Source of the DNA: Halobellus captivus
GTDB lineage: Archaea > Halobacteriota > Halobacteria > Halobacteriales > Haloferacaceae
Direction of reading: 5' to 3'
Length of the DNA: 64,000 nucleotides
Assembly: GCF_003697845.1 (NCBI RefSeq)
Contig: NZ_RDQE01000002.1
Location: 186,001 to 250,000, forward strand
In this document: in pieces, positions 1 to 64,000 of the stretch
Numbering within the stretch: the stretch's first letter is position 1
Layout: each line of letters opens with the position of its first letter
Notes under the pieces: model-generated
Databases searched by the model: none
What the model was told of the DNA's origin: nothing
Seen by the model: the letters and a program-made list of their open reading frames with translations, nothing else
Made by a program: the position numbers and the translations under genes

Positions 1-452
1 GGGAGGACGTAGACGTTCTCGACCACGCAGCCGGGCGCGAGCCCCGCGTCGTTCAACAGCGGCCGGCTCTCCCCCGGGATCGCGGCCTCCGCGTCGACGT
101 CGACGTCCAGGTCGCGGTCCGGGATCCGCGTCGCGATCTCCGCCAGCCGCTCCTCGACGTCGGCGCGTGTCAGCTCCGAGACGGCGAGGTCGCGTCCGAA
201 CGCGTCGGCGACCGCCTCCATCGTCACGTCGTCGGGCGTGCCGCCGATCCCGCCGGTGACGATCACTCGGTCGAAGGCGTCGCCGTAGGTCGCCACGCGA
301 TCGGCGATCGTCTCGCGGTCGTCGGGCACGGAGAGGATCCGCTCGACCGCGACGCCGCGCTCCGCCAGCCGTCCCGCGAGCCAGTTCGCGTTCGTGTTCA
401 CCGTGTCGCCGGAGAGCAGCTCGTCGCCGACCGTGATCAACGCGACTTCCAT
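1..452 (-). CDS. CinA-type / molybdopterin-binding domain protein, partial (runs off the left edge)
   Basis: Only the N-terminal ~150 residues are present; the gene continues beyond position 1. The protein starts at an ATG (452-450) with MEVALITVGDELLSGDTVNT. The GDELLSG segment (residues 9-15) and GGIGGTPDD (67-75) are the signature of the MoCF/molybdopterin-binding fold shared by CinA, MoaB and MogA. Haloarchaeal proteins with this start are usually annotated competence/damage-inducible protein A and are stand-alone MoCF domains. Whether this protein binds a pterin or acts on nucleotide adducts cannot be decided from the fragment. It lies just downstream of thyA-folA on the same strand with an 88-nt gap, so read-through from that operon is possible. 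Confidence 0.8.
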   Translation of the reverse strand, partial: MEVALITVGDELLSGDTVNTNANWLAGRLAERGVAVERILSVPDDRETIADRVATYGDAFDRVIVTGGIGGTPDDVTMEAVADAFGRDLAVSELTRADVEERLAEIATRIPDRDLDVDVDAEAAIPGESRPLLNDAGLAPGCVVENVYVL

Positions 453-540
453 CGTCCGCGTTCGGGCCGGCGAGAACATAGGCGTTGCCCGTTCCGACGC
501 GCGGACGCCGCTCGTCTCGACGCTCCCGGTGGTCGGTTCG

Positions 541-1167
541 TCACGCCTCGGCCCGCTCGTAGGTGACGAACGCGAGGTCGCCCTCCGTCTCCCGGTCGAC
601 TTCCTCGAACTCGTCGCGGTCCCACTCCGGGAAGTACGTGTCGCCGTCGGGGGATCCCGGGATCTCCGTCAGGACCATCCGGTTGGCGAGCGGGAGGAAC
701 GCCTCGTAGACGGTCGCGCCGCCGATCACGTAGACCTCCTCGACGCCGAGGTCGACCGCGACCGTCCGCGCCCGCGCCGCCGCCTCCTCGACGCCGTTCG
801 CGACGACGACGTTGCCGTCTCCGCGGCCGGCCGCCGGAAGGTCCGACGGTTCGCGGGTCGTCAACACGACGTTGGGCCGGTCCGGAAGGGGCCCCTCGAG
901 CCGCTCGACGATGCTCTGGTAGGTGACTCGACCGAGGACCACGGGATGGCCCGTCGTCAGCCGCTTGAAATGCGCGAGGTCCGCCGGATAGTGCCACGGC
1001 ATTCCGTCGTCCGATCCGATGACGCCGTTCTCGGCGACGGCCGCGACGAGGACGAACGCCACGTCCTCGGGGTCGACGTCGCGCTCGCTCGCGTCGGCGG
1101 CGTCGGCAGCGTCGGCGGCACCGGCGGCGTCGGCATCTTCGACGGGGGGTCGGGTCCCCGTCATCAC
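541..1167 (-). CDS. folA: dihydrofolate reductase
   Basis: Reduces dihydrofolate to tetrahydrofolate with NADPH. The DHFR core starts near residue 37 (VAFVLVAAVAENGVIG) and carries MPWHYPADLAHFK (56-68), GHPVVLGRVTY (73-83) and IGGATVYEAF, the standard substrate and cofactor elements. The first ~35 residues are an Ala/Asp-rich low-complexity extension that the enzyme does not need; a start farther inside is possible, but the chosen ATG overlaps the thyA stop by 4 nt (ATGA), typical of translational coupling. It directly follows thyA, which produces dihydrofolate, so the pair forms a thymidylate/folate recycling operon. Length (208 aa) exceeds the usual ~160 aa only because of the extension. 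Confidence 0.93.
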   Translation of the reverse strand: MMTGTRPPVEDADAAGAADAADAADASERDVDPEDVAFVLVAAVAENGVIGSDDGMPWHYPADLAHFKRLTTGHPVVLGRVTYQSIVERLEGPLPDRPNVVLTTREPSDLPAAGRGDGNVVVANGVEEAAARARTVAVDLGVEEVYVIGGATVYEAFLPLANRMVLTEIPGSPDGDTYFPEWDRDEFEEVDRETEGDLAFVTYERAEA

Positions 1168-2192
1168 TCGGCGACCGCGAACGAGATCCCTTCGGCGCAG
1201 TCGTAGTCGACGACCTCGACGTCGCCGTAGGTCAGTTCGTCGAGGGGTACGTCCGCGATCTCGATCCGCGGGCGCTCGCGCGGCTCCCGCGAGAGCTGCT
1301 CGAGGAGGCCGGGCACGTGGTCGTATCCCTCCTCGCCGTCGGCCTCCGCGGGAGCGGTTTCCTCCAGCCAGGCCCTGACGTCGCGATAGTCGTCCTTCCG
1401 CTCGACGTCGGCCAGTCGAGCTTGGAGCGCGGAGAGGCTCTCACCGTACCACTCCCCTCGGTCGCCCTGCCCGCAGTAGACGTGCGCGTCGACGATCGTG
1501 TGGCCGAACTCGCCCACCTCGAACCCCGTCCGTCCCGCGAGCGCGTTCGCGAGCAGCGCGTACGCCGCGACGTTGAACGGGACGCCGAGCGCGATGTCGC
1601 CGGACCGCTGGGTGAGGTGGAGGTTGAGCTTCCCGCCCTGGACGTTGACGACGAAGGTGTAGTGACACGGCGGCAGCGTCGAGGTCGCGGCGTTCGCCGG
1701 GTGCCACGCGTTCACGACCATCCGACGGGAGTCGGGGTTCTCCTCGAGCGTGTCGAGCACGTAGGCGATCTGGTCGAAGGTCCGGCGCGTTCCGCCGTCC
1801 GCGGTCTCCTCGACGGTCACCCACTGGTGGGCGTCGTCGGGCCACGTCTCGCCGGGAAGCCCGTCTCCGTCGGCCGGAATCGGGTACCGCCGCCAGAACC
1901 GGCCGTAGGCGGTGTCGAGGAGGCCGTCCTCGTCGGCCCAGGCGTCCCATATCTTCGTCTCCTCGCGGAGGTTCCGGACGTGCTCCTCGCCCGAGAGGTA
2001 CCAGATCACCTCGTGGACCAGCGAGTTCCAGCGGTAGCCGTCCATCCGTTTGGTGGTGAGGAGGGGAAAGCCCTCCGCGAGGTCGACGGTGTACCCGGCG
2101 CTGAACGTCGCGACGGTGTCCACGCCGGTCCGGTTCGGCTTGTACGTGCCCGTCGAGAGCGCGTCGTCGACGAGATCGAGGTACTGTTGCAT
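1164..2192 (-). CDS. thyA: thymidylate synthase (ThyA type)
   Basis: Methylates dUMP to dTMP with methylenetetrahydrofolate, releasing dihydrofolate for the adjacent DHFR. The 342-residue protein has the phosphate-binding RTG (residues 21-23), the catalytic cysteine in LPPCHYTF (Cys176), RSGDIALGVPFN (197-208) and VDAHVYCGQ. Acidic inserts (around 106-140 and 280-300) account for its length over the usual ~265-315 aa. It is first in the thyA-folA pair; a TATA-like element lies at 2271-2277, implying a leader of about 50 nt. This is the ThyA route, not the flavin-dependent ThyX; having ThyA explains the need for the linked DHFR. Confidence 0.95.
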   Translation of the reverse strand: MQQYLDLVDDALSTGTYKPNRTGVDTVATFSAGYTVDLAEGFPLLTTKRMDGYRWNSLVHEVIWYLSGEEHVRNLREETKIWDAWADEDGLLDTAYGRFWRRYPIPADGDGLPGETWPDDAHQWVTVEETADGGTRRTFDQIAYVLDTLEENPDSRRMVVNAWHPANAATSTLPPCHYTFVVNVQGGKLNLHLTQRSGDIALGVPFNVAAYALLANALAGRTGFEVGEFGHTIVDAHVYCGQGDRGEWYGESLSALQARLADVERKDDYRDVRAWLEETAPAEADGEEGYDHVPGLLEQLSREPRERPRIEIADVPLDELTYGDVEVVDYDCAEGISFAVAE

Positions 2193-2270
2193 CGTGGTGT
2201 GTCGTGAGTGGTGGCCCCGACGCCGCCGCGCGTCGGCGCGATCGGTCTATCGGGTCATCGTGCCACACGA

Positions 2271-2277
2271 TATAAAT
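2271..2277 (-). promoter_or_regulatory. TATA box, probably for thyA-folA
   Basis: The sequence TATAAAT on the plus strand reads ATTTATA on the minus strand, an archaeal TATA core in otherwise GC-rich DNA. Position suggests transcription start near 2245 and a ~50-nt thyA leader. Because the box is nearly symmetric and lies ~95 nt before the divergent aminotransferase start, it may also serve that gene. Confidence 0.5.
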
Positions 2278-2371
2278 TACGTCCTTTCCGGGTCGAGCCC
2301 CGACGGTCGTCCCCCGCGTGCGCGTTCGTCCGACCGCAGCACCTAACCAGACGCCGCACGGAGTTCGTCGC

Positions 2372-3562
2372 ATGAACGTCGACCCGTTCGGGCTCGAGCG
2401 CTGGTTCGCGGAGTACGAACACGAGGCGGACGTCATGCTCGCCGAGAGCGGGATCCGGTCGCTCGAGGCGGGGCGGTTCGACCTCGATCCCGGAGAGGTG
2501 GGGTACGTGATCCCGACGAACGGAGACCCGGAGTTCCGAGCGAAAGTCGGCGACCGGTACGGCCGGAGCGCCGACGAGGTGCTTTTCACCTGCGGTACCC
2601 AGGAGGCAAACTTCCTGACGTTCCTCTCGCTCGTCGCCTCGGCCGACCCGGTCGGCGAGGAGGGGATCGGCACCGGATCGCACGCCGTCGTCGTCACCCC
2701 GACCTACCAGGCGCTCCACGCGGTCCCCGAGGCGTTCGGGGAGGTGACCCGCGTCGAGCTCTCCCCGCCGGAGTGGCGGCTGGACCCCGACGCGGTCGCG
2801 GACGCGGTTCGCGAGGACACCGCCGTCGTCGTCGTGAACAATCCCAACAACCCGACCGGTCGCTACCACGACGAGGCGCGGGTCCGGGAGGTCTACGACG
2901 TCGCCGCCGCGCACGACGCCTACCTGCTGTGTGACGGGGTGTACCGCCTGTTGGCGTCGGACCCTCAGGAGCCGGTGGCGAGCTTCGGGGCACACGGGAT
3001 CTCGACGACGAGCCTCACGAAGGCGTACGGCCTCTCCGGTCTGCGGTTCGGCTGGATCGCCGGCCCGGAGCCGGTCGTCGAGCGCGCCTGGCGGTGGAAG
3101 GACTACACCACCATCTCGCCGAGCATCTTCGGTCAACACGTCGCGAAACAGGCGTTGGGTCGGCGCGAGGGCCGGATCCTCGAGGAGAACCGCGAGCTGG
3201 CCGACGGGAACCGCGAGCGGATCGCGGCGTGGGTTGACCGGCACGGGCTGGAGTGGTACGATCCCGCCTCAGTCAACGCCTTTCCGACGGTTCCCGAGGG
3301 GTTCGCGGACGCCCGGGAGTTCTGTCGGACCGTCGTCGAGGAAGCCGGCGTCGTGCTCGCGCCCGGCGACCTCTTCGGGTTCCCGGACCGCTTCCGGATC
3401 GGCTTCGGGCATCGGCGGGAGACCCTCGAGGAGGGACTCGACCGCGTGAGCGCGGTCATCGAGGCGCACGCGGACGACTCGGACGGGTCCGGGAAGGACG
3501 CGGCCGGGGACGGCGGGGACGCGGCGGCCGCGAACGACGCGACCATCGACGGGGGGAGCTGA
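2372..3562 (+). CDS. pyridoxal-phosphate aminotransferase, class I/II
   Basis: A fold-type I PLP aminotransferase of 396 residues. NNPNNPTGR (156-164) is the conserved cofactor-contact motif, and TTSLTKAYGLSGLRFGW contains the Schiff-base lysine, Lys217. The C-terminus ends in an Asp/Gly/Ala-rich tail (about residues 365-396) with no counterpart in the catalytic fold. The start MNVDPFGLERWFAEYEHEAD is chosen because the upstream in-frame extension is Arg-rich and not haloarchaeal in composition. Substrate cannot be read from sequence; the family covers aspartate, aromatic and capreomycidine-type aminotransferases. The next gene begins 2 nt after its stop, so the two are probably co-transcribed. 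Confidence 0.85.
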   Translation: MNVDPFGLERWFAEYEHEADVMLAESGIRSLEAGRFDLDPGEVGYVIPTNGDPEFRAKVGDRYGRSADEVLFTCGTQEANFLTFLSLVASADPVGEEGIGTGSHAVVVTPTYQALHAVPEAFGEVTRVELSPPEWRLDPDAVADAVREDTAVVVVNNPNNPTGRYHDEARVREVYDVAAAHDAYLLCDGVYRLLASDPQEPVASFGAHGISTTSLTKAYGLSGLRFGWIAGPEPVVERAWRWKDYTTISPSIFGQHVAKQALGRREGRILEENRELADGNRERIAAWVDRHGLEWYDPASVNAFPTVPEGFADAREFCRTVVEEAGVVLAPGDLFGFPDRFRIGFGHRRETLEEGLDRVSAVIEAHADDSDGSGKDAAGDGGDAAAANDATIDGGS

Positions 3563-3563
3563 G

Positions 3564-3821
3564 ATGGGCCTCGCCGGAGACCTCAAGGAGGACGTGGTCG
3601 GGCTCGTCCGGAACCCGACGGACGAGCAGAAGGCGATACTGGTCGCGATCGTCGCCATCGCGATCGCCGACCGCTACTTCCTCTGGATCGAGTTCCCGTT
3701 CGTGGTGCGGACGACCGCCGCCGTCGGCGTGGGATTCATCGCGCTGTTCGTCGTCAGCTACCTGCTCACCGGCCATCTCGTTCCGCCGGACGAGGACGAC
3801 GAGGACGAGTTCCATCCGTGA
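3564..3821 (+). CDS. small two-helix membrane protein
   Basis: An 85-residue protein of unknown function. It has an amphipathic N-terminus (MGLAGDLKEDVVGLVRNPTDEQK), then two predicted transmembrane helices (about residues 24-42 and 48-69), and a very acidic C-terminal tail (PPDEDDEDEFHP) expected to face the cytoplasm. Its start lies 2 nt after the aminotransferase stop, indicating an operon. Acidic composition and third-position GC bias match haloarchaeal coding DNA, supporting a real gene. No recognised family. Confidence 0.7.
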   Translation: MGLAGDLKEDVVGLVRNPTDEQKAILVAIVAIAIADRYFLWIEFPFVVRTTAAVGVGFIALFVVSYLLTGHLVPPDEDDEDEFHP

Positions 3822-3917
3822 GCGCCGTTCGACCGTGATCGCTCTCCTCCCGCGATCGCCCGCAGCCACCCGCGGAGGTCCACCCCGATCGGCGGGCAAC
3901 GACGGCGTTCCAAACCG

Positions 3918-3923
3918 TTTATA
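3918..3923 (+). promoter_or_regulatory. TATA box of the eIF5A gene
   Basis: TTTATA preceded by an A-rich BRE-like stretch (CAAACCG), centred about 27 nt before the ATG at 3948. This spacing implies a leaderless transcript. Confidence 0.7.
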
Positions 3924-3947
3924 CCCGCGCCGGGGGTAAGCCGGTGT

Positions 3948-4325
3948 ATGCCGCGAGAGCAGAAGCAGGTTCGAGAACTCCAGGAGGGGAGCTACGTCAT
4001 GATGGACAGCTCGCCCTGCAAGATCAATCACTACAGCACCGCCAAGCCCGGGAAACACGGGAGCGCCAAGGCACGCGTCGAGGGAAAGGGCGTCTTCGAC
4101 GAGAAGAAGCGGTCGCTCTCACAGCCGGTCGACGCGAAGGTGTGGGTGCCGATCATCGAGCGCAAGCAGGGACAGGTCGTCTCCGTCTCCGGCGACGACG
4201 CACAGGTCATGGACCTCGACACCTACGAGACGTTCACGATGCGGATCCCCGAGGGCGAGGACTTCTCCTCGGACGACACCATCGAGTACCTCGAGTACGA
4301 GGGCCAGCGCAAGGTCGTCGGGTAG
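3948..4325 (+). CDS. translation initiation factor 5A (aIF5A)
   Basis: Archaeal homologue of eIF5A/EF-P, which binds the ribosome E site and relieves stalling. The 125-residue protein has the SH3-like N-terminal domain with the hypusination loop [12 protein letters not shown]; the modified residue is Lys36 in PGKHG. The C-terminal OB domain ends [20 protein letters not shown] box 25 nt upstream suggests a leaderless mRNA. The neighbouring gene, 7 nt downstream, is agmatinase; in haloarchaea agmatine metabolism has been connected to formation of deoxyhypusine on this factor, so the juxtaposition is probably functional. Confidence 0.97.
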
Positions 4326-4332
4326 TCGGGCA

Positions 4333-5157
4333 ATGTTTCCCGGAGCGACCGCCGACCGCGACGCGGCCTCGTACGTGGTCGTCGGCGCTCCCCTCGACGC
4401 CACGACCACGTTCCAGCCCGGAACCCGGTTCGGACCCGACCGGATCCGGCGCTTCTCGGCATCCTACGACGACTACGACGACCGAACCGGGAGTCACTTC
4501 TCCGCGCTCGGCGTCCACGACGCGGGCGACGTGGACCCCTGGGACGACACGCGCGAGTACCTCGACCACCTCGCCGCCGAGCTCCGGAGCGTCGTCCTCG
4601 ACGACGCGGTCCCGCTCGCCGTCGGCGGGGAACACACCGTCACCTACGCCGGCGTCGAGGCGGTCTCGCCGGACACCCTCGTCGTCGTCGACGCGCACCT
4701 GGACCTCCGCGCGGAGTACGCCGGCAACCCCTGGAACCACGCCTGCGTCACCCGCCACGCGCTCGACGTCGTCGACCGCGCGGTGATCCTCGGCGCGCGA
4801 ACCGGCTCCGCCGAGGAGTGGGACCGCGCCGCCGAGCGCGACGTGGAGATCGTCGCGCCCGAGGACGCCCGCGCGTGGCTCGACGACCTCGATCCCGACC
4901 GGTTCGCCGACGGATCGACGTACCTCTCGATCGACATCGACGGCGTCGACCCCGGGTTCGCGCCCGGGACGGGAACCACGGAGCCGTTCGGGCTCCATCC
5001 GCGCGAGGTCCGCGACCTCGTCCATGCGGTCGGCCCGCACGCCGACGGCTTCGACGTCGTCGAGGTGAACGACCGCGACGACGGTCAGGCCGCGGCGCTG
5101 GGCGGCAAGCTGCTTCGGGAGTTCGTTCACGCACACGCCGCCGGACCGTCGGCGTAA
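4333..5157 (+). CDS. speB: agmatinase / ureohydrolase family enzyme
   Basis: Hydrolyses agmatine to putrescine and urea in the usual family reaction. The 274-residue protein has all binuclear-manganese ligands of the ureohydrolase fold: His101 in GGEHTVTY, Asp120, His122 and Asp124 in VDAHLD, and Asp201 and Asp203 in SIDIDGVDPGFAPGTG. It follows aIF5A by 7 nt on the same strand. A role in supplying or processing agmatine-derived aminobutyl groups for hypusination of aIF5A is inferred from this linkage. Arginase or formiminoglutamase activity is less likely but cannot be excluded by motifs alone. Confidence 0.9.
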   Translation: MFPGATADRDAASYVVVGAPLDATTTFQPGTRFGPDRIRRFSASYDDYDDRTGSHFSALGVHDAGDVDPWDDTREYLDHLAAELRSVVLDDAVPLAVGGEHTVTYAGVEAVSPDTLVVVDAHLDLRAEYAGNPWNHACVTRHALDVVDRAVILGARTGSAEEWDRAAERDVEIVAPEDARAWLDDLDPDRFADGSTYLSIDIDGVDPGFAPGTGTTEPFGLHPREVRDLVHAVGPHADGFDVVEVNDRDDGQAAALGGKLLREFVHAHAAGPSA

Positions 5158-5207
5158 CGACTCGAGGAGGTTCACGCGTTTCTCGACCGGTTCGACGGGG
5201 TATCGAC

Positions 5208-5459
5208 TCAGTGCAGCTCGGCGAGTCGACTGCGGGCGGCCGATACCGCCTCCATCGCGTCGATCCACTCGCGGGGATCGGTACACCAGATCCGGTCGCC
5301 CTCGACGCTGACGCAGAACACCGACTCCGCCGAGGGCGAGAGGGTCACGTCGTCGACGTCGGGACGATCTCCGAGGTAGGCGTCGATCAGGCGTCGGGCC
5401 GTCTCGGCCTCCGAACGGAGGCGATTCCCGGAGGCGTACTCGATGGCTATCTCGGCCAT
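5208..5459 (-). CDS. small protein with a SelW/Rdx-like layout but no redox motif
   Basis: An 83-residue protein starting MAEIAIEYASGNRLRSEAE; this start is preferred over an upstream ATG seven codons earlier because it begins directly with the first predicted beta strand. The order strand-helix-strand (VTLSPSAESVFCVSVEGDRIWC)-helix resembles the thioredoxin-like Rdx/SelW family, in which a CxxC or CxxU normally follows the first strand. Here that place reads ASGN, so a redox function is not supported. The family link is tentative. It is convergent with agmatinase and stands alone. Confidence 0.6.
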   Translation of the reverse strand: MAEIAIEYASGNRLRSEAETARRLIDAYLGDRPDVDDVTLSPSAESVFCVSVEGDRIWCTDPREWIDAMEAVSAARSRLAELH

Positions 5460-5590
5460 ACCACGCGTTTGGATGTACACGATTAATAACTACTGTTTCC
5501 GGGCAGCGATTGCGGGGATCGAGGACGTGCGGGTTCCGCCTCGGGACCGAGATCCGCGGGCCACGGCGTATGTTCCCTCACGTCCGAGCG

Positions 5591-6268
5591 TCACTCGCTC
5601 CGGCTCGGCAGCCGCGGCGCGAGCGCCGCCACCAACGCGTCCATGTCGCGCGTCTGGTACCAGGCCGTCCCCGGGCCGGTGAACTCGAAGACGAGCCCTT
5701 CACCGCCAAGCAGCGTCGATTTAAGGTTCCCGACTCGCTCGATCGAGTAGTCGATCTCGTCGTCCCAGGCGACCAGGTGTTCGTTGTCCAGGACGTACGA
5801 CTCGCCGGCTTCCAGTTCGAGTTTCTCCAAGCCGCCGTAGGCGTCGATGAAGACCGTGCCGGTGCCTTTCAACGCCAGCGGCGTCAGACTGGCCTCTGCC
5901 AGCATCGACTTGAGCCCGCCGATCTCCGAGTCGATGTCGATCCCCGTGGTCGCCGCGAGGAACGCGCCATCGGTGGAGTAGAGCGTTCCGTTCCGGAGTT
6001 CGTGGTCCATGACGTCACCCGGCGACGGCGGGGCGAACGTCACCGTTCCCCGCCCGCCCTCGGCGGTGAACTCGTTGGCGAACGCGGACTCTCCGCCCAG
6101 CAACGACTTCGCCGAGCTGAGGAGCCCGCCGCGGCTCGTTCCCGTCTCCATGGAGACGGTCGCGGAGTGGCCGACCATCGCGCCCGGCTCGGCGACCACC
6201 GACTCTCCCGGCTCGAGGGTGACGATCAGATGCGTGTACGACGGCTTGTGGGTGAACTCGTATTCCAT
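5591..6268 (-). CDS. TIGR00266 / AIM24 family protein
   Basis: A 225-residue all-beta protein of the TIGR00266 (AIM24, tryptophan RNA-binding attenuator-like) family: MEYEFTHKPSYTHLIVTLEPGESVVAEPGAMVGHSATV at the N-terminus, repeated beta segments with GTSRGGLLSSAKSLLGGESAF, and a C-terminal stretch with GLVFEFTGPGTAWYQTRDMDAL. These features are characteristic and the length matches. The molecular role in archaea is unknown; the yeast relative is a mitochondrial inner-membrane organisation factor. A TTTAAG-type TATA element at 6305-6311 lies about 37-43 nt upstream of the start on the minus strand. Monocistronic. Confidence 0.85.
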   Translation of the reverse strand: MEYEFTHKPSYTHLIVTLEPGESVVAEPGAMVGHSATVSMETGTSRGGLLSSAKSLLGGESAFANEFTAEGGRGTVTFAPPSPGDVMDHELRNGTLYSTDGAFLAATTGIDIDSEIGGLKSMLAEASLTPLALKGTGTVFIDAYGGLEKLELEAGESYVLDNEHLVAWDDEIDYSIERVGNLKSTLLGGEGLVFEFTGPGTAWYQTRDMDALVAALAPRLPSRSE

Positions 6269-6396
6269 CGGGGGACCTCGGGGGACGAGTTCGCCGGATA
6301 ACTACTTAAACTGGTGCCTTCGGAGGGATGGGTCGACGTCGAAGCCGCCCGTTCGATCACGCGTCGGTCGAGGAGTCCCCGCTGTCGACGGGGCGG

Positions 6397-7047
6397 TCAC
6401 CACGCCGACCAGGCGGTCATGCTCTCGTCGCGGCCGTACACCCGCTTGAGGTCCTTCGCGTACGCCATGTCGCCGGGATGGTCGAGTTTCTCGTGGCGGT
6501 ACTCGGGTGCGTCCTCGCGGATGTGGACCCCCTCGATCGTGAACTCCTCGTCGCCGAACTCGACGGTCTCGCCGACGACGAACTCCATGTCCCCGGGGAC
6601 GTTCACCTCGATCGATCGTGTCCGGTCGGCGTCGCCGTCCTTCGGGTGGAGCGTGACGTCGATGGCGACGTTGTCGACCGCGCGGGTCCACAGCGTGTCG
6701 ACGCTCGTGATCGCGGCGTCCTCGACGCGGTGTTCGGGCCCGAGTTCGATCCCGGTGACCCGGACCTGCATCAGCGCGTCCTCGGTGTCGACGACGAACT
6801 CATCGCCCGTCTCGACGCCGCCCTCGGCGGGGACCTCCATCTCGGTGGAGAACGACTCGCCGTCCTGTGAGACGACGATCGTGAGGTCGACGGTCTCCTC
6901 CTCCGGGATCTCGGCTTTGTGCGTGTGGTCGCAGTCGGTACACCGGACGGTGGCCTGGCCGCCGGGTCGCAACACCTCGTGGACGGTCTCCTCGCCCGGC
7001 GAACACGACGGGCAGGCGAGACCGACTCGGTCTCCGGTTTCGGTCAT
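6397..7047 (-). CDS. HVO_0476-family zinc-finger protein
   Basis: A 216-residue haloarchaeal protein with an N-terminal zinc ribbon: CPSC (from residue 12) and CTDC (near residue 36) give a C-x2-C...C-x2-C site. The rest is a beta-rich acidic domain without recognised catalytic residues. The arrangement and ending (KRVYGRDESMTAWSAW) match the conserved family named after Haloferax HVO_0476, whose function is not established. It is transcribed divergently from prs with a ~150-nt intergenic region. Confidence 0.85.
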   Translation of the reverse strand: MTETGDRVGLACPSCSPGEETVHEVLRPGGQATVRCTDCDHTHKAEIPEEETVDLTIVVSQDGESFSTEMEVPAEGGVETGDEFVVDTEDALMQVRVTGIELGPEHRVEDAAITSVDTLWTRAVDNVAIDVTLHPKDGDADRTRSIEVNVPGDMEFVVGETVEFGDEEFTIEGVHIREDAPEYRHEKLDHPGDMAYAKDLKRVYGRDESMTAWSAW

Positions 7048-7199
7048 TACGGCGTCCTTCCCGCCGCGGGCGTAAATATCCGCTCCCCTGGCGGTCGTGT
7101 GCGTGTCGGTGTCTCCCCCCGCTCGCCGTGCGTGTCGCTGTCTCGGTGGCGTGGCCGGGTACAGAAACTGGTTTACCGGTGTCGACGGAACGGACGCCC

Positions 7200-8081
7200 A
7201 TGATCGTACCCGGGTCGAGTTCGCAACTGCTCGCGGCCGCGCTCGCCGACGGGACGGGCCGGCCGCTCGCGACCGCGACGTACGACCGCTTCCCGGACGG
7301 CGAGCGTCTCGCCGCCGTCCCGGACTTCGACGGCGGGGAGGCGACGGTGGTCGCGACGACCGACTCCGACGAGGCGTGGGTCGAACTGCTCCAGCTCCAG
7401 GACGCCGTCCGCGAGGCGGGCGCGGGGCGCGTGACGACCGTGATCCCGTACATGGGATACGCCAGACAGGACGAGTCGTTCCTCGACGGCCAGCCCGTCT
7501 CCGCCCGGGCGGTGGCGCGGGCCGTCTCGACCGGCACCGACCGCGTCGTGCTCGTCAACCCCCACGAGCCGACCGTGGCCGACTTCTACGACGTGCCGGT
7601 CGAGACGGTCGACGCCGCGAGCGTCCTCGCGGACCCGCTCGGGGGCGACCTCACGGACCCGCTCTTCCTCGCGCCCGACGAGGGGGCGATCGGGATAGCC
7701 GAGACCGTCCGGGACGCGTACGGCCGCGGGGGGACGGACCACTTCGAGAAACGCCGCGACCGCGAGACGGGCGAGATCGAGGTCTCCCCCTCGGACGCCT
7801 CCGTCGCCGGCCGCGACGTGGTCGTCGTCGACGACATCGTCGCCACCGGGTCGACCATGAGCGAGTCGGTCGACGTGCTGGTCGAGCGCGAGGCCGGGCG
7901 CGTCGTCGCCGCCTGCGTCCATCCCATGCTGGCCGAGAACGCGGTCACGAAGCTGCGGGCCGCGGGGGTCGACCGGATCGTCGGCACCGACACGATAGAG
8001 CGCGGCTGTAGCGTCGTCAGCGTCGCGCCGGTCCTCGCGGAGACGCTTGATGCGGCCGGGGCGCTACCCGAGGAGCGCTGA
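7200..8081 (+). CDS. prs: ribose-phosphate pyrophosphokinase
   Basis: Makes PRPP from ribose 5-phosphate and ATP for purine, pyrimidine, histidine and nicotinamide synthesis. The 293-residue protein carries the ATP/ribose-phosphate flexible-loop motif PYMGYARQDESF (83-94), NPHEP (120-124, with His122) and the PRPP-binding loop VVVVDDIVATGST (207-219). Slightly shorter than bacterial Prs (~315 aa), as usual for the archaeal class. The start MIVPGSSSQ is chosen because a TTTAC promoter element at 7172-7176 with an upstream A-rich BRE lies ~26 nt before it, consistent with a leaderless message. Confidence 0.94.
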   Translation: MIVPGSSSQLLAAALADGTGRPLATATYDRFPDGERLAAVPDFDGGEATVVATTDSDEAWVELLQLQDAVREAGAGRVTTVIPYMGYARQDESFLDGQPVSARAVARAVSTGTDRVVLVNPHEPTVADFYDVPVETVDAASVLADPLGGDLTDPLFLAPDEGAIGIAETVRDAYGRGGTDHFEKRRDRETGEIEVSPSDASVAGRDVVVVDDIVATGSTMSESVDVLVEREAGRVVAACVHPMLAENAVTKLRAAGVDRIVGTDTIERGCSVVSVAPVLAETLDAAGALPEER

Positions 8082-8138
8082 TCGCGGAACTTCCCTGCTC
8101 CACCCTAGCGACCGTTTCCCGACTTGGCGGGTCCCGTC

Positions 8139-9533
8139 TCATTCCGTCTGCGGCGGCTTCGACGTTTCGACGCCGCTGACCTCGAATCTGGCACCGCCGT
8201 CCCTGCCGGCGACGACGTCGATCTCCCACTGGTGAACGTCGACGATCCCCTCGACGATGGAGAGTCCGTATCCGGGACTGTCGATGTCCGTCGAGAAGCC
8301 GGACTCGAACACGTCCGTTCGGTGTTCGGATGGTATCCCGCTCCCGTCGTCCTCGATGAAGAACCCGCCTTCGAGGGAGCCGACGCGGATCTCGTCGGCA
8401 CCGCCGTGGTCGAGGGCATTCCAGAACAGGTTCTCGAACAGCCGCCGGAGCTGGCTCTCGTACGCTTCGAAGACGACGTCGTCATCGATCTCGAGAGTCG
8501 TTCCTTCGGCGGTGACCGTTTCCCACGAGTCAGGCGTGATCCCGCGGAGTGAGACCGTCGACGGCTCCAGGTCGTCGCCTCGAGCGGCGTGAAGCAGTTC
8601 GTCGATGAGGTTTCGCATACGATTGTGCGCCTGTGCGACTTCATCGAGGTGCTCGAAGTCTCCCGTCTTCTGTGCCAACTCGAGATTTCCCTCCGCGACG
8701 GTGAGCGGGTTCCGAAGGTCGTGTGAGACGGTGCTCGCGAACGACTCCAACAGCTCGTTTCGGTACTGTAGCTGCTGTTCGCGCTCCTTCGATTTGGTGA
8801 CGTTCCGCGAGTGGACGGACAACCCCTCGTCAGTCGGGTAGGCACGGACCTCGATCCAGTAGTCGTACGGCGGGGGACCGCGCGTCTCGAACTCCGTCGG
8901 CTCCTGTGACGCCATCGCCTCGTGGTACCGTTCGTATGCCTCCGTCTCGGCGGCCTCGGGAAAGACGTCCCAGAGACGCTCGCCGAGAACGTCCTCGACC
9001 TGCGTTCCGGTTCGCTCGACCATCTCATGGTTCCAGTAGCGAACCGTCCAGTTCTCGTCCACGAGATAGAACCCGTCGACCCGTTCGTATAATTCGAGGA
9101 GCCGCTCTCTGGTTACCTGAGCCTGCCGCGCCGACCGTCGTCGTGCAACCGCGTGTTGGACTCGATTCACGAGCCGTTCGTACACCTCCGATCCGCCCTT
9201 TTGAACGTACGACGTCGCTCCCGCGTCGACGGCCTTCGACGCGACGGTCTCGCTTCCCTCCCCGGTGAAGAGGAAGAACGGGAGGTTCGGATACTGCTCC
9301 CGAACCGCCCGCAGAAACGAGATACCGTCGATTCCCGGCATCCGATAGTCGCTGACGACGCAGTCGAACACTGCGTTCTCGAGGCGATCGAGACCCGCCT
9401 CGGCGGTGGGTTCCGTGGTGACCGAAAAGCGGGAATCGATCCGTTCGAGGTACGTCGAGACCAGCTCTCTCAACGATGGGTCGTCCTCGACGTAGAGGAT
9501 CCGGATCGGTCGGTTGCGGTCGCTGGAACGCAT
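8139..9533 (-). CDS. hybrid sensor kinase: receiver-PAS-histidine kinase
   Basis: A 464-residue soluble signalling protein. Order: receiver domain (about 9-125; acidic pocket Glu16/Asp17/Asp18, phospho-acceptor Asp62 in SDYRMPG, Lys112), PAS domain (about 145-245; GFYLVDENWTVRYWNHEM), HisKA with His271 in STVSHDLRNPL, and HATPase_c with FENLFWNALDHG (N box), EDDGSGIP (G1) and GYGLSIVEGIV (G2). No transmembrane segment, so it probably senses an internal signal or light/redox through PAS or is controlled by phosphorylation of its own receiver. It is divergent from the winged-helix gene at 9631, with a repeat-bearing 97-nt spacer, suggesting a linked sensory unit. Confidence 0.9.
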   Translation of the reverse strand: MRSSDRNRPIRILYVEDDPSLRELVSTYLERIDSRFSVTTEPTAEAGLDRLENAVFDCVVSDYRMPGIDGISFLRAVREQYPNLPFFLFTGEGSETVASKAVDAGATSYVQKGGSEVYERLVNRVQHAVARRRSARQAQVTRERLLELYERVDGFYLVDENWTVRYWNHEMVERTGTQVEDVLGERLWDVFPEAAETEAYERYHEAMASQEPTEFETRGPPPYDYWIEVRAYPTDEGLSVHSRNVTKSKEREQQLQYRNELLESFASTVSHDLRNPLTVAEGNLELAQKTGDFEHLDEVAQAHNRMRNLIDELLHAARGDDLEPSTVSLRGITPDSWETVTAEGTTLEIDDDVVFEAYESQLRRLFENLFWNALDHGGADEIRVGSLEGGFFIEDDGSGIPSEHRTDVFESGFSTDIDSPGYGLSIVEGIVDVHQWEIDVVAGRDGGARFEVSGVETSKPPQTE

Positions 9534-9570
9534 GGTGCGCGATATTTCGATCGCGATGCGTCAAAAAAAG

Positions 9571-9589
9571 GTTGGTATGTTGTTGGTAT
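9571..9589. promoter_or_regulatory. 11-bp-spaced direct repeat in a divergent promoter region
   Basis: GTTGGTAT occurs at 9571-9578 and again at 9582-9589, one helical turn apart, in the 97-nt spacer between the hybrid kinase (minus) and the winged-helix gene (plus). The second copy runs into the palindrome GTATAC (9586-9591). Spacing on one face of DNA suggests a dimeric regulator, possibly the product of the gene at 9631. Confidence 0.4.
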
Positions 9590-9630
9590 ACTACATCAAT
9601 TACATTTCCGTCGAGACTCAACCCTCGTAG

Positions 9631-10299
9631 ATGGGCGATACGGACGAGATGTCGGACATACGGGCATATGTCCGGAGTTCGAAATATCGACTCACCGTCC
9701 TCGAACAGCTCTTCGAGCGAGGGGACGCGACGCCGACGGAGATCGCCGAATACGCCGACGTCAGGCAACCACACGTATCGCGGGCGCTCTCGGAGCTCCG
9801 GGCTCGGGACGTGGTCGAACTCCGCGTCTCGGAATCACGGCGAGTTAAACGATACTACGGTCTCACGGAGCGAGGGAGAGACGTCTGGTCCACCATTCGA
9901 GAGAACATGAGATCGATCGAGTGGTTCATCGAGGAACCGTCCGACACGACGATGCGATCGGTGGTCGAATTGGTGCGAGGGGAGTTCGGGGACTGCTTGC
10001 GGCTCGTCGTGGCATACGACGGCGAGACGCTGAGGATCCTCCACACCGACGATGAGGTGCTCGCGAGCTACTCCGACGAGGAGTTCGAACGCGGAGTGCG
10101 GAATCTCGTCTTGGAACACTCGATCGAGACGCTGGAGCTGTCCGATCAGGAGTGCTGGTCCGAGATCATGCATTTCCGAGATATCTCCGTACTGAAGGTA
10201 CGATACGGCGACGGAGAACAGATCCTGATATCCTTTGATAACGACCATAACGTCCGTCTTCCGGCGTTCTCGGAAGACGTCGTCTCGCTGTTCAGGTGA
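9631..10299 (+). CDS. winged-helix transcriptional regulator with uncharacterised C-terminal domain
   Basis: A 222-residue protein. Residues about 10-90 form an ArsR/MarR-like winged helix: SSKYRLTVLEQLFERGDATPTEIAEYADVRQPHVSRALSELRARDVVEL, with the wing RRVKRYYGLTERG. The C-terminal ~120 residues (from TTMRSVVELVRGEFGDCLRLVVAYDGE) form an alpha/beta domain with LRLVVAYDGETLRILHTDDEVLASY and a closing ILISFDNDHNVRLPAFSEDVVSLF; I do not recognise a ligand site. It sits between two histidine kinase genes, so it may be an output component, but it lacks a receiver domain. Base composition is a little lower in GC than its neighbours. Confidence 0.8.
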   Translation: MGDTDEMSDIRAYVRSSKYRLTVLEQLFERGDATPTEIAEYADVRQPHVSRALSELRARDVVELRVSESRRVKRYYGLTERGRDVWSTIRENMRSIEWFIEEPSDTTMRSVVELVRGEFGDCLRLVVAYDGETLRILHTDDEVLASYSDEEFERGVRNLVLEHSIETLELSDQECWSEIMHFRDISVLKVRYGDGEQILISFDNDHNVRLPAFSEDVVSLFR

Positions 10300-10396
10300 C
10301 CGGCGACCGTCCCGCGAGAATCGGTCGCCGAATCGAAACCAGTCACATACCATCCGCATACCGATCCTATTCATACGTCGACGGCGAAGACGGCGT

Positions 10397-11419
10397 ATGA
10401 CCGGGGATCTCCCGCCAGCGTTCGACGAACTCGAGGAGAGCGTGCTGTTGCTCGATTCGGACGGGGATCCGATCGATCAGAACGCCGCCGCCGCGGGCTT
10501 CCTCGGCTACTCCGACGAGCGACTCGAGCAATGTACGCTCGCGAACCTCGTTCCGGGACGAACTGCGATCACCGCCGACGACATTCGGGAGGCGCTGACA
10601 CGCGTCGAGGACGAGGAGCCGCTCTCCTTCGAGTGGCAGATACGACGCGCCGACGGCGAACACCGGTGGGTATCGGCCACGCTGAGTCCGGCACACTTCT
10701 CGGACCGCCCCGCCGGGATCCTCGTCGAACTCAGCGATCTGACCGAGTACAAAGCCCGCGGTCGCCGTCTCCAGTTGCTGTACCGGGTGCTCCGTCACGA
10801 CCTCCGCAACGACATGAGCGTGATCCAGGGGTACGCCTCGAACCTGGAGCGGGCCATCGAGGCGGACGACCTCGAGGAACAGATCCAAGTGATCAGACGG
10901 ACCGCCGAAAAGGTCGGCGGGTTTAGCGAGTCGGTGGCGTACCTCGAGCGACTCATCGAGGAGGACGCGACGGAACGGCGGCGGGTCGACGCGACCGAGC
11001 TGGTCTCCGAGGCGATGGAGACCGTCCGGCAGAAGTATCCGGAGGCCACGATCGAAACGGGTCTCGAGGACGACCTGTGGCTCAGCGCCGATGAGGGGCT
11101 GAAACTCGCGGTCGAACACACCGTCGACAACGCGATCAGACACAACGGCTCCAGTGAGGCTCGGGTGACGGTGCGGACGAGCCCTGATCCGAGCGGCACG
11201 TACGTTCACGTCCACGTCCTCGACGACGGACCGGGGATCCCGGAGATGGAATTGAACGCGCTCGAGGGAGGGATCTCGAGCGTGGATCACGGACAAGGGC
11301 TCGGCCTCTGGCTCATCAAACGCTGTACCGAATCGCTCGGCGGATCCGTCTCGATCGAGGAGCGCGACTCCGGTGGGACCCGTGTGACTCTCGAGATCCC
11401 GCGTCTCGATCCGGTGTAG
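10397..11419 (+). CDS. PAS-domain sensor histidine kinase
   Basis: A 340-residue cytoplasmic kinase. The start MTGDLPPAFDELEESVLLLD is chosen because upstream codons are Arg-rich and non-coding in character. PAS domain about 8-118 (LLDSDGDPIDQNAAAAGFLGYSDERLEQCTLANLV, and a PAC-like EHRWVSATLSPAHF); HisKA with phospho-acceptor His134 in YRVLRHDLRNDMSVIQGY; HATPase_c about 225-336 with VDNAIRHNG, LDDGPGIP and GLGLWLIKRC. The H-box form RHDLRND is common in haloarchaeal kinases. No membrane segment or receiver. It lies about 100 nt after the winged-helix gene on the same strand and may respond together with it. Confidence 0.88.
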   Translation: MTGDLPPAFDELEESVLLLDSDGDPIDQNAAAAGFLGYSDERLEQCTLANLVPGRTAITADDIREALTRVEDEEPLSFEWQIRRADGEHRWVSATLSPAHFSDRPAGILVELSDLTEYKARGRRLQLLYRVLRHDLRNDMSVIQGYASNLERAIEADDLEEQIQVIRRTAEKVGGFSESVAYLERLIEEDATERRRVDATELVSEAMETVRQKYPEATIETGLEDDLWLSADEGLKLAVEHTVDNAIRHNGSSEARVTVRTSPDPSGTYVHVHVLDDGPGIPEMELNALEGGISSVDHGQGLGLWLIKRCTESLGGSVSIEERDSGGTRVTLEIPRLDPV

Positions 11420-11535
11420 GTCGCTTTCAGTGGCTGGTGACGCCTCGCGTTATCGATGGCATCGGACGCGCTCGGGCGACGCGACGTAGGTATCGCTCCG
11501 CAACCACTAAACGGCGCTCGCGCCTCCCTCCGGTA

Positions 11536-13053
11536 ATGGCCGACTGGACGGAGCGGTACCGCCCGAGCACGCTCTCGGAGGTCCGCGGCAACGACAAGGC
11601 CCGCGACGCGTTCGCGGACTGGGCGCGCTCGTGGGACGACCACCGCGAGGCCGTGATCCTCCACGGGAGCCCCGGCGTCGGGAAGACGAGCGCGGCACAC
11701 GCGTTGGCGAACGACATGGGCTGGGAGACGGTCGAGCTGAACGCCTCGGACCAGCGGACCGCGGACGTGATAGAGCGGTTCGCCGGCCGGGCGGCGCGCA
11801 ACGCCACCCTCGGCGGGAGCGCGGCCGGCGGCGGCGCGTCGGGGGGCGACACCGCCTCCAGACAGCTCGTGATCCTCGACGAGGCGGACAACATCCACGG
11901 GAACTACGACCGCGGCGGGGCCTCCGCGATCACGAAGCTGGTCAAGGAGTCGGGCCAGCCAATCGTGCTCATCGCCAACGAGTTCTACGACATCTCCCGC
12001 GGGCTCCGGAACGCGTGTCGGGACGTCGAGTTCCGCGACGTCTCCGCGCGCTCCATCGTCCCCGTCCTCCGTGATATCTGCCGCAAGGAGGGGATCGAGT
12101 TCGAGTCGGACGCGCTCCAGCGGATCGCCGAGCGCAACCGAGGCGACCTCCGCGGCGCGATCAACGACCTCCAGGCGGCCTGTGAGGGCCGATCGTCGAT
12201 CGCGGTCGAGGACGTCGTCACCGCCGACCGCGACAAGGCGATGGGGATCTTCCCGTTCCTCGACGCGGTCCTCAAGGAGGAGTCCGCGGAGGAGTCGCTC
12301 CGGTCGGCGTACGCCGTCGACGAGACGCCCGACGACCTCACGAAGTGGATCGAGGACAACATGCTCTCCGTGTACGACCCGGCGGAGGCGACCCGCGCGT
12401 ACGACTTCCTCGCGAACGCCGACGTGTGGCTGGGTCGCGTGCGCGCCAGTCAGAACTACACCTACTGGCGGTACGCGACCGACAACGCCGCCGCCGGGGT
12501 CGCCGCCGCCCGCGACGGGACCAAGGGCGGGTGGACCCGGTACGGCCGCCCGCAGTTCTGGCCCTCCTCCGATTCGACCGCGGACGAGGTGGTCGGGCGG
12601 ATCGCCGAGACGAGCGGCTGTAGCGTCGCGACCGCCCGCAGGGAGGTGCTCCCGTTCCTCTCCGCGGTCACCCACCACTGTAAGCCGCGGGATCTCACCG
12701 TGGCGATGGCGGCCGCCTACGACCTCGACGAGGCCGGCGTGGCGTTCGTCACCGGCTCCGGGGAGTCGACGAACAAGGTCGAGTCGATCGTCGAGGACGC
12801 TCGAGCGCGCCGCGAGGAACGCATGGCGGACAACGCCGACGGCGCGTTCGCCGGCGGAGCCGCACGCGAGAGCGCCCCCGCGGAGACGAGCGAGGCTACG
12901 GGTGACGGAGGCGATCGGGAGGGAGACGGAACCGGCTCCGACGCCGACGAGAGATCCGACGACGCGGAGTCTCCCGGCACCGGATCGGCTGACGCCGAGG
13001 ACGACGACGCCGGAAGCGACGACGGTCAGTCGGGGCTGAGCGACTTCGTCTAA
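11536..13053 (+). CDS. rfcL: replication factor C large subunit
   Basis: Large subunit of the archaeal clamp loader that places PCNA on primed DNA. 505 residues from MADWTERYRPSTLSEVRGN. Walker A GSPGVGKT (44-51), Walker B LDEAD (114-118), and the AAA+ lid and collar domains to about residue 425. A Gly-rich insert (about 93-107) follows the Walker A region. The last ~75 residues are Asp/Glu/Ser-rich and end QSGLSDFV, a good match to a PCNA-interacting peptide (Q-x2-L-x2-F-x), as expected for this subunit. A longer open frame upstream is rejected since it is Arg-rich. The small subunit is not in the window. Confidence 0.95.
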   Translation: MADWTERYRPSTLSEVRGNDKARDAFADWARSWDDHREAVILHGSPGVGKTSAAHALANDMGWETVELNASDQRTADVIERFAGRAARNATLGGSAAGGGASGGDTASRQLVILDEADNIHGNYDRGGASAITKLVKESGQPIVLIANEFYDISRGLRNACRDVEFRDVSARSIVPVLRDICRKEGIEFESDALQRIAERNRGDLRGAINDLQAACEGRSSIAVEDVVTADRDKAMGIFPFLDAVLKEESAEESLRSAYAVDETPDDLTKWIEDNMLSVYDPAEATRAYDFLANADVWLGRVRASQNYTYWRYATDNAAAGVAAARDGTKGGWTRYGRPQFWPSSDSTADEVVGRIAETSGCSVATARREVLPFLSAVTHHCKPRDLTVAMAAAYDLDEAGVAFVTGSGESTNKVESIVEDARARREERMADNADGAFAGGAARESAPAETSEATGDGGDREGDGTGSDADERSDDAESPGTGSADAEDDDAGSDDGQSGLSDFV

Positions 13054-13164
13054 CGGGAGTGGTCGACGAGTCCGTCGTCGGGGACGGGCGAAGCACACCG
13101 GACGGAAGCGAGGGCGCGTCACTGGACGGCGGGAAGGTACGGCACTGGATCGAGAGGGGGCGCG

Positions 13165-14274
13165 TCACTCGGCGGACGGGGAACCGGTGTCGCCGGCCGT
13201 CGCCTCGCTCGCGGCGTCGTCGCCCGCGGCCCCTCCCGGATCTTCGTGGCGCTTCACGCCGGCGAACTCGAAGCGAGCGCCGCCGGCGTGACTTTCCGCC
13301 ACGCTGGCCGACCAGCCGTGGGCCTCGACGATCCGCTCGACGATGGCGAGGCCGAAGCCCGTCCCCTCCTCGGCGGTGGTGTGGCCGGGCTCGAAGACCT
13401 CCTCACGGTGTTCCTCCGGAATTCCCGGCCCGTCGTCGGCGACGTAGAACCCGTCGTCGGTCCGACCGACGAAGACGCGGACGCCGTCGGGGTCGACCTG
13501 CCGGTCGGTATCCGCGGCGTCATCGACGGTCGCCACGCCCCCGTCGAACCCGTCGTCCGACCCGTGTTCGATCGCGTTCCGAAAGAGGTTCTCGAAGGCC
13601 TGTCGAAGCCGGTTCCGGTCACACTCGATCCGCGGGAGCGGCTCCTCGACGACCAGTTCCGCGTTCGCCGTCCGTCCGACCGTGGCCCATGCTCGGTCGA
13701 CGATGACCCGGAGGTCGGCCTCGGCGGTCGCCTCGACCGAGCGCCCCTCCCGGGCGAGAGAGAGGAGATCCGAGATGAGTTCGTCCATTCGGTCCAGCGC
13801 GTCGTGGGCGCGGTCGATCCGCTCGACCGCGTCGTCGCCGTCGAACTCGCGAGCCAGCTCGAGGTTTCCGACGGCGACCGAGAGCGGGTTCCGGAGGTCG
13901 TGGCTGACGACGCTCGCGAACTCCTCGAGCCGCTCGCGTTGCTGTTCGAGCCGGCGCTGTCGCTCGATCCGTTCGTACGCGGGGAGCAGGTAGCCGATCA
14001 CGTCCCCGTCTTCGGTGCGGCGACCGTGCTCGTGGACCCACGTGGGGTCGTCGCCGTCGCGGTCGATCCGGTAGGCGACGTCGACGTCGCCGTCATCGAT
14101 CTCCGCGCGGAGCCGATCGCGGTCCTCCGGATGGACGACCTCGAGCCACGCGTCGAGCGGGAGGTCCTCGATCGGAAGCGCCGGGTCACCGGCCGACTCG
14201 AGCACGACCCGGGAGGGATCACCGTCCGGTCGTCGATACGCGACTCCCGGTCGTGGATCCGCCCGCGGAGACAT
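13165..14274 (-). CDS. sensor histidine kinase with PAS-like input domain
   Basis: A 369-residue kinase beginning MSPRADPRPGVAYRRPDGD. The N-terminal ~110 residues look like a degenerate PAS/PAC (LEVVHPEDRDRLRAEIDDGDVDVAYRIDRDGDDPTWV). HisKA contains His125 in SVVSHDLRNPLS; HATPase_c has FENLFRNAIEHGSDDG, a 25-residue acidic insertion, VADDGPGIPEEHRE and GTGFGLAIVERIV. The acidic insertion sits just after the N box, the same place where the kinase at 58602 carries its repeats. A longer in-frame extension upstream exists but falls in AT-rich intergenic DNA and is not counted. Convergent with rfcL. Confidence 0.88.
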   Translation of the reverse strand: MSPRADPRPGVAYRRPDGDPSRVVLESAGDPALPIEDLPLDAWLEVVHPEDRDRLRAEIDDGDVDVAYRIDRDGDDPTWVHEHGRRTEDGDVIGYLLPAYERIERQRRLEQQRERLEEFASVVSHDLRNPLSVAVGNLELAREFDGDDAVERIDRAHDALDRMDELISDLLSLAREGRSVEATAEADLRVIVDRAWATVGRTANAELVVEEPLPRIECDRNRLRQAFENLFRNAIEHGSDDGFDGGVATVDDAADTDRQVDPDGVRVFVGRTDDGFYVADDGPGIPEEHREEVFEPGHTTAEEGTGFGLAIVERIVEAHGWSASVAESHAGGARFEFAGVKRHEDPGGAAGDDAASEATAGDTGSPSAE

Positions 14275-14538
14275 ACACCACGAAATCGTTCGTGATCCGA
14301 CATAAGTCTTACCTGAATAACATTTGTATGACGCAGACATCAACGCTATAGAATCGTGAATTAACGACCGAGAGGGTGAAATAACTCGTGAAACCGTACT
14401 ACGAAACGTCTCGTGTCCTCGAACGGACCGTTTCTGCCGAGACATATCATTCAAAGTATATTAAAGGGACGGCTCGGTAGTGGCGTCGGGCGCGGGTCGG
14501 GACACAACACGTATCACATCGGGCGACGACGACCCACC
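14275..14538. other. AT-rich divergent intergenic region
   Basis: This 264-nt spacer separates the sensor kinase (minus) from the alcohol dehydrogenase (plus) and is clearly lower in GC than its surroundings. AGTATATTAAAGG at 14455-14467 is a TATA-like element for the plus strand but lies ~75-80 nt before the dehydrogenase ATG, implying a leader. No gene is supported here. Confidence 0.45.
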
Positions 14539-15600
14539 ATGCGCGCGGCCGTCCTTCGCGAATACGGCGAGGAGTTGGCGATCCGAGACGTTCCGGAGCC
14601 GGAGCCGGGACCGGACGACGCGGTCGTCCGCGTCGACGCCTGCGGCGTCTGTCGCAGCGACTGGCACGCCTGGAAGGGCCACGGGGAGTGGGCCGACGAC
14701 CGGGTTCCCCGCGGCCAGGTGCTCGGCCACGAGCCCGCCGGCGAGGTCGTCTCCGTCGGCGACGCGGTCGGCCGGTTCTCCCCCGGCGACCGCGTCGTGG
14801 TCCCGTTCTCGTTGGGCGACGGAACGTGCCCGCACTGTCGGCGCGGCCACGGCAACGTCTGTGCGGACGGGAACGCCCTCGGCTTCGAGCCCGACGCGCC
14901 CGGCGCGTTCGCCGAGCGGGTCGCCGTTCCCCGCGCCGACTACAACCTCGTCGAGCGCCCGGAGTGGCTGCCCGCCCGCGACGCCGCGGCGCTCGGCTGT
15001 CGATACATGACGGCCTACCACGCGCTGGTCGAGCGGGCCGGCGTCGGCGGCGGCGACCGGGTGGCCGTCCACGGTTGCGGGGGCGTCGGGCTCTCGGCGG
15101 TCCAGATCGCGGCCGCCGTCGGCGCACGCGTGATCGCGGTCGACCTCGACGACGACGCGCTCTCGCGGGCCGACGATCTCGGGGCCGCGGAGACGGTGTT
15201 ACCCGAGGAGTCTGATTCAGTTCCCGAACGCGTCCGATCGCTGACCGACGGCGGCGTCGACGTCTCCGTCGACGCGCTGGGGATCGCCGAGACGTGCCGC
15301 AACTCCGTCCGGTCGGTCCGCCCGCGCGGGACGCACGTCCAGGTCGGGCTGACCACGGAGGCCGAACGCGGCGAGGTGTCGCTGCCGACCGACTGGATGA
15401 CCCGCTGGGAGGTGTCGTTCCTCGGCGCCCGGGGCATGCCGCCGACGAACTACGAGGACCTCTTCGAACTCGTAGAGGCGACCGGGATCGATCCCGGGGC
15501 GCTCGTGACGCGGGAGCTGGAACTCGACGAGGTCTCCGATCGGCTCGCCGCGATGGACGACTACGGCGTTCGTGGGATCGAGGTCGTCACGGAGTTCTAG
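14539..15600 (+). CDS. zinc-dependent alcohol dehydrogenase (MDR family)
   Basis: A medium-chain NAD(P)-dependent dehydrogenase of 353 residues. Catalytic zinc ligands: Cys38 (ACGVCRSDWH), His64/Glu65 (GHEPAGEV) and a later acidic residue. The structural-zinc lobe reads CPHC (97-100) and Cys108; the first of the four usual cysteines is replaced, with Asp94 nearby as a possible ligand. The Rossmann dinucleotide site is HGCGGVGLSAVQIAAAVGARVIAVDLDDD, where the Asp at the end of the second strand favours NAD over NADP. The start at MRAAVLREYGEEL excludes an upstream extension in the AT-rich spacer. Substrate unknown. Confidence 0.88.
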   Translation: MRAAVLREYGEELAIRDVPEPEPGPDDAVVRVDACGVCRSDWHAWKGHGEWADDRVPRGQVLGHEPAGEVVSVGDAVGRFSPGDRVVVPFSLGDGTCPHCRRGHGNVCADGNALGFEPDAPGAFAERVAVPRADYNLVERPEWLPARDAAALGCRYMTAYHALVERAGVGGGDRVAVHGCGGVGLSAVQIAAAVGARVIAVDLDDDALSRADDLGAAETVLPEESDSVPERVRSLTDGGVDVSVDALGIAETCRNSVRSVRPRGTHVQVGLTTEAERGEVSLPTDWMTRWEVSFLGARGMPPTNYEDLFELVEATGIDPGALVTRELELDEVSDRLAAMDDYGVRGIEVVTEF

Positions 15601-15621
15601 AGAGGAGTCGGCGCCGGCGTT

Positions 15622-16548
15622 CTAGTCGCCGCCGACCGGCGTCGACCGACCGGTCGCACCGTCGACTCCCCGGAGCACCCACGCCGCGCCCGCGGCGAAC
15701 GCGAACGCGAGGGCGAGCGCGACGAGGTTCACCCGCTGCCAGGTCGCGGTGTACAACACCAGGTCGCGCCCGAGAAGCAGGGTGACGACGAGCGCCGCCA
15801 TCGACCCGGCCGCGAGCCGCCGGACCGTCCGTGCCGTCGAGGCGTCTATCCCGGGAATCCCGCCGTCGATCGCGTCGGTCGCGACGACGAGCGTCGCGAC
15901 CAGTCCGAGGTGCGCGCCCAGCCCGGCGACGTAGAAGGCCCCCTGCGCGCCCGGCGAGTAGGTGAGAAGCGGGACCGCCCGGGAGAAGACGGCGCTCGCG
16001 AGGACCCCGGCGACCGCGACGCCGAGCGCCATTCGAAGGAGTCGGGGCGATCCGCCGCGGTCGACGCTCCCGTCGCCGCGGGCGACGCCCGCGCCGCCCC
16101 ACATCGTCGTCAGGCCGAGCAGCGTGAAGATACACAGCGCGACGATCAGGTGGGCGGCGTGCGTCGACACGGTGTAGCCGCCGGGGACGAGCCCCCCGAT
16201 CGTGACCGTGATCGCGCCGACCGCGATCTGGACGGGGAGGATCGCGACCGCGAGCGTCGCCGCGAGTCGGGTCCGTCGGTCGAGCGACCCGAGCCAGCTC
16301 CACCCCGCCACGCCGAGTATCAGGAAGCCGGTCACCATGGCCCACACGCGGTGGAACCACTCGATGAAGTCGGGGTTGATCGTCATCGCGGGGATGAGCT
16401 GGTCCGAACAGAGCGGCCACTGGGCCTGACACGCCAGTCCGGAGCCCGTCGCCGCGGTGTAGACGCCGAGCGCGAACAGCGCCAGCGTCATCCCCGTCGT
16501 CGCCGCCGCGTACCGCCGGAACGTCAGCCACGCGGGCCGAAGACTCAT
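15622..16548 (-). CDS. ctaA: heme A synthase (CtaA/Cox15 family)
   Basis: Membrane enzyme that oxidises the C8 methyl of heme O to make heme A for terminal oxidases. The 308-residue protein has about eight transmembrane helices. The first extracellular loop contains the conserved cysteine pair Cys40 and Cys47 (GSGLACQAQWPLCSDQ), followed by His66 in EWFHRVWA; another heme-ligand histidine lies in VSTHAAHLIVAL. A CTAAGTA element at 16571-16577 lies ~25 nt upstream on the minus strand, consistent with a leaderless transcript. The heme O synthase and oxidase genes are not in the window. Confidence 0.92.
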   Translation of the reverse strand: MSLRPAWLTFRRYAAATTGMTLALFALGVYTAATGSGLACQAQWPLCSDQLIPAMTINPDFIEWFHRVWAMVTGFLILGVAGWSWLGSLDRRTRLAATLAVAILPVQIAVGAITVTIGGLVPGGYTVSTHAAHLIVALCIFTLLGLTTMWGGAGVARGDGSVDRGGSPRLLRMALGVAVAGVLASAVFSRAVPLLTYSPGAQGAFYVAGLGAHLGLVATLVVATDAIDGGIPGIDASTARTVRRLAAGSMAALVVTLLLGRDLVLYTATWQRVNLVALALAFAFAAGAAWVLRGVDGATGRSTPVGGD

Positions 16549-16672
16549 TGTCCGGGATCGGGCTCGCGCGTACTTAGACCGTTCGACCGGTCCGAGACGC
16601 TGAGAAGGGAGCGGCCGTCGATCCGAGAACGATCGGTCGGGTGAGCCAGCGCTCAGCCGGAGAGTCCAGCGC

Positions 16673-17128
16673 TCAACCGGAGAGCTGATCGCGAGCGCGT
16701 CGCGCCTTCGAGGACATCTCCTCGTCGCCCTCGACGTCCGCGAGCGTCTCGACGGCCTCCAGTTTCCGGACCGCGTCGTCGAGGAACGACCGCACGTCGC
16801 CCGCGTACGCGTATACCATGTAATCGTCGGTCATCACGTCGACGATCGCACCGGGACCGAGCCCCTGCGCGCGCAACTCGAGCACGTACCGGATGAACTT
16901 CCGCTCGGGGCAGCCGCAGTAGGGGTTCGACTGGCAGTCGCAATCGAGGAAGTCCTCCGCGAAGTCTAAGATTCGGTCGCGGGTGGTCGAATCGAGCTTC
17001 GAGAGCCCGTCGCCGGTAAAGAGCATGTCCAGCGTCGCGCCCGCGAACGCGCTCTTGGGGACGTTCGCCTCCAGCTGGGAGGCGAGCTGACGGTGGTTCT
17101 TCACGTAGATCTTGTCGGTGAACGCCAC
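16673..17128 (-). CDS. DUF5814-family cysteine-cluster protein
   Basis: A 151-residue haloarchaeal protein starting MAFTDKIYVKNHRQLASQLE. A compact cysteine cluster, CDCQSNPYCGCPERKFIRY (from about residue 83), suggests a metal site. The remainder is helical (LDMLFTGDGLSKLD, ELRAQGLGPGAIVDVMTDDYMVYAYAGDV). I associate it with DUF5814, which in haloarchaea is found both alone and fused to Lhr/Ski2-type helicases; function unknown. A CTTTTGAG promoter element about 27 nt upstream on the minus strand supports this start. Divergent from the membrane protein at 17218. Confidence 0.75.
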   Translation of the reverse strand: MAFTDKIYVKNHRQLASQLEANVPKSAFAGATLDMLFTGDGLSKLDSTTRDRILDFAEDFLDCDCQSNPYCGCPERKFIRYVLELRAQGLGPGAIVDVMTDDYMVYAYAGDVRSFLDDAVRKLEAVETLADVEGDEEMSSKARRARDQLSG

Positions 17129-17217
17129 GGCTTGCCCCTCGTAGGCCGTCCGGGCTCAAAAGGTGCGTGGTCGCCCGTGCCGTGCGCTTAAGCGGCCGCG
17201 ACGCCAACTACGGCCGA

Positions 17218-17826
17218 ATGGCCGAGCAGCCCTCCGAGGAGCGTCCAACGGTCGAAGCGGCGGATCCCGGCGACTCCGCCGACTCCACGGTCTCCGCCAA
17301 CTCTCCCGACCCTCCCGACCCCGCCGTCGACGAGGAGCTCAAACGCCGGCTCCGGGAGGCGTACCTCAACGACGAGGAGGACGCGCTCGTCGTCACGGCG
17401 GTCCGAATGACGGACGACGAGGTCGTCGTCGAGACCCGGGCGCCACACGGCGAGACGACGCACGTCGAGCGATTCGACGCGCCGCGGCACGGCTCGCTCG
17501 AGGAGTGTGCCGAGTTCCTCGCGTTCCTCGAGTCCGCAGGCGTCTCGCCGCTCGATCTCGACGACCTCGTAGGGGCGCGCGTGCCGGCGACGTTCGACCC
17601 CGAGACGGGATGGCGGGTGAGGCGGGCGGCCGATCGAACCACGGGAGATGACGCCGCCGGCGACGACGACGCCTCCGGAAGCGATCCGTCGACCCGCCGG
17701 ACCGTCCGATCGGGGTGGTCGGCGACCGTCGAGTGGGTCCGCGAGTACCGCGACTGGGTGATCGCGGTCCTGCTCGTCGGCGGCGAGCTGCTGTTCATCG
17801 CGCTGATCGTCGTCCTGTTCGCGTGA
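17218..17826 (+). CDS. acidic protein with one C-terminal transmembrane helix
   Basis: A 202-residue protein of unknown function. The first ~40 residues are low-complexity (Ser/Asp/Pro). A folded domain follows (about 40-130: ELKRRLREAYLNDEEDALVVTAVRMTDDEVVVETRAPHGETTHVERFDAPRHG), then an acidic linker and a single helix VIAVLLVGGELLFIALIVVLF (about 181-201) that would anchor the protein with its bulk on one side. Start selected by a TTAAG element about 27 nt upstream. Not assigned to a family. Confidence 0.65.
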   Translation: MAEQPSEERPTVEAADPGDSADSTVSANSPDPPDPAVDEELKRRLREAYLNDEEDALVVTAVRMTDDEVVVETRAPHGETTHVERFDAPRHGSLEECAEFLAFLESAGVSPLDLDDLVGARVPATFDPETGWRVRRAADRTTGDDAAGDDDASGSDPSTRRTVRSGWSATVEWVREYRDWVIAVLLVGGELLFIALIVVLFA

Positions 17827-17857
17827 ATCGGCACGACTCTCCGAGGAACCGATCGGC

Positions 17858-19702
17858 TCAGATCCCCCAGAGTGCGACGATCCCGAGGGTCGTCACGACG
17901 GAGAGCAGGAGCTGGAGCGGGCCGCCGACGCGCAGGAAGTCCGTGAACTCGTAGCCGCCGGGGCCGTACACCATCAGGTTCGTCTGATACCCCACCGGCG
18001 TCATGAAGGAGGTCGCGGACGCGAAGGTCACGGCGAGGAGGAACGTGAATCCGCTGGCGTCGAGTCTCGCGGCCGCGTCGACCGCGATCGGGATCATCAA
18101 CACGATCGTCGCCACCGGCGTGATCACGTTCGCGAGCAGCCCCGTGACGAGATAAAACAGGAACAGCACGGCCACGAGCGGGAGGACGGAGCCGGTCGCG
18201 ACGAGCCCCTCCGCAATGAGCGCGGCCCCGCCGGTCGCTTCCATCGCGAGCCCGAGCGGGATCACGCCGGCCAGGAGGAAGACGACGTTCCACGAGACCG
18301 CGTCGTAGGCGTCCGCCGAGGAGAGACAACCCGTGACGACCATCGCGAACACCCCGCCGAGCGCGGCGATCACGATCGGGAGGACGTCGAGGGCGGCCAG
18401 GCCGACCACGGCGACCATGATCGCGACGGCGACGGGCGTCTCCGGCGAGAGCGGCGCGACCGTCTCCGCGTCCGCCGCGTCGAGCCGATCGAGCGCGTCC
18501 TCGGGGATCACGAGGAGATCGTCGCCGTCGGCGAAGTACTCGATCGACTCGGGCGTGGTCTGTACCAAGAGCAGGTCGCCGGCCACGAGCGGAACCTCCT
18601 CGATGTCGGTCCGGATCAGATCGCTTCCCCTGCGGATCGCGAGCACCGTCATGCCGTGGAACGCCTCCAGACGGGACTCGGAGAGCGTCTCGCCGAGGAA
18701 CTTGGACGTCTCGGGGACCACGGCCTTTCCGAGCCGATGAGGCGAGTCCTCGCCCGTGAACGACTCCGCGGTGACTCCGTCGGGATCGACGCGGTGGAGC
18801 CCGAACCGCCGACGCAACCGGTTCACGGCCGTCCGCGGACCGTTGACGACGACGACGTCGCCGGCCCGGAACCGCTGGTCGGTCCCGGCGGCGAGGAACG
18901 TCTCCCCGTTTCGTCGGACCTGAAGCGGCGTTACGGCCGCGGCGGTCCGGTCGTCGAGCCCCTCGATGGGGTGGTCGACCAACGGCGAGTCCGGGCCGAC
19001 CGTCAGTTCCGCGAGGAAGTCCTCGAGTTCGAACTCCTCGACGAGGTCCGCGTCGGCGGGGATCCGAGCCGGAGTGAGCCACCGGCCGACGGTCATCAGA
19101 TACGCGATCCCGACGACGAGCACCACCGCCCCGAGCGCGGTGAACTCGAACATCCCGATCGGTCCCCGGTCGAGCAGCGTGGCGGCGAACTCGCTGGCCA
19201 GCAGGTTCGTCGAGGTGCCGATCAGCGTCAGCGTGCCCCCGAGGATCGCGGCGTACGACAGCGGCAGGAGGAGCTTCGAGGGGGAGACGCCGGCCTCCCT
19301 CGCCAGATCGGTGATCATCGGAATGAACACCGCGACGACCGGCGTGTTGTTGACGACGCCCGCGATCGGACCGGTGGTCCCGATCGTCGCCGCCAGCGCG
19401 CGCGTCTCGCTGCCGCGGGTGAACCGCGAGAGGTGGATCCCGAGCCGGTAAACCAGTCCGGTCCGCTGGATCCCGGCGCTCAGCATGTACATCGCCACGA
19501 TGGTGACCGTCGCGGTGTTCGCGAACCCGGAGATCGCCGCGCGCGCGCCGACGCCGGTCCACGGCTCCAGTGCCGCCAGCGCGACGACGATCCCGATCGC
19601 GGTGACGTCGTTGGGGATGACCTCGGAGACGAACAACGCCAGCGCGACGCCGATCAGCGCGAAGACGACGAGCGCGGCCGTGGGAACGCCGGCGAGAACC
19701 AT
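17858..19702 (-). CDS. SLC13/DASS-family transporter with central TrkA-C domains
   Basis: A 614-residue inner-membrane carrier with ~11-12 hydrophobic segments in two halves. The N-terminal half has GVVNNTPVVAVFIPMI and GTSTNLLASEF, the SNT-type substrate/sodium motifs of the divalent anion:sodium symporter family; the second half repeats them in LANVITPVATIVLMIPIAV and ATSFMTPVGYQTNLMVYGPGGY. Between the halves lie two ~80-residue RCK/TrkA-C-like regulatory domains (around residues 205-400: ...GDVVVVNGPRTAVNRLRR; ...GDLLLVQTTPESIEYFADGDDLL). The substrate (sulfate or dicarboxylate) cannot be deduced. Monocistronic. Confidence 0.88.
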   Translation of the reverse strand: MVLAGVPTAALVVFALIGVALALFVSEVIPNDVTAIGIVVALAALEPWTGVGARAAISGFANTATVTIVAMYMLSAGIQRTGLVYRLGIHLSRFTRGSETRALAATIGTTGPIAGVVNNTPVVAVFIPMITDLAREAGVSPSKLLLPLSYAAILGGTLTLIGTSTNLLASEFAATLLDRGPIGMFEFTALGAVVLVVGIAYLMTVGRWLTPARIPADADLVEEFELEDFLAELTVGPDSPLVDHPIEGLDDRTAAAVTPLQVRRNGETFLAAGTDQRFRAGDVVVVNGPRTAVNRLRRRFGLHRVDPDGVTAESFTGEDSPHRLGKAVVPETSKFLGETLSESRLEAFHGMTVLAIRRGSDLIRTDIEEVPLVAGDLLLVQTTPESIEYFADGDDLLVIPEDALDRLDAADAETVAPLSPETPVAVAIMVAVVGLAALDVLPIVIAALGGVFAMVVTGCLSSADAYDAVSWNVVFLLAGVIPLGLAMEATGGAALIAEGLVATGSVLPLVAVLFLFYLVTGLLANVITPVATIVLMIPIAVDAAARLDASGFTFLLAVTFASATSFMTPVGYQTNLMVYGPGGYEFTDFLRVGGPLQLLLSVVTTLGIVALWGI

Positions 19703-19802
19703 GGCCGATCCACTCGGAGCGACGGTATATCGTTTCGGTCAGGAGTCGGACGTGGCTATCGCTCCCCCTCGGCGTGCGACTCGGAGAAGCGGGCGCGTCG
19801 TA

Positions 19803-20087
19803 TTATTCGATGTGGCCTTCACGGCGGAGCTGGTCGGCCTGGTCGTCGGTGTAGCGCCACTCGACGTTGGCCTTCTCGTCCTGCCAGCTCCACGGCTCCG
19901 CGAGGACGACGTCGCCCTCGTTGATCCACGTGCGATACTTCATTCGGCCGGGGATCCGTCCCAGCCGCTCCTTTCCGTCCACACACCGGAGGCGGACGTG
20001 GTTGCCGCCGAGGTGTTCCGTCACGACGGCGAACACTTCGTCGTCTGAGGGCATTCGGAGGTTCCGACGCCCGGATTCTTCGCTCAC
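19803..20087 (-). CDS. translation initiation factor 1A (aIF1A), GTG start
   Basis: A 94-residue OB-fold factor that binds the A site of the small subunit during start selection. Conserved core: [74 protein letters not shown]. The start is taken as the GTG at 20087-20085 ([13 protein letters not shown]) since this matches other haloarchaeal aIF1A N-termini and because a TATA box sits 24-30 nt upstream; the upstream in-frame ATG would lie beyond that promoter. Confidence 0.92.
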
Positions 20088-20110
20088 GTCGTCCGATAGG
20101 AGGCACGTCC

Positions 20111-20117
20111 GTATAAG
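20111..20117 (-). promoter_or_regulatory. TATA box of the aIF1A gene
   Basis: Reads CTTATAC on the minus strand, 24-30 nt before the proposed GTG start. It decides the start codon: the longer frame with an ATG at 20162 would begin upstream of this promoter. Confidence 0.65.
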
Positions 20118-20202
20118 TGATGGGAGACGCGAGTCCGCGCACCTCACGAGATCCGGTGACACGGATCCGATCCGATGACACGGAAACGTCGACCGGCGGA
20201 GA

Positions 20203-20742
20203 TCACCCGAAGACGGCGTCGACTTGCGCGCGCGTCTCCGCCTCGTCGCCGGAGTTGTCGACGACCACCACGTCGCCGCCGGTGCCGCGGACGGCGTCGG
20301 TCGCGTCGACCCGATCGAACAGCTCCTTGAAGTGGAGGTGGACGTCGAAGTCGGCGTCGCTTATCCCGTCACGACGACGAATCCGCTTCTTCACCACCGA
20401 CTCGTCGCACTCGACCTTCACGAGCGCGAACCGGTCGGCGGCGCGGTCGGCCGTCTCCCTGGCGGCGGCCCGGAACCGCTCGTCCGCGAACGTGGCGTCG
20501 AGGACGACCGACTCCCCCTCGGCCACGCGATCGCGGGCGCGCTCGAGAAGTTCCGCGTACACCGCCTCCGTCTCCTCCTCGGCGTAGGTCGGCTCGGGGA
20601 ACAGCTCCTTGCGGATCACGTCCGTGCGGAGGATCCGCGCGTCGACGTGCTCGGCCACCCGCTCCGCGACGGTCGTCTTCCCGACGCCCGGCAGCCCGCA
20701 GACGACGACGAGATCCCCCGAATCGAGGTCGGCCTGACTCAT
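20203..20742 (-). CDS. P-loop kinase (AAA_33 / gluconate-kinase-like)
   Basis: A 179-residue nucleotide-binding kinase. Walker [10 protein letters not shown] (16-24), then [29 protein letters not shown] and [15 protein letters not shown], a layout shared with small P-loop kinases of the AAA_33/zeta-like group acting on sugars, shikimate-like or other small molecules. The C-terminal [19 protein letters not shown] is typical of that fold. Substrate unknown. The start [19 protein letters not shown] is preferred; upstream in-frame codons are Arg/Ser-rich. It is divergent from the small membrane protein at 20890. Confidence 0.78.
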
Positions 20743-20889
20743 TCGAGAGGAGGGTCCGTCGAGACGCACATGAACCTTCCCTTCGGCCGTCGTGGACCCG
20801 TCAGAGGACCGAGCGATGGGGCCGTCGAGGGAAGGGGCGACGGGCCGACGAGCGAAGCCTTCAAATCGCGTCCGGGCGACCGCTCCCCC

Positions 20890-21015
20890 ATGGACGCACT
20901 CACCTTCGAACAGGAGACCGAACACCTCTCGCCGGTCGTCGTCGTCGCGACGATCGCGTTGATCGCCGTCTTCGTCGTCGGGCTGCTCTATCAGGCGGTC
21001 GGCCTCGTGATCTGA
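20890..21015 (+). CDS. 41-residue single-pass membrane protein
   Basis: A short open frame MDALTFEQETEHLSPVVVVA... with an acidic N-terminus and one long hydrophobic helix (about residues 15-41). TTCAAAT at 20860-20866 lies ~27 nt before the ATG, a plausible TATA box for a leaderless message; this is the main argument that it is real. Small single-helix proteins of this kind occur as respiratory-complex subunits, but nothing here proves that. It ends 62 nt before the Lrp-type gene. Confidence 0.5.
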   Translation: MDALTFEQETEHLSPVVVVATIALIAVFVVGLLYQAVGLVI

Positions 21016-21077
21016 GCGCTCGCCAGTACGACCGGTAAACGTCGAACAGTAAAGTGCCTCCCCGCGGACGCATTCGT

Positions 21078-21563
21078 ATGACTAACAGGGAGGTCGACGA
21101 CGTGGACAAAGCGATCCTGTACGCGCTCCAGGGGGACGCTCGAAACGTGTCGTCCGGCGACATCGCGGAGCGAACCGGGACCTCGGACAGCACCGTCCGC
21201 AAGCGCATCCAGCGTCTCGAATCCGACCGCGTGATCAAGGGATACAGTGCCCACGTCGACTACCAGAAGTCGGGGTACCCGCTCCGCATGTTGCTCTACT
21301 GTACCGCCTCGATCCCCGAGCGTGGCGAGCTCATCCCCGACATCCTGGACCTCGACGGCGTCGTCTCGGTCCAGGAGCTGGTCACCGGCGAACAGAACCT
21401 CCTCGTGACCGCCGTCGGCGAGACGGACGACGACATCACGTCCGTGGCACAGGAGCTCCTGGACATGGGGCTCACCGTCGCCGACGAAGTCCTCGTCCGA
21501 ACCCACGAGACGACGCCGTTCGGCGAGTTCGACCCGGCGAACCACGCGGCGGATGGGGAGTAA
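21078..21563 (+). CDS. Lrp/AsnC-family transcriptional regulator
   Basis: A 161-residue regulator. N-terminal winged helix (about 5-60: VDDVDKAILYALQGDARNVSSGDIAERTGTSDSTVRKRIQRLESDRVIKGYSAHVDYQ) followed by an AsnC-type RAM ligand domain (about 65-150: PLRMLLYCTASIPERGELIPDILDLDGVVSVQELVTGEQNLLVTAVGETDDDITSVAQELLDMGLTVADEVLV). The start MTNREVDDVDK is chosen over an ATG eight codons upstream by homology of the N-terminus and an AGTAAAG element ~28 nt before it. It lies 160 nt before the dabB-dabA pair on the same strand, so it is the natural candidate to regulate them. Confidence 0.9.
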   Translation: MTNREVDDVDKAILYALQGDARNVSSGDIAERTGTSDSTVRKRIQRLESDRVIKGYSAHVDYQKSGYPLRMLLYCTASIPERGELIPDILDLDGVVSVQELVTGEQNLLVTAVGETDDDITSVAQELLDMGLTVADEVLVRTHETTPFGEFDPANHAADGE

Positions 21564-21723
21564 CCATAACGTTCTATAATGGGAGATATTCGAACGATTT
21601 GTGAATATAGATAGGTTTATCAAACGTTCTGTTCTCAATAGCGAGTAGACACGACCGGAAACGGAACTCGGCCCCGATCCACGGGATGACCGAGTCCGCC
21701 CCGATCGCCGGGTCGGTCGTACG
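21564..21723 (+). promoter_or_regulatory. dabB promoter region with inverted and direct repeats
   Basis: The spacer between the Lrp-type gene and dabB is strikingly AT-rich. It holds ATATTC (21586-21591) and GAATAT (21603-21608), an inverted repeat with 11-nt spacer, directly upstream of the TATA-like GGTTTATC (21613-21620). AACGTTCT is repeated at 21568-21575 and 21623-21630, flanking both. The expected transcription start near 21645 gives a leader of 80-90 nt. The layout suggests an operator for the upstream regulator. Confidence 0.5.
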
Positions 21724-23220
21724 ATGGATCGAACGATGGCAGGACGCACCTCGAAGCCGACGGTCGGAGCGCTTCCGGACACGACGGCCGGATCGCCGTT
21801 CGTGCCGGCAGTACTGACGTGGCTCGTGTGGTCGCTTTTCGCCGCGAGCGTCGCCGTCCTCGTCGCCCGAGTCCGACTCGGAACCTCGTGGGAGGTCCCC
21901 GGCGTGATCGGCGTCGACGGCCTGACCGTTCTGCTGTGGGTCGTCGTGGCCTTCTTCAGCGGTGTCGTCCACAGCTACTCGCGCCGGTACATGGCCGGGA
22001 GCCGCCACGAGACCGGCTTCTTCCTCGCCGTGTTCGGCTTCACGGTCGTCGTCATGGGGCTCGCCGCCGCCGACCACGTCGGACTGTTCGCCGTCCTGTG
22101 GCTGGCGATGGGGCTTGTGATGGCGGAGCTGATCGGCACCGTCGACGGCTGGAAGCAGGCGCGGGCCGCCGCGAGCGTCGCCCGCACGTACTTCCTCGCC
22201 AGCAGCGCGCTCCTCTCCGTCGCGCTGACGACGCTGTGGTGGACGACCGGCGAAACGACGATCTCCGGGATCGCCGCGGTCGCCGACGGCCTCGACGGGA
22301 CGGCGTGGCTCGTCGCCGCGGTCGCGCTCGTCCTCGCGGCGATGATCCAGTCCGCGCTCGTCCCGTTCCACGGCTGGCTGCTCTCCTCGATGACCGCCCC
22401 GACGCCGGCCTCGGCGCTGATGCACGCCGGGTTCGTCAACGCGGGCGGCGTCCTGTTGACCCGTTTCGCGCCGGTGCTGACCGTCGACGCGACCCTCATG
22501 CTCGGGGTCGTGGCCGTCGGCGCGACGAGCGCCCTGCTGGGTAAGCTCCTCAAGGCCGTCCAGACCGACGTCAAGGGCGAACTGGGTTGCTCGACGGTCG
22601 GACAGATGGGGTTCATGATCATGCAGGCCGGCCTCGGCTTCTTCGGGGCCGCCATCACCCACCTCGTCCTGCACGGGTTCTACAAGGCGTACCACTTCCT
22701 CAGCGCGGGCGAGCGGATCGAGCACGCGAGCCCGACTCACGAGGCGTCCAGCGAAGCGGGCGTCGCCGGCCTCGTCACCGTCCTGCTGACCGGGCTGGCG
22801 GGCGGCGCGCTGTTCGCGGCCCTCACCGGGAAGGGAACGAGCGTCGATGGCGGGCTGTTGCTCGCGCTGTTCGTGGTTCTCACCACGCTCCACGCGGCCC
22901 GCAGCGTCGTCGAACGCGCCTCGCTTCCGGGACCGGCCCGTTACGGCGCGGTTCCGCTCGTGTTCCTCCCGGCCATCACCGTCTACGCGCTCGTCTACGA
23001 GGCGATATCGGGCGTGCTCTCCGGGCTTCCGGTCGTTTCGGCCCCGACCGAACTCGGCGCCGTCCACGCGCTCGTCGCCGTCGTCTTCGTCGCCGTCTAC
23101 GTCGCGATGGAGGCCGGCCTCCACGAGCGCAGTCCGCGCCTCTACGTCGCGCTGTTGAACGCGAGCCAACCCGCGTCGAGCACCGTGTCGACCGCCACGG
23201 AGGAACACGATGAGTACTGA
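21724..23220 (+). CDS. dabB: DabB: proton-conducting-antiporter-like membrane subunit of the DAB inorganic-carbon accumulation system
   Basis: A 498-residue polytopic membrane protein of the NuoL/MrpA/ND5 family. Typical antiporter motifs are visible: ALVPFHGWLLSSMTAPTPASALMHAGFVNAGGVLL and a conserved Lys/His helix SALLGKLLKAVQTDVKGELGCSTVGQMGFMIMQAGLG...HLVLHGFYKAYHFLSAG. In isolation it could be read as an NADH dehydrogenase subunit 5, but the next gene overlaps it by 11 nt and encodes DabA, and no other complex I or Mrp genes are nearby. In the DAB system DabB is thought to conduct cations, energising hydration of CO2 to bicarbonate on DabA. The start may instead be the ATG four codons inside (21736). 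Confidence 0.88.
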   Translation: MDRTMAGRTSKPTVGALPDTTAGSPFVPAVLTWLVWSLFAASVAVLVARVRLGTSWEVPGVIGVDGLTVLLWVVVAFFSGVVHSYSRRYMAGSRHETGFFLAVFGFTVVVMGLAAADHVGLFAVLWLAMGLVMAELIGTVDGWKQARAAASVARTYFLASSALLSVALTTLWWTTGETTISGIAAVADGLDGTAWLVAAVALVLAAMIQSALVPFHGWLLSSMTAPTPASALMHAGFVNAGGVLLTRFAPVLTVDATLMLGVVAVGATSALLGKLLKAVQTDVKGELGCSTVGQMGFMIMQAGLGFFGAAITHLVLHGFYKAYHFLSAGERIEHASPTHEASSEAGVAGLVTVLLTGLAGGALFAALTGKGTSVDGGLLLALFVVLTTLHAARSVVERASLPGPARYGAVPLVFLPAITVYALVYEAISGVLSGLPVVSAPTELGAVHALVAVVFVAVYVAMEAGLHERSPRLYVALLNASQPASSTVSTATEEHDEY

Positions 23221-25729
23221 ACGCACCGTCGAGAAGTCCACCGTCGAGAAGTCCACCGTCGAGGAACGTATCGACAGGGCGGCGACCACCGTCGGCTCGC
23301 TCTGGCCGATCCACTCGTTCGTGACGGCCAACCCGCTCGCGGGCTTCGAGGACCTGCCGTTCGACGAGGCGGTCGGGCAGGCCGCAGACCTCCTGGGCGG
23401 CCGGGGCTATCCGAGCCCGGAGACGTTCCGGGCCGCCCTCGACCGCGGGCAGATCGATCCCCGGATACTCGACTCGGAGCTGACCGAGCGCGGCTACGAG
23501 GCCGACCCGGGGACCCTGCTGGAGCGCATGGAGGCCGAGGCGGAGTCCACGAGTGCGACCGGCGAGCCGGGGTTCCGAGCCGCCGACCCGGAGGGCACGG
23601 ACCCGGACGTACGGCGCGCCGATCGCGTGCTGACGAAGTGGCTGTCGGCGTTCCTCGACGAGGGGCAGGCACGGTGGTCGATGCCGAACCGCGAGGCGGG
23701 GTTCTACCGTGCGGTCCGGTCCGTGGCCGCCCACGACCGGCGGATCCCCGACGAGGGGGTCGTCGCGGACCTGCCCGAGTCCCCGATCGACGCCATCGAA
23801 GCCGTGCTGGAGCCGTATCCGGAGAGCCAGTGGGTCCCCGTCTTCGAGGAGCAGTTCGCCGCGCTCTCGGGGTGGACGGGGTTCATCAACCGTCGCGCCG
23901 ACGACGACGGCGCGTGGCAGTCGGCGTTCCCGATCGCGCTCGAGGGGTACCTCGCGGTGCGGCTCGCGCTGCTGGACGGCTTCGGCGTCGATCTCGAGCC
24001 GTCGACGGGTCGCGACGGGGGGACGGTCGGCCCGGCCGACGGGATCGCCGACGCGTTCCTGAGTGCGTGGGAGGCGAGCTACCGGGGTGACCTCGTCGAG
24101 GCCGTTGCCGCCGAGAGCGAGGCGCTCGACGATGCGGCGTCGGCCGATCGCGGGTCCGCCGACCGCCCGGACGCGCAGTTGGTCTTCTGTATCGACACGC
24201 GCTCGGAGGTGGTCCGCCGGCACGTCGAGGCGACCGGCGACTACGAGACCCACGGCTACGCCGGCTTCTTCGGGATCCCGATGGAGTACCGGGGGTACGG
24301 TTCCGAGGTGTCGAACGACGCCTGTCCGCCGATCCTCGACCCGAAACACCACGTCACGGAGGCTCCCGCGGACGGGGACACGCGGGCGAGCCGTGACCGC
24401 TGGTCGAGCCTCCGGGAGGCCGCGGGCGAGGCCGTCGAGACGCTGAAGACCAACCCCGCCACCGCCTTCGGCTTCGTCGAGAACGCCGGCAGCGGGTACG
24501 GGCTGGCGCTCGCGGCCCGCACGCTCGTCCCCGGCCGCGTCCGCGACCTGCTCGTCGGCGCCGACGACGCCGTGCCGGACGACCACGAGTTCTGCGACCA
24601 GACCGTCGACCACCGTGGCGACCGCGCCGGCGACCTCCCCGTGGGGCTGACGCGCGAGGAGAAGGTCGAGTACGCCGCGACCGCCTTCGAACTGATGGGC
24701 TGGGAGACGTTCGGACGGCTCGTCGTCTTCGCCGGGCACGCCGGCGAGACGGCCAACAACCCCTACGACTCGAGTCTGGACTGCGGGGCGTGCGCCGGCA
24801 ACCCCGGGGGCCCGAACGCGCGTCTCCTCGCGGCCGTCTGTAACGACGAGTCCGTCAGGGCCGACCTCCGCGACCGCGGGTTCGACGTGCCCGAGGACAC
24901 CGTCTTCCTCGCCGGCCAGCACAACACCACGACCGACGAGATCGAGCTGTACGACGGCCACGTCCCCGAGAGCCACGACGACGACCTCGACCGGCTGCGC
25001 GCGGACCTCGACGCGGCTCGCGAGCACGCGGCCGCCGAGCGCGTCGGGTCGACGGACGGGGACGACACGGCGAGCGTCGACGGGGCGGACGGCGGAGCGA
25101 GCGTCCGGGAGACGGAGCGTCGCGCCGCCGACTGGGCCGAGACGCGTCCCGAGTGGGGGCTGGCCGGCAACGCCGGGTTCGTGATCGGTCCCCGCGGGCT
25201 GACGAGCGACCTCGATCTCGACGGTCGCGCGTTCCTCCACTCGTACGACTGGTCGACCGATCCCGACGGCGACGCGCTCGAGGCGATCCTCACGGGGCCG
25301 ATGGTCGTCACCCAGTGGATAAACGCGCAGTACTACTTCTCGACGGTCGACAACGCCGCCTACGGGAGCGGATCGAAGGTGACGCAGAACCCCGTCGGCA
25401 ACGTCGGCGTGTACCAGGGCAACGGCGGCGACCTGATGACCGGGCTCCCCCTGCAGTCGGTGATGGCCGCGGACGACGAGCCGTACCACCAGCCGCTCCG
25501 GCTCTCGACGGTCGTCCACGCGCCGGTCGACCGCGTCACCGAGGTGCTGGCCGACCACGGGAAGCTGACCGGACTGCTCGACAACGACTGGCTCTCCCTG
25601 ACGGTCGTCGATCCCACCCGAGAGCACCGTGCGTTCCACTACGAGGACGGTCTGGAGTGGTCGTCCGCGTCCGAGGCTCCGGACGCCCGCCGGGCGGTAC
25701 CGAACGCGCCCGCGGTCGCGGACGACTGA
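23210..25729 (+). CDS. dabA: DabA (DUF2309): carbonic-anhydrase-like subunit of the DAB inorganic-carbon accumulation system
   Basis: An 839-residue cytoplasmic protein of the DUF2309 family. It begins with the characteristic WPIHSFVTANPLAGFEDLPFDEAV. The beta-carbonic-anhydrase-like zinc site is complete: Cys327 and Asp329 in FCIDTRSE, His510 in FAGHAGE and Cys525 in SLDCGACAGNPGG. The spacing C-x-D and His-Cys (15 residues) agrees with the site I recall for the characterised Halothiobacillus DabA. The predicted role is vectorial conversion of CO2 to bicarbonate coupled to a cation gradient through DabB. Acidic, low-complexity inserts (about 120-140 and 620-640) are haloarchaeal additions. 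A 22-bp tandem repeat spans its stop codon. Confidence 0.93.
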   Translation: MSTERTVEKSTVEKSTVEERIDRAATTVGSLWPIHSFVTANPLAGFEDLPFDEAVGQAADLLGGRGYPSPETFRAALDRGQIDPRILDSELTERGYEADPGTLLERMEAEAESTSATGEPGFRAADPEGTDPDVRRADRVLTKWLSAFLDEGQARWSMPNREAGFYRAVRSVAAHDRRIPDEGVVADLPESPIDAIEAVLEPYPESQWVPVFEEQFAALSGWTGFINRRADDDGAWQSAFPIALEGYLAVRLALLDGFGVDLEPSTGRDGGTVGPADGIADAFLSAWEASYRGDLVEAVAAESEALDDAASADRGSADRPDAQLVFCIDTRSEVVRRHVEATGDYETHGYAGFFGIPMEYRGYGSEVSNDACPPILDPKHHVTEAPADGDTRASRDRWSSLREAAGEAVETLKTNPATAFGFVENAGSGYGLALAARTLVPGRVRDLLVGADDAVPDDHEFCDQTVDHRGDRAGDLPVGLTREEKVEYAATAFELMGWETFGRLVVFAGHAGETANNPYDSSLDCGACAGNPGGPNARLLAAVCNDESVRADLRDRGFDVPEDTVFLAGQHNTTTDEIELYDGHVPESHDDDLDRLRADLDAAREHAAAERVGSTDGDDTASVDGADGGASVRETERRAADWAETRPEWGLAGNAGFVIGPRGLTSDLDLDGRAFLHSYDWSTDPDGDALEAILTGPMVVTQWINAQYYFSTVDNAAYGSGSKVTQNPVGNVGVYQGNGGDLMTGLPLQSVMAADDEPYHQPLRLSTVVHAPVDRVTEVLADHGKLTGLLDNDWLSLTVVDPTREHRAFHYEDGLEWSSASEAPDARRAVPNAPAVADD

Positions 25730-25777
25730 CGGGGTCGGCGAAGACGACTGACGGGGTCGGCGAAGACGACTGACGGG
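25721..25777 (+). repeat. 22-bp tandem repeat across the dabA stop codon, 2.6 copies
   Basis: The unit starting GACGACTGACGGGGTCGGCG plus AA begins at 25721, 25743 and 25765; the third copy is partial. The first unit contains the TGA stop (25727-25729), and each later unit repeats the same in-frame TGA, so slippage would leave the protein end unchanged. Confidence 0.85.
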
Positions 25778-25907
25778 ACGCGTCGAGGGACGACCGACGA
25801 CGCCCGCGGGATCGCGTCTCGGGGTGCGCGAGACTCGAGGGGTCTCAGGTCCGCCGTTCCGACCCGCATCCGACAGCCGTATGTCGCCACCGGCCGAACC
25901 GGGCGTA

Positions 25908-27161
25908 ATGGACCGTCGAGTCCTGTTCGCGATCCTGATCCTGTTCGCCGGCGGCGCCACCGGCGTCGGCGTCGCCACGTTCGCGTTCGTCGGCCTCGAC
26001 GACGCGAACGCCGAGGCCACGGTCGTCTGGGAGTCCGAACCCGCGCCGGGCGACGACGGAACCGGAGCCGCGACCGTCGACGTCGACGGGGAGACGCTGG
26101 TGGTCCAGCCGACCGTCGAGGACGGCGACCGCGCCGTCCGCGCGGTGGTTCCGGGGGACGGCCGGGCGTGGACGACGCGGATATCGGGAACGCCGGGCGA
26201 AAGCGGTGACGACGAGGGCGACGGAAACGAGACCGGCCCGGTCGACGTGAGCCGACTCGCGACCGGCACGCTCGACGGCGATCCGGTGGTCGCGCTGACG
26301 ACCGGACCGGGGAGACTCGTCGTGTTGAACGCCGCCGACGGCGAGGAGCGGTTCGTCGTCGATCTCGACGGATCCGGCGCGGTCGTCCCGGCGATCGGAT
26401 CGCCGACGGGGGACGGCAGGAACGTCGTCGCCGCGACGACCGCCGACGGCTCGGTCCTCGCCGTCGCCGGCGACGGCGACCCGGTCTTCGCGGCGTCGGT
26501 GGACGGACGGGTCGAACGGCGGCCGCTCGTCGTCGGGCCCGACCCGGACCCCGACGGACGCGACGAGTCGGTGCCCGGCGGGGTCGCGGTCTCGACCGCG
26601 GGAAGCGGTCCCGGAACCGTCCACTTCCTCGACGAGCGGGGGGAGGTCCGCTGGACGACGACGCCGACGGTGACGGCGGTCGGGTGGAACGTCGCGGAGA
26701 CGCGCCGTGGCCCGGTTCTGACGCTCGGCGGGTCCAACGGGAACCTCGAGGCGCTGGAGGTCGCGGACGGCTCCTCGCGGTACGAGGTCGGCCTCCAGGA
26801 CCGTCCCGTCGCCGTGGGCGACGTCGACGGCGGCCAGGTCCTCGTCGGCGGCGTCGGCAGCGTCTGGGCGGTCAACCTGCTCGACGGCGAGGTCGTCTGG
26901 AAACAACAGTTCGGCGGGCAGACGCGCGTGAACGCGCCGGCCGTCGGAGAGCTCACCGGCGACGACACGCCGGAGTCGGCCGCGGTGAACCGCGAGGGTG
27001 AAGTGCTCGGATTGACCCGCAACGGCGAGGTCGTCGTCCGCGGGAGCGTCCCGGAGACGGTGGTGTACGCGAGCCCCCGGTTCGCCGACGCGAACGGCGA
27101 CGGAACCGACGAGGTCCTCGTCGTCGACCGGGACGGCGTCGTGCGTGCGCTCTCGACGTAG
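25908..27161 (+). CDS. membrane-anchored beta-propeller (PQQ/FG-GAP-like) protein
   Basis: A 417-residue protein with an N-terminal hydrophobic helix (MDRRVLFAILILFAGGATGVGVATFAFVGL) that anchors or exports it, then repeated beta-propeller blades. Blade-like repeats (GRLVVLNAADGEERFVVDLDGSG; GSVLAVAGDGDPVFAASVDG; GNLEALEVADGSSRYEVGL; GSVWAVNLLDGEVVWKQQFGG) resemble PQQ-type repeats, and the final DANGDGTDEVLVVDRDGVV is an FG-GAP/calcium-binding motif. No enzymatic residues are visible, so it is more likely a structural or binding protein outside the cell. The start is the ATG adjoining the hydrophobic helix; an ATG nine codons upstream is possible. It lies ~180 nt after dabA; functional linkage is not shown. 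Confidence 0.75.
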   Translation: MDRRVLFAILILFAGGATGVGVATFAFVGLDDANAEATVVWESEPAPGDDGTGAATVDVDGETLVVQPTVEDGDRAVRAVVPGDGRAWTTRISGTPGESGDDEGDGNETGPVDVSRLATGTLDGDPVVALTTGPGRLVVLNAADGEERFVVDLDGSGAVVPAIGSPTGDGRNVVAATTADGSVLAVAGDGDPVFAASVDGRVERRPLVVGPDPDPDGRDESVPGGVAVSTAGSGPGTVHFLDERGEVRWTTTPTVTAVGWNVAETRRGPVLTLGGSNGNLEALEVADGSSRYEVGLQDRPVAVGDVDGGQVLVGGVGSVWAVNLLDGEVVWKQQFGGQTRVNAPAVGELTGDDTPESAAVNREGEVLGLTRNGEVVVRGSVPETVVYASPRFADANGDGTDEVLVVDRDGVVRALST

Positions 27162-27488
27162 CGGGAACTTCGTGCGGTCGTCCAGTGGATCGCTCGAGCG
27201 TCGACCGGATCTTCGAGCGCCGACTGAGCCGTTCGAACGCCGAACTAGCCCGGTGGGCCGTAGTAGCGCACCCGGCGTGGACGGCGTGATCGGCGTGGAT
27301 GGCGTGTGGGCTCGCGGGGGTATTCATATACGCCGAAAAACGGAATATCGAGTGACTGCAGCGAGATCACGGCGCGTTTTCACCGGAAACGAGGTGTGTC
27401 AACGAGGCTGCCGCTCGGCGGTCGTCGTCGGGTCGTTTCGACGGGAGATCGGCCGTCGAGAGGGCGTCGATGGGCGGGTGGTCCGGCC
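27162..27488. other. 327-nt intergenic region without a supported gene
   Basis: Lies between the convergent propeller gene and ndk. It contains short imperfect repeats of GGCGTGGATGGCGTG character (about 27277-27310) and a small AT-rich patch (ATTCATATACGCCGAAAAACGG, about 27323-27344). Open frames crossing it are Arg-rich shadows. I see no RNA gene. Confidence 0.5.
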
Positions 27489-27968
27489 TCAGTGGTCCTC
27501 GTCCTCGTACACCCACGCGGCGGCGTCGAGGTCGTAGTCGACGAGTTCGTCCTCGTCGAAGAACAGGTCGATCTCGCGTTCGTTCGCGCCCTCGTCCTCG
27601 TGGTCCGACGCGTGGATCACGTTGTGGCCGAGGTCGAGCCCGAAGTCGCCGCGGATCGTGCCCGGGGCTGACTCGGCGGGGTCGGTCTCGCCGACCATCG
27701 CGCGGACCTGGCGGGTCGCGTCCGCGCCCTCCCAGACCATCGCGAAGACGGGTCCGGAGGTGATGAACTCGACGAGTCCGTCGAAGAACGGCTTGTCCGC
27801 GTGCTCGCCGTAGTGATCGTGGGCGAGCTCCTCGTCGATCCGCATGAACTTGCCGCCGACGAGCTTCAGGCCGCGCTCCTCGAACCGCGAGACGATCTCG
27901 CCGATGAGTCCGCGCTGGACGCCGTCGGGCTTGACCATCACGAAGGTGCGCTCGTCGTGGTGGCTCAT
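27489..27968 (-). CDS. ndk: nucleoside diphosphate kinase
   Basis: Transfers the gamma phosphate between nucleoside di- and triphosphates through a phosphohistidine. 159 residues; [20 protein letters not shown] (11-30) and the active-site NVIHASD with His119. The C-terminus ends in an acidic segment ([14 protein letters not shown]). Last gene of the operon L7Ae-S28e-L24e-ndk, starting right at the L24e stop, an arrangement conserved among haloarchaea. Confidence 0.97.
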
Positions 27969-28157
27969 CTACTCGCCTCCCTCGTTGCGTCCTTCCTCGG
28001 TCCACTCGAGGTCGCGCGCCTCGCGGCCGAGGAAGTAGTTCTTCTCCGCCTTCGAGTCGACGAAGTGGAGGATCTGTCCGTTCGTCTTCACGAACATCGT
28101 GCCCGTGCCGGGCTCGATCTCCTCGCCGGTGTAGTCACAGGTGCGTGTATCGACCAT
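27969..28157 (-). CDS. rpl24e: 50S ribosomal protein L24e, zinc-ligand-deficient form
   Basis: A 62-residue large-subunit protein: MVDTRTCDYTGEEIEPGTGTMFV... Most archaeal L24e proteins carry a C-x2-C...C-x3-C zinc ribbon. Here only Cys7 remains; the second ligand is Thr (CDYTG) and the two C-terminal ligands are replaced in HFVDSKAEKN. The fold residues around PGTGTMFV and LGREARDLEW are kept, so it is a functional C-minus variant, not a broken gene. It ends adjacent to the ndk start and begins 3 nt after the S28e stop. Confidence 0.93.
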   Translation of the reverse strand: MVDTRTCDYTGEEIEPGTGTMFVKTNGQILHFVDSKAEKNYFLGREARDLEWTEEGRNEGGE

Positions 28158-28160
28158 GGG

Positions 28161-28385
28161 TTATCGCCCTCCGATGGCGTCGGCGTCACGCTGGGTCTCG
28201 CGTAACTGGAGCACGTCGCCCAGTCGGACGGGACCCAGGACGTTTCGCGTGATGATCCGTCCCTGGTTCGATCCCTCCTGGATGCGGCATTTGACCTGCA
28301 TGGCCTCGCCGTGCATCCCGGTCTTGCCGACGACCTCGATCACCTCGGCGGTGGTCGAATCGCCGGGTCCCTCTTCTGCGCTCAT
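28161..28385 (-). CDS. rps28e: 30S ribosomal protein S28e
   Basis: A 74-residue OB-fold protein with the family block [56 protein letters not shown]. Encoded between L7Ae and L24e with gaps of only a few nucleotides, so co-transcribed. Confidence 0.97.
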
Positions 28386-28391
28386 GGGTGG

Positions 28392-28754
28392 TTATCGAAG
28401 CTCCGCGACCTTCTCGCCGATGTCCTCGATGTCGTCGGCGGCGTCGCCGGCCTCGACGACCGCGGCGGCGGCGGAGCCGACCTCGAGGCCCGCGGCGTGT
28501 CCGACCTCGTCCTGGGTGTCGACGAAGACGACCGGGATCCCCTTCTCCTCGGCGAGCTCGGGGAGGTGCATCACGATCTCCTCGGGCGAGACGTCCTCGG
28601 CGACGAGGACGAGCTTCGCGTTGCCGCGCTCGACGGACTTGGTGGTCTCGTTCGTTCCTTTCTTTACTGTACCGGTGTCTCGGGCGACCTCGAACGCCTC
28701 GAGCGATCGCTCGGCGAGGTCGGCCGGGGTGTCGTAGTCTACGTAAACTGGCAT
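28392..28754 (-). CDS. rpl7ae: 50S ribosomal protein L7Ae
   Basis: A 120-residue K-turn-binding protein that is both a large-subunit protein and a core component of archaeal box C/D and H/ACA RNPs and RNase P. Conserved residues include [49 protein letters not shown], with GTNETTKS contacting RNA. First gene of the operon; its promoter lies ~120 nt upstream, leaving an unusually long leader with a hairpin. In other archaea L7Ae represses its own mRNA through a leader K-turn, so similar control is possible. Confidence 0.97.
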
Positions 28755-28893
28755 GTGTTGTTCACCTATGTCCTCCGTGTGGGCTCGCGTGTCCGTCCCG
28801 TAGTCGATCCCTGTCGGAACGGCACATCATCGACCCCACAGAGGGTGTACTCCGGAGTACTCTTGGACAGCATAAAAGCGCTTTCAAAGCGCT
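28755..28893 (-). promoter_or_regulatory. L7Ae operon promoter and ~94-nt leader with palindromes
   Basis: The minus strand reads TTTTATG (28877-28871), a TATA box. Overlapping its upstream BRE is the 17-bp hyphenated palindrome AGCGCTTT-C-AAAGCGCT (28877-28893). A perfect 14-bp palindrome GTACTCCGGAGTAC (28847-28860) lies between the TATA box and the expected start site near 28848. In the leader, 28829-28834 and 28803-28808 can pair (GUCGAU with AUCGAC), closing a 20-nt loop that begins GAUGUG; with the closing stem this gives a box-C-like AUGAUGU. Confidence 0.55.
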
Positions 28894-28992
28894 CGGGGCG
28901 TGTGAGAGGGCGTGACGAACGACGTGTGGAAGGGAGCATCGAACGGCGTATGCGAGGAGGTACCGTGGCGGGGTCGAACCGGGAGAGCCGGT

Positions 28993-29727
28993 CTACAACC
29001 CTAGGTACAGCTCCATCAGCTCGTCCTCCTCGGAGAGGTCCTCCGGCGGCCCGTGGAACTGTACCTCCCCTTCCGCGAGGATGTACACGTAATCGGCCAG
29101 CCGGAGCGCCGCCCGGACGTTCTGTTCGATCAACACGACCTGTGCGCCACGGTCGACGAGCCGTTCGATCAGGCCGAACGCGTCGTCGACGAGCCGGGGC
29201 GCGAGCCCGGCCGACGGTTCGTCGAGCAGGAACGTGTCGGCCCCGGTCATCATCGCCCGCCCGAGACTCACCATCATCTGTTGGCCCCCGGAGAGGTCCC
29301 GTGCCTTCTGGCCGAGCTTGTCCTCGAGCGCCGGGAACACCTCGAGCACCTCCGCCTTCCGTTCGACGATCGCGTCGGCGTCGTCGACGGTGAACGCTCC
29401 GACGTTCAGGTTCTCCTCGACAGAGAGGCTCCCGAATATCCCGCCGCCCTGCGGGAGCGTCGCGATCCCGTGAGTGACGATGTCTTCGGGTTTCGCCTCG
29501 GTGAGGTCGACGTCGCCGTAGGTGATCGTTCCGTCCCATACGGGGACGATCCCGTTCAGCGTCTTCAGGAACGTCGACTTGCCGGAGCCGTTCGGGCCGA
29601 AGATACACGTCACGCCGTCGCGGCTCTCGAAGGTGATCCCGTGAAGGACCTGGTGGCGGTCGTAGCCGGCCTCCACTCCGATGGCCGAGAGCGTCGGCAC
29701 GTCGCTCGAGCCGTCTCCGCCGCTCAT
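28993..29727 (-). CDS. livF: branched-chain amino acid ABC transporter, ATP-binding protein LivF
   Basis: A 244-residue ABC ATPase: Walker A GPNGSGKST (44-52), signature LSGGQQMMVSLGRAMM and Walker B FLLDEPSAGLAPRLVDD. The SAGLAP form after Walker B and a short C-terminus are typical of LivF. Last of a five-gene minus-strand operon (livJ-H-M-G-F), overlapping livG by 4 nt. Powers import together with LivG on the cytoplasmic face. Confidence 0.93.
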   Translation of the reverse strand: MSGGDGSSDVPTLSAIGVEAGYDRHQVLHGITFESRDGVTCIFGPNGSGKSTFLKTLNGIVPVWDGTITYGDVDLTEAKPEDIVTHGIATLPQGGGIFGSLSVEENLNVGAFTVDDADAIVERKAEVLEVFPALEDKLGQKARDLSGGQQMMVSLGRAMMTGADTFLLDEPSAGLAPRLVDDAFGLIERLVDRGAQVVLIEQNVRAALRLADYVYILAEGEVQFHGPPEDLSEEDELMELYLGL

Positions 29728-30470
29728 ATCGGCACCTCGTCGTCCTCCGCGGTCGTTCCGCCGAGGTACGCCTCCCGGACGGCGTCGTCCTGGGAGACGT
29801 CCTCGAAGTCGCCCTGTGCGATGTGGCTCCCGGAGTCGAAGACGGATACCGAGTCCGCAAGCGTCTTCATCACGTGCATGTCGTGCTCGATGACGACGAA
29901 CGTCGTTCCCTCGTCGTTCAGCTCGTGAATGTGGTCCATGATCCGCGACTCGAGCGCCGGGTTCACGCCGGCTGCGGGTTCGTCGAGCATTACGACCTCC
30001 GGATCGAGCATTAACACCCGACCGAGCTCCAACAGCTTCTGTTGGCCCCCGGACATGCCGCGCGCCTCGTTGTCGGCGATGTGGTCGATCTCGAGGAACT
30101 CCAATATCTCCCCGGCGCGATCGCGTTTCTCCTCGCGTGAACGGCCGTCGTCGGTCTGGACCGCGAGCATGTTCTGTCGTACGGTCATGTTCTTGAACGG
30201 GGAGACGATCTGGAAGGTTCGTCCGAGCCCGCGACGCGCGAGCCGGTGAGGCTCCCAGCCGGTGACCTCCTCCCCGTCGAAGTGGACGCTTCCACCGTCG
30301 GGCTGATAGAAGCCCGTGACGGTGTTGAAGAACGTGGTCTTCCCGGAGCCGTTCGGCCCGATGATCCCACGGATCTCGCCGCGCTCAACCGAGAGTGAGA
30401 TCTCGTCGTTGGCGGTCAACGCGCCGAATCGCTTCGTCAGGTCGGTCGTTCGGAGTATGTCGTCGGTCAT
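29724..30470 (-). CDS. livG: branched-chain amino acid ABC transporter, ATP-binding protein LivG
   Basis: A 248-residue ABC ATPase starting MTDDILRTTDLTKRFGALTAND. Walker A GPNGSGKT (38-45), signature MSGGQQKLLELGRVLM, Walker B VMLDEPAAGVNPALESRIMDHI. The AAGVNP block and TFVVIEHDMHVM are LivG hallmarks. The start lies just inside the livM stop (ATG at 30470-30468, livM ends at 30467). The longer in-frame extension upstream overlaps livM and is rejected. Confidence 0.94.
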   Translation of the reverse strand: MTDDILRTTDLTKRFGALTANDEISLSVERGEIRGIIGPNGSGKTTFFNTVTGFYQPDGGSVHFDGEEVTGWEPHRLARRGLGRTFQIVSPFKNMTVRQNMLAVQTDDGRSREEKRDRAGEILEFLEIDHIADNEARGMSGGQQKLLELGRVLMLDPEVVMLDEPAAGVNPALESRIMDHIHELNDEGTTFVVIEHDMHVMKTLADSVSVFDSGSHIAQGDFEDVSQDDAVREAYLGGTTAEDDEVPI

Positions 30471-31498
30471 AGTAGGTCGAACTTCTCTCCGAGTTCCTTC
30501 ACGTTCTCCCGGACGTCGGCCCGGTCGACCTCCCCGCGGAGGATCCCGATGATCCCGCTCGGTGCGAACAGGACAGTGATCATTATCAGGATACCGATGA
30601 GCGGCAGGTAGAACGTGGTCGAACCGAGGAACACCGACGAGAGACGCTCCAGGAGGAACACGAGTAGCCCGCCGACCACCGGTCCGGTCAGCGTGCCGAG
30701 CCCGCCCAGAAGCGCCATGATGACCATCCGGTCGGTGATGATCGGTGCGAGGACGTCGTTCGGGTGGACGTAGACGATGTACCACGCGTGGACCGCGCCG
30801 AAGAGGGCCGCGACGACACACGAGAGCACGTACACCTGCCGTTTCACTCGTGTCGTGTCGATCCCGAGCGACTCGGCGGCGTCCTGGTCGTCCCGAAGCG
30901 CCTTCACGCGGTATCCGAACTCGTGGCGCTCGAACAGGTAGTAGGTGAGCGCCATCGTGGCGAGACACAACACGAGCATCGCGTAGTAGAAGAACGCCTC
31001 GGAGATCGGGAACGGGACCGGAACGCCGACGAACGTCTCCGACGAGCGCGGCAGACTCAACCCGAAGGTCCCGCCGGTGATCCCGGTCACGAGCGCAGCC
31101 TGTTTGATCGATTCGGCCAACGCCCACGTCGCGATCGCGAAGTATGCACCGGTGAGCCGCAACGTCGGGACGGCGACGAGGTAGGCGACGGTCGCCGCGA
31201 CGACGGCGGCCAGTACGAACCCGACGACGAAGGGATACCCGAGCTGCGCCATCGCGATCCCCGTCGCGAAGGCACCGATCCCGAAGTACGCACCGTGTCC
31301 GAAGTCGAGGTAGCCCGCGTAGCCGCCGATCATGTTCCACGACTGGGCGAGGCCGATCCACATCAGCGCGCCCAGCCCGATCCGCGCCCAGAAGTCGCCG
31401 AACAGGAGCGGCCAGGCGACCAACAGGACGGCCAATCCGGCGTACCAGTAGCGTGGTTCCCCCGGAAGCCGATCCAGGGAAGGAACGGGTCCGGTCAT
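30467..31498 (-). CDS. livM: branched-chain amino acid ABC transporter permease LivM
   Basis: A membrane permease of 343 residues (346 if an ATG three codons upstream is used). Eight to ten hydrophobic segments; the block AQSWNMIGGYAGYLDFGHGAYFGIGAF and LRLTGAYFAIATWALAESIKQ is the standard LivM/BPD_transp_2 signature. Its preferred ATG overlaps the livH stop as ATGA, indicating translational coupling. C-terminal residues VDRADVRENVKELGEKFDLL lie in the cytoplasm. Confidence 0.93.
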   Translation of the reverse strand: MTGPVPSLDRLPGEPRYWYAGLAVLLVAWPLLFGDFWARIGLGALMWIGLAQSWNMIGGYAGYLDFGHGAYFGIGAFATGIAMAQLGYPFVVGFVLAAVVAATVAYLVAVPTLRLTGAYFAIATWALAESIKQAALVTGITGGTFGLSLPRSSETFVGVPVPFPISEAFFYYAMLVLCLATMALTYYLFERHEFGYRVKALRDDQDAAESLGIDTTRVKRQVYVLSCVVAALFGAVHAWYIVYVHPNDVLAPIITDRMVIMALLGGLGTLTGPVVGGLLVFLLERLSSVFLGSTTFYLPLIGILIMITVLFAPSGIIGILRGEVDRADVRENVKELGEKFDLL

Positions 31499-32388
31499 GT
31501 GGCCCACTCACCCTTTCCGAGGATCCCCGCCGGCGACACCAGCAGGACGACGTAGATGATCGCGAACAGCACGAGCAACACCAGGTTACCGCTGATGTAC
31601 ACCGCCGTGAACGACTGCGTGAGCCCGAGGACGATCCCGGCGAGAATGACACCCGGGAGATACCCCATCCCGGCGAGCACCACCATGAAGAACGCGAACG
31701 CGGTGTACTGGAGCCCCATGCCGGGGTTGGCCGTGAACGTCATCCCGATGAAGACGCCGGCGCTGCCGGTCAAGGCGGCGTACGCCCCGTAGGCTATCGA
31801 CTGGTAGCGGTTGATGTTGATCCCCATCAGTCGGGCGTTCGTCCGGTCCTCGGCGATCGCGCGGATCGCCATTCCACCGCGCGTCCGGTACAGGTAGTAC
31901 ATGAACACGAGCAGTCCGGTAACGCCGAAGACCGCGGTCACGGTCCTGACGACCGGAAAGGTTCCGATCCCCGGAATCGTCACTCCACCCGTCAGAAGCG
32001 AGGAGGGGACGTCCTGGTTGTTCGGACCGAAGATCGTGAGCACCGAACCGCGGAGAAACGTGGCGAGCCCGAACGTGAACACGAGTCCCATCAACAGCGG
32101 ATGAGGTCTGTCACCCGTCGTTACGTGGTGGATCAGCGGCTGGATGAGCGCCCCGACGCCGAAGAATACGACGAGGACGATCGGTATCACGAAGACACCC
32201 TCGGATCCGAGGATCGGAGCGAGAACCGCCCCCATGAACGCGCCGACCATCACGTACTCGCCGACTGCGAAGTCGACGACCTCAAGCACGCCGAACGCGA
32301 GCGAGAACCCGACGCCGATCGTGACGTAGATCCCCCCGAGCAGGAGACCGTTGATGACGATCTGTGTGAACAGTCCGATGTCGACCAT
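31495..32388 (-). CDS. livH: branched-chain amino acid ABC transporter permease LivH
   Basis: A 297-residue permease: LLLGGIYVTIGVGFSLAFGVLEVVDFAVGEYVMVGAF is the LivH N-terminal signature, and RAIAEDRTNARLMGININRYQSIAYGAYAALTGSAGVF the cytoplasmic EAA-type loop. Seven to eight membrane helices. Together with LivM it forms the channel. It lies 9 nt after livJ. Confidence 0.94.
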   Translation of the reverse strand: MVDIGLFTQIVINGLLLGGIYVTIGVGFSLAFGVLEVVDFAVGEYVMVGAFMGAVLAPILGSEGVFVIPIVLVVFFGVGALIQPLIHHVTTGDRPHPLLMGLVFTFGLATFLRGSVLTIFGPNNQDVPSSLLTGGVTIPGIGTFPVVRTVTAVFGVTGLLVFMYYLYRTRGGMAIRAIAEDRTNARLMGININRYQSIAYGAYAALTGSAGVFIGMTFTANPGMGLQYTAFAFFMVVLAGMGYLPGVILAGIVLGLTQSFTAVYISGNLVLLVLFAIIYVVLLVSPAGILGKGEWAT

Positions 32389-32397
32389 CTATCGGTT

Positions 32398-33672
32398 TTA
32401 CCGCTCGTCCCACGCGGGGACGGGATAGTTGGCCTCGGCGGTCGCGGACTCCTCGGGTCCGACGATCGACGGCGAACCGTCCTCGCCGAGCTGGACGAGG
32501 AGGGTCTGCGTGTTGATGTTGTTGTGGTAGTACTCGCCCTCTGTCTCGAAAGCGACGTCCCCGTAGAAGGTGTTGACCTCGATCTCCTCGAGGATCCCGA
32601 TCAGCTCGTCCTTGTCGTCCTGGGTCAACGGCGGGGCCGATCCGAGCTCCTTGAACGCCTCCTGGAAGACGATCCCGGCGGCCGTCGATCCGGCCTGCGT
32701 GTAGTCGGGCGCGGTGTCGTACGCGGACTGGGAGGCGTCGGCGTACGCCTGCGGGGAGTCGAAGAGGACGCCGCCGGAGCGGTCGACGCCCGGGATCCAG
32801 ACGGTTGCGCCGAAGGTGTACGGCCCCTGGTCGCCCGCGCCGTCCCTGTACGAGCCGGTGTTGACGCCGTAGTGCATCAGGAACCCGTCCGGGTTGTATC
32901 CGAGCTGTTCGGCGGCGTTGACGAGGTCGACGTGGCTCCCGATGTGCCCCCCGTGGAGGTGGAGGTCCGGATCCGCGTTCTGTGCCGCGCTCACGACGTT
33001 CGTGTAGTCGGTGTCGCGCGGGAACTCCTCGTAGTTCTCGACGGTGATCCCCGCCTCCTCGGCGGCCGCCCGCATCGCCTCGCCGGTCGCGACCGAGAAG
33101 GGTTCGTTCACGGCCGTGACGTACACCGACTCGGGCTGCGGCTCGAGGTTCAACAACGCGGACGTCGCCTCGTTGCCGATGATGCTCACCGTCGGGATCG
33201 TCCCGAAGCTGTACTCGAAGCCCTCCTGCCAGATCTGCGGCGACTCGGCGCTCCCGCTGATGTGGGGCATGGAGTTCTGCTCCATGATCGGACAGACCGC
33301 GAGGGTGACGTTGCTGGAGTAGGGGCCGAGAATGGCGTCGGCTCCGTCGTTGATCATCTGGGAAGCCGCGTCCGCGCCCGTCGACGGAGTCGACTGTGCG
33401 TCGGCGTACTCGATCTCCACTTCATAGGTCTCTCCGCCGACCTCGATTCCGCCCTGTTCCTCGTTGATCGTGTCCGCCCACAGGTCGTATCCCCGCTGGG
33501 TGACCTCGCCGCCGAAGCGGAGTTCCCCCGAGAGCGACGTCACCGCACCGAGTTTGAAGTAGTCGCGTTCGGAGCCGCCGCCGAGCCCGGCACAGCCGGC
33601 GAGGCCGACCGCGGTCGCCGCGCCACCGACACCTTTCAGGAACGTCCGCCGATCGTCGTGTTTGCGTGTCAT
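32398..33672 (-). CDS. livJ: branched-chain amino acid-type ABC transporter substrate-binding lipoprotein
   Basis: A 424-residue type I periplasmic-binding fold protein. The signal MTRKHDDRRTFLKGVGGAATAVGLAGCAGL has a twin-arginine motif (Arg8-Arg9) and a lipobox with Cys27, so it is exported folded by Tat and lipid-anchored on the outer face. The mature domain starts YFKLGAVTSLSGELRFGGEVTQRGYDLWADTINEEQGGIEVGG, the LivJ/Leu-Ile-Val-binding signature. First gene of the operon. Ligand could be branched-chain amino acids, another amino acid, or urea/amides; sequence alone does not decide. Confidence 0.92.
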   Translation of the reverse strand: MTRKHDDRRTFLKGVGGAATAVGLAGCAGLGGGSERDYFKLGAVTSLSGELRFGGEVTQRGYDLWADTINEEQGGIEVGGETYEVEIEYADAQSTPSTGADAASQMINDGADAILGPYSSNVTLAVCPIMEQNSMPHISGSAESPQIWQEGFEYSFGTIPTVSIIGNEATSALLNLEPQPESVYVTAVNEPFSVATGEAMRAAAEEAGITVENYEEFPRDTDYTNVVSAAQNADPDLHLHGGHIGSHVDLVNAAEQLGYNPDGFLMHYGVNTGSYRDGAGDQGPYTFGATVWIPGVDRSGGVLFDSPQAYADASQSAYDTAPDYTQAGSTAAGIVFQEAFKELGSAPPLTQDDKDELIGILEEIEVNTFYGDVAFETEGEYYHNNINTQTLLVQLGEDGSPSIVGPEESATAEANYPVPAWDER

Positions 33673-33701
33673 AGCTACGCACGGGAATCTCGAATCGTGT
33701 G

Positions 33702-33709
33702 TAATAAAT
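33702..33709 (-). promoter_or_regulatory. TATA box for the liv operon
   Basis: Reads ATTTATTA on the minus strand about 30-37 nt before the livJ start, in a short AT-rich patch. Spacing implies a leaderless or very short-leader transcript. Confidence 0.55.
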
Positions 33710-33826
33710 GTTTATGTGGAAGACAGTATGTGTGTTCGTTCGGGAACGATCCGGGAGGCCGGATCGACCCTTCCGCTTCGCTTGCGATCGTTTTTGTCCG
33801 CCGGGGTCCCAGCGATCCACACTCAC

Positions 33827-35236
33827 ATGGCTCGTCTCCTCCACTACTCCGACATCGAGAACGTCTTCGACGTCCCCGAGCGGGCGGCCCGGCTGGCGGG
33901 ACGGATCCGCGAACTCGACGGTCCCGACGCCGCGGTCGTCGCCACCGGCGACACCACCGCGCCGGGCGTCCTCTCGCTGGTCGCGAAGGGACGCCAGACG
34001 ATCGACTTCTACGCGGCCACCGACACGCTGCTCGACACCTTCGGCAACCACGAGTTCGACTACGGTCCCGACGCGCTCCGCGGGCTCGTCGACGACGCGC
34101 CGGTCGAGTTCGTCTCCGCGAACGTCCGCGACGAGGACGGCGACCCCTTCGGACGGCGGGAGGGCGTCGTCCCGTGGACGACCCGTGCGGTCGACGGCGC
34201 GACCGTCGGCTTCGTCGGCGTCACCGACCCGGCGACCGACTCGCTGAACCCGATGGCCGCGCCGCTCACGTTCGACGAGCCGGTCGCGGCCGTCCGGGAG
34301 GCGCTCGCCGACCTTGAACGCGAGGGGCCGCCGGTCGACCACCGCGTCGTCCTCTCGCACCTCGGCGGCGGCGACGACGACCTCGCCCGCGAGCTCGACG
34401 TGGACGCGATCCTCGGCGGGCACGTCCACAGCCGGCGGAACGAGCGCGTCGACGGGACGCTCCTCGTCCGCCCCGGCGTGAACGGCGAGGCCGTCGCCGA
34501 GGTCGACCTCGGCGATCCGAACGACCCGGACGGCCTCGCCGACTCCGGCGGCCACGTCACCGCGACGCTTCACGAGCCGGACGGCGTCGATCCCCACGGG
34601 GAACTCGAGCGGGCGCTCGCCGAGCGGATGGGCGCGGCCGACCTCGACGAGGTCGTCGACCGGGTCGCGGAGCCGATCGAGCGAACCGGCGAGGTCGTCC
34701 ACGGCGGGGAGTGCCGCGCCGGCAACTTCGTCGCCGACGCGTTCCGCTGGGCGCACGACGCCGACGTGGGACTCTCGAACGCCGGGGGACTCCGGCAGGG
34801 CGACCCCTGGCACGGCGACGTGACGAAGGCGGACCTCATCAGCCTCATTCCGTTCGAAGAGCCGGTGGTCCTGACGTCGGTCACCGGCGCGGAGCTGCGC
34901 GCCGTCCTCCGGGAGATGGCCGCACCGGACATCGACTTCGGCGAGGACGACTGGTGGCACGGCCACGTCTCGAACGCGCGGGTCGTCTGGGACGCGGAAA
35001 GCGAGACGATCGTCGAGGCGACCGTCGGCGGCGAGCCGATCGACCCGGACGCCCGGTACACGGTCGCCACCTCCGAGTACCTGCTTCACTCCGATCACGA
35101 GTTCCCGACGCTTTCGGAGCGTCACCGGGTCGGCGAGGCCGACATCCAGTACGAGGTGCTCGCCGACTTCGCCCGCGAGCGCGGCATCGATCCCCGGATC
35201 GAGGGGCGGATCGAGATCCGGAACGGGAAGGAGTGA
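33827..35236 (+). CDS. metallophosphatase / 5'-nucleotidase family protein
   Basis: A 469-residue two-domain enzyme. The N-terminal calcineurin-like phosphoesterase domain has LLHYSDIEN, AVVATGDTTAPG, FGNHEFDYG and GGHVHSRR, which carry metal ligands. The C-terminal 5'-nucleotidase domain has NFVADAFRWAHDADVGLSNAGGLRQG and DLISLIPFEEPVVLTSVTGAEL. No signal peptide or Tat motif is present, unusual for the mostly secreted UshA-type enzymes, so it probably works in the cytoplasm. The start MARLLHYSD follows a T-rich patch; upstream in-frame codons lie in AT-rich promoter DNA. Divergent from livJ. Confidence 0.88.
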   Translation: MARLLHYSDIENVFDVPERAARLAGRIRELDGPDAAVVATGDTTAPGVLSLVAKGRQTIDFYAATDTLLDTFGNHEFDYGPDALRGLVDDAPVEFVSANVRDEDGDPFGRREGVVPWTTRAVDGATVGFVGVTDPATDSLNPMAAPLTFDEPVAAVREALADLEREGPPVDHRVVLSHLGGGDDDLARELDVDAILGGHVHSRRNERVDGTLLVRPGVNGEAVAEVDLGDPNDPDGLADSGGHVTATLHEPDGVDPHGELERALAERMGAADLDEVVDRVAEPIERTGEVVHGGECRAGNFVADAFRWAHDADVGLSNAGGLRQGDPWHGDVTKADLISLIPFEEPVVLTSVTGAELRAVLREMAAPDIDFGEDDWWHGHVSNARVVWDAESETIVEATVGGEPIDPDARYTVATSEYLLHSDHEFPTLSERHRVGEADIQYEVLADFARERGIDPRIEGRIEIRNGKE

Positions 35237-35258
35237 AACGACGAAACGGTCGAATACG

Positions 35259-36152
35259 CTACGGCAGTTCCACGTCGACGGCGTGTTGCCGGCCCGCCGC
35301 CTTCACCGTGTTGTACAGGAGCATCGCGCGGGTCATCGGCCCGACGCCGCCGGGGACCGGCGTGATCGCGCCGGCGACCTCCTTCGCGGAGTCGTAGTCC
35401 ACGTCGCCGACGAGCTCGTACCCCCTCTCCGTGTCGGCGTCGACGCGGTTGATCCCCACGTCGATCACGGTCGCGCCCGGCTTCAGGCTCGAGCCGTCGA
35501 CGAACTCCGGGATCCCCGCGGCGGCGATCACGACGTCGGCGTCGGCGAGCTTCCCCTCGAGGTCCTCGGTTCGCGAGTGACAGACGGTCACGGTGGCGTT
35601 CCCCTGCGGAGCCTTCTGGATCAGGAGGTTCGCCATCGGCTTGCCGACGATGTCCGAGCGGCCGACGACGACCGCGTCGGCCCCCTCGGTCTCGACGTCG
35701 TAGGCGGCGAGCAGCTTCTGGACGCCGTGGGGCGTACAGGGCTTGTAACGGGCGTCGCCGGCGACGAGCCGCCCGACGTTCTCGGGATGGAAGCCGTCAA
35801 CGTCCTTCTCGGGGTCGATCCGTCGGAGCACCTCGCGACCCTCGACGTGGTCGGGGACGGGCAGCTGGACGAGGATCCCGTGGACGTCCTCCCGCGCGTT
35901 GAGGTCGTCGATGGTCGAGAACAGCTCCTCGGCGGGCGCGTCGGCGTCGACGTCGACGTGGATCCCCTCGATGCCGACCTCCTCGCAGTCGCGCTGTTTC
36001 ATCGAGACGTACGTCTCGCTCGCGGGGTCGTCGCTCATCAGCACGGTCGCCAGCCCGGGCTTCACGCCCGCGTCCGCGAGCGTCTCCACGCAGTCGGCGA
36101 CGCCCGACCGGACGTCCGCCGCCACCGCCTCGCCGTCGATGACCTCGGTCAT
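35259..36152 (-). CDS. folD: methylenetetrahydrofolate dehydrogenase / methenyltetrahydrofolate cyclohydrolase
   Basis: A 297-residue bifunctional enzyme interconverting methylene-, methenyl- and formyl-tetrahydrofolate. Catalytic lysine in YVSMKQRDCEEVGI, the substrate motif GILVQLPVP, NADP site GRSDIVGKPMANLL and PVPGGVGPMTRAMLL at the C-terminus. With thyA and folA elsewhere in the window it shows tetrahydrofolate-based C1 metabolism. Start ATG at 36152. Confidence 0.96.
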   Translation of the reverse strand: MTEVIDGEAVAADVRSGVADCVETLADAGVKPGLATVLMSDDPASETYVSMKQRDCEEVGIEGIHVDVDADAPAEELFSTIDDLNAREDVHGILVQLPVPDHVEGREVLRRIDPEKDVDGFHPENVGRLVAGDARYKPCTPHGVQKLLAAYDVETEGADAVVVGRSDIVGKPMANLLIQKAPQGNATVTVCHSRTEDLEGKLADADVVIAAAGIPEFVDGSSLKPGATVIDVGINRVDADTERGYELVGDVDYDSAKEVAGAITPVPGGVGPMTRAMLLYNTVKAAGRQHAVDVELP

Positions 36153-36220
36153 ACCCGTACGGGACGGCGGGAGCGGTAAAAGCTACCCGGGATCGTGTCG
36201 ATCGAAACGGAGCGAATTAG

Positions 36221-36248
36221 AAATATATCCACGAACGTGGATCTATTT
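36221..36248. promoter_or_regulatory. 28-bp imperfect palindrome upstream of folD
   Basis: Arms AAATA-t-ATCCACG and CGTGGAT-c-TATTT flank a central AA; 12 of 13 arm positions pair. It lies about 70 nt upstream of folD (minus) and 140 nt upstream of the AN1 gene (plus). Its AT flanks could double as a TATA element for folD. It looks like an operator or a hairpin in a folD leader. Confidence 0.5.
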
Positions 36249-36355
36249 CGCCGCTCGCTCGTCAAATCCGCCTGCCACCCGCTTTCTGGACGGATGGCGG
36301 GATAAACGTACGAGATAACTCACCAGTCCGGCGAAACGGACCTGCTTCTCGCCAT

Positions 36356-36365
36356 AATATTATTA
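36356..36365 (+). promoter_or_regulatory. TATA box of the AN1 zinc-finger gene
   Basis: AATATTATTA about 23-32 nt before the ATG at 36388, consistent with a leaderless message. Confidence 0.55.
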
Positions 36366-36387
36366 CAGTATCTTGTTATGATCATCC

Positions 36388-36696
36388 ATGAATTGTGAGG
36401 TGTGTGGAGAGACTGGTTCGATGCCGTACACCTGTAATCGGTGTGGTCAGACGTTTTGCGTCTCTCATCGCCTTCCTGAGTCACACGGCTGTGGCGGACT
36501 CGAGGTCGAGAAAGCCCACCGAGCCACACTTAGGGAAGAAGGAACAGAAGTTCCTTGGTTCGAGAACGATCGACCCCGATCAAATAATACAGCCGAAAAA
36601 GACTCGATGCCGACTTTGAACACCATCCTCCTCGTCTTGGTAATCCTGCTCGCAACCGCCGGATTCGCGGCTTTCGCTATTTCGTTGATCCTCTAA
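36388..36696 (+). CDS. AN1-type zinc-finger membrane protein
   Basis: A 102-residue protein. The N-terminal AN1 zinc finger is complete with exact spacing C3-x2-C6-x9-C16-x2-C19-x4-C24-x2-H27-x5-H33-x-C35. A polar linker (about 38-75) leads to a C-terminal transmembrane helix (TLNTILLVLVILLATAGFAAFAISLIL, about 76-102). AN1 fingers in eukaryotes bind ubiquitin-pathway and stress-response partners; in haloarchaea similar short fusions are uncharacterised. Codon usage and base composition are more AT-rich than neighbours, suggesting transfer or relaxed bias. A TATA box ~27 nt upstream fits a leaderless transcript. Confidence 0.85.
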   Translation: MNCEVCGETGSMPYTCNRCGQTFCVSHRLPESHGCGGLEVEKAHRATLREEGTEVPWFENDRPRSNNTAEKDSMPTLNTILLVLVILLATAGFAAFAISLIL

Positions 36697-36772
36697 GACC
36701 CGTTGTGAGCATCTATCCGTAAATTCACCTACCGAGATCCGACTCTCCATCAGTTGTCGGATCCACCCCCGA

Positions 36773-37543
36773 TCACTCCGGATACAGCTCCTCCTCCCGG
36801 TCGATCGCGTCGATCGCGGCGATCTCGTCGGGCGCGAGCGCGAGGTCGGCGGCCGCGAGGTTCGCCCGGAGGTGTCGCTCGCTCGACGCCTTCGGGATCG
36901 CCACGACCGGGTCCTTCGCGGTCGCCCACGCGATCGCGACCGTCTCGGGCGTCGCGTCATGTCGATCCGCGATCTCGACCACCTCGTCGATCTCGCCCAC
37001 CTTCCCGCCCGCGAGCGGCGAGTACGCCACGACCGGATAGCCGTGCTCCCGGGCGTGTTCGAGCAGTTCGGGACGGTAGAAGAGCGGGTGGAGCTCGGTC
37101 TGGTGGGCCGCGATCGATGCGTCGAGTACCTCGCTGGCGCGCTCGAGGTCGTCGATCTCGAAGTTCGAGACGCCGACCGCGCCGGCGACCCCCGCATCGA
37201 CGAGGCGGTCCGTCGCGGGCAGGGTCGTCTCCGGGTCGTACGCGCCGCGCGGACGGTGGACGTACAGCAGGTCGATCCCGTCGACGCCCAGCAGCTCGGC
37301 GCTCTCCCGGGCGGTCGGCCCGACGTCATCCGCGGCGAGCGCGTCTATCCAGAGCTTCGTCGCGACCGTGACCGCCTCGCGGTCGACGTCGCTTTCGGCG
37401 AGTCCCTCCCCGACGACGGCCTCGTTGCCGTAGATCCGAGCGGTGTCGACGTGGCGGTAGCCGAGGTCGAGGGCGGTCGCGATCGGGTCGGGCTCGTCGA
37501 TTCCCATCGTTCCGAGCCCCACCGGCGGGAGGTTCAGGTCCAT
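36773..37543 (-). CDS. aldo/keto reductase
   Basis: A 256-residue NADPH-dependent (beta/alpha)8 oxidoreductase. VGLGTMGIDEPD, GYRHVDTARIYGNEAVVGEGL (catalytic Asp and Tyr), VATKLW (catalytic Lys) and YVHRPRG give the AKR tetrad; GVSNFEIDDLER, YSPLAGGKVG and AIPKASSERHLRANL form the cofactor site. The start MDLNLPPVGLGTM is used, excluding an Arg-rich N-terminal extension. Physiological substrate unknown. Confidence 0.9.
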   Translation of the reverse strand: MDLNLPPVGLGTMGIDEPDPIATALDLGYRHVDTARIYGNEAVVGEGLAESDVDREAVTVATKLWIDALAADDVGPTARESAELLGVDGIDLLYVHRPRGAYDPETTLPATDRLVDAGVAGAVGVSNFEIDDLERASEVLDASIAAHQTELHPLFYRPELLEHAREHGYPVVAYSPLAGGKVGEIDEVVEIADRHDATPETVAIAWATAKDPVVAIPKASSERHLRANLAAADLALAPDEIAAIDAIDREEELYPE

Positions 37544-37604
37544 ACTCCGACTCGCGGTCGACGATCCATAAACGCCGGCGTCACGGCGACGTGGAACTGG
37601 GGTG

Positions 37605-38279
37605 TCACGGCGACCCGATCGGCGAGCGGCCACAGAGGCTCACGAGGTCGTGGAGGTCGTCGATCTCGTAGGTCGGCTGCGTGGAGAGCTCGAAGGACCG
37701 GCGGTGTGGGCGTCGGATGAACGCGGAGTCGATCCCGGCGTTGTCGGCCGCGAGGACGTCCGACTCGTTGTCGCCGACGAACAGCGCGGTCGACGCGTCG
37801 AGGTCGGCGATCGCCCGCTCGAGGTAGTACGGCGAGGGTTTCTTCCGCGAGAGGCTGGCGATGGAGGGCTCGCGGCCGTAGACGACGTCGAACCGGTCGG
37901 CGAGCCCGAAGTGTTCGAGGAGGTCGTCGACGGTGGCCTGTTGGTTCGACGAGACGATCCCGAGCGCGGCGTCGAGGTGTGCCAGCGCGCCGACGTCCTC
38001 GTAGGGGGTCTTGCGACCGGCCCGCGAGGCGGCGACCTGCGCGTCGGACGCGGTCCGGTCGCGGACGCGCCAGAACTCGACCGGATCGATCCCGTAGCGG
38101 TCACAGATGTCGGACAGCGTCGCCGGGTCGACGCCGACCGCGACGTCGTCGACGTGTGCGAGGTCCGGGTCGGTCACGCCCAGCCGCTCGAACGCCTCCC
38201 AGGCGGCCTCGCGGAGGGTGTCGAACGGCGTGCGGCCGACGATCACCCCGTCGTGATCGAGAACGACGGCGTCGTACAC
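37605..38279 (-). CDS. HAD-superfamily hydrolase (phosphatase), GTG start proposed
   Basis: A HAD phosphatase of 224 residues. Motif I DHDGVIVG supplies the nucleophile Asp8 and acid/base Asp10, motif II is GIVSSNQQ, motif III lies in SRKKPSPYYLERA and motif IV is FVGDNESDVLAADNAG. A helical cap follows motif I. The GTG at 38279 (VYDAVVLDHDG) places the first strand at the N-terminus; an ATG nine codons upstream (38306) is the alternative. Phosphoglycolate-phosphatase-like; substrate not determinable. Confidence 0.87.
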   Translation of the reverse strand: MYDAVVLDHDGVIVGRTPFDTLREAAWEAFERLGVTDPDLAHVDDVAVGVDPATLSDICDRYGIDPVEFWRVRDRTASDAQVAASRAGRKTPYEDVGALAHLDAALGIVSSNQQATVDDLLEHFGLADRFDVVYGREPSIASLSRKKPSPYYLERAIADLDASTALFVGDNESDVLAADNAGIDSAFIRRPHRRSFELSTQPTYEIDDLHDLVSLCGRSPIGSP

Positions 38280-38401
38280 GTCGCTTCCTCGGTCCGTAAC
38301 CGGCAAAAAGGTTTCAGTGGGAGCGCCGGCATCGATCTTTCGGGACTCGCGAGAACCCCTGTACTTTCAATACCCGGCGCGTCCAACGTTCCGCTTGGAC
38401 C

Positions 38402-39541
38402 ATGAACATCGCTGATATCGCAGTGCCGGAGTACGTCGAGGTCGACGCCGACGAGCGGCTCGCCAAGGTCCGATCCATCTTCGAGCGTGAGAACCCGAAG
38501 GGAATCGTCGTCACGGAGGACGGCGAGTACGCGGGAGTCGTCGGGGAGAAACAGCTGCTGCGGTCGCGGATGGAGGACGACACGAAGGTCTCCGCCGTCG
38601 TCAAGCCCGCCCCCTCGGTGAAGCGAACGGAGGACGTTCGCGAGACCGCTCGGCTCCTCGTCGAGGGCGACGTGAAGATCGCGCCGGTCTACGAGGGCGA
38701 GAAGCTCTACGGGATCGTGACCGTCGACCAGATCCTCGAGGCCGTCCTCGAGAGCCTCGACGCCATCACGGTCGAACAGATCGTCACGACCGACGTGATC
38801 GGCATCAACGAGAAGGACAGCGTGGGTCGCGCGATAAACTGGCTCCGCGAGAACGGGATCTCCCGGCTCCCGGTGCTCGACGACGACGGGATGCTCACCG
38901 GCGTCGTCACCACGAACGACATCGTGGAGTTCGTCGTCCGCGACCAGGAGCGGCAGGGGAGCGGCGACCGCGCCGGCGACATCGACCGGATGCTCGACCT
39001 CCCCGTCTACGACATCATGTCGAGTCCGGTCGTGACGGCGACCGCCGACGAGACCGCAAAGGAGGCGGTCTCCCGCATGTTCGACAACGACGTCTCCGGG
39101 CTCGTCGTCACTCCCGAAGACGTCGACGCGGTCGCGGGGATGGTCACCAAGACCGACGTGTTGCGCGCGCTCACGTTCACCGAGGAGGACTCGCTCGACG
39201 TCCAGATCACGAACGTCGACCTCCTCGACCGCACCTCGCGGGAACACATCGTCGAGTCGATCGAGAGCGTCGCGGACAAGTACGCCCAGATGCAGGTGAT
39301 GCACGCGCACGTCCGGCTCCACCAGCACAAGGAGAAGCTCCGCGGGACGCCGCTCATCCAGTGTCAGATCCGCCTCCGGACGGACCAGGGCCAGCTCGGC
39401 GGCTCCGGCGAGGGATACGGCGCCGAACACGCCTTCCACGTGGCGCTCGACAAGCTGGAGCGGAACGTCCTCGAGCTCAAGGGCGTCAACGCCGACGAGG
39501 AGTACCGCGGCCAGCTGCTCCGGAAGCTCGGCGAACTCTAG
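38402..39541 (+). CDS. four-CBS-domain protein with a C-terminal HPF/RaiA-like domain
   Basis: A 379-residue cytoplasmic protein. Residues about 1-270 form four CBS motifs in two Bateman modules (MNIADIAVPEYVEVDADERLAKV...; KPAPSVKRTEDVRET...; TTDVIGINEKDSVGRAIN...; MSSPVVTATADETAKEAV...), which usually bind adenine nucleotides. The last ~100 residues (VADKYAQMQVMHAHVRLHQHKEKLRGTPLIQCQIRLRTDQGQLGGSGEGYGAEHAFHVALDKLERNVLELKGV) have the strand-helix pattern and GEGYGAxHA...ALDKLER signature of the S30AE/HPF ribosome-hibernation family. A nucleotide-sensing hibernation factor is inferred. TTTCAATAC at 38364-38372 is a likely TATA box. Confidence 0.82.
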   Translation: MNIADIAVPEYVEVDADERLAKVRSIFERENPKGIVVTEDGEYAGVVGEKQLLRSRMEDDTKVSAVVKPAPSVKRTEDVRETARLLVEGDVKIAPVYEGEKLYGIVTVDQILEAVLESLDAITVEQIVTTDVIGINEKDSVGRAINWLRENGISRLPVLDDDGMLTGVVTTNDIVEFVVRDQERQGSGDRAGDIDRMLDLPVYDIMSSPVVTATADETAKEAVSRMFDNDVSGLVVTPEDVDAVAGMVTKTDVLRALTFTEEDSLDVQITNVDLLDRTSREHIVESIESVADKYAQMQVMHAHVRLHQHKEKLRGTPLIQCQIRLRTDQGQLGGSGEGYGAEHAFHVALDKLERNVLELKGVNADEEYRGQLLRKLGEL

Positions 39542-39638
39542 GCGCTCCCGACGCGTCGTCGATCCGGCTCCGGCCCGCCCGACCTCGTTTCTCTTCTCGC
39601 TCGTCCGCTCTCCCGTTCGACCGTCCGCTCCCCGGTAC

Positions 39639-40349
39639 CTAGTCGCCGCTCGCGCCGGCCATCAGCCCCTCCTCCACGATCCTGAACGTCGCGGAGTCGC
39701 CGGCGGGTCTCGAACGGTGTTTCTCCAGCGTCGCCCGCCGGTTGCCGCCGCGGAAGCGGTCGACGCGTACGATCGCGCCGGTCCAGTGGTTGAGCGTGTT
39801 TCCGCCGAGCGCGCGGTCGCGGTCGCTCTCGGGGTCCGTGAACACCTGGTTCGTTATCACCACCGCGACGTCGTGTCGTCGCGCCAGAGAGAGGAGGTGT
39901 GTCACCTGTTTCGCGACCTTCCGGAGCGACTGGCCGCCCTCCGTGTCGTCGGCGCGCTCGAGCCGATAGAAGCCGGTCGCGGAGTCCAACACGATGAGCT
40001 CCACCTCCGCCGCGAGCTCCTCGGCGTCGCGGACGGCCTCGCGCTGGTCCTCGAAGTCGTACGCCTCGGTTATCACCAGCCGGGAGGCCAGTTCCTCGAC
40101 GCTCTCGTCGACGTCCGGACGGTCGATTCGGGCACTCGCCATCTGCTCGAACCGGTCGATCGAGAGCCCCTCGGTGTCGATGAAAAGCGATCGGTCGCCG
40201 GCCGCCGCGACCTCGATCGCCGCGGCGAGCGCGAGGTTGGTCTTGCCCGCGGCGGGCGGGCCGTACACCTGCGTGACGACCCCGCGTTCGAACCCCCCGC
40301 CGAGCAGGTCGTCGACCGACTCACAGCCGGTCGGGATCGGATCGCTCAC
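39639..40349 (-). CDS. radB: DNA repair and recombination protein RadB
   Basis: A 236-residue RecA-family paralogue of RadA found in euryarchaea, acting as a recombination mediator. It consists of the ATPase core only: Walker A GPPAAGKT (30-37), Walker B LIVLDSATG, and the C-terminal GGNTLNHWTGAIVRVDRFRGGNRRATLEKHRSRPAG that marks RadB. The N-terminal helix-hairpin-helix domain of RadA is absent, as expected. Monocistronic and convergent with the CBS gene. Confidence 0.95.
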   Translation of the reverse strand: MSDPIPTGCESVDDLLGGGFERGVVTQVYGPPAAGKTNLALAAAIEVAAAGDRSLFIDTEGLSIDRFEQMASARIDRPDVDESVEELASRLVITEAYDFEDQREAVRDAEELAAEVELIVLDSATGFYRLERADDTEGGQSLRKVAKQVTHLLSLARRHDVAVVITNQVFTDPESDRDRALGGNTLNHWTGAIVRVDRFRGGNRRATLEKHRSRPAGDSATFRIVEEGLMAGASGD

Positions 40350-40458
40350 TGGGGGACGTTCAGTCCCGTTCGTCTTTAAGGGGTCGGTACGGCGGAGCGG
40401 ATCGACGGTCGGACCGTCGACCCCACCCTATCGCGCTGCCAACCGTCCAGATAACGTC

Positions 40459-41814
40459 CTACCGCGCCGCCAGCCACTCGGCGAAACCGCCGGTCAGGAA
40501 GTCGGCGTAGTCGACGATTCCCAGATACAGCGAGACGAGAACGACGACGACGATCGGGATCCGGACGATCCAGATCCAGGCGATTCCGAGCGAGCCGAGG
40601 TCGCCGATCCCCTTTTCGAGTTCGTTGCGGGCGACGTCGGGGATCACCCAGCCGACGAACAGCGCGAGCAGCAGGGAGCCGAGCACGAGCAGGACCCCGC
40701 CGGCCAGGTTGTCGTACAAACCGAGGAAGATCAGGTCGATCGTCACCGGGACGCCGAGCAGGAAGACGGCGACGCCGATGGCCGTCGCGGCGGGGACGCG
40801 CGCGACGTCGACCTCGTCGATCAGATACGAGACGAGCACCTCAAGGATGCTGATCGCCGAGGAGAGCGCCGCGATCCCGACCATCGCGAAGAACACGATC
40901 CCGATGACTCGACCGCCGGGGATCCCGGCGAACGCCGACGTGAGGCTCACGAAGATCGCGCTGGGACCGGGACCGCCGGGCTCGATCCCGGCCGCGAAGA
41001 GGAACGGGAACACGACGAACCCGACGAGCACGGCGACGAAGGTGTCGAGCGCGGCGATAATGCCCGCGTCCGCCGCGAGGTTCCGGTCCTCGCCGAGGTA
41101 GGAGGCGTAGGTGATCATCACGCCCATCCCGAGCGAGAGCGTGAAGAAGGCCTGTCCGGCGGCGGCCGGCAGGATGCTCGTCCAGTTCGCGGCGAGGTAG
41201 CCGAAGTCCGGCGTGAGGTAGTACGCGTACGCCGCTCCCGCGGCGTCCAGCGTGAACGCGTACCCCGCGAGCCCGACGAGCAGCACGACGATCGCCGGCA
41301 CCATCACCTTCACACCGACCTCGATACCCCGACGCACGCCGGCCGCGATGATCCCGATGACGAGTGCCATGAACACGGCGTGAAACAGGAGGGAATCGAG
41401 TCCGGTGGTGACCGAACCGTACAGCGCGTTCGCCTCCTCGGGACCGGCGAGCGCGTACCCGTCGGTGACCCCGATCAGGGTGTATCGGAGGAACCAGCCG
41501 GCGACGACGCTGTAGTACGAGAGGGTGACGAAGCCGGTGACGACGAACAGCCAGCCGAGGTAGTTCCACGCCCCGCTGCCGAGTTCGCGTATCGCACCGA
41601 CCGGGTTCAACTCGGTGTACCGGCCGATGACGAACTCGACGAGGATCGCCGGGAACCCGATCAACACGACGAAAAGCAGGTAGAGCAGCAGGAACGCCCC
41701 GCCGCCCTCCTGACTGGTGATGAAGGGGAACCGCCAGATGTTCCCGAGCCCCACCGCGCTCCCGACCGCCGCCAGGATGAACCCCATTCGTGTCGCCCAC
41801 GTCTCGCGTGCCAT
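40459..41814 (-). CDS. sodium-dependent neurotransmitter-symporter (NSS) family transporter
   Basis: A 451-residue LeuT-fold transporter with about 11-12 helices. The N-terminal WATRMGFILAAVGSAVGLGNIWRFPFITSQEGGGAFLLLYLLFV is the invariant NSS signature covering sodium and substrate sites in TM1. TM6 appears as SLGMGVMITYASYLGEDRN. The bacterial/archaeal family imports amino acids with Na+; the exact ligand is not shown. The start MARETWATRMG is standard. Monocistronic. Confidence 0.93.
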   Translation of the reverse strand: MARETWATRMGFILAAVGSAVGLGNIWRFPFITSQEGGGAFLLLYLLFVVLIGFPAILVEFVIGRYTELNPVGAIRELGSGAWNYLGWLFVVTGFVTLSYYSVVAGWFLRYTLIGVTDGYALAGPEEANALYGSVTTGLDSLLFHAVFMALVIGIIAAGVRRGIEVGVKVMVPAIVVLLVGLAGYAFTLDAAGAAYAYYLTPDFGYLAANWTSILPAAAGQAFFTLSLGMGVMITYASYLGEDRNLAADAGIIAALDTFVAVLVGFVVFPFLFAAGIEPGGPGPSAIFVSLTSAFAGIPGGRVIGIVFFAMVGIAALSSAISILEVLVSYLIDEVDVARVPAATAIGVAVFLLGVPVTIDLIFLGLYDNLAGGVLLVLGSLLLALFVGWVIPDVARNELEKGIGDLGSLGIAWIWIVRIPIVVVVLVSLYLGIVDYADFLTGGFAEWLAAR

Positions 41815-41991
41815 CGTTATCGGACCGACCCGGTTGGTAACTAAAAGCGTGTCTTTCCGCCGCCGAGGATCGGCGGTAGAATTGGATGAACGATCGTTTT
41901 CGATCGGTCCGCGGCCGGCCGGACGCGAGTCCGGAACGGGCTCGAAACGGGCAGAACCGGGACGGTCGACCGAACCCCGGCGGCGACCGTG

Positions 41992-42018
41992 AATTTAATG
42001 CCGTGAGGTCGACCTCAC
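41992..42018 (+). promoter_or_regulatory. TATA element and 16-bp perfect palindrome at the flavoprotein gene start
   Basis: ATTTAATG (41992-41999) lies ~25-32 nt before the ATG at 42024. Between it and the ATG sits the perfect palindrome GTGAGGTCGACCTCAC (42003-42018), 6 nt from the start codon. On a leaderless gene this covers the initiation region, where a bound dimer would block polymerase. Confidence 0.55.
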
Positions 42019-42023
42019 AGGAT

Positions 42024-43424
42024 ATGGAACGCGTAGACGTCGCGATCGTTGGCGGGGGGCCTGCCGGTTCGGCCGCGGCGCACGCGGCCGCGAGCGGCGG
42101 CGCGGACGCCCTCGTGTTGGAGAAGGGGGTACCGCGGGCCGACCGCGAGGGGCTCGGTCCCGACTCTACCGACGCCGCCGGGATCTTGAACTACTGGGTC
42201 GACATCATGGGGATCCACCCCGACGAGTTCGCCGACGGGGTCGTCCAACGGGAGCTGACCCGGGCGGAGTTCCGCGGCCCCTCGGAGGCCGCAACGCTGT
42301 ACGACACGGGCATCGAGTCCTCGTACGACGGGTTCGGATACACCTTCCACCGCGCCCGCTTCGACGACTGGCTCCGCGAGCGTGCCGAGGACGCCGGCGC
42401 GGAGTATCGGGTCGGCGTCTCGGTCCGCGAGGTCGACACCGACCCGGACGCGGGTCCCGACGGCGACGATACCGACGGAACGCCTCGACACGCCCTCCGG
42501 CTCGCCGACGGGGACGAGATCGGTGCCGACTTCGTCGTGCTCGCGGACGGGCCCCAGCGGACGGTGACCAACCGGGTGCTCGACGGATATCTCCCGCCGG
42601 GGGAGGGCGGGTCCGACCGGCTCGCGCCGCCGGAGGCCAACCACATCGCGTACCAGGAGTACCGTCGCGTCCCCGAGGCGGTCTACGAGGAGGTGAAGGA
42701 CGCCATCGTCTTCTGGTGGGGCGTGATGCCCGGCGAGACCGCGTACCCGTGGATCTTCCCGAACCGGGACCGCGTCTGTCGGATCGGGCTCACGATGCCC
42801 ATCGGGATGGACCTCGACGACTTCGACGTCGACGCCTACGAGCTGCTCTCGGCGGACGACGAGTCGATCCCGGGCGGCGCGGAGTACGTCCGCCGGCTGC
42901 TGGAGTGGCAGTACGGCGACGAGTACGACGTCGAGGAGGACTTCCCGCTCGTCGAGGACGCCGGCAAACGCGGCGGGACCGAGACGTATCCGATCTCCTC
43001 GACGCGGCCCATCGACTCCCCGACCAGCGCGGGGGTCGCGGTCGCCGGCGGTGCCATGGGGACCACCTCCGCGTTCCACGAGGGCGGCGACCACGTCGCC
43101 GTCCGCACCGGCGCGATCGCCGGCGAGCTCGCCGCCGCCGGCGACCTGGCCCCGTACAACCGCCGCTGGAAGGAGGCGATCGGCGACGAGGTCGTCCGAA
43201 ACGTGACGATGGCGGACATGGTCGCCGACTACGGCCCCGAAGACTGGAATCGAGTCATCGGCGCGGCGGACGCGATGCTCGCCGCGGGGGCGGGCGACGG
43301 CCTGCTCGCACAGCCGTACCGGTCGGGCTGGGAGTCGCTGAAGCTGATCCTCGGCTACAAGTGGAACAAGCGGAAGACGAAACGAGACTACGTGACGATA
43401 GACGAGGACGAGTACGTCTACTGA
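42024..43424 (+). CDS. geranylgeranyl-reductase-family FAD-dependent oxidoreductase
   Basis: A 466-residue flavoprotein. The FAD-binding site is VDVAIVGGGPAGSAAAHAAA (Gly10-x-Gly-x2-Gly) with a second FAD contact at DFVVLADGPQRTV. The middle contains WWGVMPGETAYPWIFPNRDRVCRIGL, similar to the YxWxFP substrate-pocket motif of geranylgeranyl reductases, and later GVAVAGGAMGTTSAFHEGG. Such enzymes saturate isoprenoid chains of archaeal lipids or menaquinone; a FixC-like electron-transfer role is an alternative. It begins at the ATG following a TATA element and operator-like palindrome; the longer upstream frame crosses that promoter. Confidence 0.82.
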   Translation: MERVDVAIVGGGPAGSAAAHAAASGGADALVLEKGVPRADREGLGPDSTDAAGILNYWVDIMGIHPDEFADGVVQRELTRAEFRGPSEAATLYDTGIESSYDGFGYTFHRARFDDWLRERAEDAGAEYRVGVSVREVDTDPDAGPDGDDTDGTPRHALRLADGDEIGADFVVLADGPQRTVTNRVLDGYLPPGEGGSDRLAPPEANHIAYQEYRRVPEAVYEEVKDAIVFWWGVMPGETAYPWIFPNRDRVCRIGLTMPIGMDLDDFDVDAYELLSADDESIPGGAEYVRRLLEWQYGDEYDVEEDFPLVEDAGKRGGTETYPISSTRPIDSPTSAGVAVAGGAMGTTSAFHEGGDHVAVRTGAIAGELAAAGDLAPYNRRWKEAIGDEVVRNVTMADMVADYGPEDWNRVIGAADAMLAAGAGDGLLAQPYRSGWESLKLILGYKWNKRKTKRDYVTIDEDEYVY

Positions 43425-43446
43425 ACGATCCCTACGCCTCGCCCCG

Positions 43447-44493
43447 TCACTCGACCCGGCGATCGGCCGCCGTCGCCGCCGCCTCCCGTTCGCGCGCGTA
43501 CAGGTCGAGGACCACCTTCGCTCCGCCGAGCGCGACCGGCCCGACGAAGAGACCGACCCCGCCGAAGAGAACGATCCCGCCGAATATCCCCACGACGATG
43601 ATCGCCACGTTGATCGCGCCGGCCCGGTTGATCACGGCGGGGCGGAGGTACACGTCCGAGAGACTGACGAGAACGCCGAAGACGAAGAGGACGATCGCCG
43701 CGGTGGACCGGCCGCGGGCGAGGAGGAACACCGACATCGGGACCCAGACGCCGAACGAGCCGACGAGCGGGAGCAGCGTGAGGACGAACGCCGCCACGGT
43801 GAGGAACGTGACGCCCGGAACGCCGAGCAGGAACAGCCCGACGCCGAGAAGCAGCGCCTGGATCCCCGCGACGATGACGTTGCCGACGACCGACGCCCAC
43901 ATCAGGTCGTCGAGCTCCGACATCAGGTCACGCTGGACGCGGTCGGAGATCGGCGCGACGGCGAGCGCCCACCCGGCCAGTCGGTCGCCGTCACGCAACA
44001 GCGCGAAGAGAACGAAGAACGTCACCGACAGTCCCACGGTCAGGTCGGGGAGCCCGCGGAGCAGTCCGAGCCCCCAGCTCGCGAGGCGCTGTATGGCGGC
44101 GTTGATCGGCTCCTGATAGGTCACGTAGAGCACGTCGATATCGATGACGTACCCGAAGATCTCGATCTCTTCGACCACGAACTGCCGTAGCTCGCCGCGG
44201 CGGATCGCGGCGAGGAGCGTGATCCCCTGTCGGATCGCGACCGTGAGGACGTAGGTGATCGGAACGAACAACACGAGGATCGATCCCGCGATCACCGAGG
44301 CGGCGGCCACGTCCGACCGCATGTGCTCCTCCACACGGTGCTGGACGGGCGCGAGCACGTACGCGAGGACCACCGCGAGGAGCACGTACTGGAGATACGC
44401 GACGATGAACGCGGTCGCGAGCAGCACGCTGGCGGCCGCCAGGACCGTGAGTCCGGAGGGGTTCGGCAACCGCTGTGCTGTTCCGCCGCTCAT
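43447..44493 (-). CDS. AI-2E family transporter (PF01594)
   Basis: A 348-residue membrane protein with about eight helices. LLATAFIVAYLQYVLLAVVLAYVLAPVQHRVEEHM near the N-terminus, a large central loop (LRQFVVEEIEIFGYVIDIDVLYV) and the C-terminal LTLLPLVGSFGVWVPMSVFLL...PAVINRAGAINVAIIVVGIFGGIVLFGGVGLFVGPVALGGAKVVLDLY are the hallmarks of the AI-2 exporter superfamily. In archaea, relatives may act as Na+(Li+)/H+ antiporters. A minus-strand TATA (ATTTATA at 44564-44558) implies a leader of roughly 40 nt to the chosen ATG. Convergent with the flavoprotein gene. Confidence 0.87.
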   Translation of the reverse strand: MSGGTAQRLPNPSGLTVLAAASVLLATAFIVAYLQYVLLAVVLAYVLAPVQHRVEEHMRSDVAAASVIAGSILVLFVPITYVLTVAIRQGITLLAAIRRGELRQFVVEEIEIFGYVIDIDVLYVTYQEPINAAIQRLASWGLGLLRGLPDLTVGLSVTFFVLFALLRDGDRLAGWALAVAPISDRVQRDLMSELDDLMWASVVGNVIVAGIQALLLGVGLFLLGVPGVTFLTVAAFVLTLLPLVGSFGVWVPMSVFLLARGRSTAAIVLFVFGVLVSLSDVYLRPAVINRAGAINVAIIVVGIFGGIVLFGGVGLFVGPVALGGAKVVLDLYAREREAAATAADRRVE

Positions 44494-45026
44494 CTCGATC
44501 CGGGGAGTCGGCGGGTTCGTTCGGGCATTCGATGTGTCCGTGACGGACGGGAGACCGTATAAATCCGTGCGGTGTGTCGGCACGGCTGGACGTGCCATCC
44601 CGATCCCGCGGATCGGTCGAAACGCCAGCAAAAACACCTCACTAGTCCAATTATATCCCGACAACACTTAATTTTCAACTTCGATATTTTCGGCAGCAAG
44701 TATTATGAGGGCTCCGTGCACGGTCAGGTAACCAGCAACCGGTCGGGGGAACTGACCGTCCCGAACCGTCGGATTCAGACAACCAAACCACACAACCCGT
44801 TCAACACGGACGACCGCACGAAGAAGCCGTACGTCCCCTACGAAACGGTCCGGATCGAGGTCGAGTTCGGCTACCGCGCGGCGAAGGATCAGATTCGGCC
44901 GTATCGGCGTAGCCGACGTCTTTGAAGTCTTCGATCTGGCGGTTCATGGCGCACACCCCCCGAACGCCGTTTACGGGCGATAGACGGTGCTAATACTCCC
45001 GATAATGGAGACTGTAAAACGTATGA
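44494..45026. other. 533-nt AT-richer region with a possible gene remnant, next to tRNA-Pro
   Basis: This stretch has lower GC (especially 44640-44720, e.g. ATTATATCCC, CTTAATTTTCAAC) and no convincing intact gene. An open frame on the plus strand ends at 44925; its last ~70 codons (from about 44704, YYEGSVHGQV... to EVEFGYRAAKDQIRPYRRSRRL) have protein-like composition but no start in that part. The final segment faintly resembles the FGYR/GYR-K-K region of haloarchaeal transposases. A degenerate mobile-element fragment beside the tRNA is the best guess. Confidence 0.3.
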
Positions 45027-45097
45027 TGGGACCGCTGAGAGTCGAACTCAGGTCCTACGGACCCCATCCGCAGAGGATACCACTACCCCACGGTCCC
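45027..45097 (-). tRNA. tRNA-Pro (anticodon GGG)
   Basis: Minus-strand cloverleaf of 71 nt. The acceptor GGGACCG pairs with CGGTCCC, discriminator A, no encoded CCA. Anticodon stem TGCGG/CCGTA encloses ATGGGGT, giving anticodon GGG (Pro codons CCC/CCU). T arm CTGAG-TTCGACT-CTCAG. No intron. Confidence 0.93.
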
Positions 45098-45143
45098 GGG
45101 TCGCACTCGGAGGAACGAGTGTCCCGTAATTAAGGACTTCGTT

Positions 45144-46295
45144 TCAGTCGTCGCGGGGGACGACGAGGTCGCCGTCGTCGCGCACCGCCAGGCTCGCGAT
45201 CGGGTCGCCCTCGTAGACGGCCAAGCCCTCACACCGCGAGACTACGTACCCGTCGTGGTCGGCCCGAACGCGTCCCAGCGGCTCGCCCGTCGCCGAGACG
45301 ACCGTCGCGAGAGCGTCGCCCTCGACGAACTCCTCGCCCGCGTCGACGCGATGGCGGACGAGCCCGGAGACGTCCGTCGTCGGGCCTCGATAGCGCCGAA
45401 CCGGGTAGTCGACGGGGCGCTCGTCGACGTATTCCGCGGGCTCGCCGACGCCTTCCGGCACTTCGTCGGAGGCGAGTAAGCCGAGTTCGACCGCGACCGC
45501 GAACGCACCCGCGACGCCGCCGGCGACGAGGCGGTCGTCGACGACGCTGTGGGAGCCGAGCTCGGCGGTGAACGCCGGGATCCCGGCCTCGTTGAGGACG
45601 GCTCCCGCGAGCGATCGCTGGAGCTCCTCCTCGACGTACTCCGCGGCCGGGTACTCGGTGAGCGTCGGGAAGCCGAACGCCTCGACGAGCGACTCGAGAT
45701 CCGCCGCGAGCGCCTCCGCCGCCGCCTCGCCCCGTCGGTCGCCGTACAGGACCCGGTCGCGGATCGCGAACGGCTCGCTGTCGACGCCCGCGGTGTGACA
45801 GTCGATCAGGGCGTCCGCGGCGACGGCGTCGGCGGGACCCGACCCCGCCTCGCCCTTGCCGACGACCGCCTCGTAGAGCCGCGCGTCGATCCGCTCTTGA
45901 AGCTTCGGGGGGCGCGCCGACTCCGCGTCGGCGTCGGGGAAGTGTCGGTTCGGGTCCTCCTCGTCGTAGTAGGTGTGTCTGGCGTTTCGACGGAGCCCGG
46001 CGGGCGAGACGACCGGGACCGCGACGACCGCCCCCGCGAGCGAGGTCAGCGTCTCCGAGTCCGCGACGAGCGCGTCCATCGTCTCCAACACGACCGCGAT
46101 CCCGGTCGCCTCGTCGCCGTGGACGCCGCCGGTCAGCCAGAGCGTCGGACCCGGGGCGCTCCCGTTGGCGACGATCACGGGGAGCCGTTCCGGCGTCCCG
46201 GTCGGGAGGTCGGCGATCTCGAGCCATCCGCGGTCGACGGTTCCGGGGGCGGCGCTCGCGCTTCCGAGTTCGAGGTCGCGTCGCTCGTCTTCCAT
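45144..46295 (-). CDS. succinylglutamate desuccinylase / aspartoacylase family protein
   Basis: A 383-residue M14-like zinc hydrolase. Zinc ligands are expected in GGVHGDEATG (His and Glu) and DCHTAG (His); LTGGVHGDEATGIAVVLETMDAL and VVSPAGLRRNARHTYYDEEDPNRHFP (an N-A-R substrate motif) fit the AstE/aspartoacylase family. The C-terminal ~90 residues (VRRYRGPTTDVSGLVRHRVDAGEEFVEGDALATVV) form a lipoyl-like beta barrel usual in long members. It may deacylate N-acyl amino acids such as ectoine-related or acetyl-aspartate-type substrates; this is unproved. Stands alone between tRNA-Pro and cbf5. Confidence 0.87.
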   Translation of the reverse strand: MEDERRDLELGSASAAPGTVDRGWLEIADLPTGTPERLPVIVANGSAPGPTLWLTGGVHGDEATGIAVVLETMDALVADSETLTSLAGAVVAVPVVSPAGLRRNARHTYYDEEDPNRHFPDADAESARPPKLQERIDARLYEAVVGKGEAGSGPADAVAADALIDCHTAGVDSEPFAIRDRVLYGDRRGEAAAEALAADLESLVEAFGFPTLTEYPAAEYVEEELQRSLAGAVLNEAGIPAFTAELGSHSVVDDRLVAGGVAGAFAVAVELGLLASDEVPEGVGEPAEYVDERPVDYPVRRYRGPTTDVSGLVRHRVDAGEEFVEGDALATVVSATGEPLGRVRADHDGYVVSRCEGLAVYEGDPIASLAVRDDGDLVVPRDD

Positions 46296-46317
46296 GGGCG
46301 AACGGCTCCCGGAGCGC

Positions 46318-47298
46318 TTATAAAAGAACGCGTTCGAGCGCGACGGCGACCCCCGAGTCCACGTCCGGGTCGCCGACGAGGCGGCCGAGACAGACCGCCG
46401 TCCCGTTCGGAATGAAGCAGGCCACGAGCGGGGCGTCCGTGTCAGCGTCCCGCTCCGGTCCCGGCGCCGCGTCCGACGCGTCGAGGTCGCTCTCGATCAC
46501 GCCGGGCGCGTAGACGGGGGCTCCGGTGGCGACGTTGCGCGCGGCGGAGGGCGCGACCGTCACCGACGGGAGGTGGACCAACGCGTCCTCGGCGGGGCGG
46601 ACGACCTCCCGGAGGAATCCCTCATCGCCCTCCTCGGCCCACGCGAGCGCGTCCGTGAGGTCCTGGAGCGTGTGGAGGTCGCGGTCGTCGAAGGGGTCCG
46701 TGGCGGTCCGACGGAGGTGCCCCATGTGCGCGCCGACGCCGGCGGCGAGCCCGAGGTCGTGACACAGCTTTCGGACGTACGTCCCCGACTCACAGCCGAT
46801 CCGGAGCAGGGCCCGTCGTTCCTCGAGTTCGAGCACGTCGAGCTCGTGGATCGTCCGAGTTCGCAGCCGGCGAGTGACCGCGCTCTTCCGGGGAGGTTTC
46901 TGGTATAGCTCGGTCTCGAACTCCGCGACGACGCTCCGGAAGTCCGAGGGTGCGGGACCGTGAAGCTCCAGCACGGAGACGTACTCCTTCGACCCCTCGA
47001 GGAACACCTGAGCCATCCGGGTCGCGGTGCCGGTGAGCGTGGGGAGACAGCCGGTCACCTTGGGGTCGAGCGTGCCCGCGTGGGCGACGCCGTCGATCCG
47101 CGGACCGTCGGGATCGAGCGCCGCGAGCGTGTCGTTGATCGCGTCGCGGACCCACGCAGAGAGCTGGTGTGAGGAGGGGCCCGCGGGCTTGTCGACGTTG
47201 ACGACGCCGAACCGGAGCAGCTCCGGGACCGACCGCTCCCCGGGCGGGGCGCGGAGCGGGTCATCGGCGTCGTCGATGTCGTCGGTGTCGTCGGTCAT
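46318..47298 (-). CDS. cbf5: RNA-guided pseudouridine synthase Cbf5
   Basis: Catalytic subunit of archaeal H/ACA RNPs (with L7Ae, Nop10 and Gar1) that converts uridine to pseudouridine in rRNA and tRNA. 326 residues: TruB-type catalytic domain with LRFGVVNVDKPAGPSSHQLSAWVRD and the catalytic Asp78 in HAGTLDPKVTG, then KSAVTRRLRTRTIHELDVLELEERRALLRIGCESGTYVRKLCHDLG. A C-terminal PUA domain follows (about 240-326) with a haloarchaeal acidic insert. An acidic N-terminal tail precedes the core. It lies 47 nt after cmk on the same strand, a conserved haloarchaeal pair. Confidence 0.95.
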   Translation of the reverse strand: MTDDTDDIDDADDPLRAPPGERSVPELLRFGVVNVDKPAGPSSHQLSAWVRDAINDTLAALDPDGPRIDGVAHAGTLDPKVTGCLPTLTGTATRMAQVFLEGSKEYVSVLELHGPAPSDFRSVVAEFETELYQKPPRKSAVTRRLRTRTIHELDVLELEERRALLRIGCESGTYVRKLCHDLGLAAGVGAHMGHLRRTATDPFDDRDLHTLQDLTDALAWAEEGDEGFLREVVRPAEDALVHLPSVTVAPSAARNVATGAPVYAPGVIESDLDASDAAPGPERDADTDAPLVACFIPNGTAVCLGRLVGDPDVDSGVAVALERVLL

Positions 47299-47345
47299 CT
47301 GGATGTCCGTGTGTGCTGGATTTGCGAGTTCCGGTTCGGCGGCGT

Positions 47346-47924
47346 TCAGAAGTCGTAGGAGACGCCCTCGATCGGGACCTTCCCCTCGTCGTCGTCGGGA
47401 TCGTAGGCCTCGACCGTGGCGACGAGCGCGTCGAGGAAGCGGTCGGGACCCCAGCGGGCGGTGTTGTAGGCGGCGTCGTAGATGGAGAGGTCGTCGATGT
47501 CGACGTCGTAGTACTCCAGGTACCGCTTTCGCTCGGAGGCCTCGCGACGGAGCGTCTCCTCGCGCGCCTGCGAGACGGGTTTGTCCTCCCGGTCCGCGAT
47601 CCGTTCGGCGCGGACGTCGACGGGTGCGTCGAACCAGAACCGTAAGTCGGCGTGCTCGCCGGCGAGCCAGCCGGCCAGCCGCGACTCGAGCACGACCGCC
47701 TCGCGGGTCGTCGCGATCTCGCGGAGCCGGCGGTCGAGGTCGCGGTCGATGTCGCCGTCGTCCTCGGCGTGTTCGTTGAACTCGACGGGCGTCATGCCGC
47801 GGTCGGCGGCCATCTCCCGGAAGATGTCGCCGCCGGAGACGTGGTCGAGCCCGAGCGCCTCGGCGAGCCCCGCGGCGTTCGTGCTCTTCCCGCTCCCGGG
47901 CGGGCCGGAGACGGTGATCAACAT
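47346..47924 (-). CDS. cmk: cytidylate kinase (archaeal type)
   Basis: Phosphorylates CMP and dCMP using ATP. 192 residues: Walker [11 protein letters not shown] (6-15), then [43 protein letters not shown] and [11 protein letters not shown] typical of archaeal Cmk, and the lid [40 protein letters not shown]. The start [10 protein letters not shown] is favoured; an ATG two codons upstream is possible. Forms a unit with cbf5. Confidence 0.94.
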
Positions 47925-48023
47925 ATCCACCCTCCGGCAGGACCGTTCAAAACGGTTGTCGTTCGCGTCCGGTGCGGTTCATCCGTATCCGGTGCGGTTC
48001 GTCACGCGTCGCTCCACCGCGTG

Positions 48024-48416
48024 TCACTCCGTCGCGGCCGTCATCGACCAGACCGCGACGAGACCGAGGAGGACTGCCGGGACGAGCGGGAGCGCGAGGT
48101 ACGTCGCGAAGAACGTGAACCCGAACGCTCCGGCCGCGTACGGATACGCGTAGATGATGCCGGGAATGACGAGGACGCAGGTGAACAACACGGCGGTCAG
48201 CGCCCATCCCTTTCGGCCGAAGCCGTCGGCGGTCGGCTCCATGGCTTCGGTCGCCGACTCCGGACCGTCGGCGGTCGGTCCCGGAGTCTCGGCGGCGGAT
48301 ACCGCTCCGTCCGTGTCGGAGTCCGCGGATCCCGCGTCGCCGTCGGCCGGGTCGTGGACGTACCCGTCCTCGCCGTCGGCCGAGGAACGGTCCGCCGCGT
48401 CGGTCTCAGAACTCAC
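48024..48416 (-). CDS. two-helix membrane protein with acidic N-terminus
   Basis: A 130-residue protein of unknown function. Residues 1-65 are a low-complexity Ser/Asp/Ala/Glu tail; residues about 72-125 hold two to three hydrophobic helices (WALTAVLFTCVLVIPGIIYAYPYAAGAFGFTFFATYLALPLVPAVLLGLVAVWSM). Its start overlaps the 3' end of the oxidoreductase gene by 11 nt on the same strand, so the two are probably co-transcribed. Composition is haloarchaeal, supporting a real gene. Confidence 0.65.
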   Translation of the reverse strand: MSSETDAADRSSADGEDGYVHDPADGDAGSADSDTDGAVSAAETPGPTADGPESATEAMEPTADGFGRKGWALTAVLFTCVLVIPGIIYAYPYAAGAFGFTFFATYLALPLVPAVLLGLVAVWSMTAATE

Positions 48417-49446
48417 TGTCCGGTTTCAGGACCACTTTGCCAAAGCCCTCACGGTTCTCGATCATCTCGTGTGCGCGCGCGGCCTCGCTCATCGGGAGCG
48501 TCTCGCGGATCCGCGGCTCGAAGGTGCCGTCCCAGACGAGTTCGAGGACGTCGTCGACCTCTCCCGGCGTCGCCATCGTCGAGCCGAGCACGGAGAGCTG
48601 GTTCCAGAAGATCCGGTTGAGCCCCGCGTCCGGGTTCGGACCGGTCGTCGCCCCGCAGGTGACGAGCCGTCCGCCCTTCGCCATCGACCGCAGCGAATCC
48701 GGGTACGTCGCCTCGCCGACGTGGTCGACGACGACGTCGACCCCGCGTTTCCCGGTCAGTTCGGCGATCTCGTCCGCGAAGTCGGTCGCCTCGTAGTCGA
48801 TGACGTGATCCGCGCCGCACGTCTCGGCGTGAGAGAGCTTCTCCTCCGTGGAGGCGGTCGCGAACACCTCACAGCCCGCGTGGTCGGCGATCTGGACCGC
48901 GGCGTGGCCGACCCCGCCCGACGCGCCGAGCACGAGCACGCTCTCGCCGGCCTCGACGTCCGCGCGCGTGTGGAGCATGCGCCACGCGGTCTGGAAGACG
49001 AGCGAGGCGGATCCGGCCACCTCCCAGTCGACGTCGTCCGGAACGGGAACGAGGTTCTCGGCGGGCACCGCGGCCCGTTCGGCGTGGACGCCGCGGACGT
49101 GCTCGCCGATGATGTGGAAGGAGACGCAGAGCGACTCCTCGCCGCTTCGGCAGAACTCGCACTCCCCACAGGCGACCCCCGCGCTCACCGCGACGTGGTC
49201 GCCGGGCTCGAACCGCGTCACGCCCTCGCCGACCGCCTCGACGACGCCCGCGGCGTCGCTGCCGGGGATATGCGGCATCTCCAGATCGACCCCTGGAAGC
49301 CCACGGCGGGTCCAGATATCGAGGTGATTCAACGCGCCGGCCTTAACGTCGACGAGCACCTCCCCGCGGTCCGGTTCGGGGTCGGGGAACTCGTCGTACT
49401 CGATCACGTCGCGGTCGCCGTGGGCGTCGAACTGGACGGCCTTCAT
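48406..49446 (-). CDS. zinc-binding alcohol dehydrogenase / quinone-oxidoreductase-like MDR protein
   Basis: A 346-residue MDR enzyme (350 from an ATG four codons upstream at 49458). The GroES-like domain has KAGALNHLDIWTRRGLPG, IPGSDAAGVV and the structural-zinc lobe CGECEFCRSGEESLC with all four cysteines. The catalytic Cys of true alcohol dehydrogenases is absent (Asn at that place in ALNHLD), which points to a quinone-reductase or crotonyl-CoA-reductase-like subgroup. The dinucleotide site is VLVLGASGGVGHAAVQIADHAG. Substrate unknown. Confidence 0.87.
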   Translation of the reverse strand: MKAVQFDAHGDRDVIEYDEFPDPEPDRGEVLVDVKAGALNHLDIWTRRGLPGVDLEMPHIPGSDAAGVVEAVGEGVTRFEPGDHVAVSAGVACGECEFCRSGEESLCVSFHIIGEHVRGVHAERAAVPAENLVPVPDDVDWEVAGSASLVFQTAWRMLHTRADVEAGESVLVLGASGGVGHAAVQIADHAGCEVFATASTEEKLSHAETCGADHVIDYEATDFADEIAELTGKRGVDVVVDHVGEATYPDSLRSMAKGGRLVTCGATTGPNPDAGLNRIFWNQLSVLGSTMATPGEVDDVLELVWDGTFEPRIRETLPMSEAARAHEMIENREGFGKVVLKPDSEF

Positions 49447-49590
49447 GGAGACACCCATCGGGGGAGTGCACTAAACAGTACGCCACACGGCGTCGTCGCC
49501 GGCGGTCCTCGGCGACGGTTCTCGACGACGGTCCTCGTCGCCGGGATCCTCCGTGGGAACGGGGACCACTCGGCCGATCCTTTCGTGATG

Positions 49591-49597
49591 TTTAAGT
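49591..49597 (+). promoter_or_regulatory. TATA box upstream of the tRNA-Ser/ribosomal-protein operon
   Basis: TTTAAGT in an AT-rich patch ~80-86 nt before tRNA-Ser; the primary transcript would start near 49620, upstream of the tRNA, and probably continues into rps13. Confidence 0.5.
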
Positions 49598-49676
49598 ACC
49601 GAAGCGGAGTTGATCCGGATGCACGAACTGCAGGGGTGCCGGACCCCGAGTCCGAGAGGGCGACGATACGACGCGA

Positions 49677-49762
49677 GTTGCGGTAGCCAAGCCTGGCCCA
49701 AGGCGCAGGGTTGCTAACTCTGTGGCGTCACTGCCTCCGGGGTTCGAATCCCCGCCGCAACG
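49677..49762 (+). tRNA. tRNA-Ser (anticodon GCT)
   Basis: 86-nt class II tRNA. The acceptor GTTGCGG pairs with CCGCAAC, discriminator G. Anticodon stem CAGGG/CTCTG encloses TTGCTAA, giving anticodon GCT (AGC/AGU). Long variable arm; T arm CGGGG-TTCGAAT-CCCCG. CCA is not encoded. It leads the ribosomal protein operon, with 57 nt to rps13. Confidence 0.95.
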
Positions 49763-49819
49763 CTCGAAACGACCGAGCACCGCCGGGATCGCGCCGGTAG
49801 GGCTCACTGCGATCAACAC

Positions 49820-50341
49820 ATGAGCACGGAAGAATCACAGGACGACTCGCCGGAGGAGGAGGAAGACCTCCAGTACTTCGTTCGGATCGGGGGAGCGGAC
49901 CTCGACGGGACGAAGACGGTCGAGCGAAGCCTATCTGAACTCAACGGCATCGGCACGCGCATGGCGCGGCTGGTCGCCGAGAAGGCCGGCGTGGACCGGA
50001 CGTCCACGTTCGGGCTTCTCGACGAGGAGGAGATCGAGGCGGTGGTCGACGTCGCCGAGAACCTCGAGGACCACGTCCCGTCATGGATGACCAACCGACA
50101 GAACGACTTCTTCACCGGGGAGACGACCCACCTCGTCGGCACCGACGTCAACGAGAAACGTCGTCACGACATCAACCTGATGAAGCAGATCGAATCGTAC
50201 AAGGGCGTCCGTCACAAGCGCGGCCAGAAGGTCCGCGGCCAGCGGACGAAGTCCACGGGCCGGACCGAGGGGACCATCGGCGTCAACGTCGAGGAGATCC
50301 GCGAGGAGATGGCCGAAGAGGAAGCGGGTGACGACGAATGA
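49820..50341 (+). CDS. rps13: 30S ribosomal protein S13
   Basis: A 173-residue small-subunit head protein that contacts the P-site tRNA and L5. After an acidic N-terminus it shows [41 protein letters not shown] and [35 protein letters not shown], the basic RNA-binding C-terminal segment. First protein gene after tRNA-Ser; overlaps rps4 by 4 nt (ATGA). Confidence 0.97.
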
Positions 50342-50865
50342 GCACCGGAAAGAACACCAAGGGCTACGAGACGCCGAACCACCCGTACCAGGGCGAGCGG
50401 ATCGCCGAGGAGTCCGACCTCCTCTCGCGGTACGGCCTGAAGAACAAGGAGGAGCTCTGGCGAGCGCAGTCGGAACTGCGCCGCATGCGCCGGGAGGCAC
50501 GACGCCTCCTCGGCGAGGCCCAGGGTGACGTCGAGGTCGCCGGGGAGGCCGGCTCGGAGTTCGTCGCACGACTGCGCCGCATCGGCGTGCTCGGCGACAA
50601 CGACGACATCTCGACGGTCCTGTCGCTCGACGTGACGGACCTCCTCGAGCGCCGCCTGCAGACGGTGGCGTACCGACAGGGGTTCGCCTCCTCGACGCAG
50701 CAGGCCCGCCAGTTCATCGTTCACGGACACGTCACCGTCGACGGCGCGCGCGTGACGCGCCCCTCGGTGAAGGTCGACGTGAGCGACGAGGGCACCATCG
50801 CCTTCGACGAGAACAGCCCGCTCGCGGACGATCTCCACCCCGAGCGCGCGGAGTCACAGGAGTAA
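50338..50865 (+). CDS. rps4: 30S ribosomal protein S4
   Basis: A 175-residue primary rRNA-binding protein. Contains the S4 RNA-binding domain [47 protein letters not shown] (about 105-155) and an acidic C-terminus. Start overlaps the S13 stop; rps11 follows after 6 nt. Confidence 0.97.
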
Positions 50866-50871
50866 CCAATC

Positions 50872-51261
50872 ATGAGTGGATCCGAGGACGGAAAGTGGGG
50901 AATCGCCCACGTGTACGCGTCGTTCAACAACACCCTCATCACGGTCACCGACGAGACGGGCGCCGAGACGATCGCCAAGTCGTCCGGCGGCACCGTGGTG
51001 AAGCAGAACCGAGACGAGGCGTCGCCGTACGCCGCCATGCAGATGGCCGAGGTCGTCGCGGAGCGGGTCAAGGAGGCCGGCTTGGAGGGCGTCCACGTCC
51101 GCGTTCGCGGTCCCGGCGGCAACCTCAACAAGTCGACCGGCCCCGGCGCGCAGGCGACGATCCGTGCGCTGTCGCGTGCGGGGGTCGAGATCGGGCGCAT
51201 CGAGGACGTCACGCCCATCCCGCACGACGGGACGAAGGCGCCGAAGAACAAACGAGTCTGA
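50872..51261 (+). CDS. rps11: 30S ribosomal protein S11
   Basis: A 129-residue platform protein: [48 protein letters not shown] and the C-terminal [22 protein letters not shown] are fully conserved family blocks. Adjacent to rpoD (start 1 nt after the stop). Confidence 0.97.
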
Positions 51262-51262
51262 C

Positions 51263-52015
51263 ATGACGGAAGCCGACTTCGACGTGGAGTACGTCGAACG
51301 GGACGATCGCAGCGCGCGGGTGCTGATCCGCGGGCTCACGCCGGCGTTCGCCAACGGCATTCGCCGCGCGATGATCGCCGACGTCCCGACGTTCTCGATC
51401 GACACGGTGCGGTTCGTCGAGAACTCCTCCGTGATGTTCGACGAGATGATCGGGCTGCGATTAGGGCTCGTTCCGCTGACGACGCCGCTCGACGAGTTCG
51501 AGATCGGCGACACCGTCACGCTCGCGCTCGACGTCGAGGGGCCGGCGACCGCCTACTCCGGGGACATCGAGTCCGCGGAGCCGATGGTCGAGCCCGCCGA
51601 CGAGAACGTGCCCATCGTCGAACTGAAGGAGGGACAGCGGCTGGAGTTCGAGGCCGACGCGGTCCTCGAGGCCGGCAAGAAGCACGCCAAACACCAGGGC
51701 GGCGTCTCCGTCGGCTACAGACACCTCCAGCGCGTCTCGGTCGAGGGCGATCGTGGCGAGTTCGACGACGAGGAGCCGCGCATCCTCCGTGGCGTCATCG
51801 AGACGCCCGAGGGAGAGGTCGTCGCCACCGACGAGTTCGGCAACGACCTCTCGGAGCGGTATCCCGGAAAGGAAGTGCGCGTCGAGGACGTCCCCGGCGC
51901 GTTCGTCTTCCACATCGAGACGGACGGCTCGTTCACGGTCGAGGAACTGCTGCTCCGCGCGATCGACTCCATCGAGGAGCGCGCGGACGAACTTCGAACG
52001 AAGGTCGCGGTCTAA
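51263..52015 (+). CDS. rpoD: DNA-directed RNA polymerase subunit D
   Basis: A 250-residue homologue of Rpb3/alpha that, with RpoL, nucleates RNA polymerase assembly. The dimerisation domain is clear ([54 protein letters not shown]-terminal [24 protein letters not shown]). Domain 3, which holds a ferredoxin-like Fe-S cluster in several archaea, is present (about 160-215), but the protein contains no cysteine, so no cluster can form. Embedded in the ribosomal operon between rps11 and tRNA-Leu. Confidence 0.95.
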
Positions 52016-52187
52016 GGAATGTCGACTCCCGGAACCACACACACGGCGCTCGCCCCGTTCGCGAGCGTCGGCGTCGCCCCGAACGGCGCCACCGTCACGG
52101 ACGACGGGACGATCCCGCACGGCGGGACGCCCCCGAACGGCGGGACCGAAAGTGGTTTGAAGGGAGCCGGATTACCCAGGAGTGCAC

Positions 52188-52272
52188 GCAGGGATAGCCA
52201 AGTCAGGCCAACGGCGCAGCGTTCAGGGCGCTGTCCTGTAGAGGTCCGCAGGTTCAAATCCTGCTCCCTGCA
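52188..52272 (+). tRNA. tRNA-Leu (anticodon CAG)
   Basis: 85-nt class II tRNA. The acceptor GCAGGGA pairs with TCCCTGC, discriminator A. Anticodon stem CAGCG/CGCTG encloses TTCAGGG, anticodon CAG (CUG). Variable arm present; T arm GCAGG-TTCAAAT-CCTGC. No intron and no encoded CCA. It sits between rpoD (172 nt upstream) and rpl18e (38 nt downstream), on the same strand. Confidence 0.95.
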
Positions 52273-52310
52273 CTCCGCTTTTCAGGAACCCCCCACAGGG
52301 AGGGACAGCT

Positions 52311-52664
52311 ATGAGTAGCAAGACGAATCCGAACTTACAGAACCTCATCGCCGATCTGAAGTCGGTCTCGCGTGACTCCGGTGCCAACGTGTGGCAGGAC
52401 GTCGCCGACCGACTGGAGAAGCCACGGCGTACCCACGCCGAGGTCAATCTGGGTCGCATCGAACGGTACGCAAACGAAGACGAGACGGTCGTCGTTCCCG
52501 GCAAGGTGCTGGGCAGCGGCGTCCTGGAGAAGAACGTCACCGTCGCCGCCGTCGACTTCTCGGGCACCGCCCGAACGAAGATCGACCAGGCGGGCGAGGC
52601 GGTGTCGCTCGACCGGTTCGTCGAACGGAACCCCGAGGGCGGCAACGTCCGGGTGATCCGATGA
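52311..52664 (+). CDS. rpl18e: 50S ribosomal protein L18e
   Basis: A 117-residue L15-like large-subunit protein: [84 protein letters not shown]. Follows tRNA-Leu by 38 nt and overlaps rpl13 by 4 nt. Confidence 0.96.
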
Positions 52665-53110
52665 GCCTCGCGAAGGTCGACGCGGACGTCGTCGTCGACG
52701 CCCGGGACTGCATCCTGGGCCGGGTCTCCTCGAAGGTCGCACAGCGCGTCCTCGACGGGGAGACCGTCGCGGTGGTCAACGCGGAGCACGCGGTGATCAC
52801 CGGCAACGAGGAGGCGACGATGGACACCTACCACACCCGCGCGGAGCTCGGCTCCGACAGCGGACCGTACTACCCCAAGCGGCCGGACCGCATCTTCAAG
52901 CGGGCCATCCGCGGGATGCTGCCGTACAAGAGCGAGGACGGTCGCGAGGCGCTCTCGAACGTCCGCGTCTACGTGGGCAACCCCTACGAGCGCGACGAGG
53001 ACGCCGAGGCGGTCGTCCTCGAGGACACGTCGCTGGACCGACTCTCGAACATCAAGTTCACCACGCTCGGGGACGTCTCCGAGTCCCTGGGAGCTAACGT
53101 CACATGGTAA
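52661..53110 (+). CDS. rpl13: 50S ribosomal protein L13
   Basis: A 149-residue protein with [40 protein letters not shown] and [28 protein letters not shown], both family hallmarks. Its ATG overlaps the L18e stop, and its own end overlaps the rps9 start by 7 nt. Confidence 0.96.
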
Positions 53111-53502
53111 CTAACACCTCGGGCAAGAAGAAGACGGCCGTCGCCCGCGCAACGGTGCGCGACGGCGAGGGTCGCGTTCGCATCAACTCCCAGCCGATCG
53201 AGCTGGTCGAACCACAGCAGGCGCGCCTCAAGATGCTGGAGCCGTTCCGCATCGCCGGCGAGGAGATCCGCGACGACGTCGACATCGACATCGACGTGAC
53301 CGGCGGCGGGTTCAGCGGCCAGGCGGACGCGACGCGGACCGCCATCGCCCGCGGGCTCGTTCAGCACCTCGGCGACGCCGAGCTGCGCGACGCGTACATG
53401 AGCTTCGACCGCACGCTGCTGGTCAACGACGTGCGCCAGTCCGAACCCAAGAAGTGGGGCGGACCCGGCGCGCGTGCCCGCTACCAGAAGTCCTACCGCT
53501 GA
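53104..53502 (+). CDS. rps9: 30S ribosomal protein S9
   Basis: A 132-residue protein: [32 protein letters not shown] and the C-terminal [17 protein letters not shown], whose basic tail reaches the P-site tRNA. Overlaps rpl13; rpoN begins 12 nt later. Confidence 0.97.
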
Positions 53503-53514
53503 GGTGATCCAGTC

Positions 53515-53709
53515 ATGATGATCCCCGTCCGGTGTTTCACGTGCGGCAACGTCGTGGGCGAACACTGGGAGGAGTTCAAGGAGCGCGCTCGCGAGGGAGA
53601 CGAGGACCCCGGCGAGGTGCTCGACGACCTCGGCGTGAACCGACACTGCTGTCGGCGGATGCTGGTGAGCCACCGGGATCTCGTCGACGTCGTCTCGCCG
53701 TACCAGTAA
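53515..53709 (+). CDS. rpoN: DNA-directed RNA polymerase subunit N
   Basis: A 64-residue Rpb10 homologue. The zinc-bundle ligands are complete: [15 protein letters not shown] (C-x2-C) and [10 protein letters not shown] (CC). Encoded between rps9 and rpoK, the usual archaeal order. Confidence 0.97.
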
Positions 53710-53711
53710 CC

Positions 53712-53894
53712 ATGTCAACACAGAGATATAATCGGTACGAGAAGGCGCGGATCCTCGGGGCGCGCGCCCTGCAGGTGTCCTACGGGGCTCCCGTGCTGAT
53801 CGAGACGGACCAGACGGAGCCGATCCTCGTCGCCGCGGAGGAGTACGACGCGGGCGCGCTCCCCTTTACCGTCCGGAGGGAAGCCGACGCGTGA
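53712..53894 (+). CDS. rpoK: DNA-directed RNA polymerase subunit K
   Basis: A 60-residue Rpb6/omega homologue: [53 protein letters not shown]. Starts 2 nt after the rpoN stop; its stop overlaps the enolase GTG start as GTGA. Confidence 0.96.
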
Positions 53895-55093
53895 CCCGGA
53901 TCACCAACGTCTCGTTGCGACGGATCCTCGACTCGCGGGGCAATCCGACGGTCGAGGCGGACGTGCTCACCGAGTCCGGCGGCTTCGGTCGCGCGGCCGC
54001 GCCGAGCGGCGCGTCGACCGGCGAGTTCGAGGCGATCGAACTCCCCGCCGAGGAGTCGATAGCGAAGGCGAGGGAGCGCGCGGTTCCCCGTCTCGAGGGG
54101 CTGTTCGCCGGCGACCAGCGGTCCGTCGACGCCGCGTTGCGCGCGGCGGACGGCACCGACGACTTCTCGGCCATCGGCGCGAACAGCGCGGTCGCCATCT
54201 CGATGGCGGCGGCGAAGGCCGGCGCGGACGTGCTCGGCGCGCCGCTGTACCAACATCTCGGCGGCGCGTTCCGCGGCGAGAACTTCCCCGTCCCGCTCGG
54301 CAACGTCGTCGGCGGCGGGGAACACGCCAAGGAGGCGACGCACATCCAGGAGTTCCTCGCCGCGCCGGTCGGCGCGCCGAGCGTCTCGGAGGCCGTCTTC
54401 GCGAACGCCGCGGTCCACGCGGCGGTCGCGGACGTGCTCGACCAGCGCGGCGTCCCGGCGGCGAAGGGCGACGAGGGCGCGTGGGCCCCGCCGATCTCGG
54501 ACGCGGAGGCGTTCGAGGTCGTCGAGGAGGCCGTCGACCGCGTCGAGGAGGAGGTGGGTTTCGAGATCCGCTTCGGGCTCGACGTGGCGGCCGCGGAGCT
54601 GTACGACGACGATCGGGAGGCGTACGTGTACGGCGACGAGACGCGCTCGACCGACGAGCAGATCGAGTACGTCGCCGGACTCGTCGAGGAGTACGACCTC
54701 GCGTACGTCGAGGACCCGCTCGACGAGAACGACTACGGGGCGTTCGCGGAACTCACCGACCGGGTGGGCGACCGGACGCTGATCTGTGGCGACGACCTGT
54801 TCGTCACCAACGTCGATCGGCTCCGCGAGGGGATCGACGCGGGCGCGGCCAACAGCATCCTGATCAAGCCGAACCAGATCGGGACGCTCTCGGACGCGTT
54901 CGACGCGGTCGAGCTCGCGACCCGAAACGGCATGGAGAGCGTCATCTCCCACCGCTCGGGCGAGACCGAGGACACGACCATCGCACACCTCGCCGTGGCG
55001 ACCGATGCCGCCTACATCAAGACGGGCACGGTCGGCGGCGAGCGAACCGCCAAGCTGAACGAACTGGTCCGCATCGCGGACGACGCGGTATGA
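53891..55093 (+). CDS. eno: enolase (phosphopyruvate hydratase), GTG start
   Basis: Interconverts 2-phosphoglycerate and phosphoenolpyruvate. 400 residues: [14 protein letters not shown] near the N-terminus, [23 protein letters not shown] and CGDDLFVTN for metal binding, the catalytic [11 protein letters not shown] and [18 protein letters not shown]. Starts with GTG overlapping the rpoK stop (GTGA), so the start is fixed by coupling. Glycolytic gene inside a ribosomal/RNA polymerase operon, as in many archaea. Confidence 0.97.
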
Positions 55094-55109
55094 CGGACCC
55101 ATACGACGC

Positions 55110-55955
55110 ATGAGTGAAGACAACGACGCGGTCGAACTCGACGAGGACGCCGAGACCGAGGCGGTCGACGCGGACGTCGAGGAGGAGGCCGACACGACCG
55201 AGGAATCGACCGCCGACGCGGGTGCCGAGGAGGCCTCCGCCGACGCCGACACAGAGACCGAAACCGCGGACGACGCGGTCGAGACGGACGCCGCGGCCGA
55301 TCCGGATCCCGACGCCGACGAGGCCGAGGCGGAGGACGCCTCGCCGTTCGACGACGACGTGATGCCCGACGACGACGTCGACCTGCTCATCCCCGTCGAG
55401 GACTACCTCTCCGCCGGCGTCCACATCGGGACCCAACAGAAGACGAAGGACATGGAGCGGTTCATCCACCGCGTCCGCGACGACGGGCTCTACGTGCTCG
55501 ACGTGAGCGAGACGGACGGTCGGATCCGAACGGCGGCCGACTTCCTCGCGCACTACGACCCCGAGCAGATCCTCGTCACGTCCTCGCGCCAGTACGGCCG
55601 GTTCCCGGCCCAGAAGTTCGCCGACACGGTCGGCGCACGCGCGCGGACCGGCCGGTTCATCCCCGGAACGCTCACGAACCCCGACTACGCCGGCTACATC
55701 GAGCCGGACGTGGTCGTGGTGACGGACCCGATCGGCGACGCCCAGGCCGTCAAGGAGGCGATCACGGTCGGCATCCCCGTGATCGCGATGTGTGACTCGA
55801 ACAACCAGCTGTCGAACGTCGACCTCGTCATCCCGACGAACAACAAGGGTCGACGCGCGCTGTCGGTCGTCTACTGGCTTCTGGCCAACGAGACGCTCGA
55901 CCGCCGCGGGACGGACACCGTCTTCGCCCTCGAGGACTTCGAGGACGAACTGTAA
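55110..55955 (+). CDS. rps2: 30S ribosomal protein S2 with long acidic N-terminal extension
   Basis: A 281-residue protein. The S2 fold begins near residue 90 ([43 protein letters not shown]) and ends [24 protein letters not shown]. The first ~85 residues are almost wholly Asp/Glu/Ala/Thr, a halophilic extension longer than in most archaea. Last ribosomal gene of the operon; a T-rich putative terminator follows. Confidence 0.96.
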
Positions 55956-55963
55956 GCCGGCCG

Positions 55964-55987
55964 ATTTTCGAGTTCGACTCGCCTTTT
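55964..55987 (+). terminator. T-rich terminator after rps2
   Basis: TTTTCG (55964-55969) and CCTTTTTA (55982-55989) form oligo-T tracts just after the rps2 stop in GC-rich DNA, the form of archaeal intrinsic terminators. The adjacent gene is convergent, so termination here is expected. Confidence 0.4.
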
Positions 55988-56026
55988 TACCGCCGCTCTG
56001 TCCCCGCCGAGCGACGGCTCCGTCGT

Positions 56027-56590
56027 TCAGTCCTCCTCGGGGGCGACCTCGGCGTCCGGCACGTCGTGGGTCCACCGCGACTCGATCTCCCGGTTGGCCA
56101 TCACGATCCGGTCGCCGCCGTCGGTGTCGATCCGGGTCTTCCGGAGCTCGATCGCCGCGACCGTTCCGGTCACGCCCTTCGCCTCGACGCGGTAGCCGAC
56201 GTTGAAGTCGGGGTCGCGGAGGAGGTAGACGCCCGCGACGGTGTCCTCGATCATTTCCGAGAGCGCGTAGGAGACGCCGAGCGCGATGAAGCCGATAGCG
56301 GTGCCGAGGCTGGCCGCGATCTCGCCCATGCCGACGACCTTCAGGAAGGTGAGCGCGACGCCGAACCAGAGGAAGACGGCCAGGATCGTGACGAGGAGGT
56401 CCCCGACCAGTTCGCGGTCGCCGACGTACATCCGCTCGACCGACGACCGGACGACCGCGAGGACGACCCGGACCGCCACGTACGCCAGCGCGAGGAAGAC
56501 GATCCCCGAGAGGATCCGGGGGATCGCGGCGACGATGCCGTCGACGAAGTCGGCGAGCGATCCGGCGATCAGCGATCCGATCGGCGTCAT
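56027..56590 (-). CDS. small mechanosensitive ion channel (MscS family)
   Basis: A 187-residue MscS-like channel. Hydrophobic helices at about 18-45 and 63-85 are followed by the pore helix region GMGEIAASLGTAIGFIALGVSYALSEMIEDTVAGVYLL, rich in Gly/Ala as in MscS TM3, and a short beta domain DFNVGYRVEAKGVTGTVAAIELRKTRIDTDGGDRIVMANREIE. It lacks the long cytoplasmic vestibule of E. coli MscS. It gates on membrane tension to release solutes at osmotic downshift. On the opposite strand it separates rps2 from mvk, interrupting an arrangement usually contiguous in archaea. Confidence 0.86.
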   Translation of the reverse strand: MTPIGSLIAGSLADFVDGIVAAIPRILSGIVFLALAYVAVRVVLAVVRSSVERMYVGDRELVGDLLVTILAVFLWFGVALTFLKVVGMGEIAASLGTAIGFIALGVSYALSEMIEDTVAGVYLLRDPDFNVGYRVEAKGVTGTVAAIELRKTRIDTDGGDRIVMANREIESRWTHDVPDAEVAPEED

Positions 56591-56705
56591 GGAGGCACGA
56601 CGGCGGCGGGGCGTGAAAAGGTACGGGGCGAACCGACCCCGACGTTGACGTCGAGGCGACCCGCCAAGCGCAACGCCTGTAAGCCCTCGGGGTGAGTGGG
56701 AGGAC

Positions 56706-57722
56706 ATGACCGTCTGTGAAGCGCCGGGGAAGGTCTACCTCTTCGGCGAACACGCCGTCGTCTACGGCGAACCCGCGGTGCCGGCGGCGATAGAGCGTCG
56801 GGCACGGGTGACCGCCGAACCCCGCGAGGACGACCACGTCCGGGTCACCGCCGAGGACCTCTCGCTCGACGGGTTCACCGTCGAGTACGCCGGCGGCACG
56901 GGTGAACGTCCCGACATCGACGCGCCCGCGCCGCTCGTCGAGGCCGCGATGGGGTACGTCGACGCCGCGGTGCGGCAGGCCCGCTCGGCGGCCGACGCGC
57001 CCGACGCCGGCTTCGACATCACGGTCGAAAGCGAGATCCCGCTCGGCGCCGGGCTCGGCTCGTCCGCCGCCGTCGTCGTCGCGGGGATCGACGCGGCGAC
57101 GCGCGCGCTCGGCGAGCCGCTCGACCGTCGGGAGCTGGCCGACCGGGCCTACCGCGCCGAGTTCGAGGTCCAGGACGGGCAGGCCTCCCGCGCGGACACG
57201 TTCTGCTCGACGATGGGCGGGGCCGTCCGCGTCGAGGGCGACGACTGCGAGCCGATCGACGCGCCGAACCTCCCGTTCGTGATCGGGTTCGACGGCGGCG
57301 CGGGCGACACCGGCGAGCTCGTCGCCGGGGTCCGCGAGCTCCGCGAGGAACACCGGTTCGCCGCCGACACCGTCCGGTCGATCGGCGACATCGTGCGGGC
57401 GGGCGAGGAGCTGTTGGCGGACGCCGTCCCCGAGGCCGACCCGTCCCGCGAGCTGCTCGAGGAGCTGGGCGACCTGATGGACTTCAATCACGGCCTCCTG
57501 TCCGCGCTCGGCGTCTCCGCGCGCTCGCTCGACGCGATGGTCTGGGCGGCCCGTGACGCGGGCGCACACGGCGCGAAGCTCACCGGCGCGGGCGGCGGCG
57601 GCTGTATCGTCGCGCTCGACCCCGGCGAGGAGACGCCGACCGCGCTCTCGTTCACGCAGGGGTGTGAGGAGGCGTTCCGCGCCGAGTTGGCGACCGAAGG
57701 GGTCCGAGCGGTGGATCCGTGA
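56706..57722 (+). CDS. mvk: mevalonate kinase
   Basis: Phosphorylates mevalonate to 5-phosphomevalonate for isoprenoid lipid synthesis. A GHMP kinase of 338 residues: CEAPGKVYLFGEHAVVYGEPAVPAAI, the ATP loop IPLGAGLGSSAAVVVAG and the C-terminal GAHGAKLTGAGGGGCIVAL. Overlaps the following isopentenyl phosphate kinase by 4 nt, forming a two-gene unit of the archaeal mevalonate pathway. Confidence 0.96.
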   Translation: MTVCEAPGKVYLFGEHAVVYGEPAVPAAIERRARVTAEPREDDHVRVTAEDLSLDGFTVEYAGGTGERPDIDAPAPLVEAAMGYVDAAVRQARSAADAPDAGFDITVESEIPLGAGLGSSAAVVVAGIDAATRALGEPLDRRELADRAYRAEFEVQDGQASRADTFCSTMGGAVRVEGDDCEPIDAPNLPFVIGFDGGAGDTGELVAGVRELREEHRFAADTVRSIGDIVRAGEELLADAVPEADPSRELLEELGDLMDFNHGLLSALGVSARSLDAMVWAARDAGAHGAKLTGAGGGGCIVALDPGEETPTALSFTQGCEEAFRAELATEGVRAVDP

Positions 57723-58513
57723 CGCCCGGCAAGGGAGGGAGCGGCGAGTCCACCCTCGACGCCCCAGTCGTGCTCAAGCTCGGCGGGAGCGTGATAACCG
57801 AGAAGGACCGCCCCGAGACGGTCGACGAGCCGGCGCTCGCGGCCGCCGGCGACGCGGTCGCCGACGCTCTCGATCGGGGCGCGATCGAGCGGCTCGTCCT
57901 GGTTCACGGCGGCGGGAGTTTCGGCCACCACCACGCCAACGAACACGGGATCTCGACGAGCGAGGGGACCCGGGACGCCGGCGCGGTGATGGACGTCCAC
58001 GGCGCGATGAAGCGGCTCAACCGGGCCGTCCTCTCGGCGCTCCACGACCGCGACGTGCCCGCCGTCCCCGTCCATCCGCTCTCGCTCGCGGCGCGGTCCG
58101 CGGGCGTCGACGACGACCTCGACCTGCCGCTCTCCTCGACGGCGACGCTGCTCGGGGAGGGGTTCGTCCCCGTCCTCCACGGCGACGGGGTCGCGACCGC
58201 CGGCGAGGGGGTGACGGTCGTCTCCGGCGACGAACTCGTCGTCGAGCTCGCTGCGGGGCTCGGAGCCGACCGGGTCGGCGTCTGCTCGACGGTCCCCGGC
58301 GTCCTCGACGACGACGGGTCGGTGATCCCGTCCATCGACGACTTCGACGCGGTCGCCGACGCGCTCGGCGCGAGCGACGTGACGGACGTCTCGGGGGGCA
58401 TGGCGGCGAAAGTAGGGGAGCTGCTCGCGCTCGACGCGCCGGCGTCCGTCTTCGGCCCGGACGGACTGGAGGCGTTCCTTCGGGGGGAGACGCCGGGAAC
58501 GCGGATCGAGTGA
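57719..58513 (+). CDS. ipk: isopentenyl phosphate kinase, GTG start
   Basis: Converts isopentenyl phosphate to isopentenyl diphosphate, the final kinase of the modified archaeal mevalonate pathway. An amino-acid-kinase fold of 264 residues: VVLKLGGSVITEKDRPE (Lys20), VLVHGGGSFGHHHANEHG with the conserved catalytic His70, VPVLHGDGV, and SDVTDVSGGMAAKVGELL. The GTG start overlaps the mvk stop (GTGA). Isopentenyl diphosphate isomerase and prenyl transferase genes that often follow are absent here. Confidence 0.94.
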   Translation: MTPGKGGSGESTLDAPVVLKLGGSVITEKDRPETVDEPALAAAGDAVADALDRGAIERLVLVHGGGSFGHHHANEHGISTSEGTRDAGAVMDVHGAMKRLNRAVLSALHDRDVPAVPVHPLSLAARSAGVDDDLDLPLSSTATLLGEGFVPVLHGDGVATAGEGVTVVSGDELVVELAAGLGADRVGVCSTVPGVLDDDGSVIPSIDDFDAVADALGASDVTDVSGGMAAKVGELLALDAPASVFGPDGLEAFLRGETPGTRIE

Positions 58514-58601
58514 CGACGCCGAGCCCGATCGAAACCGATCCCTCGATCCGTCCGGGTACTTATGTAGTCCGCTCAACGATCCCCATAGAGCCGGCACCAT
58601 C

Positions 58602-60878
58602 ATGAGTACACTCTCGGATACGATCCGCCTTCTCCACGTGGACGACGAGCCGGAATTCGCGGAGACGACTGCGGCACTTCTCGAACGCGAGAACGAGCGT
58701 TTCACCGTCGAGACGGCGGCCAGCGCGAGCGAAGGTCTCGATCACGTCGCGACGAACCACGTCGACTGTATCGTCAGCGACTACGACATGCCCGGGCTGA
58801 ACGGGATCGAGTTCCTCGAGGCCGTCCGCGAGGAGAACCCCGACGTCCCCTTCATCCTGTTCACCGGAAAGGGGTCCGAGGAGGTCGCAAGCGACGCCAT
58901 CTCGGCGGGCGTCACCGACTACCTTCAGAAGGGGTCCGCCGCCAGCCAATACGCCGTCCTGGCCAACCGGATCCGCAACGCCGTCGAGGGCTTCACCGCC
59001 AAGCGTGAACGCCGACGACACCTCGACGCCATCGAGACCGCCCAGGAGGGGATCAGCATCCTCGACGATGGACGGTTCATCTACGTGAACCAGGCGTACG
59101 CCGACCTGTACGGATACGAACCTGCGGAGATGATCGACGAGCATTGGGAGCTGATCTATCCCGACGGGGAGGTGGCTGCGGTCCGCGAGGAGGTCCTCCC
59201 GACCGTAGCCGAGACGGGCACCTGGCACGGAGAGACGACCGGCCTCCGGGCTGACGGCAGTACGTTCGTCGAGGATCACACCCTCGCGAGGACCGAAGGG
59301 GGTGAACTCGTCTGTACCGTTCGGGACGTCACCGAGCGCGAGGAACGGGAGAAGCGGCTCGAACGAACCACGGCCCGTCTCGAACTCGCGGTCGAGGGCG
59401 CGAACCTCGGAGTCTGGGACTGGGACATGCGTACCGACGAGGTCCAGTACAACGAGAAGTGGGCCGAGATGATCGGCCACACGGTCGCGGAGATCGAACC
59501 GCATCTCGATGCGTGGGAGACCCGCGTCCACCCGGACGACCTCGACGACGTCGAGGCGGCGTTAGAGGCTCACATCGACGGAGAGACTCCGTACTACGAC
59601 TGCGAACATCGGATGCGAACCGCCGATGGCGGCTGGAAGTGGATACGTGACATCGGCACGGTCGTCGAGCGGGACGACGCGGGCGAGCCGGTCCGCGCCG
59701 TGGGGATCCACCTCGACGTCACCGAGCAGAAGGAGCGCGAGCGGGAACTCGACCGACGCACCGAGAGCTTGGAGGAGTTGACCACCGAACTCGAGGAGCA
59801 GTATCGGTATTTCTTCGAACAGGCACCGGTCATGGCGGCCGTGACCCGGGTCGAAGACGGGAAACCGGTCGTCGAGGACTGCAACCAGTTGTTCGCCGAA
59901 ACGTTGGGATACAGCAAGGAGGACGTTCTCGGCCGGGGGCTGGCGGAGTTCTATACGGCCGAGTCACGCCGAGAGCTCCTGCGTGAGGGGGGCTACGAGC
60001 GAGCCCTGAACGGGGAGTTCCTCCGGGAGGACAGGGAACTGAGAACCGCCGACGGCGAAACCGTCGAAGTCCTCCTGCGGGCCGTTCCCCGGCACGACGC
60101 TCGCACGAACGCCGTCGGAACGCTCGCGTTCTACATCGATGTCAGCGAGCGAAAGGAGCTCGAACGGGAGAAAAATCGGCTGGAGGAGTTCACCAGCATC
60201 GTCTCCCACGACCTGCGGAACCCCCTGAACGTCGCAGCAGGACGAGTCGATCTGGCCCGTGACGAGTGTGACAGCGACCATCTCGAGAACGCCGCGGATG
60301 CACTGGAGCGGATGGAAGAGCTGATCGACGACCTCCTGCGGCTCGCACGGAGCGGGGACCACGTCGACGGGGCGGTCCCGATCGATCTCGAAGCCGCCGT
60401 GCAGAACTGTTGGCGGAACGTCGAGACCACCGACGCAACGCTCGTGGCCGGGATCGAACGGACGATCCGGGCCGATCGAAGTCGGATGAGTCAGCTCTTC
60501 GAGAACCTCTTTCGGAACAGCGTCGAGCACGGCTCGACGAGCAGTCGGCCGCAGGCCGACGACAGCGTGGAACACGATTCCACGAGCAGCCGGGCGGAGC
60601 CCGGCGACGGCGTCGAGCACGGCGGGACGGGCGTGACCGTCACCGTGGGCGAACTGGATGACGGGTTCTTCGTCGAGGACGACGGGCCGGGGATACCCGA
60701 AGACGTCCGGGAGGACGTGTTCGAGGCCGGATACTCGACCTCGACCGAAGGGACCGGCTTCGGGCTCTCGATCGTGAGACAAGTCGCCGAGGCACACGGG
60801 TGGACGATCCGCGTAACCGACGGCTCCGAAGGCGGAGCACGGTTCGAGATCACGGACGTCGAGTTCGTCGAGACGTAG
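58602..60878 (+). CDS. large hybrid sensor kinase: receiver-PAS-PAS-PAS-histidine kinase
   Basis: A 758-residue soluble kinase. Receiver (about 8-120; Asp60 in VSDYDMPG, Lys110 in LQKGS); PAS1 (about 145-245; AQEGISILDDGRFIYVNQAYADLYGYEPAEM); PAS2 with PAC (about 258-380; LGVWDWDMRTDEVQYNEKWAEMIG); PAS3 (about 400-515; EQAPVMAAVTRVEDGKPVVEDCNQLFAETLGYSKEDV); HisKA with His536 in SIVSHDLRNPLN; HATPase_c with FENLFRNSVEHG, VEDDGPGIPEDVRE and GTGFGLSIVRQV. Between the N box and G1 box lies a 15-residue peptide repeated about 2.5 times. No membrane helices. It occupies the slot after ipk where prenyl-synthesis genes often lie, but has its own upstream spacer (88 nt). Confidence 0.92.
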   Translation: MSTLSDTIRLLHVDDEPEFAETTAALLERENERFTVETAASASEGLDHVATNHVDCIVSDYDMPGLNGIEFLEAVREENPDVPFILFTGKGSEEVASDAISAGVTDYLQKGSAASQYAVLANRIRNAVEGFTAKRERRRHLDAIETAQEGISILDDGRFIYVNQAYADLYGYEPAEMIDEHWELIYPDGEVAAVREEVLPTVAETGTWHGETTGLRADGSTFVEDHTLARTEGGELVCTVRDVTEREEREKRLERTTARLELAVEGANLGVWDWDMRTDEVQYNEKWAEMIGHTVAEIEPHLDAWETRVHPDDLDDVEAALEAHIDGETPYYDCEHRMRTADGGWKWIRDIGTVVERDDAGEPVRAVGIHLDVTEQKERERELDRRTESLEELTTELEEQYRYFFEQAPVMAAVTRVEDGKPVVEDCNQLFAETLGYSKEDVLGRGLAEFYTAESRRELLREGGYERALNGEFLREDRELRTADGETVEVLLRAVPRHDARTNAVGTLAFYIDVSERKELEREKNRLEEFTSIVSHDLRNPLNVAAGRVDLARDECDSDHLENAADALERMEELIDDLLRLARSGDHVDGAVPIDLEAAVQNCWRNVETTDATLVAGIERTIRADRSRMSQLFENLFRNSVEHGSTSSRPQADDSVEHDSTSSRAEPGDGVEHGGTGVTVTVGELDDGFFVEDDGPGIPEDVREDVFEAGYSTSTEGTGFGLSIVRQVAEAHGWTIRVTDGSEGGARFEITDVEFVET
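60519..60635 (+). repeat. 45-bp in-frame tandem repeat inside the kinase ATPase domain
   Basis: Units 60519-60563, 60564-60608 and a partial copy from 60609 encode SVEHGSTSSRPQADD, SVEHDSTSSRAEPGD and GVEHGGTG. Each copy re-creates the N-box tail VEHG. Codons differ among copies (e.g. GGCTCG vs GATTCC), so the repeat is old or under protein-level selection. Confidence 0.85.
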
Positions 60879-61021
60879 CTCCGCCGTACCGGGAGCGGCA
60901 CCGATCGAGCACGAGGACGCGAATCGTCGTCTGAGACCGAACTGTCGTGTGACGTCCGCACGTCGGCGGACGATCGGAGGCGGACAGAACCCTTATTCGA
61001 CCGACTACCCTCCCTTCGGGC

Positions 61022-62065
61022 ATGAACGAAGCGGACGTCAGAGAGCGGCTGCGGGCGGTCACCGATCCCGACCTCGGGGACGACGTGGTCTCGTTGGGAC
61101 TGGTGAACGGGATCGACCTCGACGAGGGGGCGGGGACCGTTCACGTCTCGCTGGCGCTCGGAGCGCCGTTCTCGCCGCACGAGTCGACGATCGCCGACGA
61201 GGTGCGGGCGGCGCTGTCGGACGCCGGCCTCGACGTGGAGCTGTCGGCGTCGATCCCGAACGACCTCTCGGCGGACGAGCAGGTCCTTCCGGGCGTCGAG
61301 AACGTGATCGCGGTCGCCTCCGGGAAGGGCGGCGTCGGGAAGTCGACGGTGGCGGTGAACCTCGCGGCGGGGCTCTCCGAACTCGGCGCGCGGGTCGGCC
61401 TCTTCGACGCCGACGTGTACGGTCCGAACGTCCCGCGGATGGTCGCCGCCGAGGAACGGCCGCAGACCGACGGCGAGACGATCGTCCCGCCGGAGCGGTA
61501 CGGGGTGAAACTCATGAGCATGGACTTCCTCACCGGCGAGGACGACCCCGTGATCTGGCGCGGCCCGATGGTCCACAAGATCATCACCCAGCTGGTCGAG
61601 GACGTCGAGTGGGGCGAGCTGGACTACCTCGTGATGGACCTCCCGCCGGGTACCGGCGACACCCAACTCACGATCCTCCAGACGCTGCCGCTGACGGGCG
61701 CGGTGATCGTCACCACGCCACAGGACGTGGCGCTCGACGACGCGACCAAGGGCCTTCGAATGTTCGGCAAACACGACACGAACGTGCTCGGGATCGCAGA
61801 GAACATGGCCGGGTTCCGGTGTCCGGACTGCGGCGGGTTCCACGAGATATTCGGCTCCGGCGGCGGGAAGGCGCTCGCGGCCGACCACGACCTGCCGTTC
61901 CTCGGCGGGATCCCGCTCGATCCGGCCGTCCGGACCGGCGGCGACGACGGCGCGCCGGTCGTGCTCGGCGAGGGCGACACCGCCGACTCCTTCCGGGTGC
62001 TCGTCGAGAACGTCGCGAACAACGCCGGCGTCGTGCGCCGCCGCGAGGTGACCGAGGGGCGATGA
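61022..62065 (+). CDS. Mrp/NBP35 family ATP-binding protein
   Basis: A 347-residue P-loop NTPase carrier for Fe-S cluster assembly. An N-terminal MIP18/DUF59 domain (about 1-80) is followed by the deviant Walker A GKGGVGKST (101-109) preceded by AVAS, LVMDLPPGTGDTQLT (Walker B) and the C-terminal CPDCGGFHEIFG, whose Cys pair would bridge an Fe-S cluster in the dimer. The start at 61022 follows a CCTTATT element at 60991-60997. Overlaps the next gene by 4 nt. Confidence 0.93.
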   Translation: MNEADVRERLRAVTDPDLGDDVVSLGLVNGIDLDEGAGTVHVSLALGAPFSPHESTIADEVRAALSDAGLDVELSASIPNDLSADEQVLPGVENVIAVASGKGGVGKSTVAVNLAAGLSELGARVGLFDADVYGPNVPRMVAAEERPQTDGETIVPPERYGVKLMSMDFLTGEDDPVIWRGPMVHKIITQLVEDVEWGELDYLVMDLPPGTGDTQLTILQTLPLTGAVIVTTPQDVALDDATKGLRMFGKHDTNVLGIAENMAGFRCPDCGGFHEIFGSGGGKALAADHDLPFLGGIPLDPAVRTGGDDGAPVVLGEGDTADSFRVLVENVANNAGVVRRREVTEGR

Positions 62066-62427
62066 CGGCGGAAGGGTCGGGCGACGACGATGCCGAGGAG
62101 GCGGCCGACGTCGACGACGAGGAGGCGGCCGACGTCGACGACGAGCCCGCCGACCCGCTGGAGGCCGCCGGCGTCGACCCGGTGGTGCCGGAGTCGGCCT
62201 CGGACGCGGCGGCCGCGGAGTTCCCCGACGACGCGGAGGTCCGCGAGTTCCTTCGGGAGGTCGCCGCCGACGTGCGCGGCGACAGCTCCGAGAGCAAACA
62301 GCTCTCGGCGGTGTTGTACCGCGTGTCGGACCTGTACGACCCCGCCGAGTCGACGTCGCCCGAGGAGATCTACCTCAACGTCCGCCACATCATGCGGATC
62401 AAAGAGCAGGGCGGGATCGAGCGGTAG
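62062..62427 (+). CDS. small acidic protein co-transcribed with the Mrp ATPase
   Basis: A 121-residue protein overlapping the Mrp-type gene by 4 nt. The first ~60 residues are Asp/Glu/Ala-rich low complexity with the repeat EEAADVDD. The conserved-looking C-terminal half (FPDDAEVREFLREVAADVRGDSSESKQLSAVLYRVSDLYDPAESTSPEEIYLNVRHIMRIKEQGGIER) is predicted helical with no recognised motif. Coupling suggests a partner in Fe-S assembly, but function is unknown. Confidence 0.75.
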   Translation: MTAEGSGDDDAEEAADVDDEEAADVDDEPADPLEAAGVDPVVPESASDAAAAEFPDDAEVREFLREVAADVRGDSSESKQLSAVLYRVSDLYDPAESTSPEEIYLNVRHIMRIKEQGGIER

Positions 62428-62448
62428 TCAGGGTCGTGGAAGAAGGGA

Positions 62449-62522
62449 AGCCAGGGCAGGGATTTGAACCCCGGAAGTCTCGATTACAAGTCGAGTGCAT
62501 GAACCACCCATGCTCCCCTGGC
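62449..62522 (-). tRNA. tRNA-Thr (anticodon TGT)
   Basis: 74-nt minus-strand tRNA. The acceptor GCCAGGG pairs with CCCTGGC, discriminator T as in haloarchaeal tRNA-Thr. Anticodon stem CTCGA/TCGAG encloses CTTGTAA, giving anticodon TGT (ACA). T arm CGGGG-TTCAAAT-CCCTG with one G-T pair. No CCA encoded. Confidence 0.94.
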
Positions 62523-62602
62523 GCGGCCGGACGTTCTCGGCGCTCGTATGAGTGCGTGTCGCTTTCGGCGAACCTCCCGGGACGAGCGAGTCCGGGTCCG
62601 AC

Positions 62603-63166
62603 TCATTCCTCGTCAGCGATCTCCTTGCGGAGTTCGACCCGGTGAAGGTCGTATCCGCGGTCCACGTAAAACGATCGCGCCCGCCCGTTGTCCGCGAGCG
62701 CCTCCAGCGCGATCGCATCGGCGCCCGCCTCGTCGAGTTCGCGTTCGGCCGCCGCGAGCAGCGCCGACCCGATCCCCTCGCCGCGCCGCTCCGGCGACAC
62801 GAAGAGGTTGCTCACGACGCCGCGCGTACAGTCGCGTTCGTAACCGTCGCGCTCGATCGAGAACGCCACGAATCCGACGATCGTTCCCGATCCGTCCTCT
62901 TTGTCCTCCTCGGTGACTGCCTCCTCGTCGCCCGTTTCGTCGTCCCCACCCCCCGTTCCGTCCTCCTCCCCGTCCCGCGCCACGAGGAGTTCGCCGGTGA
63001 CGACGCTCCGGGCGACCCACTCCCTGACCGTGGGCCGGTTCTCCGACGCGAGCAGCGTCGATCCGTGCCGGCGTTGGTCGCGGGCGAGGCTCACCCATCG
63101 GTCGGTGATCGCATCGACGTCGTCGACGGACGGCGCGACGATCCGCGGTTCCTCGGGTTTCGACAC
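62603..63166 (-). CDS. GNAT-family N-acetyltransferase
   Basis: A 187-residue acetyl-CoA-dependent acetyltransferase. Motif A GVVSNLFVSPERRGEGIGSALLAAAERELDEAGADAIALEAL contains the acetyl-CoA pyrophosphate loop (RRGEGIG), and NGRARSFYVDRGYDLHRVELRKEI is motif B. A 30-residue acidic insert (about 65-93: GEEDGTGGGDDETGDEE...) interrupts the N-terminal half and looks like a halophilic surface loop. Acceptor substrate unknown. Confidence 0.88.
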   Translation of the reverse strand: MSKPEEPRIVAPSVDDVDAITDRWVSLARDQRRHGSTLLASENRPTVREWVARSVVTGELLVARDGEEDGTGGGDDETGDEEAVTEEDKEDGSGTIVGFVAFSIERDGYERDCTRGVVSNLFVSPERRGEGIGSALLAAAERELDEAGADAIALEALADNGRARSFYVDRGYDLHRVELRKEIADEE

Positions 63167-63298
63167 GGGTCGTGATAGCGCCGCGTGGCGTTTGAGCCTG
63201 CCGCTCGAACGATACGGATCGGACCTCTCCGGAGTGGGTCGGGCCTCGTCGTGGCGGATCGGACCGCCTCGGGGCGGGGCAGGCCTCGTCGGGGCGAG

Positions 63299-63916
63299 TC
63301 ACACCTCCCGGCAGTTCGGACAGACCGCCTGTCCGTTCGCGTCCGCGAGCTCCGGGGCGAGCGCGCCACACACCTCACAGACGCCCTGCGTCGGGACGCC
63401 GGCGGCGTCCGTCGAGGACGCGGTCCGTGCCCTGTCGGATCCGCGCGCCGCGTCGGCGGTCCCCGACCGGGTCGTTTCGAGACGGGTTCCGTTCCGCGCG
63501 TCGGCGTCGATCGCCGGCTCGTCGGCGGCGTCCTCCTCCCGCGTCGCGCCCGCGGCGAGCGAGTCGCGCGCGGTGACGACCCCGACCGCCTCCCCGTCGA
63601 CGGCGACGACGACGCGGTCGACCCCCTCGGCGACCAGCCGCTCCTCGACGGCCCGAAGCCCGTCGTCGGGCGCGACGGTGGGGAGCGGCGGCCGCATCAC
63701 CGATCCCACGGTCGCGTCGTCGACGCCGCCCTCGAGGACGGCCGCGAGCGCGTCCCGGGCGGCGAGCCGGCCGACGGCCTCCCCGCCACGGAGGACGACC
63801 AGACAGTCGGTTCCCTCCTCGACCAACAGCGCGGCCGCGTCAGCGAGCGGGTCCGACTCGCTGACCCCGAGGAACTCCCGGTGCATCACGTCGCGAACCG
63901 TGGTGTCTATGCGCAT
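63299..63916 (-). CDS. CBS-pair protein with C-terminal zinc ribbon
   Basis: A 205-residue protein. Two CBS motifs (about 1-60 and 65-125: RDVMHREFLGVSESDPLADAAALLVEEGTDCLVVLRGGEAVGRL; GSVMRPPLPTVAPDDGLRAVEERLVAEGVDRVVVAVDGEAVGVV) form a Bateman module that may bind an adenine nucleotide. After an acidic, Thr/Ala-rich linker (about 126-175) a small zinc ribbon follows with C-x2-C (CEVC) and C-x2-C (CPNC) at the end. The combination suggests a nucleotide-sensing regulator binding nucleic acid or protein; target unknown. Confidence 0.85.
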   Translation of the reverse strand: MRIDTTVRDVMHREFLGVSESDPLADAAALLVEEGTDCLVVLRGGEAVGRLAARDALAAVLEGGVDDATVGSVMRPPLPTVAPDDGLRAVEERLVAEGVDRVVVAVDGEAVGVVTARDSLAAGATREEDAADEPAIDADARNGTRLETTRSGTADAARGSDRARTASSTDAAGVPTQGVCEVCGALAPELADANGQAVCPNCREV

Positions 63917-64000
63917 ACTCGCGGATCATCGGCGAACGGCTAAAAACTGCCCCCGGTACCGTTATCACGCCTCCGGGCGTAGGACCCGGTTCGGTGAACG

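Follow-up and report, generated by a model that had tools for sequence, protein, structure and literature searches.

The closest described relatives of the gene studied here belong to HibA, an archaeal family presented in April 2026 in Nat Commun, whose members combine four CBS domains with an HPF/RaiA domain and are present in 47% of archaeal genomes (PMC13324472). In the cryo-EM structures of the Pyrococcus abyssi protein (PDB 9SR9-9SRF and 9T7H), the HPF domain occupies the mRNA channel of the 30S subunit, with a binding similar to that of bacterial HPF, the CBS disk takes three positions on the 50S subunit, and residues 190-207 reach into the peptidyl-transferase centre (PTC) (PMC13324472). 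HibA inhibits translation in vitro, and its deletion in Thermococcus barophilus resulted in a smaller 70S pool and delayed regrowth (PMC13324472). In haloarchaea, a 2025 study of Haloferax volcanii presented HVO_2384 as a protein with CBS domains in tandem and a hibernation-factor domain at the C-terminus; this protein co-purified with an inactive variant of the acetyltransferase Pat2 (PMC12607858). Its size of 42.5 kDa fits the core Haloferax homologues of 380 aa, and it is by description that we liken it to the protein studied here. The same architecture is found in a 406-aa chain deposited as "CBS domain-containing protein" (PDB 9l96, 9l98, 9l9c and 9l9v), and a literature search found no publication for 9l96.

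Other ribosome-associated proteins share only one half of this architecture. Bacterial HPF/RaiA/YfiA and the chloroplast proteins PSRP1/pY have the fold of the C-terminal domain but no CBS module, and with respect to bacterial HPF two archaeal insertions have been described in HibA (PMC13324472). Dri from Pyrobaculum and the stand-alone CBS proteins SriA-D, observed on Methanosarcina ribosomes (9e7f and 9znf-9zni), form a four-CBS disk without HPF/RaiA domain. Foldseek matched these structures to the N-terminal part of our protein. The composition that defines Dri, namely two CBS modules with eight CBS domains and no HPF domain, was not found in it, as it contains one module plus an HPF domain.

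The gene lies in a stretch of 64,000 nucleotides of Halobellus captivus DNA, referred to here as the window. The features of the locus are the following:

38364..38373, plus strand: promoter-like box CTTTCAATAC; the first T of TTTCAATA lies 37 bases before the ATG
38402..39541, plus strand: hibA, an ORF of 379 aa with ATG start, stop codon included, encoding the four CBS domains and the HPF/RaiA domain
38402..38569, plus strand: CBS1, residues about 1-56 (Pfam, model and column conservation; boundaries approximate)
38585..38758, plus strand: CBS2, residues about 62-119 (Pfam, model and column conservation; boundaries approximate)
38768..38941, plus strand: CBS3, residues about 123-180, with canonical T170-x-x-D173 (Pfam and model)
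38945..38998, plus strand: PTC-loop equivalent, residues 182-199, corresponding to 190-207 of the P. abyssi protein (gap-free alignment)
38999..39172, plus strand: CBS4, residues about 200-257, with canonical T249-x-x-D252 (best Pfam stretch 202-257)
39191..39481, plus strand: HPF/RaiA (S30AE) domain, residues about 264-360 (Pfam on the isolated region, AlphaFold2 topology and Foldseek)
39482..39538, plus strand: C-terminal helix/tail GVNADEEYRGQLLRKLGEL (alignment and conservation)
39639..40349, minus strand: radB, of the Rad51/RecA family, convergent neighbour (Pfam Rad51, E 1.4e-25)

Full-length homologues with 68-98% identity were identified in 68 loci, which shows that hibA is a real and conserved gene. 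The closest ones over the full length are those of Halorubrum species (98-85%), followed by Haloparvum, Halobellus, Haloferax, Halolamina and others (68-78%). The genome to which the window belongs carries one full-length copy, the remaining matches spanning CBS residues only. Pfam identified the four tandem N-terminal CBS domains with an E value of 1.3e-36, and Foldseek comparison of the AlphaFold2 model matched this part to CBS disks.

Among the 50 Foldseek matches listed for the full-length model there were only CBS structures and, for this reason, a separate model of the C-terminal domain was built and searched. AlphaFold2 gave for it (mean pLDDT 80) the order E3-7, H17-30, E36-50, E53-64, E67-76 and H78-115, and nearly all the matches of this model were ribosome-bound HPF, RaiA, YfiA, pY or RafH (best E 6e-6, TM up to 0.69). 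At E below 0.001 there were 25 matches, to HPF/RaiA/YfiA/pY proteins of E. coli, Thermus, Listeria, Mycobacterium and others. In agreement with this, the Pfam profile Ribosomal_S30AE (cut-off 23.7 bits) scored 24.4-25.1 bits with the isolated C-terminus (E about 3-5e-5) and slightly below the cut-off, 21.1 bits, with the full-length protein; it also matched the C-termini of 33 of the 34 homologues. Structures of dsRBDs appeared further down the Foldseek list, which would suit an ordinary CBS metabolic regulator carrying an unrelated, dsRBD-like RNA-binding C-terminus, but the top of that list was filled by HPF/RaiA structures, S30AE exceeded its cut-off for the C-terminus alone, and the end-to-end homologue from P. 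abyssi has been observed on ribosomes, so that such a regulator is extremely improbable. The NCBIfam HPF/YfiA equivalog TIGR00741 reached 16.1 bits versus a cut-off of 40.9, and judged by this score the domain is a fold relative and not a bacterial-type HPF. In a PDB profile search with the C-terminal alignment, only two HibA chains rose above chance and bacterial HPF was not found; the link to bacterial HPF therefore rests on Pfam and the fold.

A PDB sequence search gave the identity of the protein. Residues 3-376 matched residues 6-388 of P. abyssi HibA (9sr9_H) with an E value of 6e-53, with low identity in places, and a second match of the same architecture was 9l96_a (E 2e-74). The protein of the window and that of P. 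abyssi (Pab0961) share the domain order, a near-equal length, the position of the PTC loop, the nucleotide motifs of CBS3 and CBS4 and, in the HPF domain, the motifs EK-x-RG, TD-x-G, GE-x-x-GA and ER. Unlike the P. abyssi protein, that of the window is halophilic and acidic. The gene context is also different, since the haloarchaeal gene is convergent with radB whereas that of P. abyssi is near GINS23.

The original prediction, made from the letters of this DNA, had proposed four CBS domains fused to an HPF/RaiA-like domain at residues 275-379. Pfam, AlphaFold2 and Foldseek confirmed this architecture, and the proposed bounds fit, the modelled domain beginning near residue 264; it is a correct reading of the family now known as HibA. 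The role in ribosome hibernation that it suggested is likewise supported, both by the sequence and fold of the protein and by the P. abyssi homologue of solved structure. Its novelty is low because the HibA family is published, and the architecture of HVO_2384 had been described as well. The idea of a device distinct from bacterial hibernation control stands as regards architecture; the 30S binding of the HPF domain itself resembles that of bacterial HPF.

The PTC-loop equivalent (182-199) aligned with the P. abyssi sequence without gaps, and 10 of its 18 residues were invariant in 34 sequences, compared with 29% in the whole CBS module (hypergeometric p 0.012, a value which is only indicative because these sequences are related). 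Among all 18-residue stretches of the module, the one beginning at residue 184 is the most conserved. The AlphaFold2 model presented low pLDDT at residues 181-186. The HibA authors located the conserved N-terminal residues chiefly in the core of the CBS module (PMC13324472). The unusual conservation of the loop within haloarchaea is a difference from P. abyssi HibA, and the haloarchaeal loop itself is under strong constraint.

In CBS pairs, the T-x-x-D motif touches the ribose of bound adenine nucleotides. The alignment showed this motif in CBS3 (T170, D173) and CBS4 (T249, D252) only, the same pattern as in P. abyssi HibA. By column conservation it is absent from CBS1, and its Asp is not conserved in CBS2. 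D173 was invariant in the 34 core orthologues and also in all 28 rows of an alignment including paralogues and P. abyssi, and T249 and D252 were invariant too. In the P. abyssi protein one nucleotide is held at the CBS3/CBS4 interface, and its CBS module binds AMP, ADP and ATP with Kd values of 12, 65 and 113 uM, respectively (PMC13324472). Thus, AMP binding by the protein of the window is expected by analogy. The original prediction had proposed a polypeptide that could silence ribosomes according to adenylate energy charge; as a direct switch, AMP would put HibA onto ribosomes and ATP would take it off. Both the single conserved canonical site and the roughly 9-fold higher affinity of P. abyssi HibA for AMP than for ATP would agree with such a switch. 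However, in the P. abyssi work, which comprises the only such experiments with a homologue, 5 mM AMP or ATP left its ribosome binding and conformations essentially unchanged, as AMP did not modify the distribution of states and ATP gave only a weakly populated extra state, and native complexes contained no nucleotide (PMC13324472). Since P. abyssi HibA binds AMP while its ribosome states barely respond, that proposal is only partly supported and the switch itself is quite unlikely.

hibA is nearly universal in Halobacteria: with the C-terminal domain, a HibA match was obtained in 291 of 292 genomes of the class and in 146 of the 148 genomes of the taxonomic family. One genome gave no match though it is 96% complete, and the only match in another was weak (E 7e-17) and may be no more than a paralogue. 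About a third of the Halobacteria genomes (101 of 292) had between two and four matches. Those additional copies that were examined measured 402-411 aa, shared about 40% identity with core HibA and had their PTC loop lengthened by a glycine-rich insertion of some 15-26 residues. Their tail is also different, being SKK...FWEKRFGW or similar in most of them, while GVNADEEYRGQLLRKLGEL is typical of core HibA. In a maximum-likelihood tree, core HibA (98/98) was separated from the paralogues (94/92), which formed several subclades. The chain 9l96 was placed among these, so that it belongs to the haloarchaeal clade with the long glycine-rich loop and not to the core clade; the placement of P. abyssi, on a long branch, is uncertain. 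In the surroundings of 20 paralogues, 8 loci had universal-stress-protein-like (UspA-like) homologues and 6 had members of a DUF2267-like family, both named by sequence reading.

Upstream of hibA, the box CTTTCAATAC lies at a near-fixed distance from the gene in orthologues, mostly 37 bases before the ATG in Halorubrum, and reads TTTCAATAC in this genus and TTCAAGA in Halobellus and Haloferax. From its sequence it is promoter-like, and it is not a textbook TATA box. The 10-mer has 2 exact copies in the whole genome, and TTTCAAKA occurs 56 times versus 23 for the reversed control. A regulon sharing the hibA box was rejected: in the 30 TTTCAAKA loci listed, a distance of 37 bases to a start codon was seen for hibA alone, and the few candidates with a different spacing were weak.

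Regarding the neighbourhood, a HAD hydrolase is encoded upstream of hibA on the opposite strand. At 36388-36696 (plus strand) there is also a gene for a short zinc-finger protein of the AN1 type, whose C-terminal part includes a hydrophobic stretch; within the flanks examined, it was present in only 1 of 68 related loci. None of the tested neighbours was conserved across genera with the sole exception of radB, which was near hibA with the relative orientation kept in 61 of 68 Haloferacales loci (about a dozen of them at 3-5 kb) and, among 20 loci from additional genera and families, within about 2.5 kb in 13. By contrast, radB was adjacent to none of the 20 paralogues whose loci were examined. 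This preference for the core gene favours a further, non-ribosomal role in which HibA would bind RadB or RadA, either to keep itself in reserve or to link recombination as well as replication to the state of growth. In addition, Pab0961 co-purified with RadB, a Sir2 deacylase and GINS23, and an interaction of Hvo_2384 with RadA and RadB has been cited as a personal communication (PMC3820547); the HibA authors themselves raised the possibility of a partner that sequesters HibA (PMC13324472). On the other hand, abundant ribosome-associated proteins can contaminate affinity purifications, convergent genes are not co-transcribed, and CBS is not mentioned in the main text of the paper on RadB of Haloferax. 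The pairing and the co-purifications therefore make the recombination link a testable second role, unproven and, in our opinion, tentative and rather doubtful. It is unlikely that HibA is both tied physically and genetically to RadB, acting partly on idle ribosomes and partly with the machinery of recombination, and accompanied by long-loop, new-tail paralogues that tune which ribosome state is blocked.

Taking all this into account, the gene of the window very probably encodes the core haloarchaeal HibA, a hibernation factor that blocks and protects idle 70S ribosomes (probability about 0.92). This analysis contributes to that reading the architecture, the fold, the family assignment by sequence, the conservation of loop and nucleotide motifs and the near-universality in Halobacteria. 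We infer that the protein acts like HibA of Pyrococcus and Thermococcus, the relatives that provide ribosome binding, translation inhibition, AMP binding and the deletion phenotype, although molar salt, through its effect on ribosome chemistry, could change the binding. In stationary phase or under stress, the HPF/RaiA domain would occupy the mRNA/tRNA channel of the 30S subunit, the tethered four-CBS disk would fill the vacant tRNA sites of the 50S subunit, and the loop between CBS3 and CBS4 would enter the PTC. In this way HibA would keep idle 70S ribosomes together, stop translation and protect the ribosomes until growth returns. One adenine nucleotide, preferably AMP, probably sits between CBS3 and CBS4, and it would tune the availability of HibA or its binding to partners instead of switching ribosome binding on and off.

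What is still of interest in this locus is that hibA pairs with radB, that the loop is conserved and that haloarchaea possess HibA paralogues. In the publications consulted we found neither the class-wide pairing nor the long-loop paralogues, and both can serve as leads. As genetics is easy in Halobacteria, the energy sensing by HibA and its links to RadB and to lysine acetylation are directly testable in these organisms. If true, the sharing of HibA with RadB would couple the shut-down of translation to genome maintenance.
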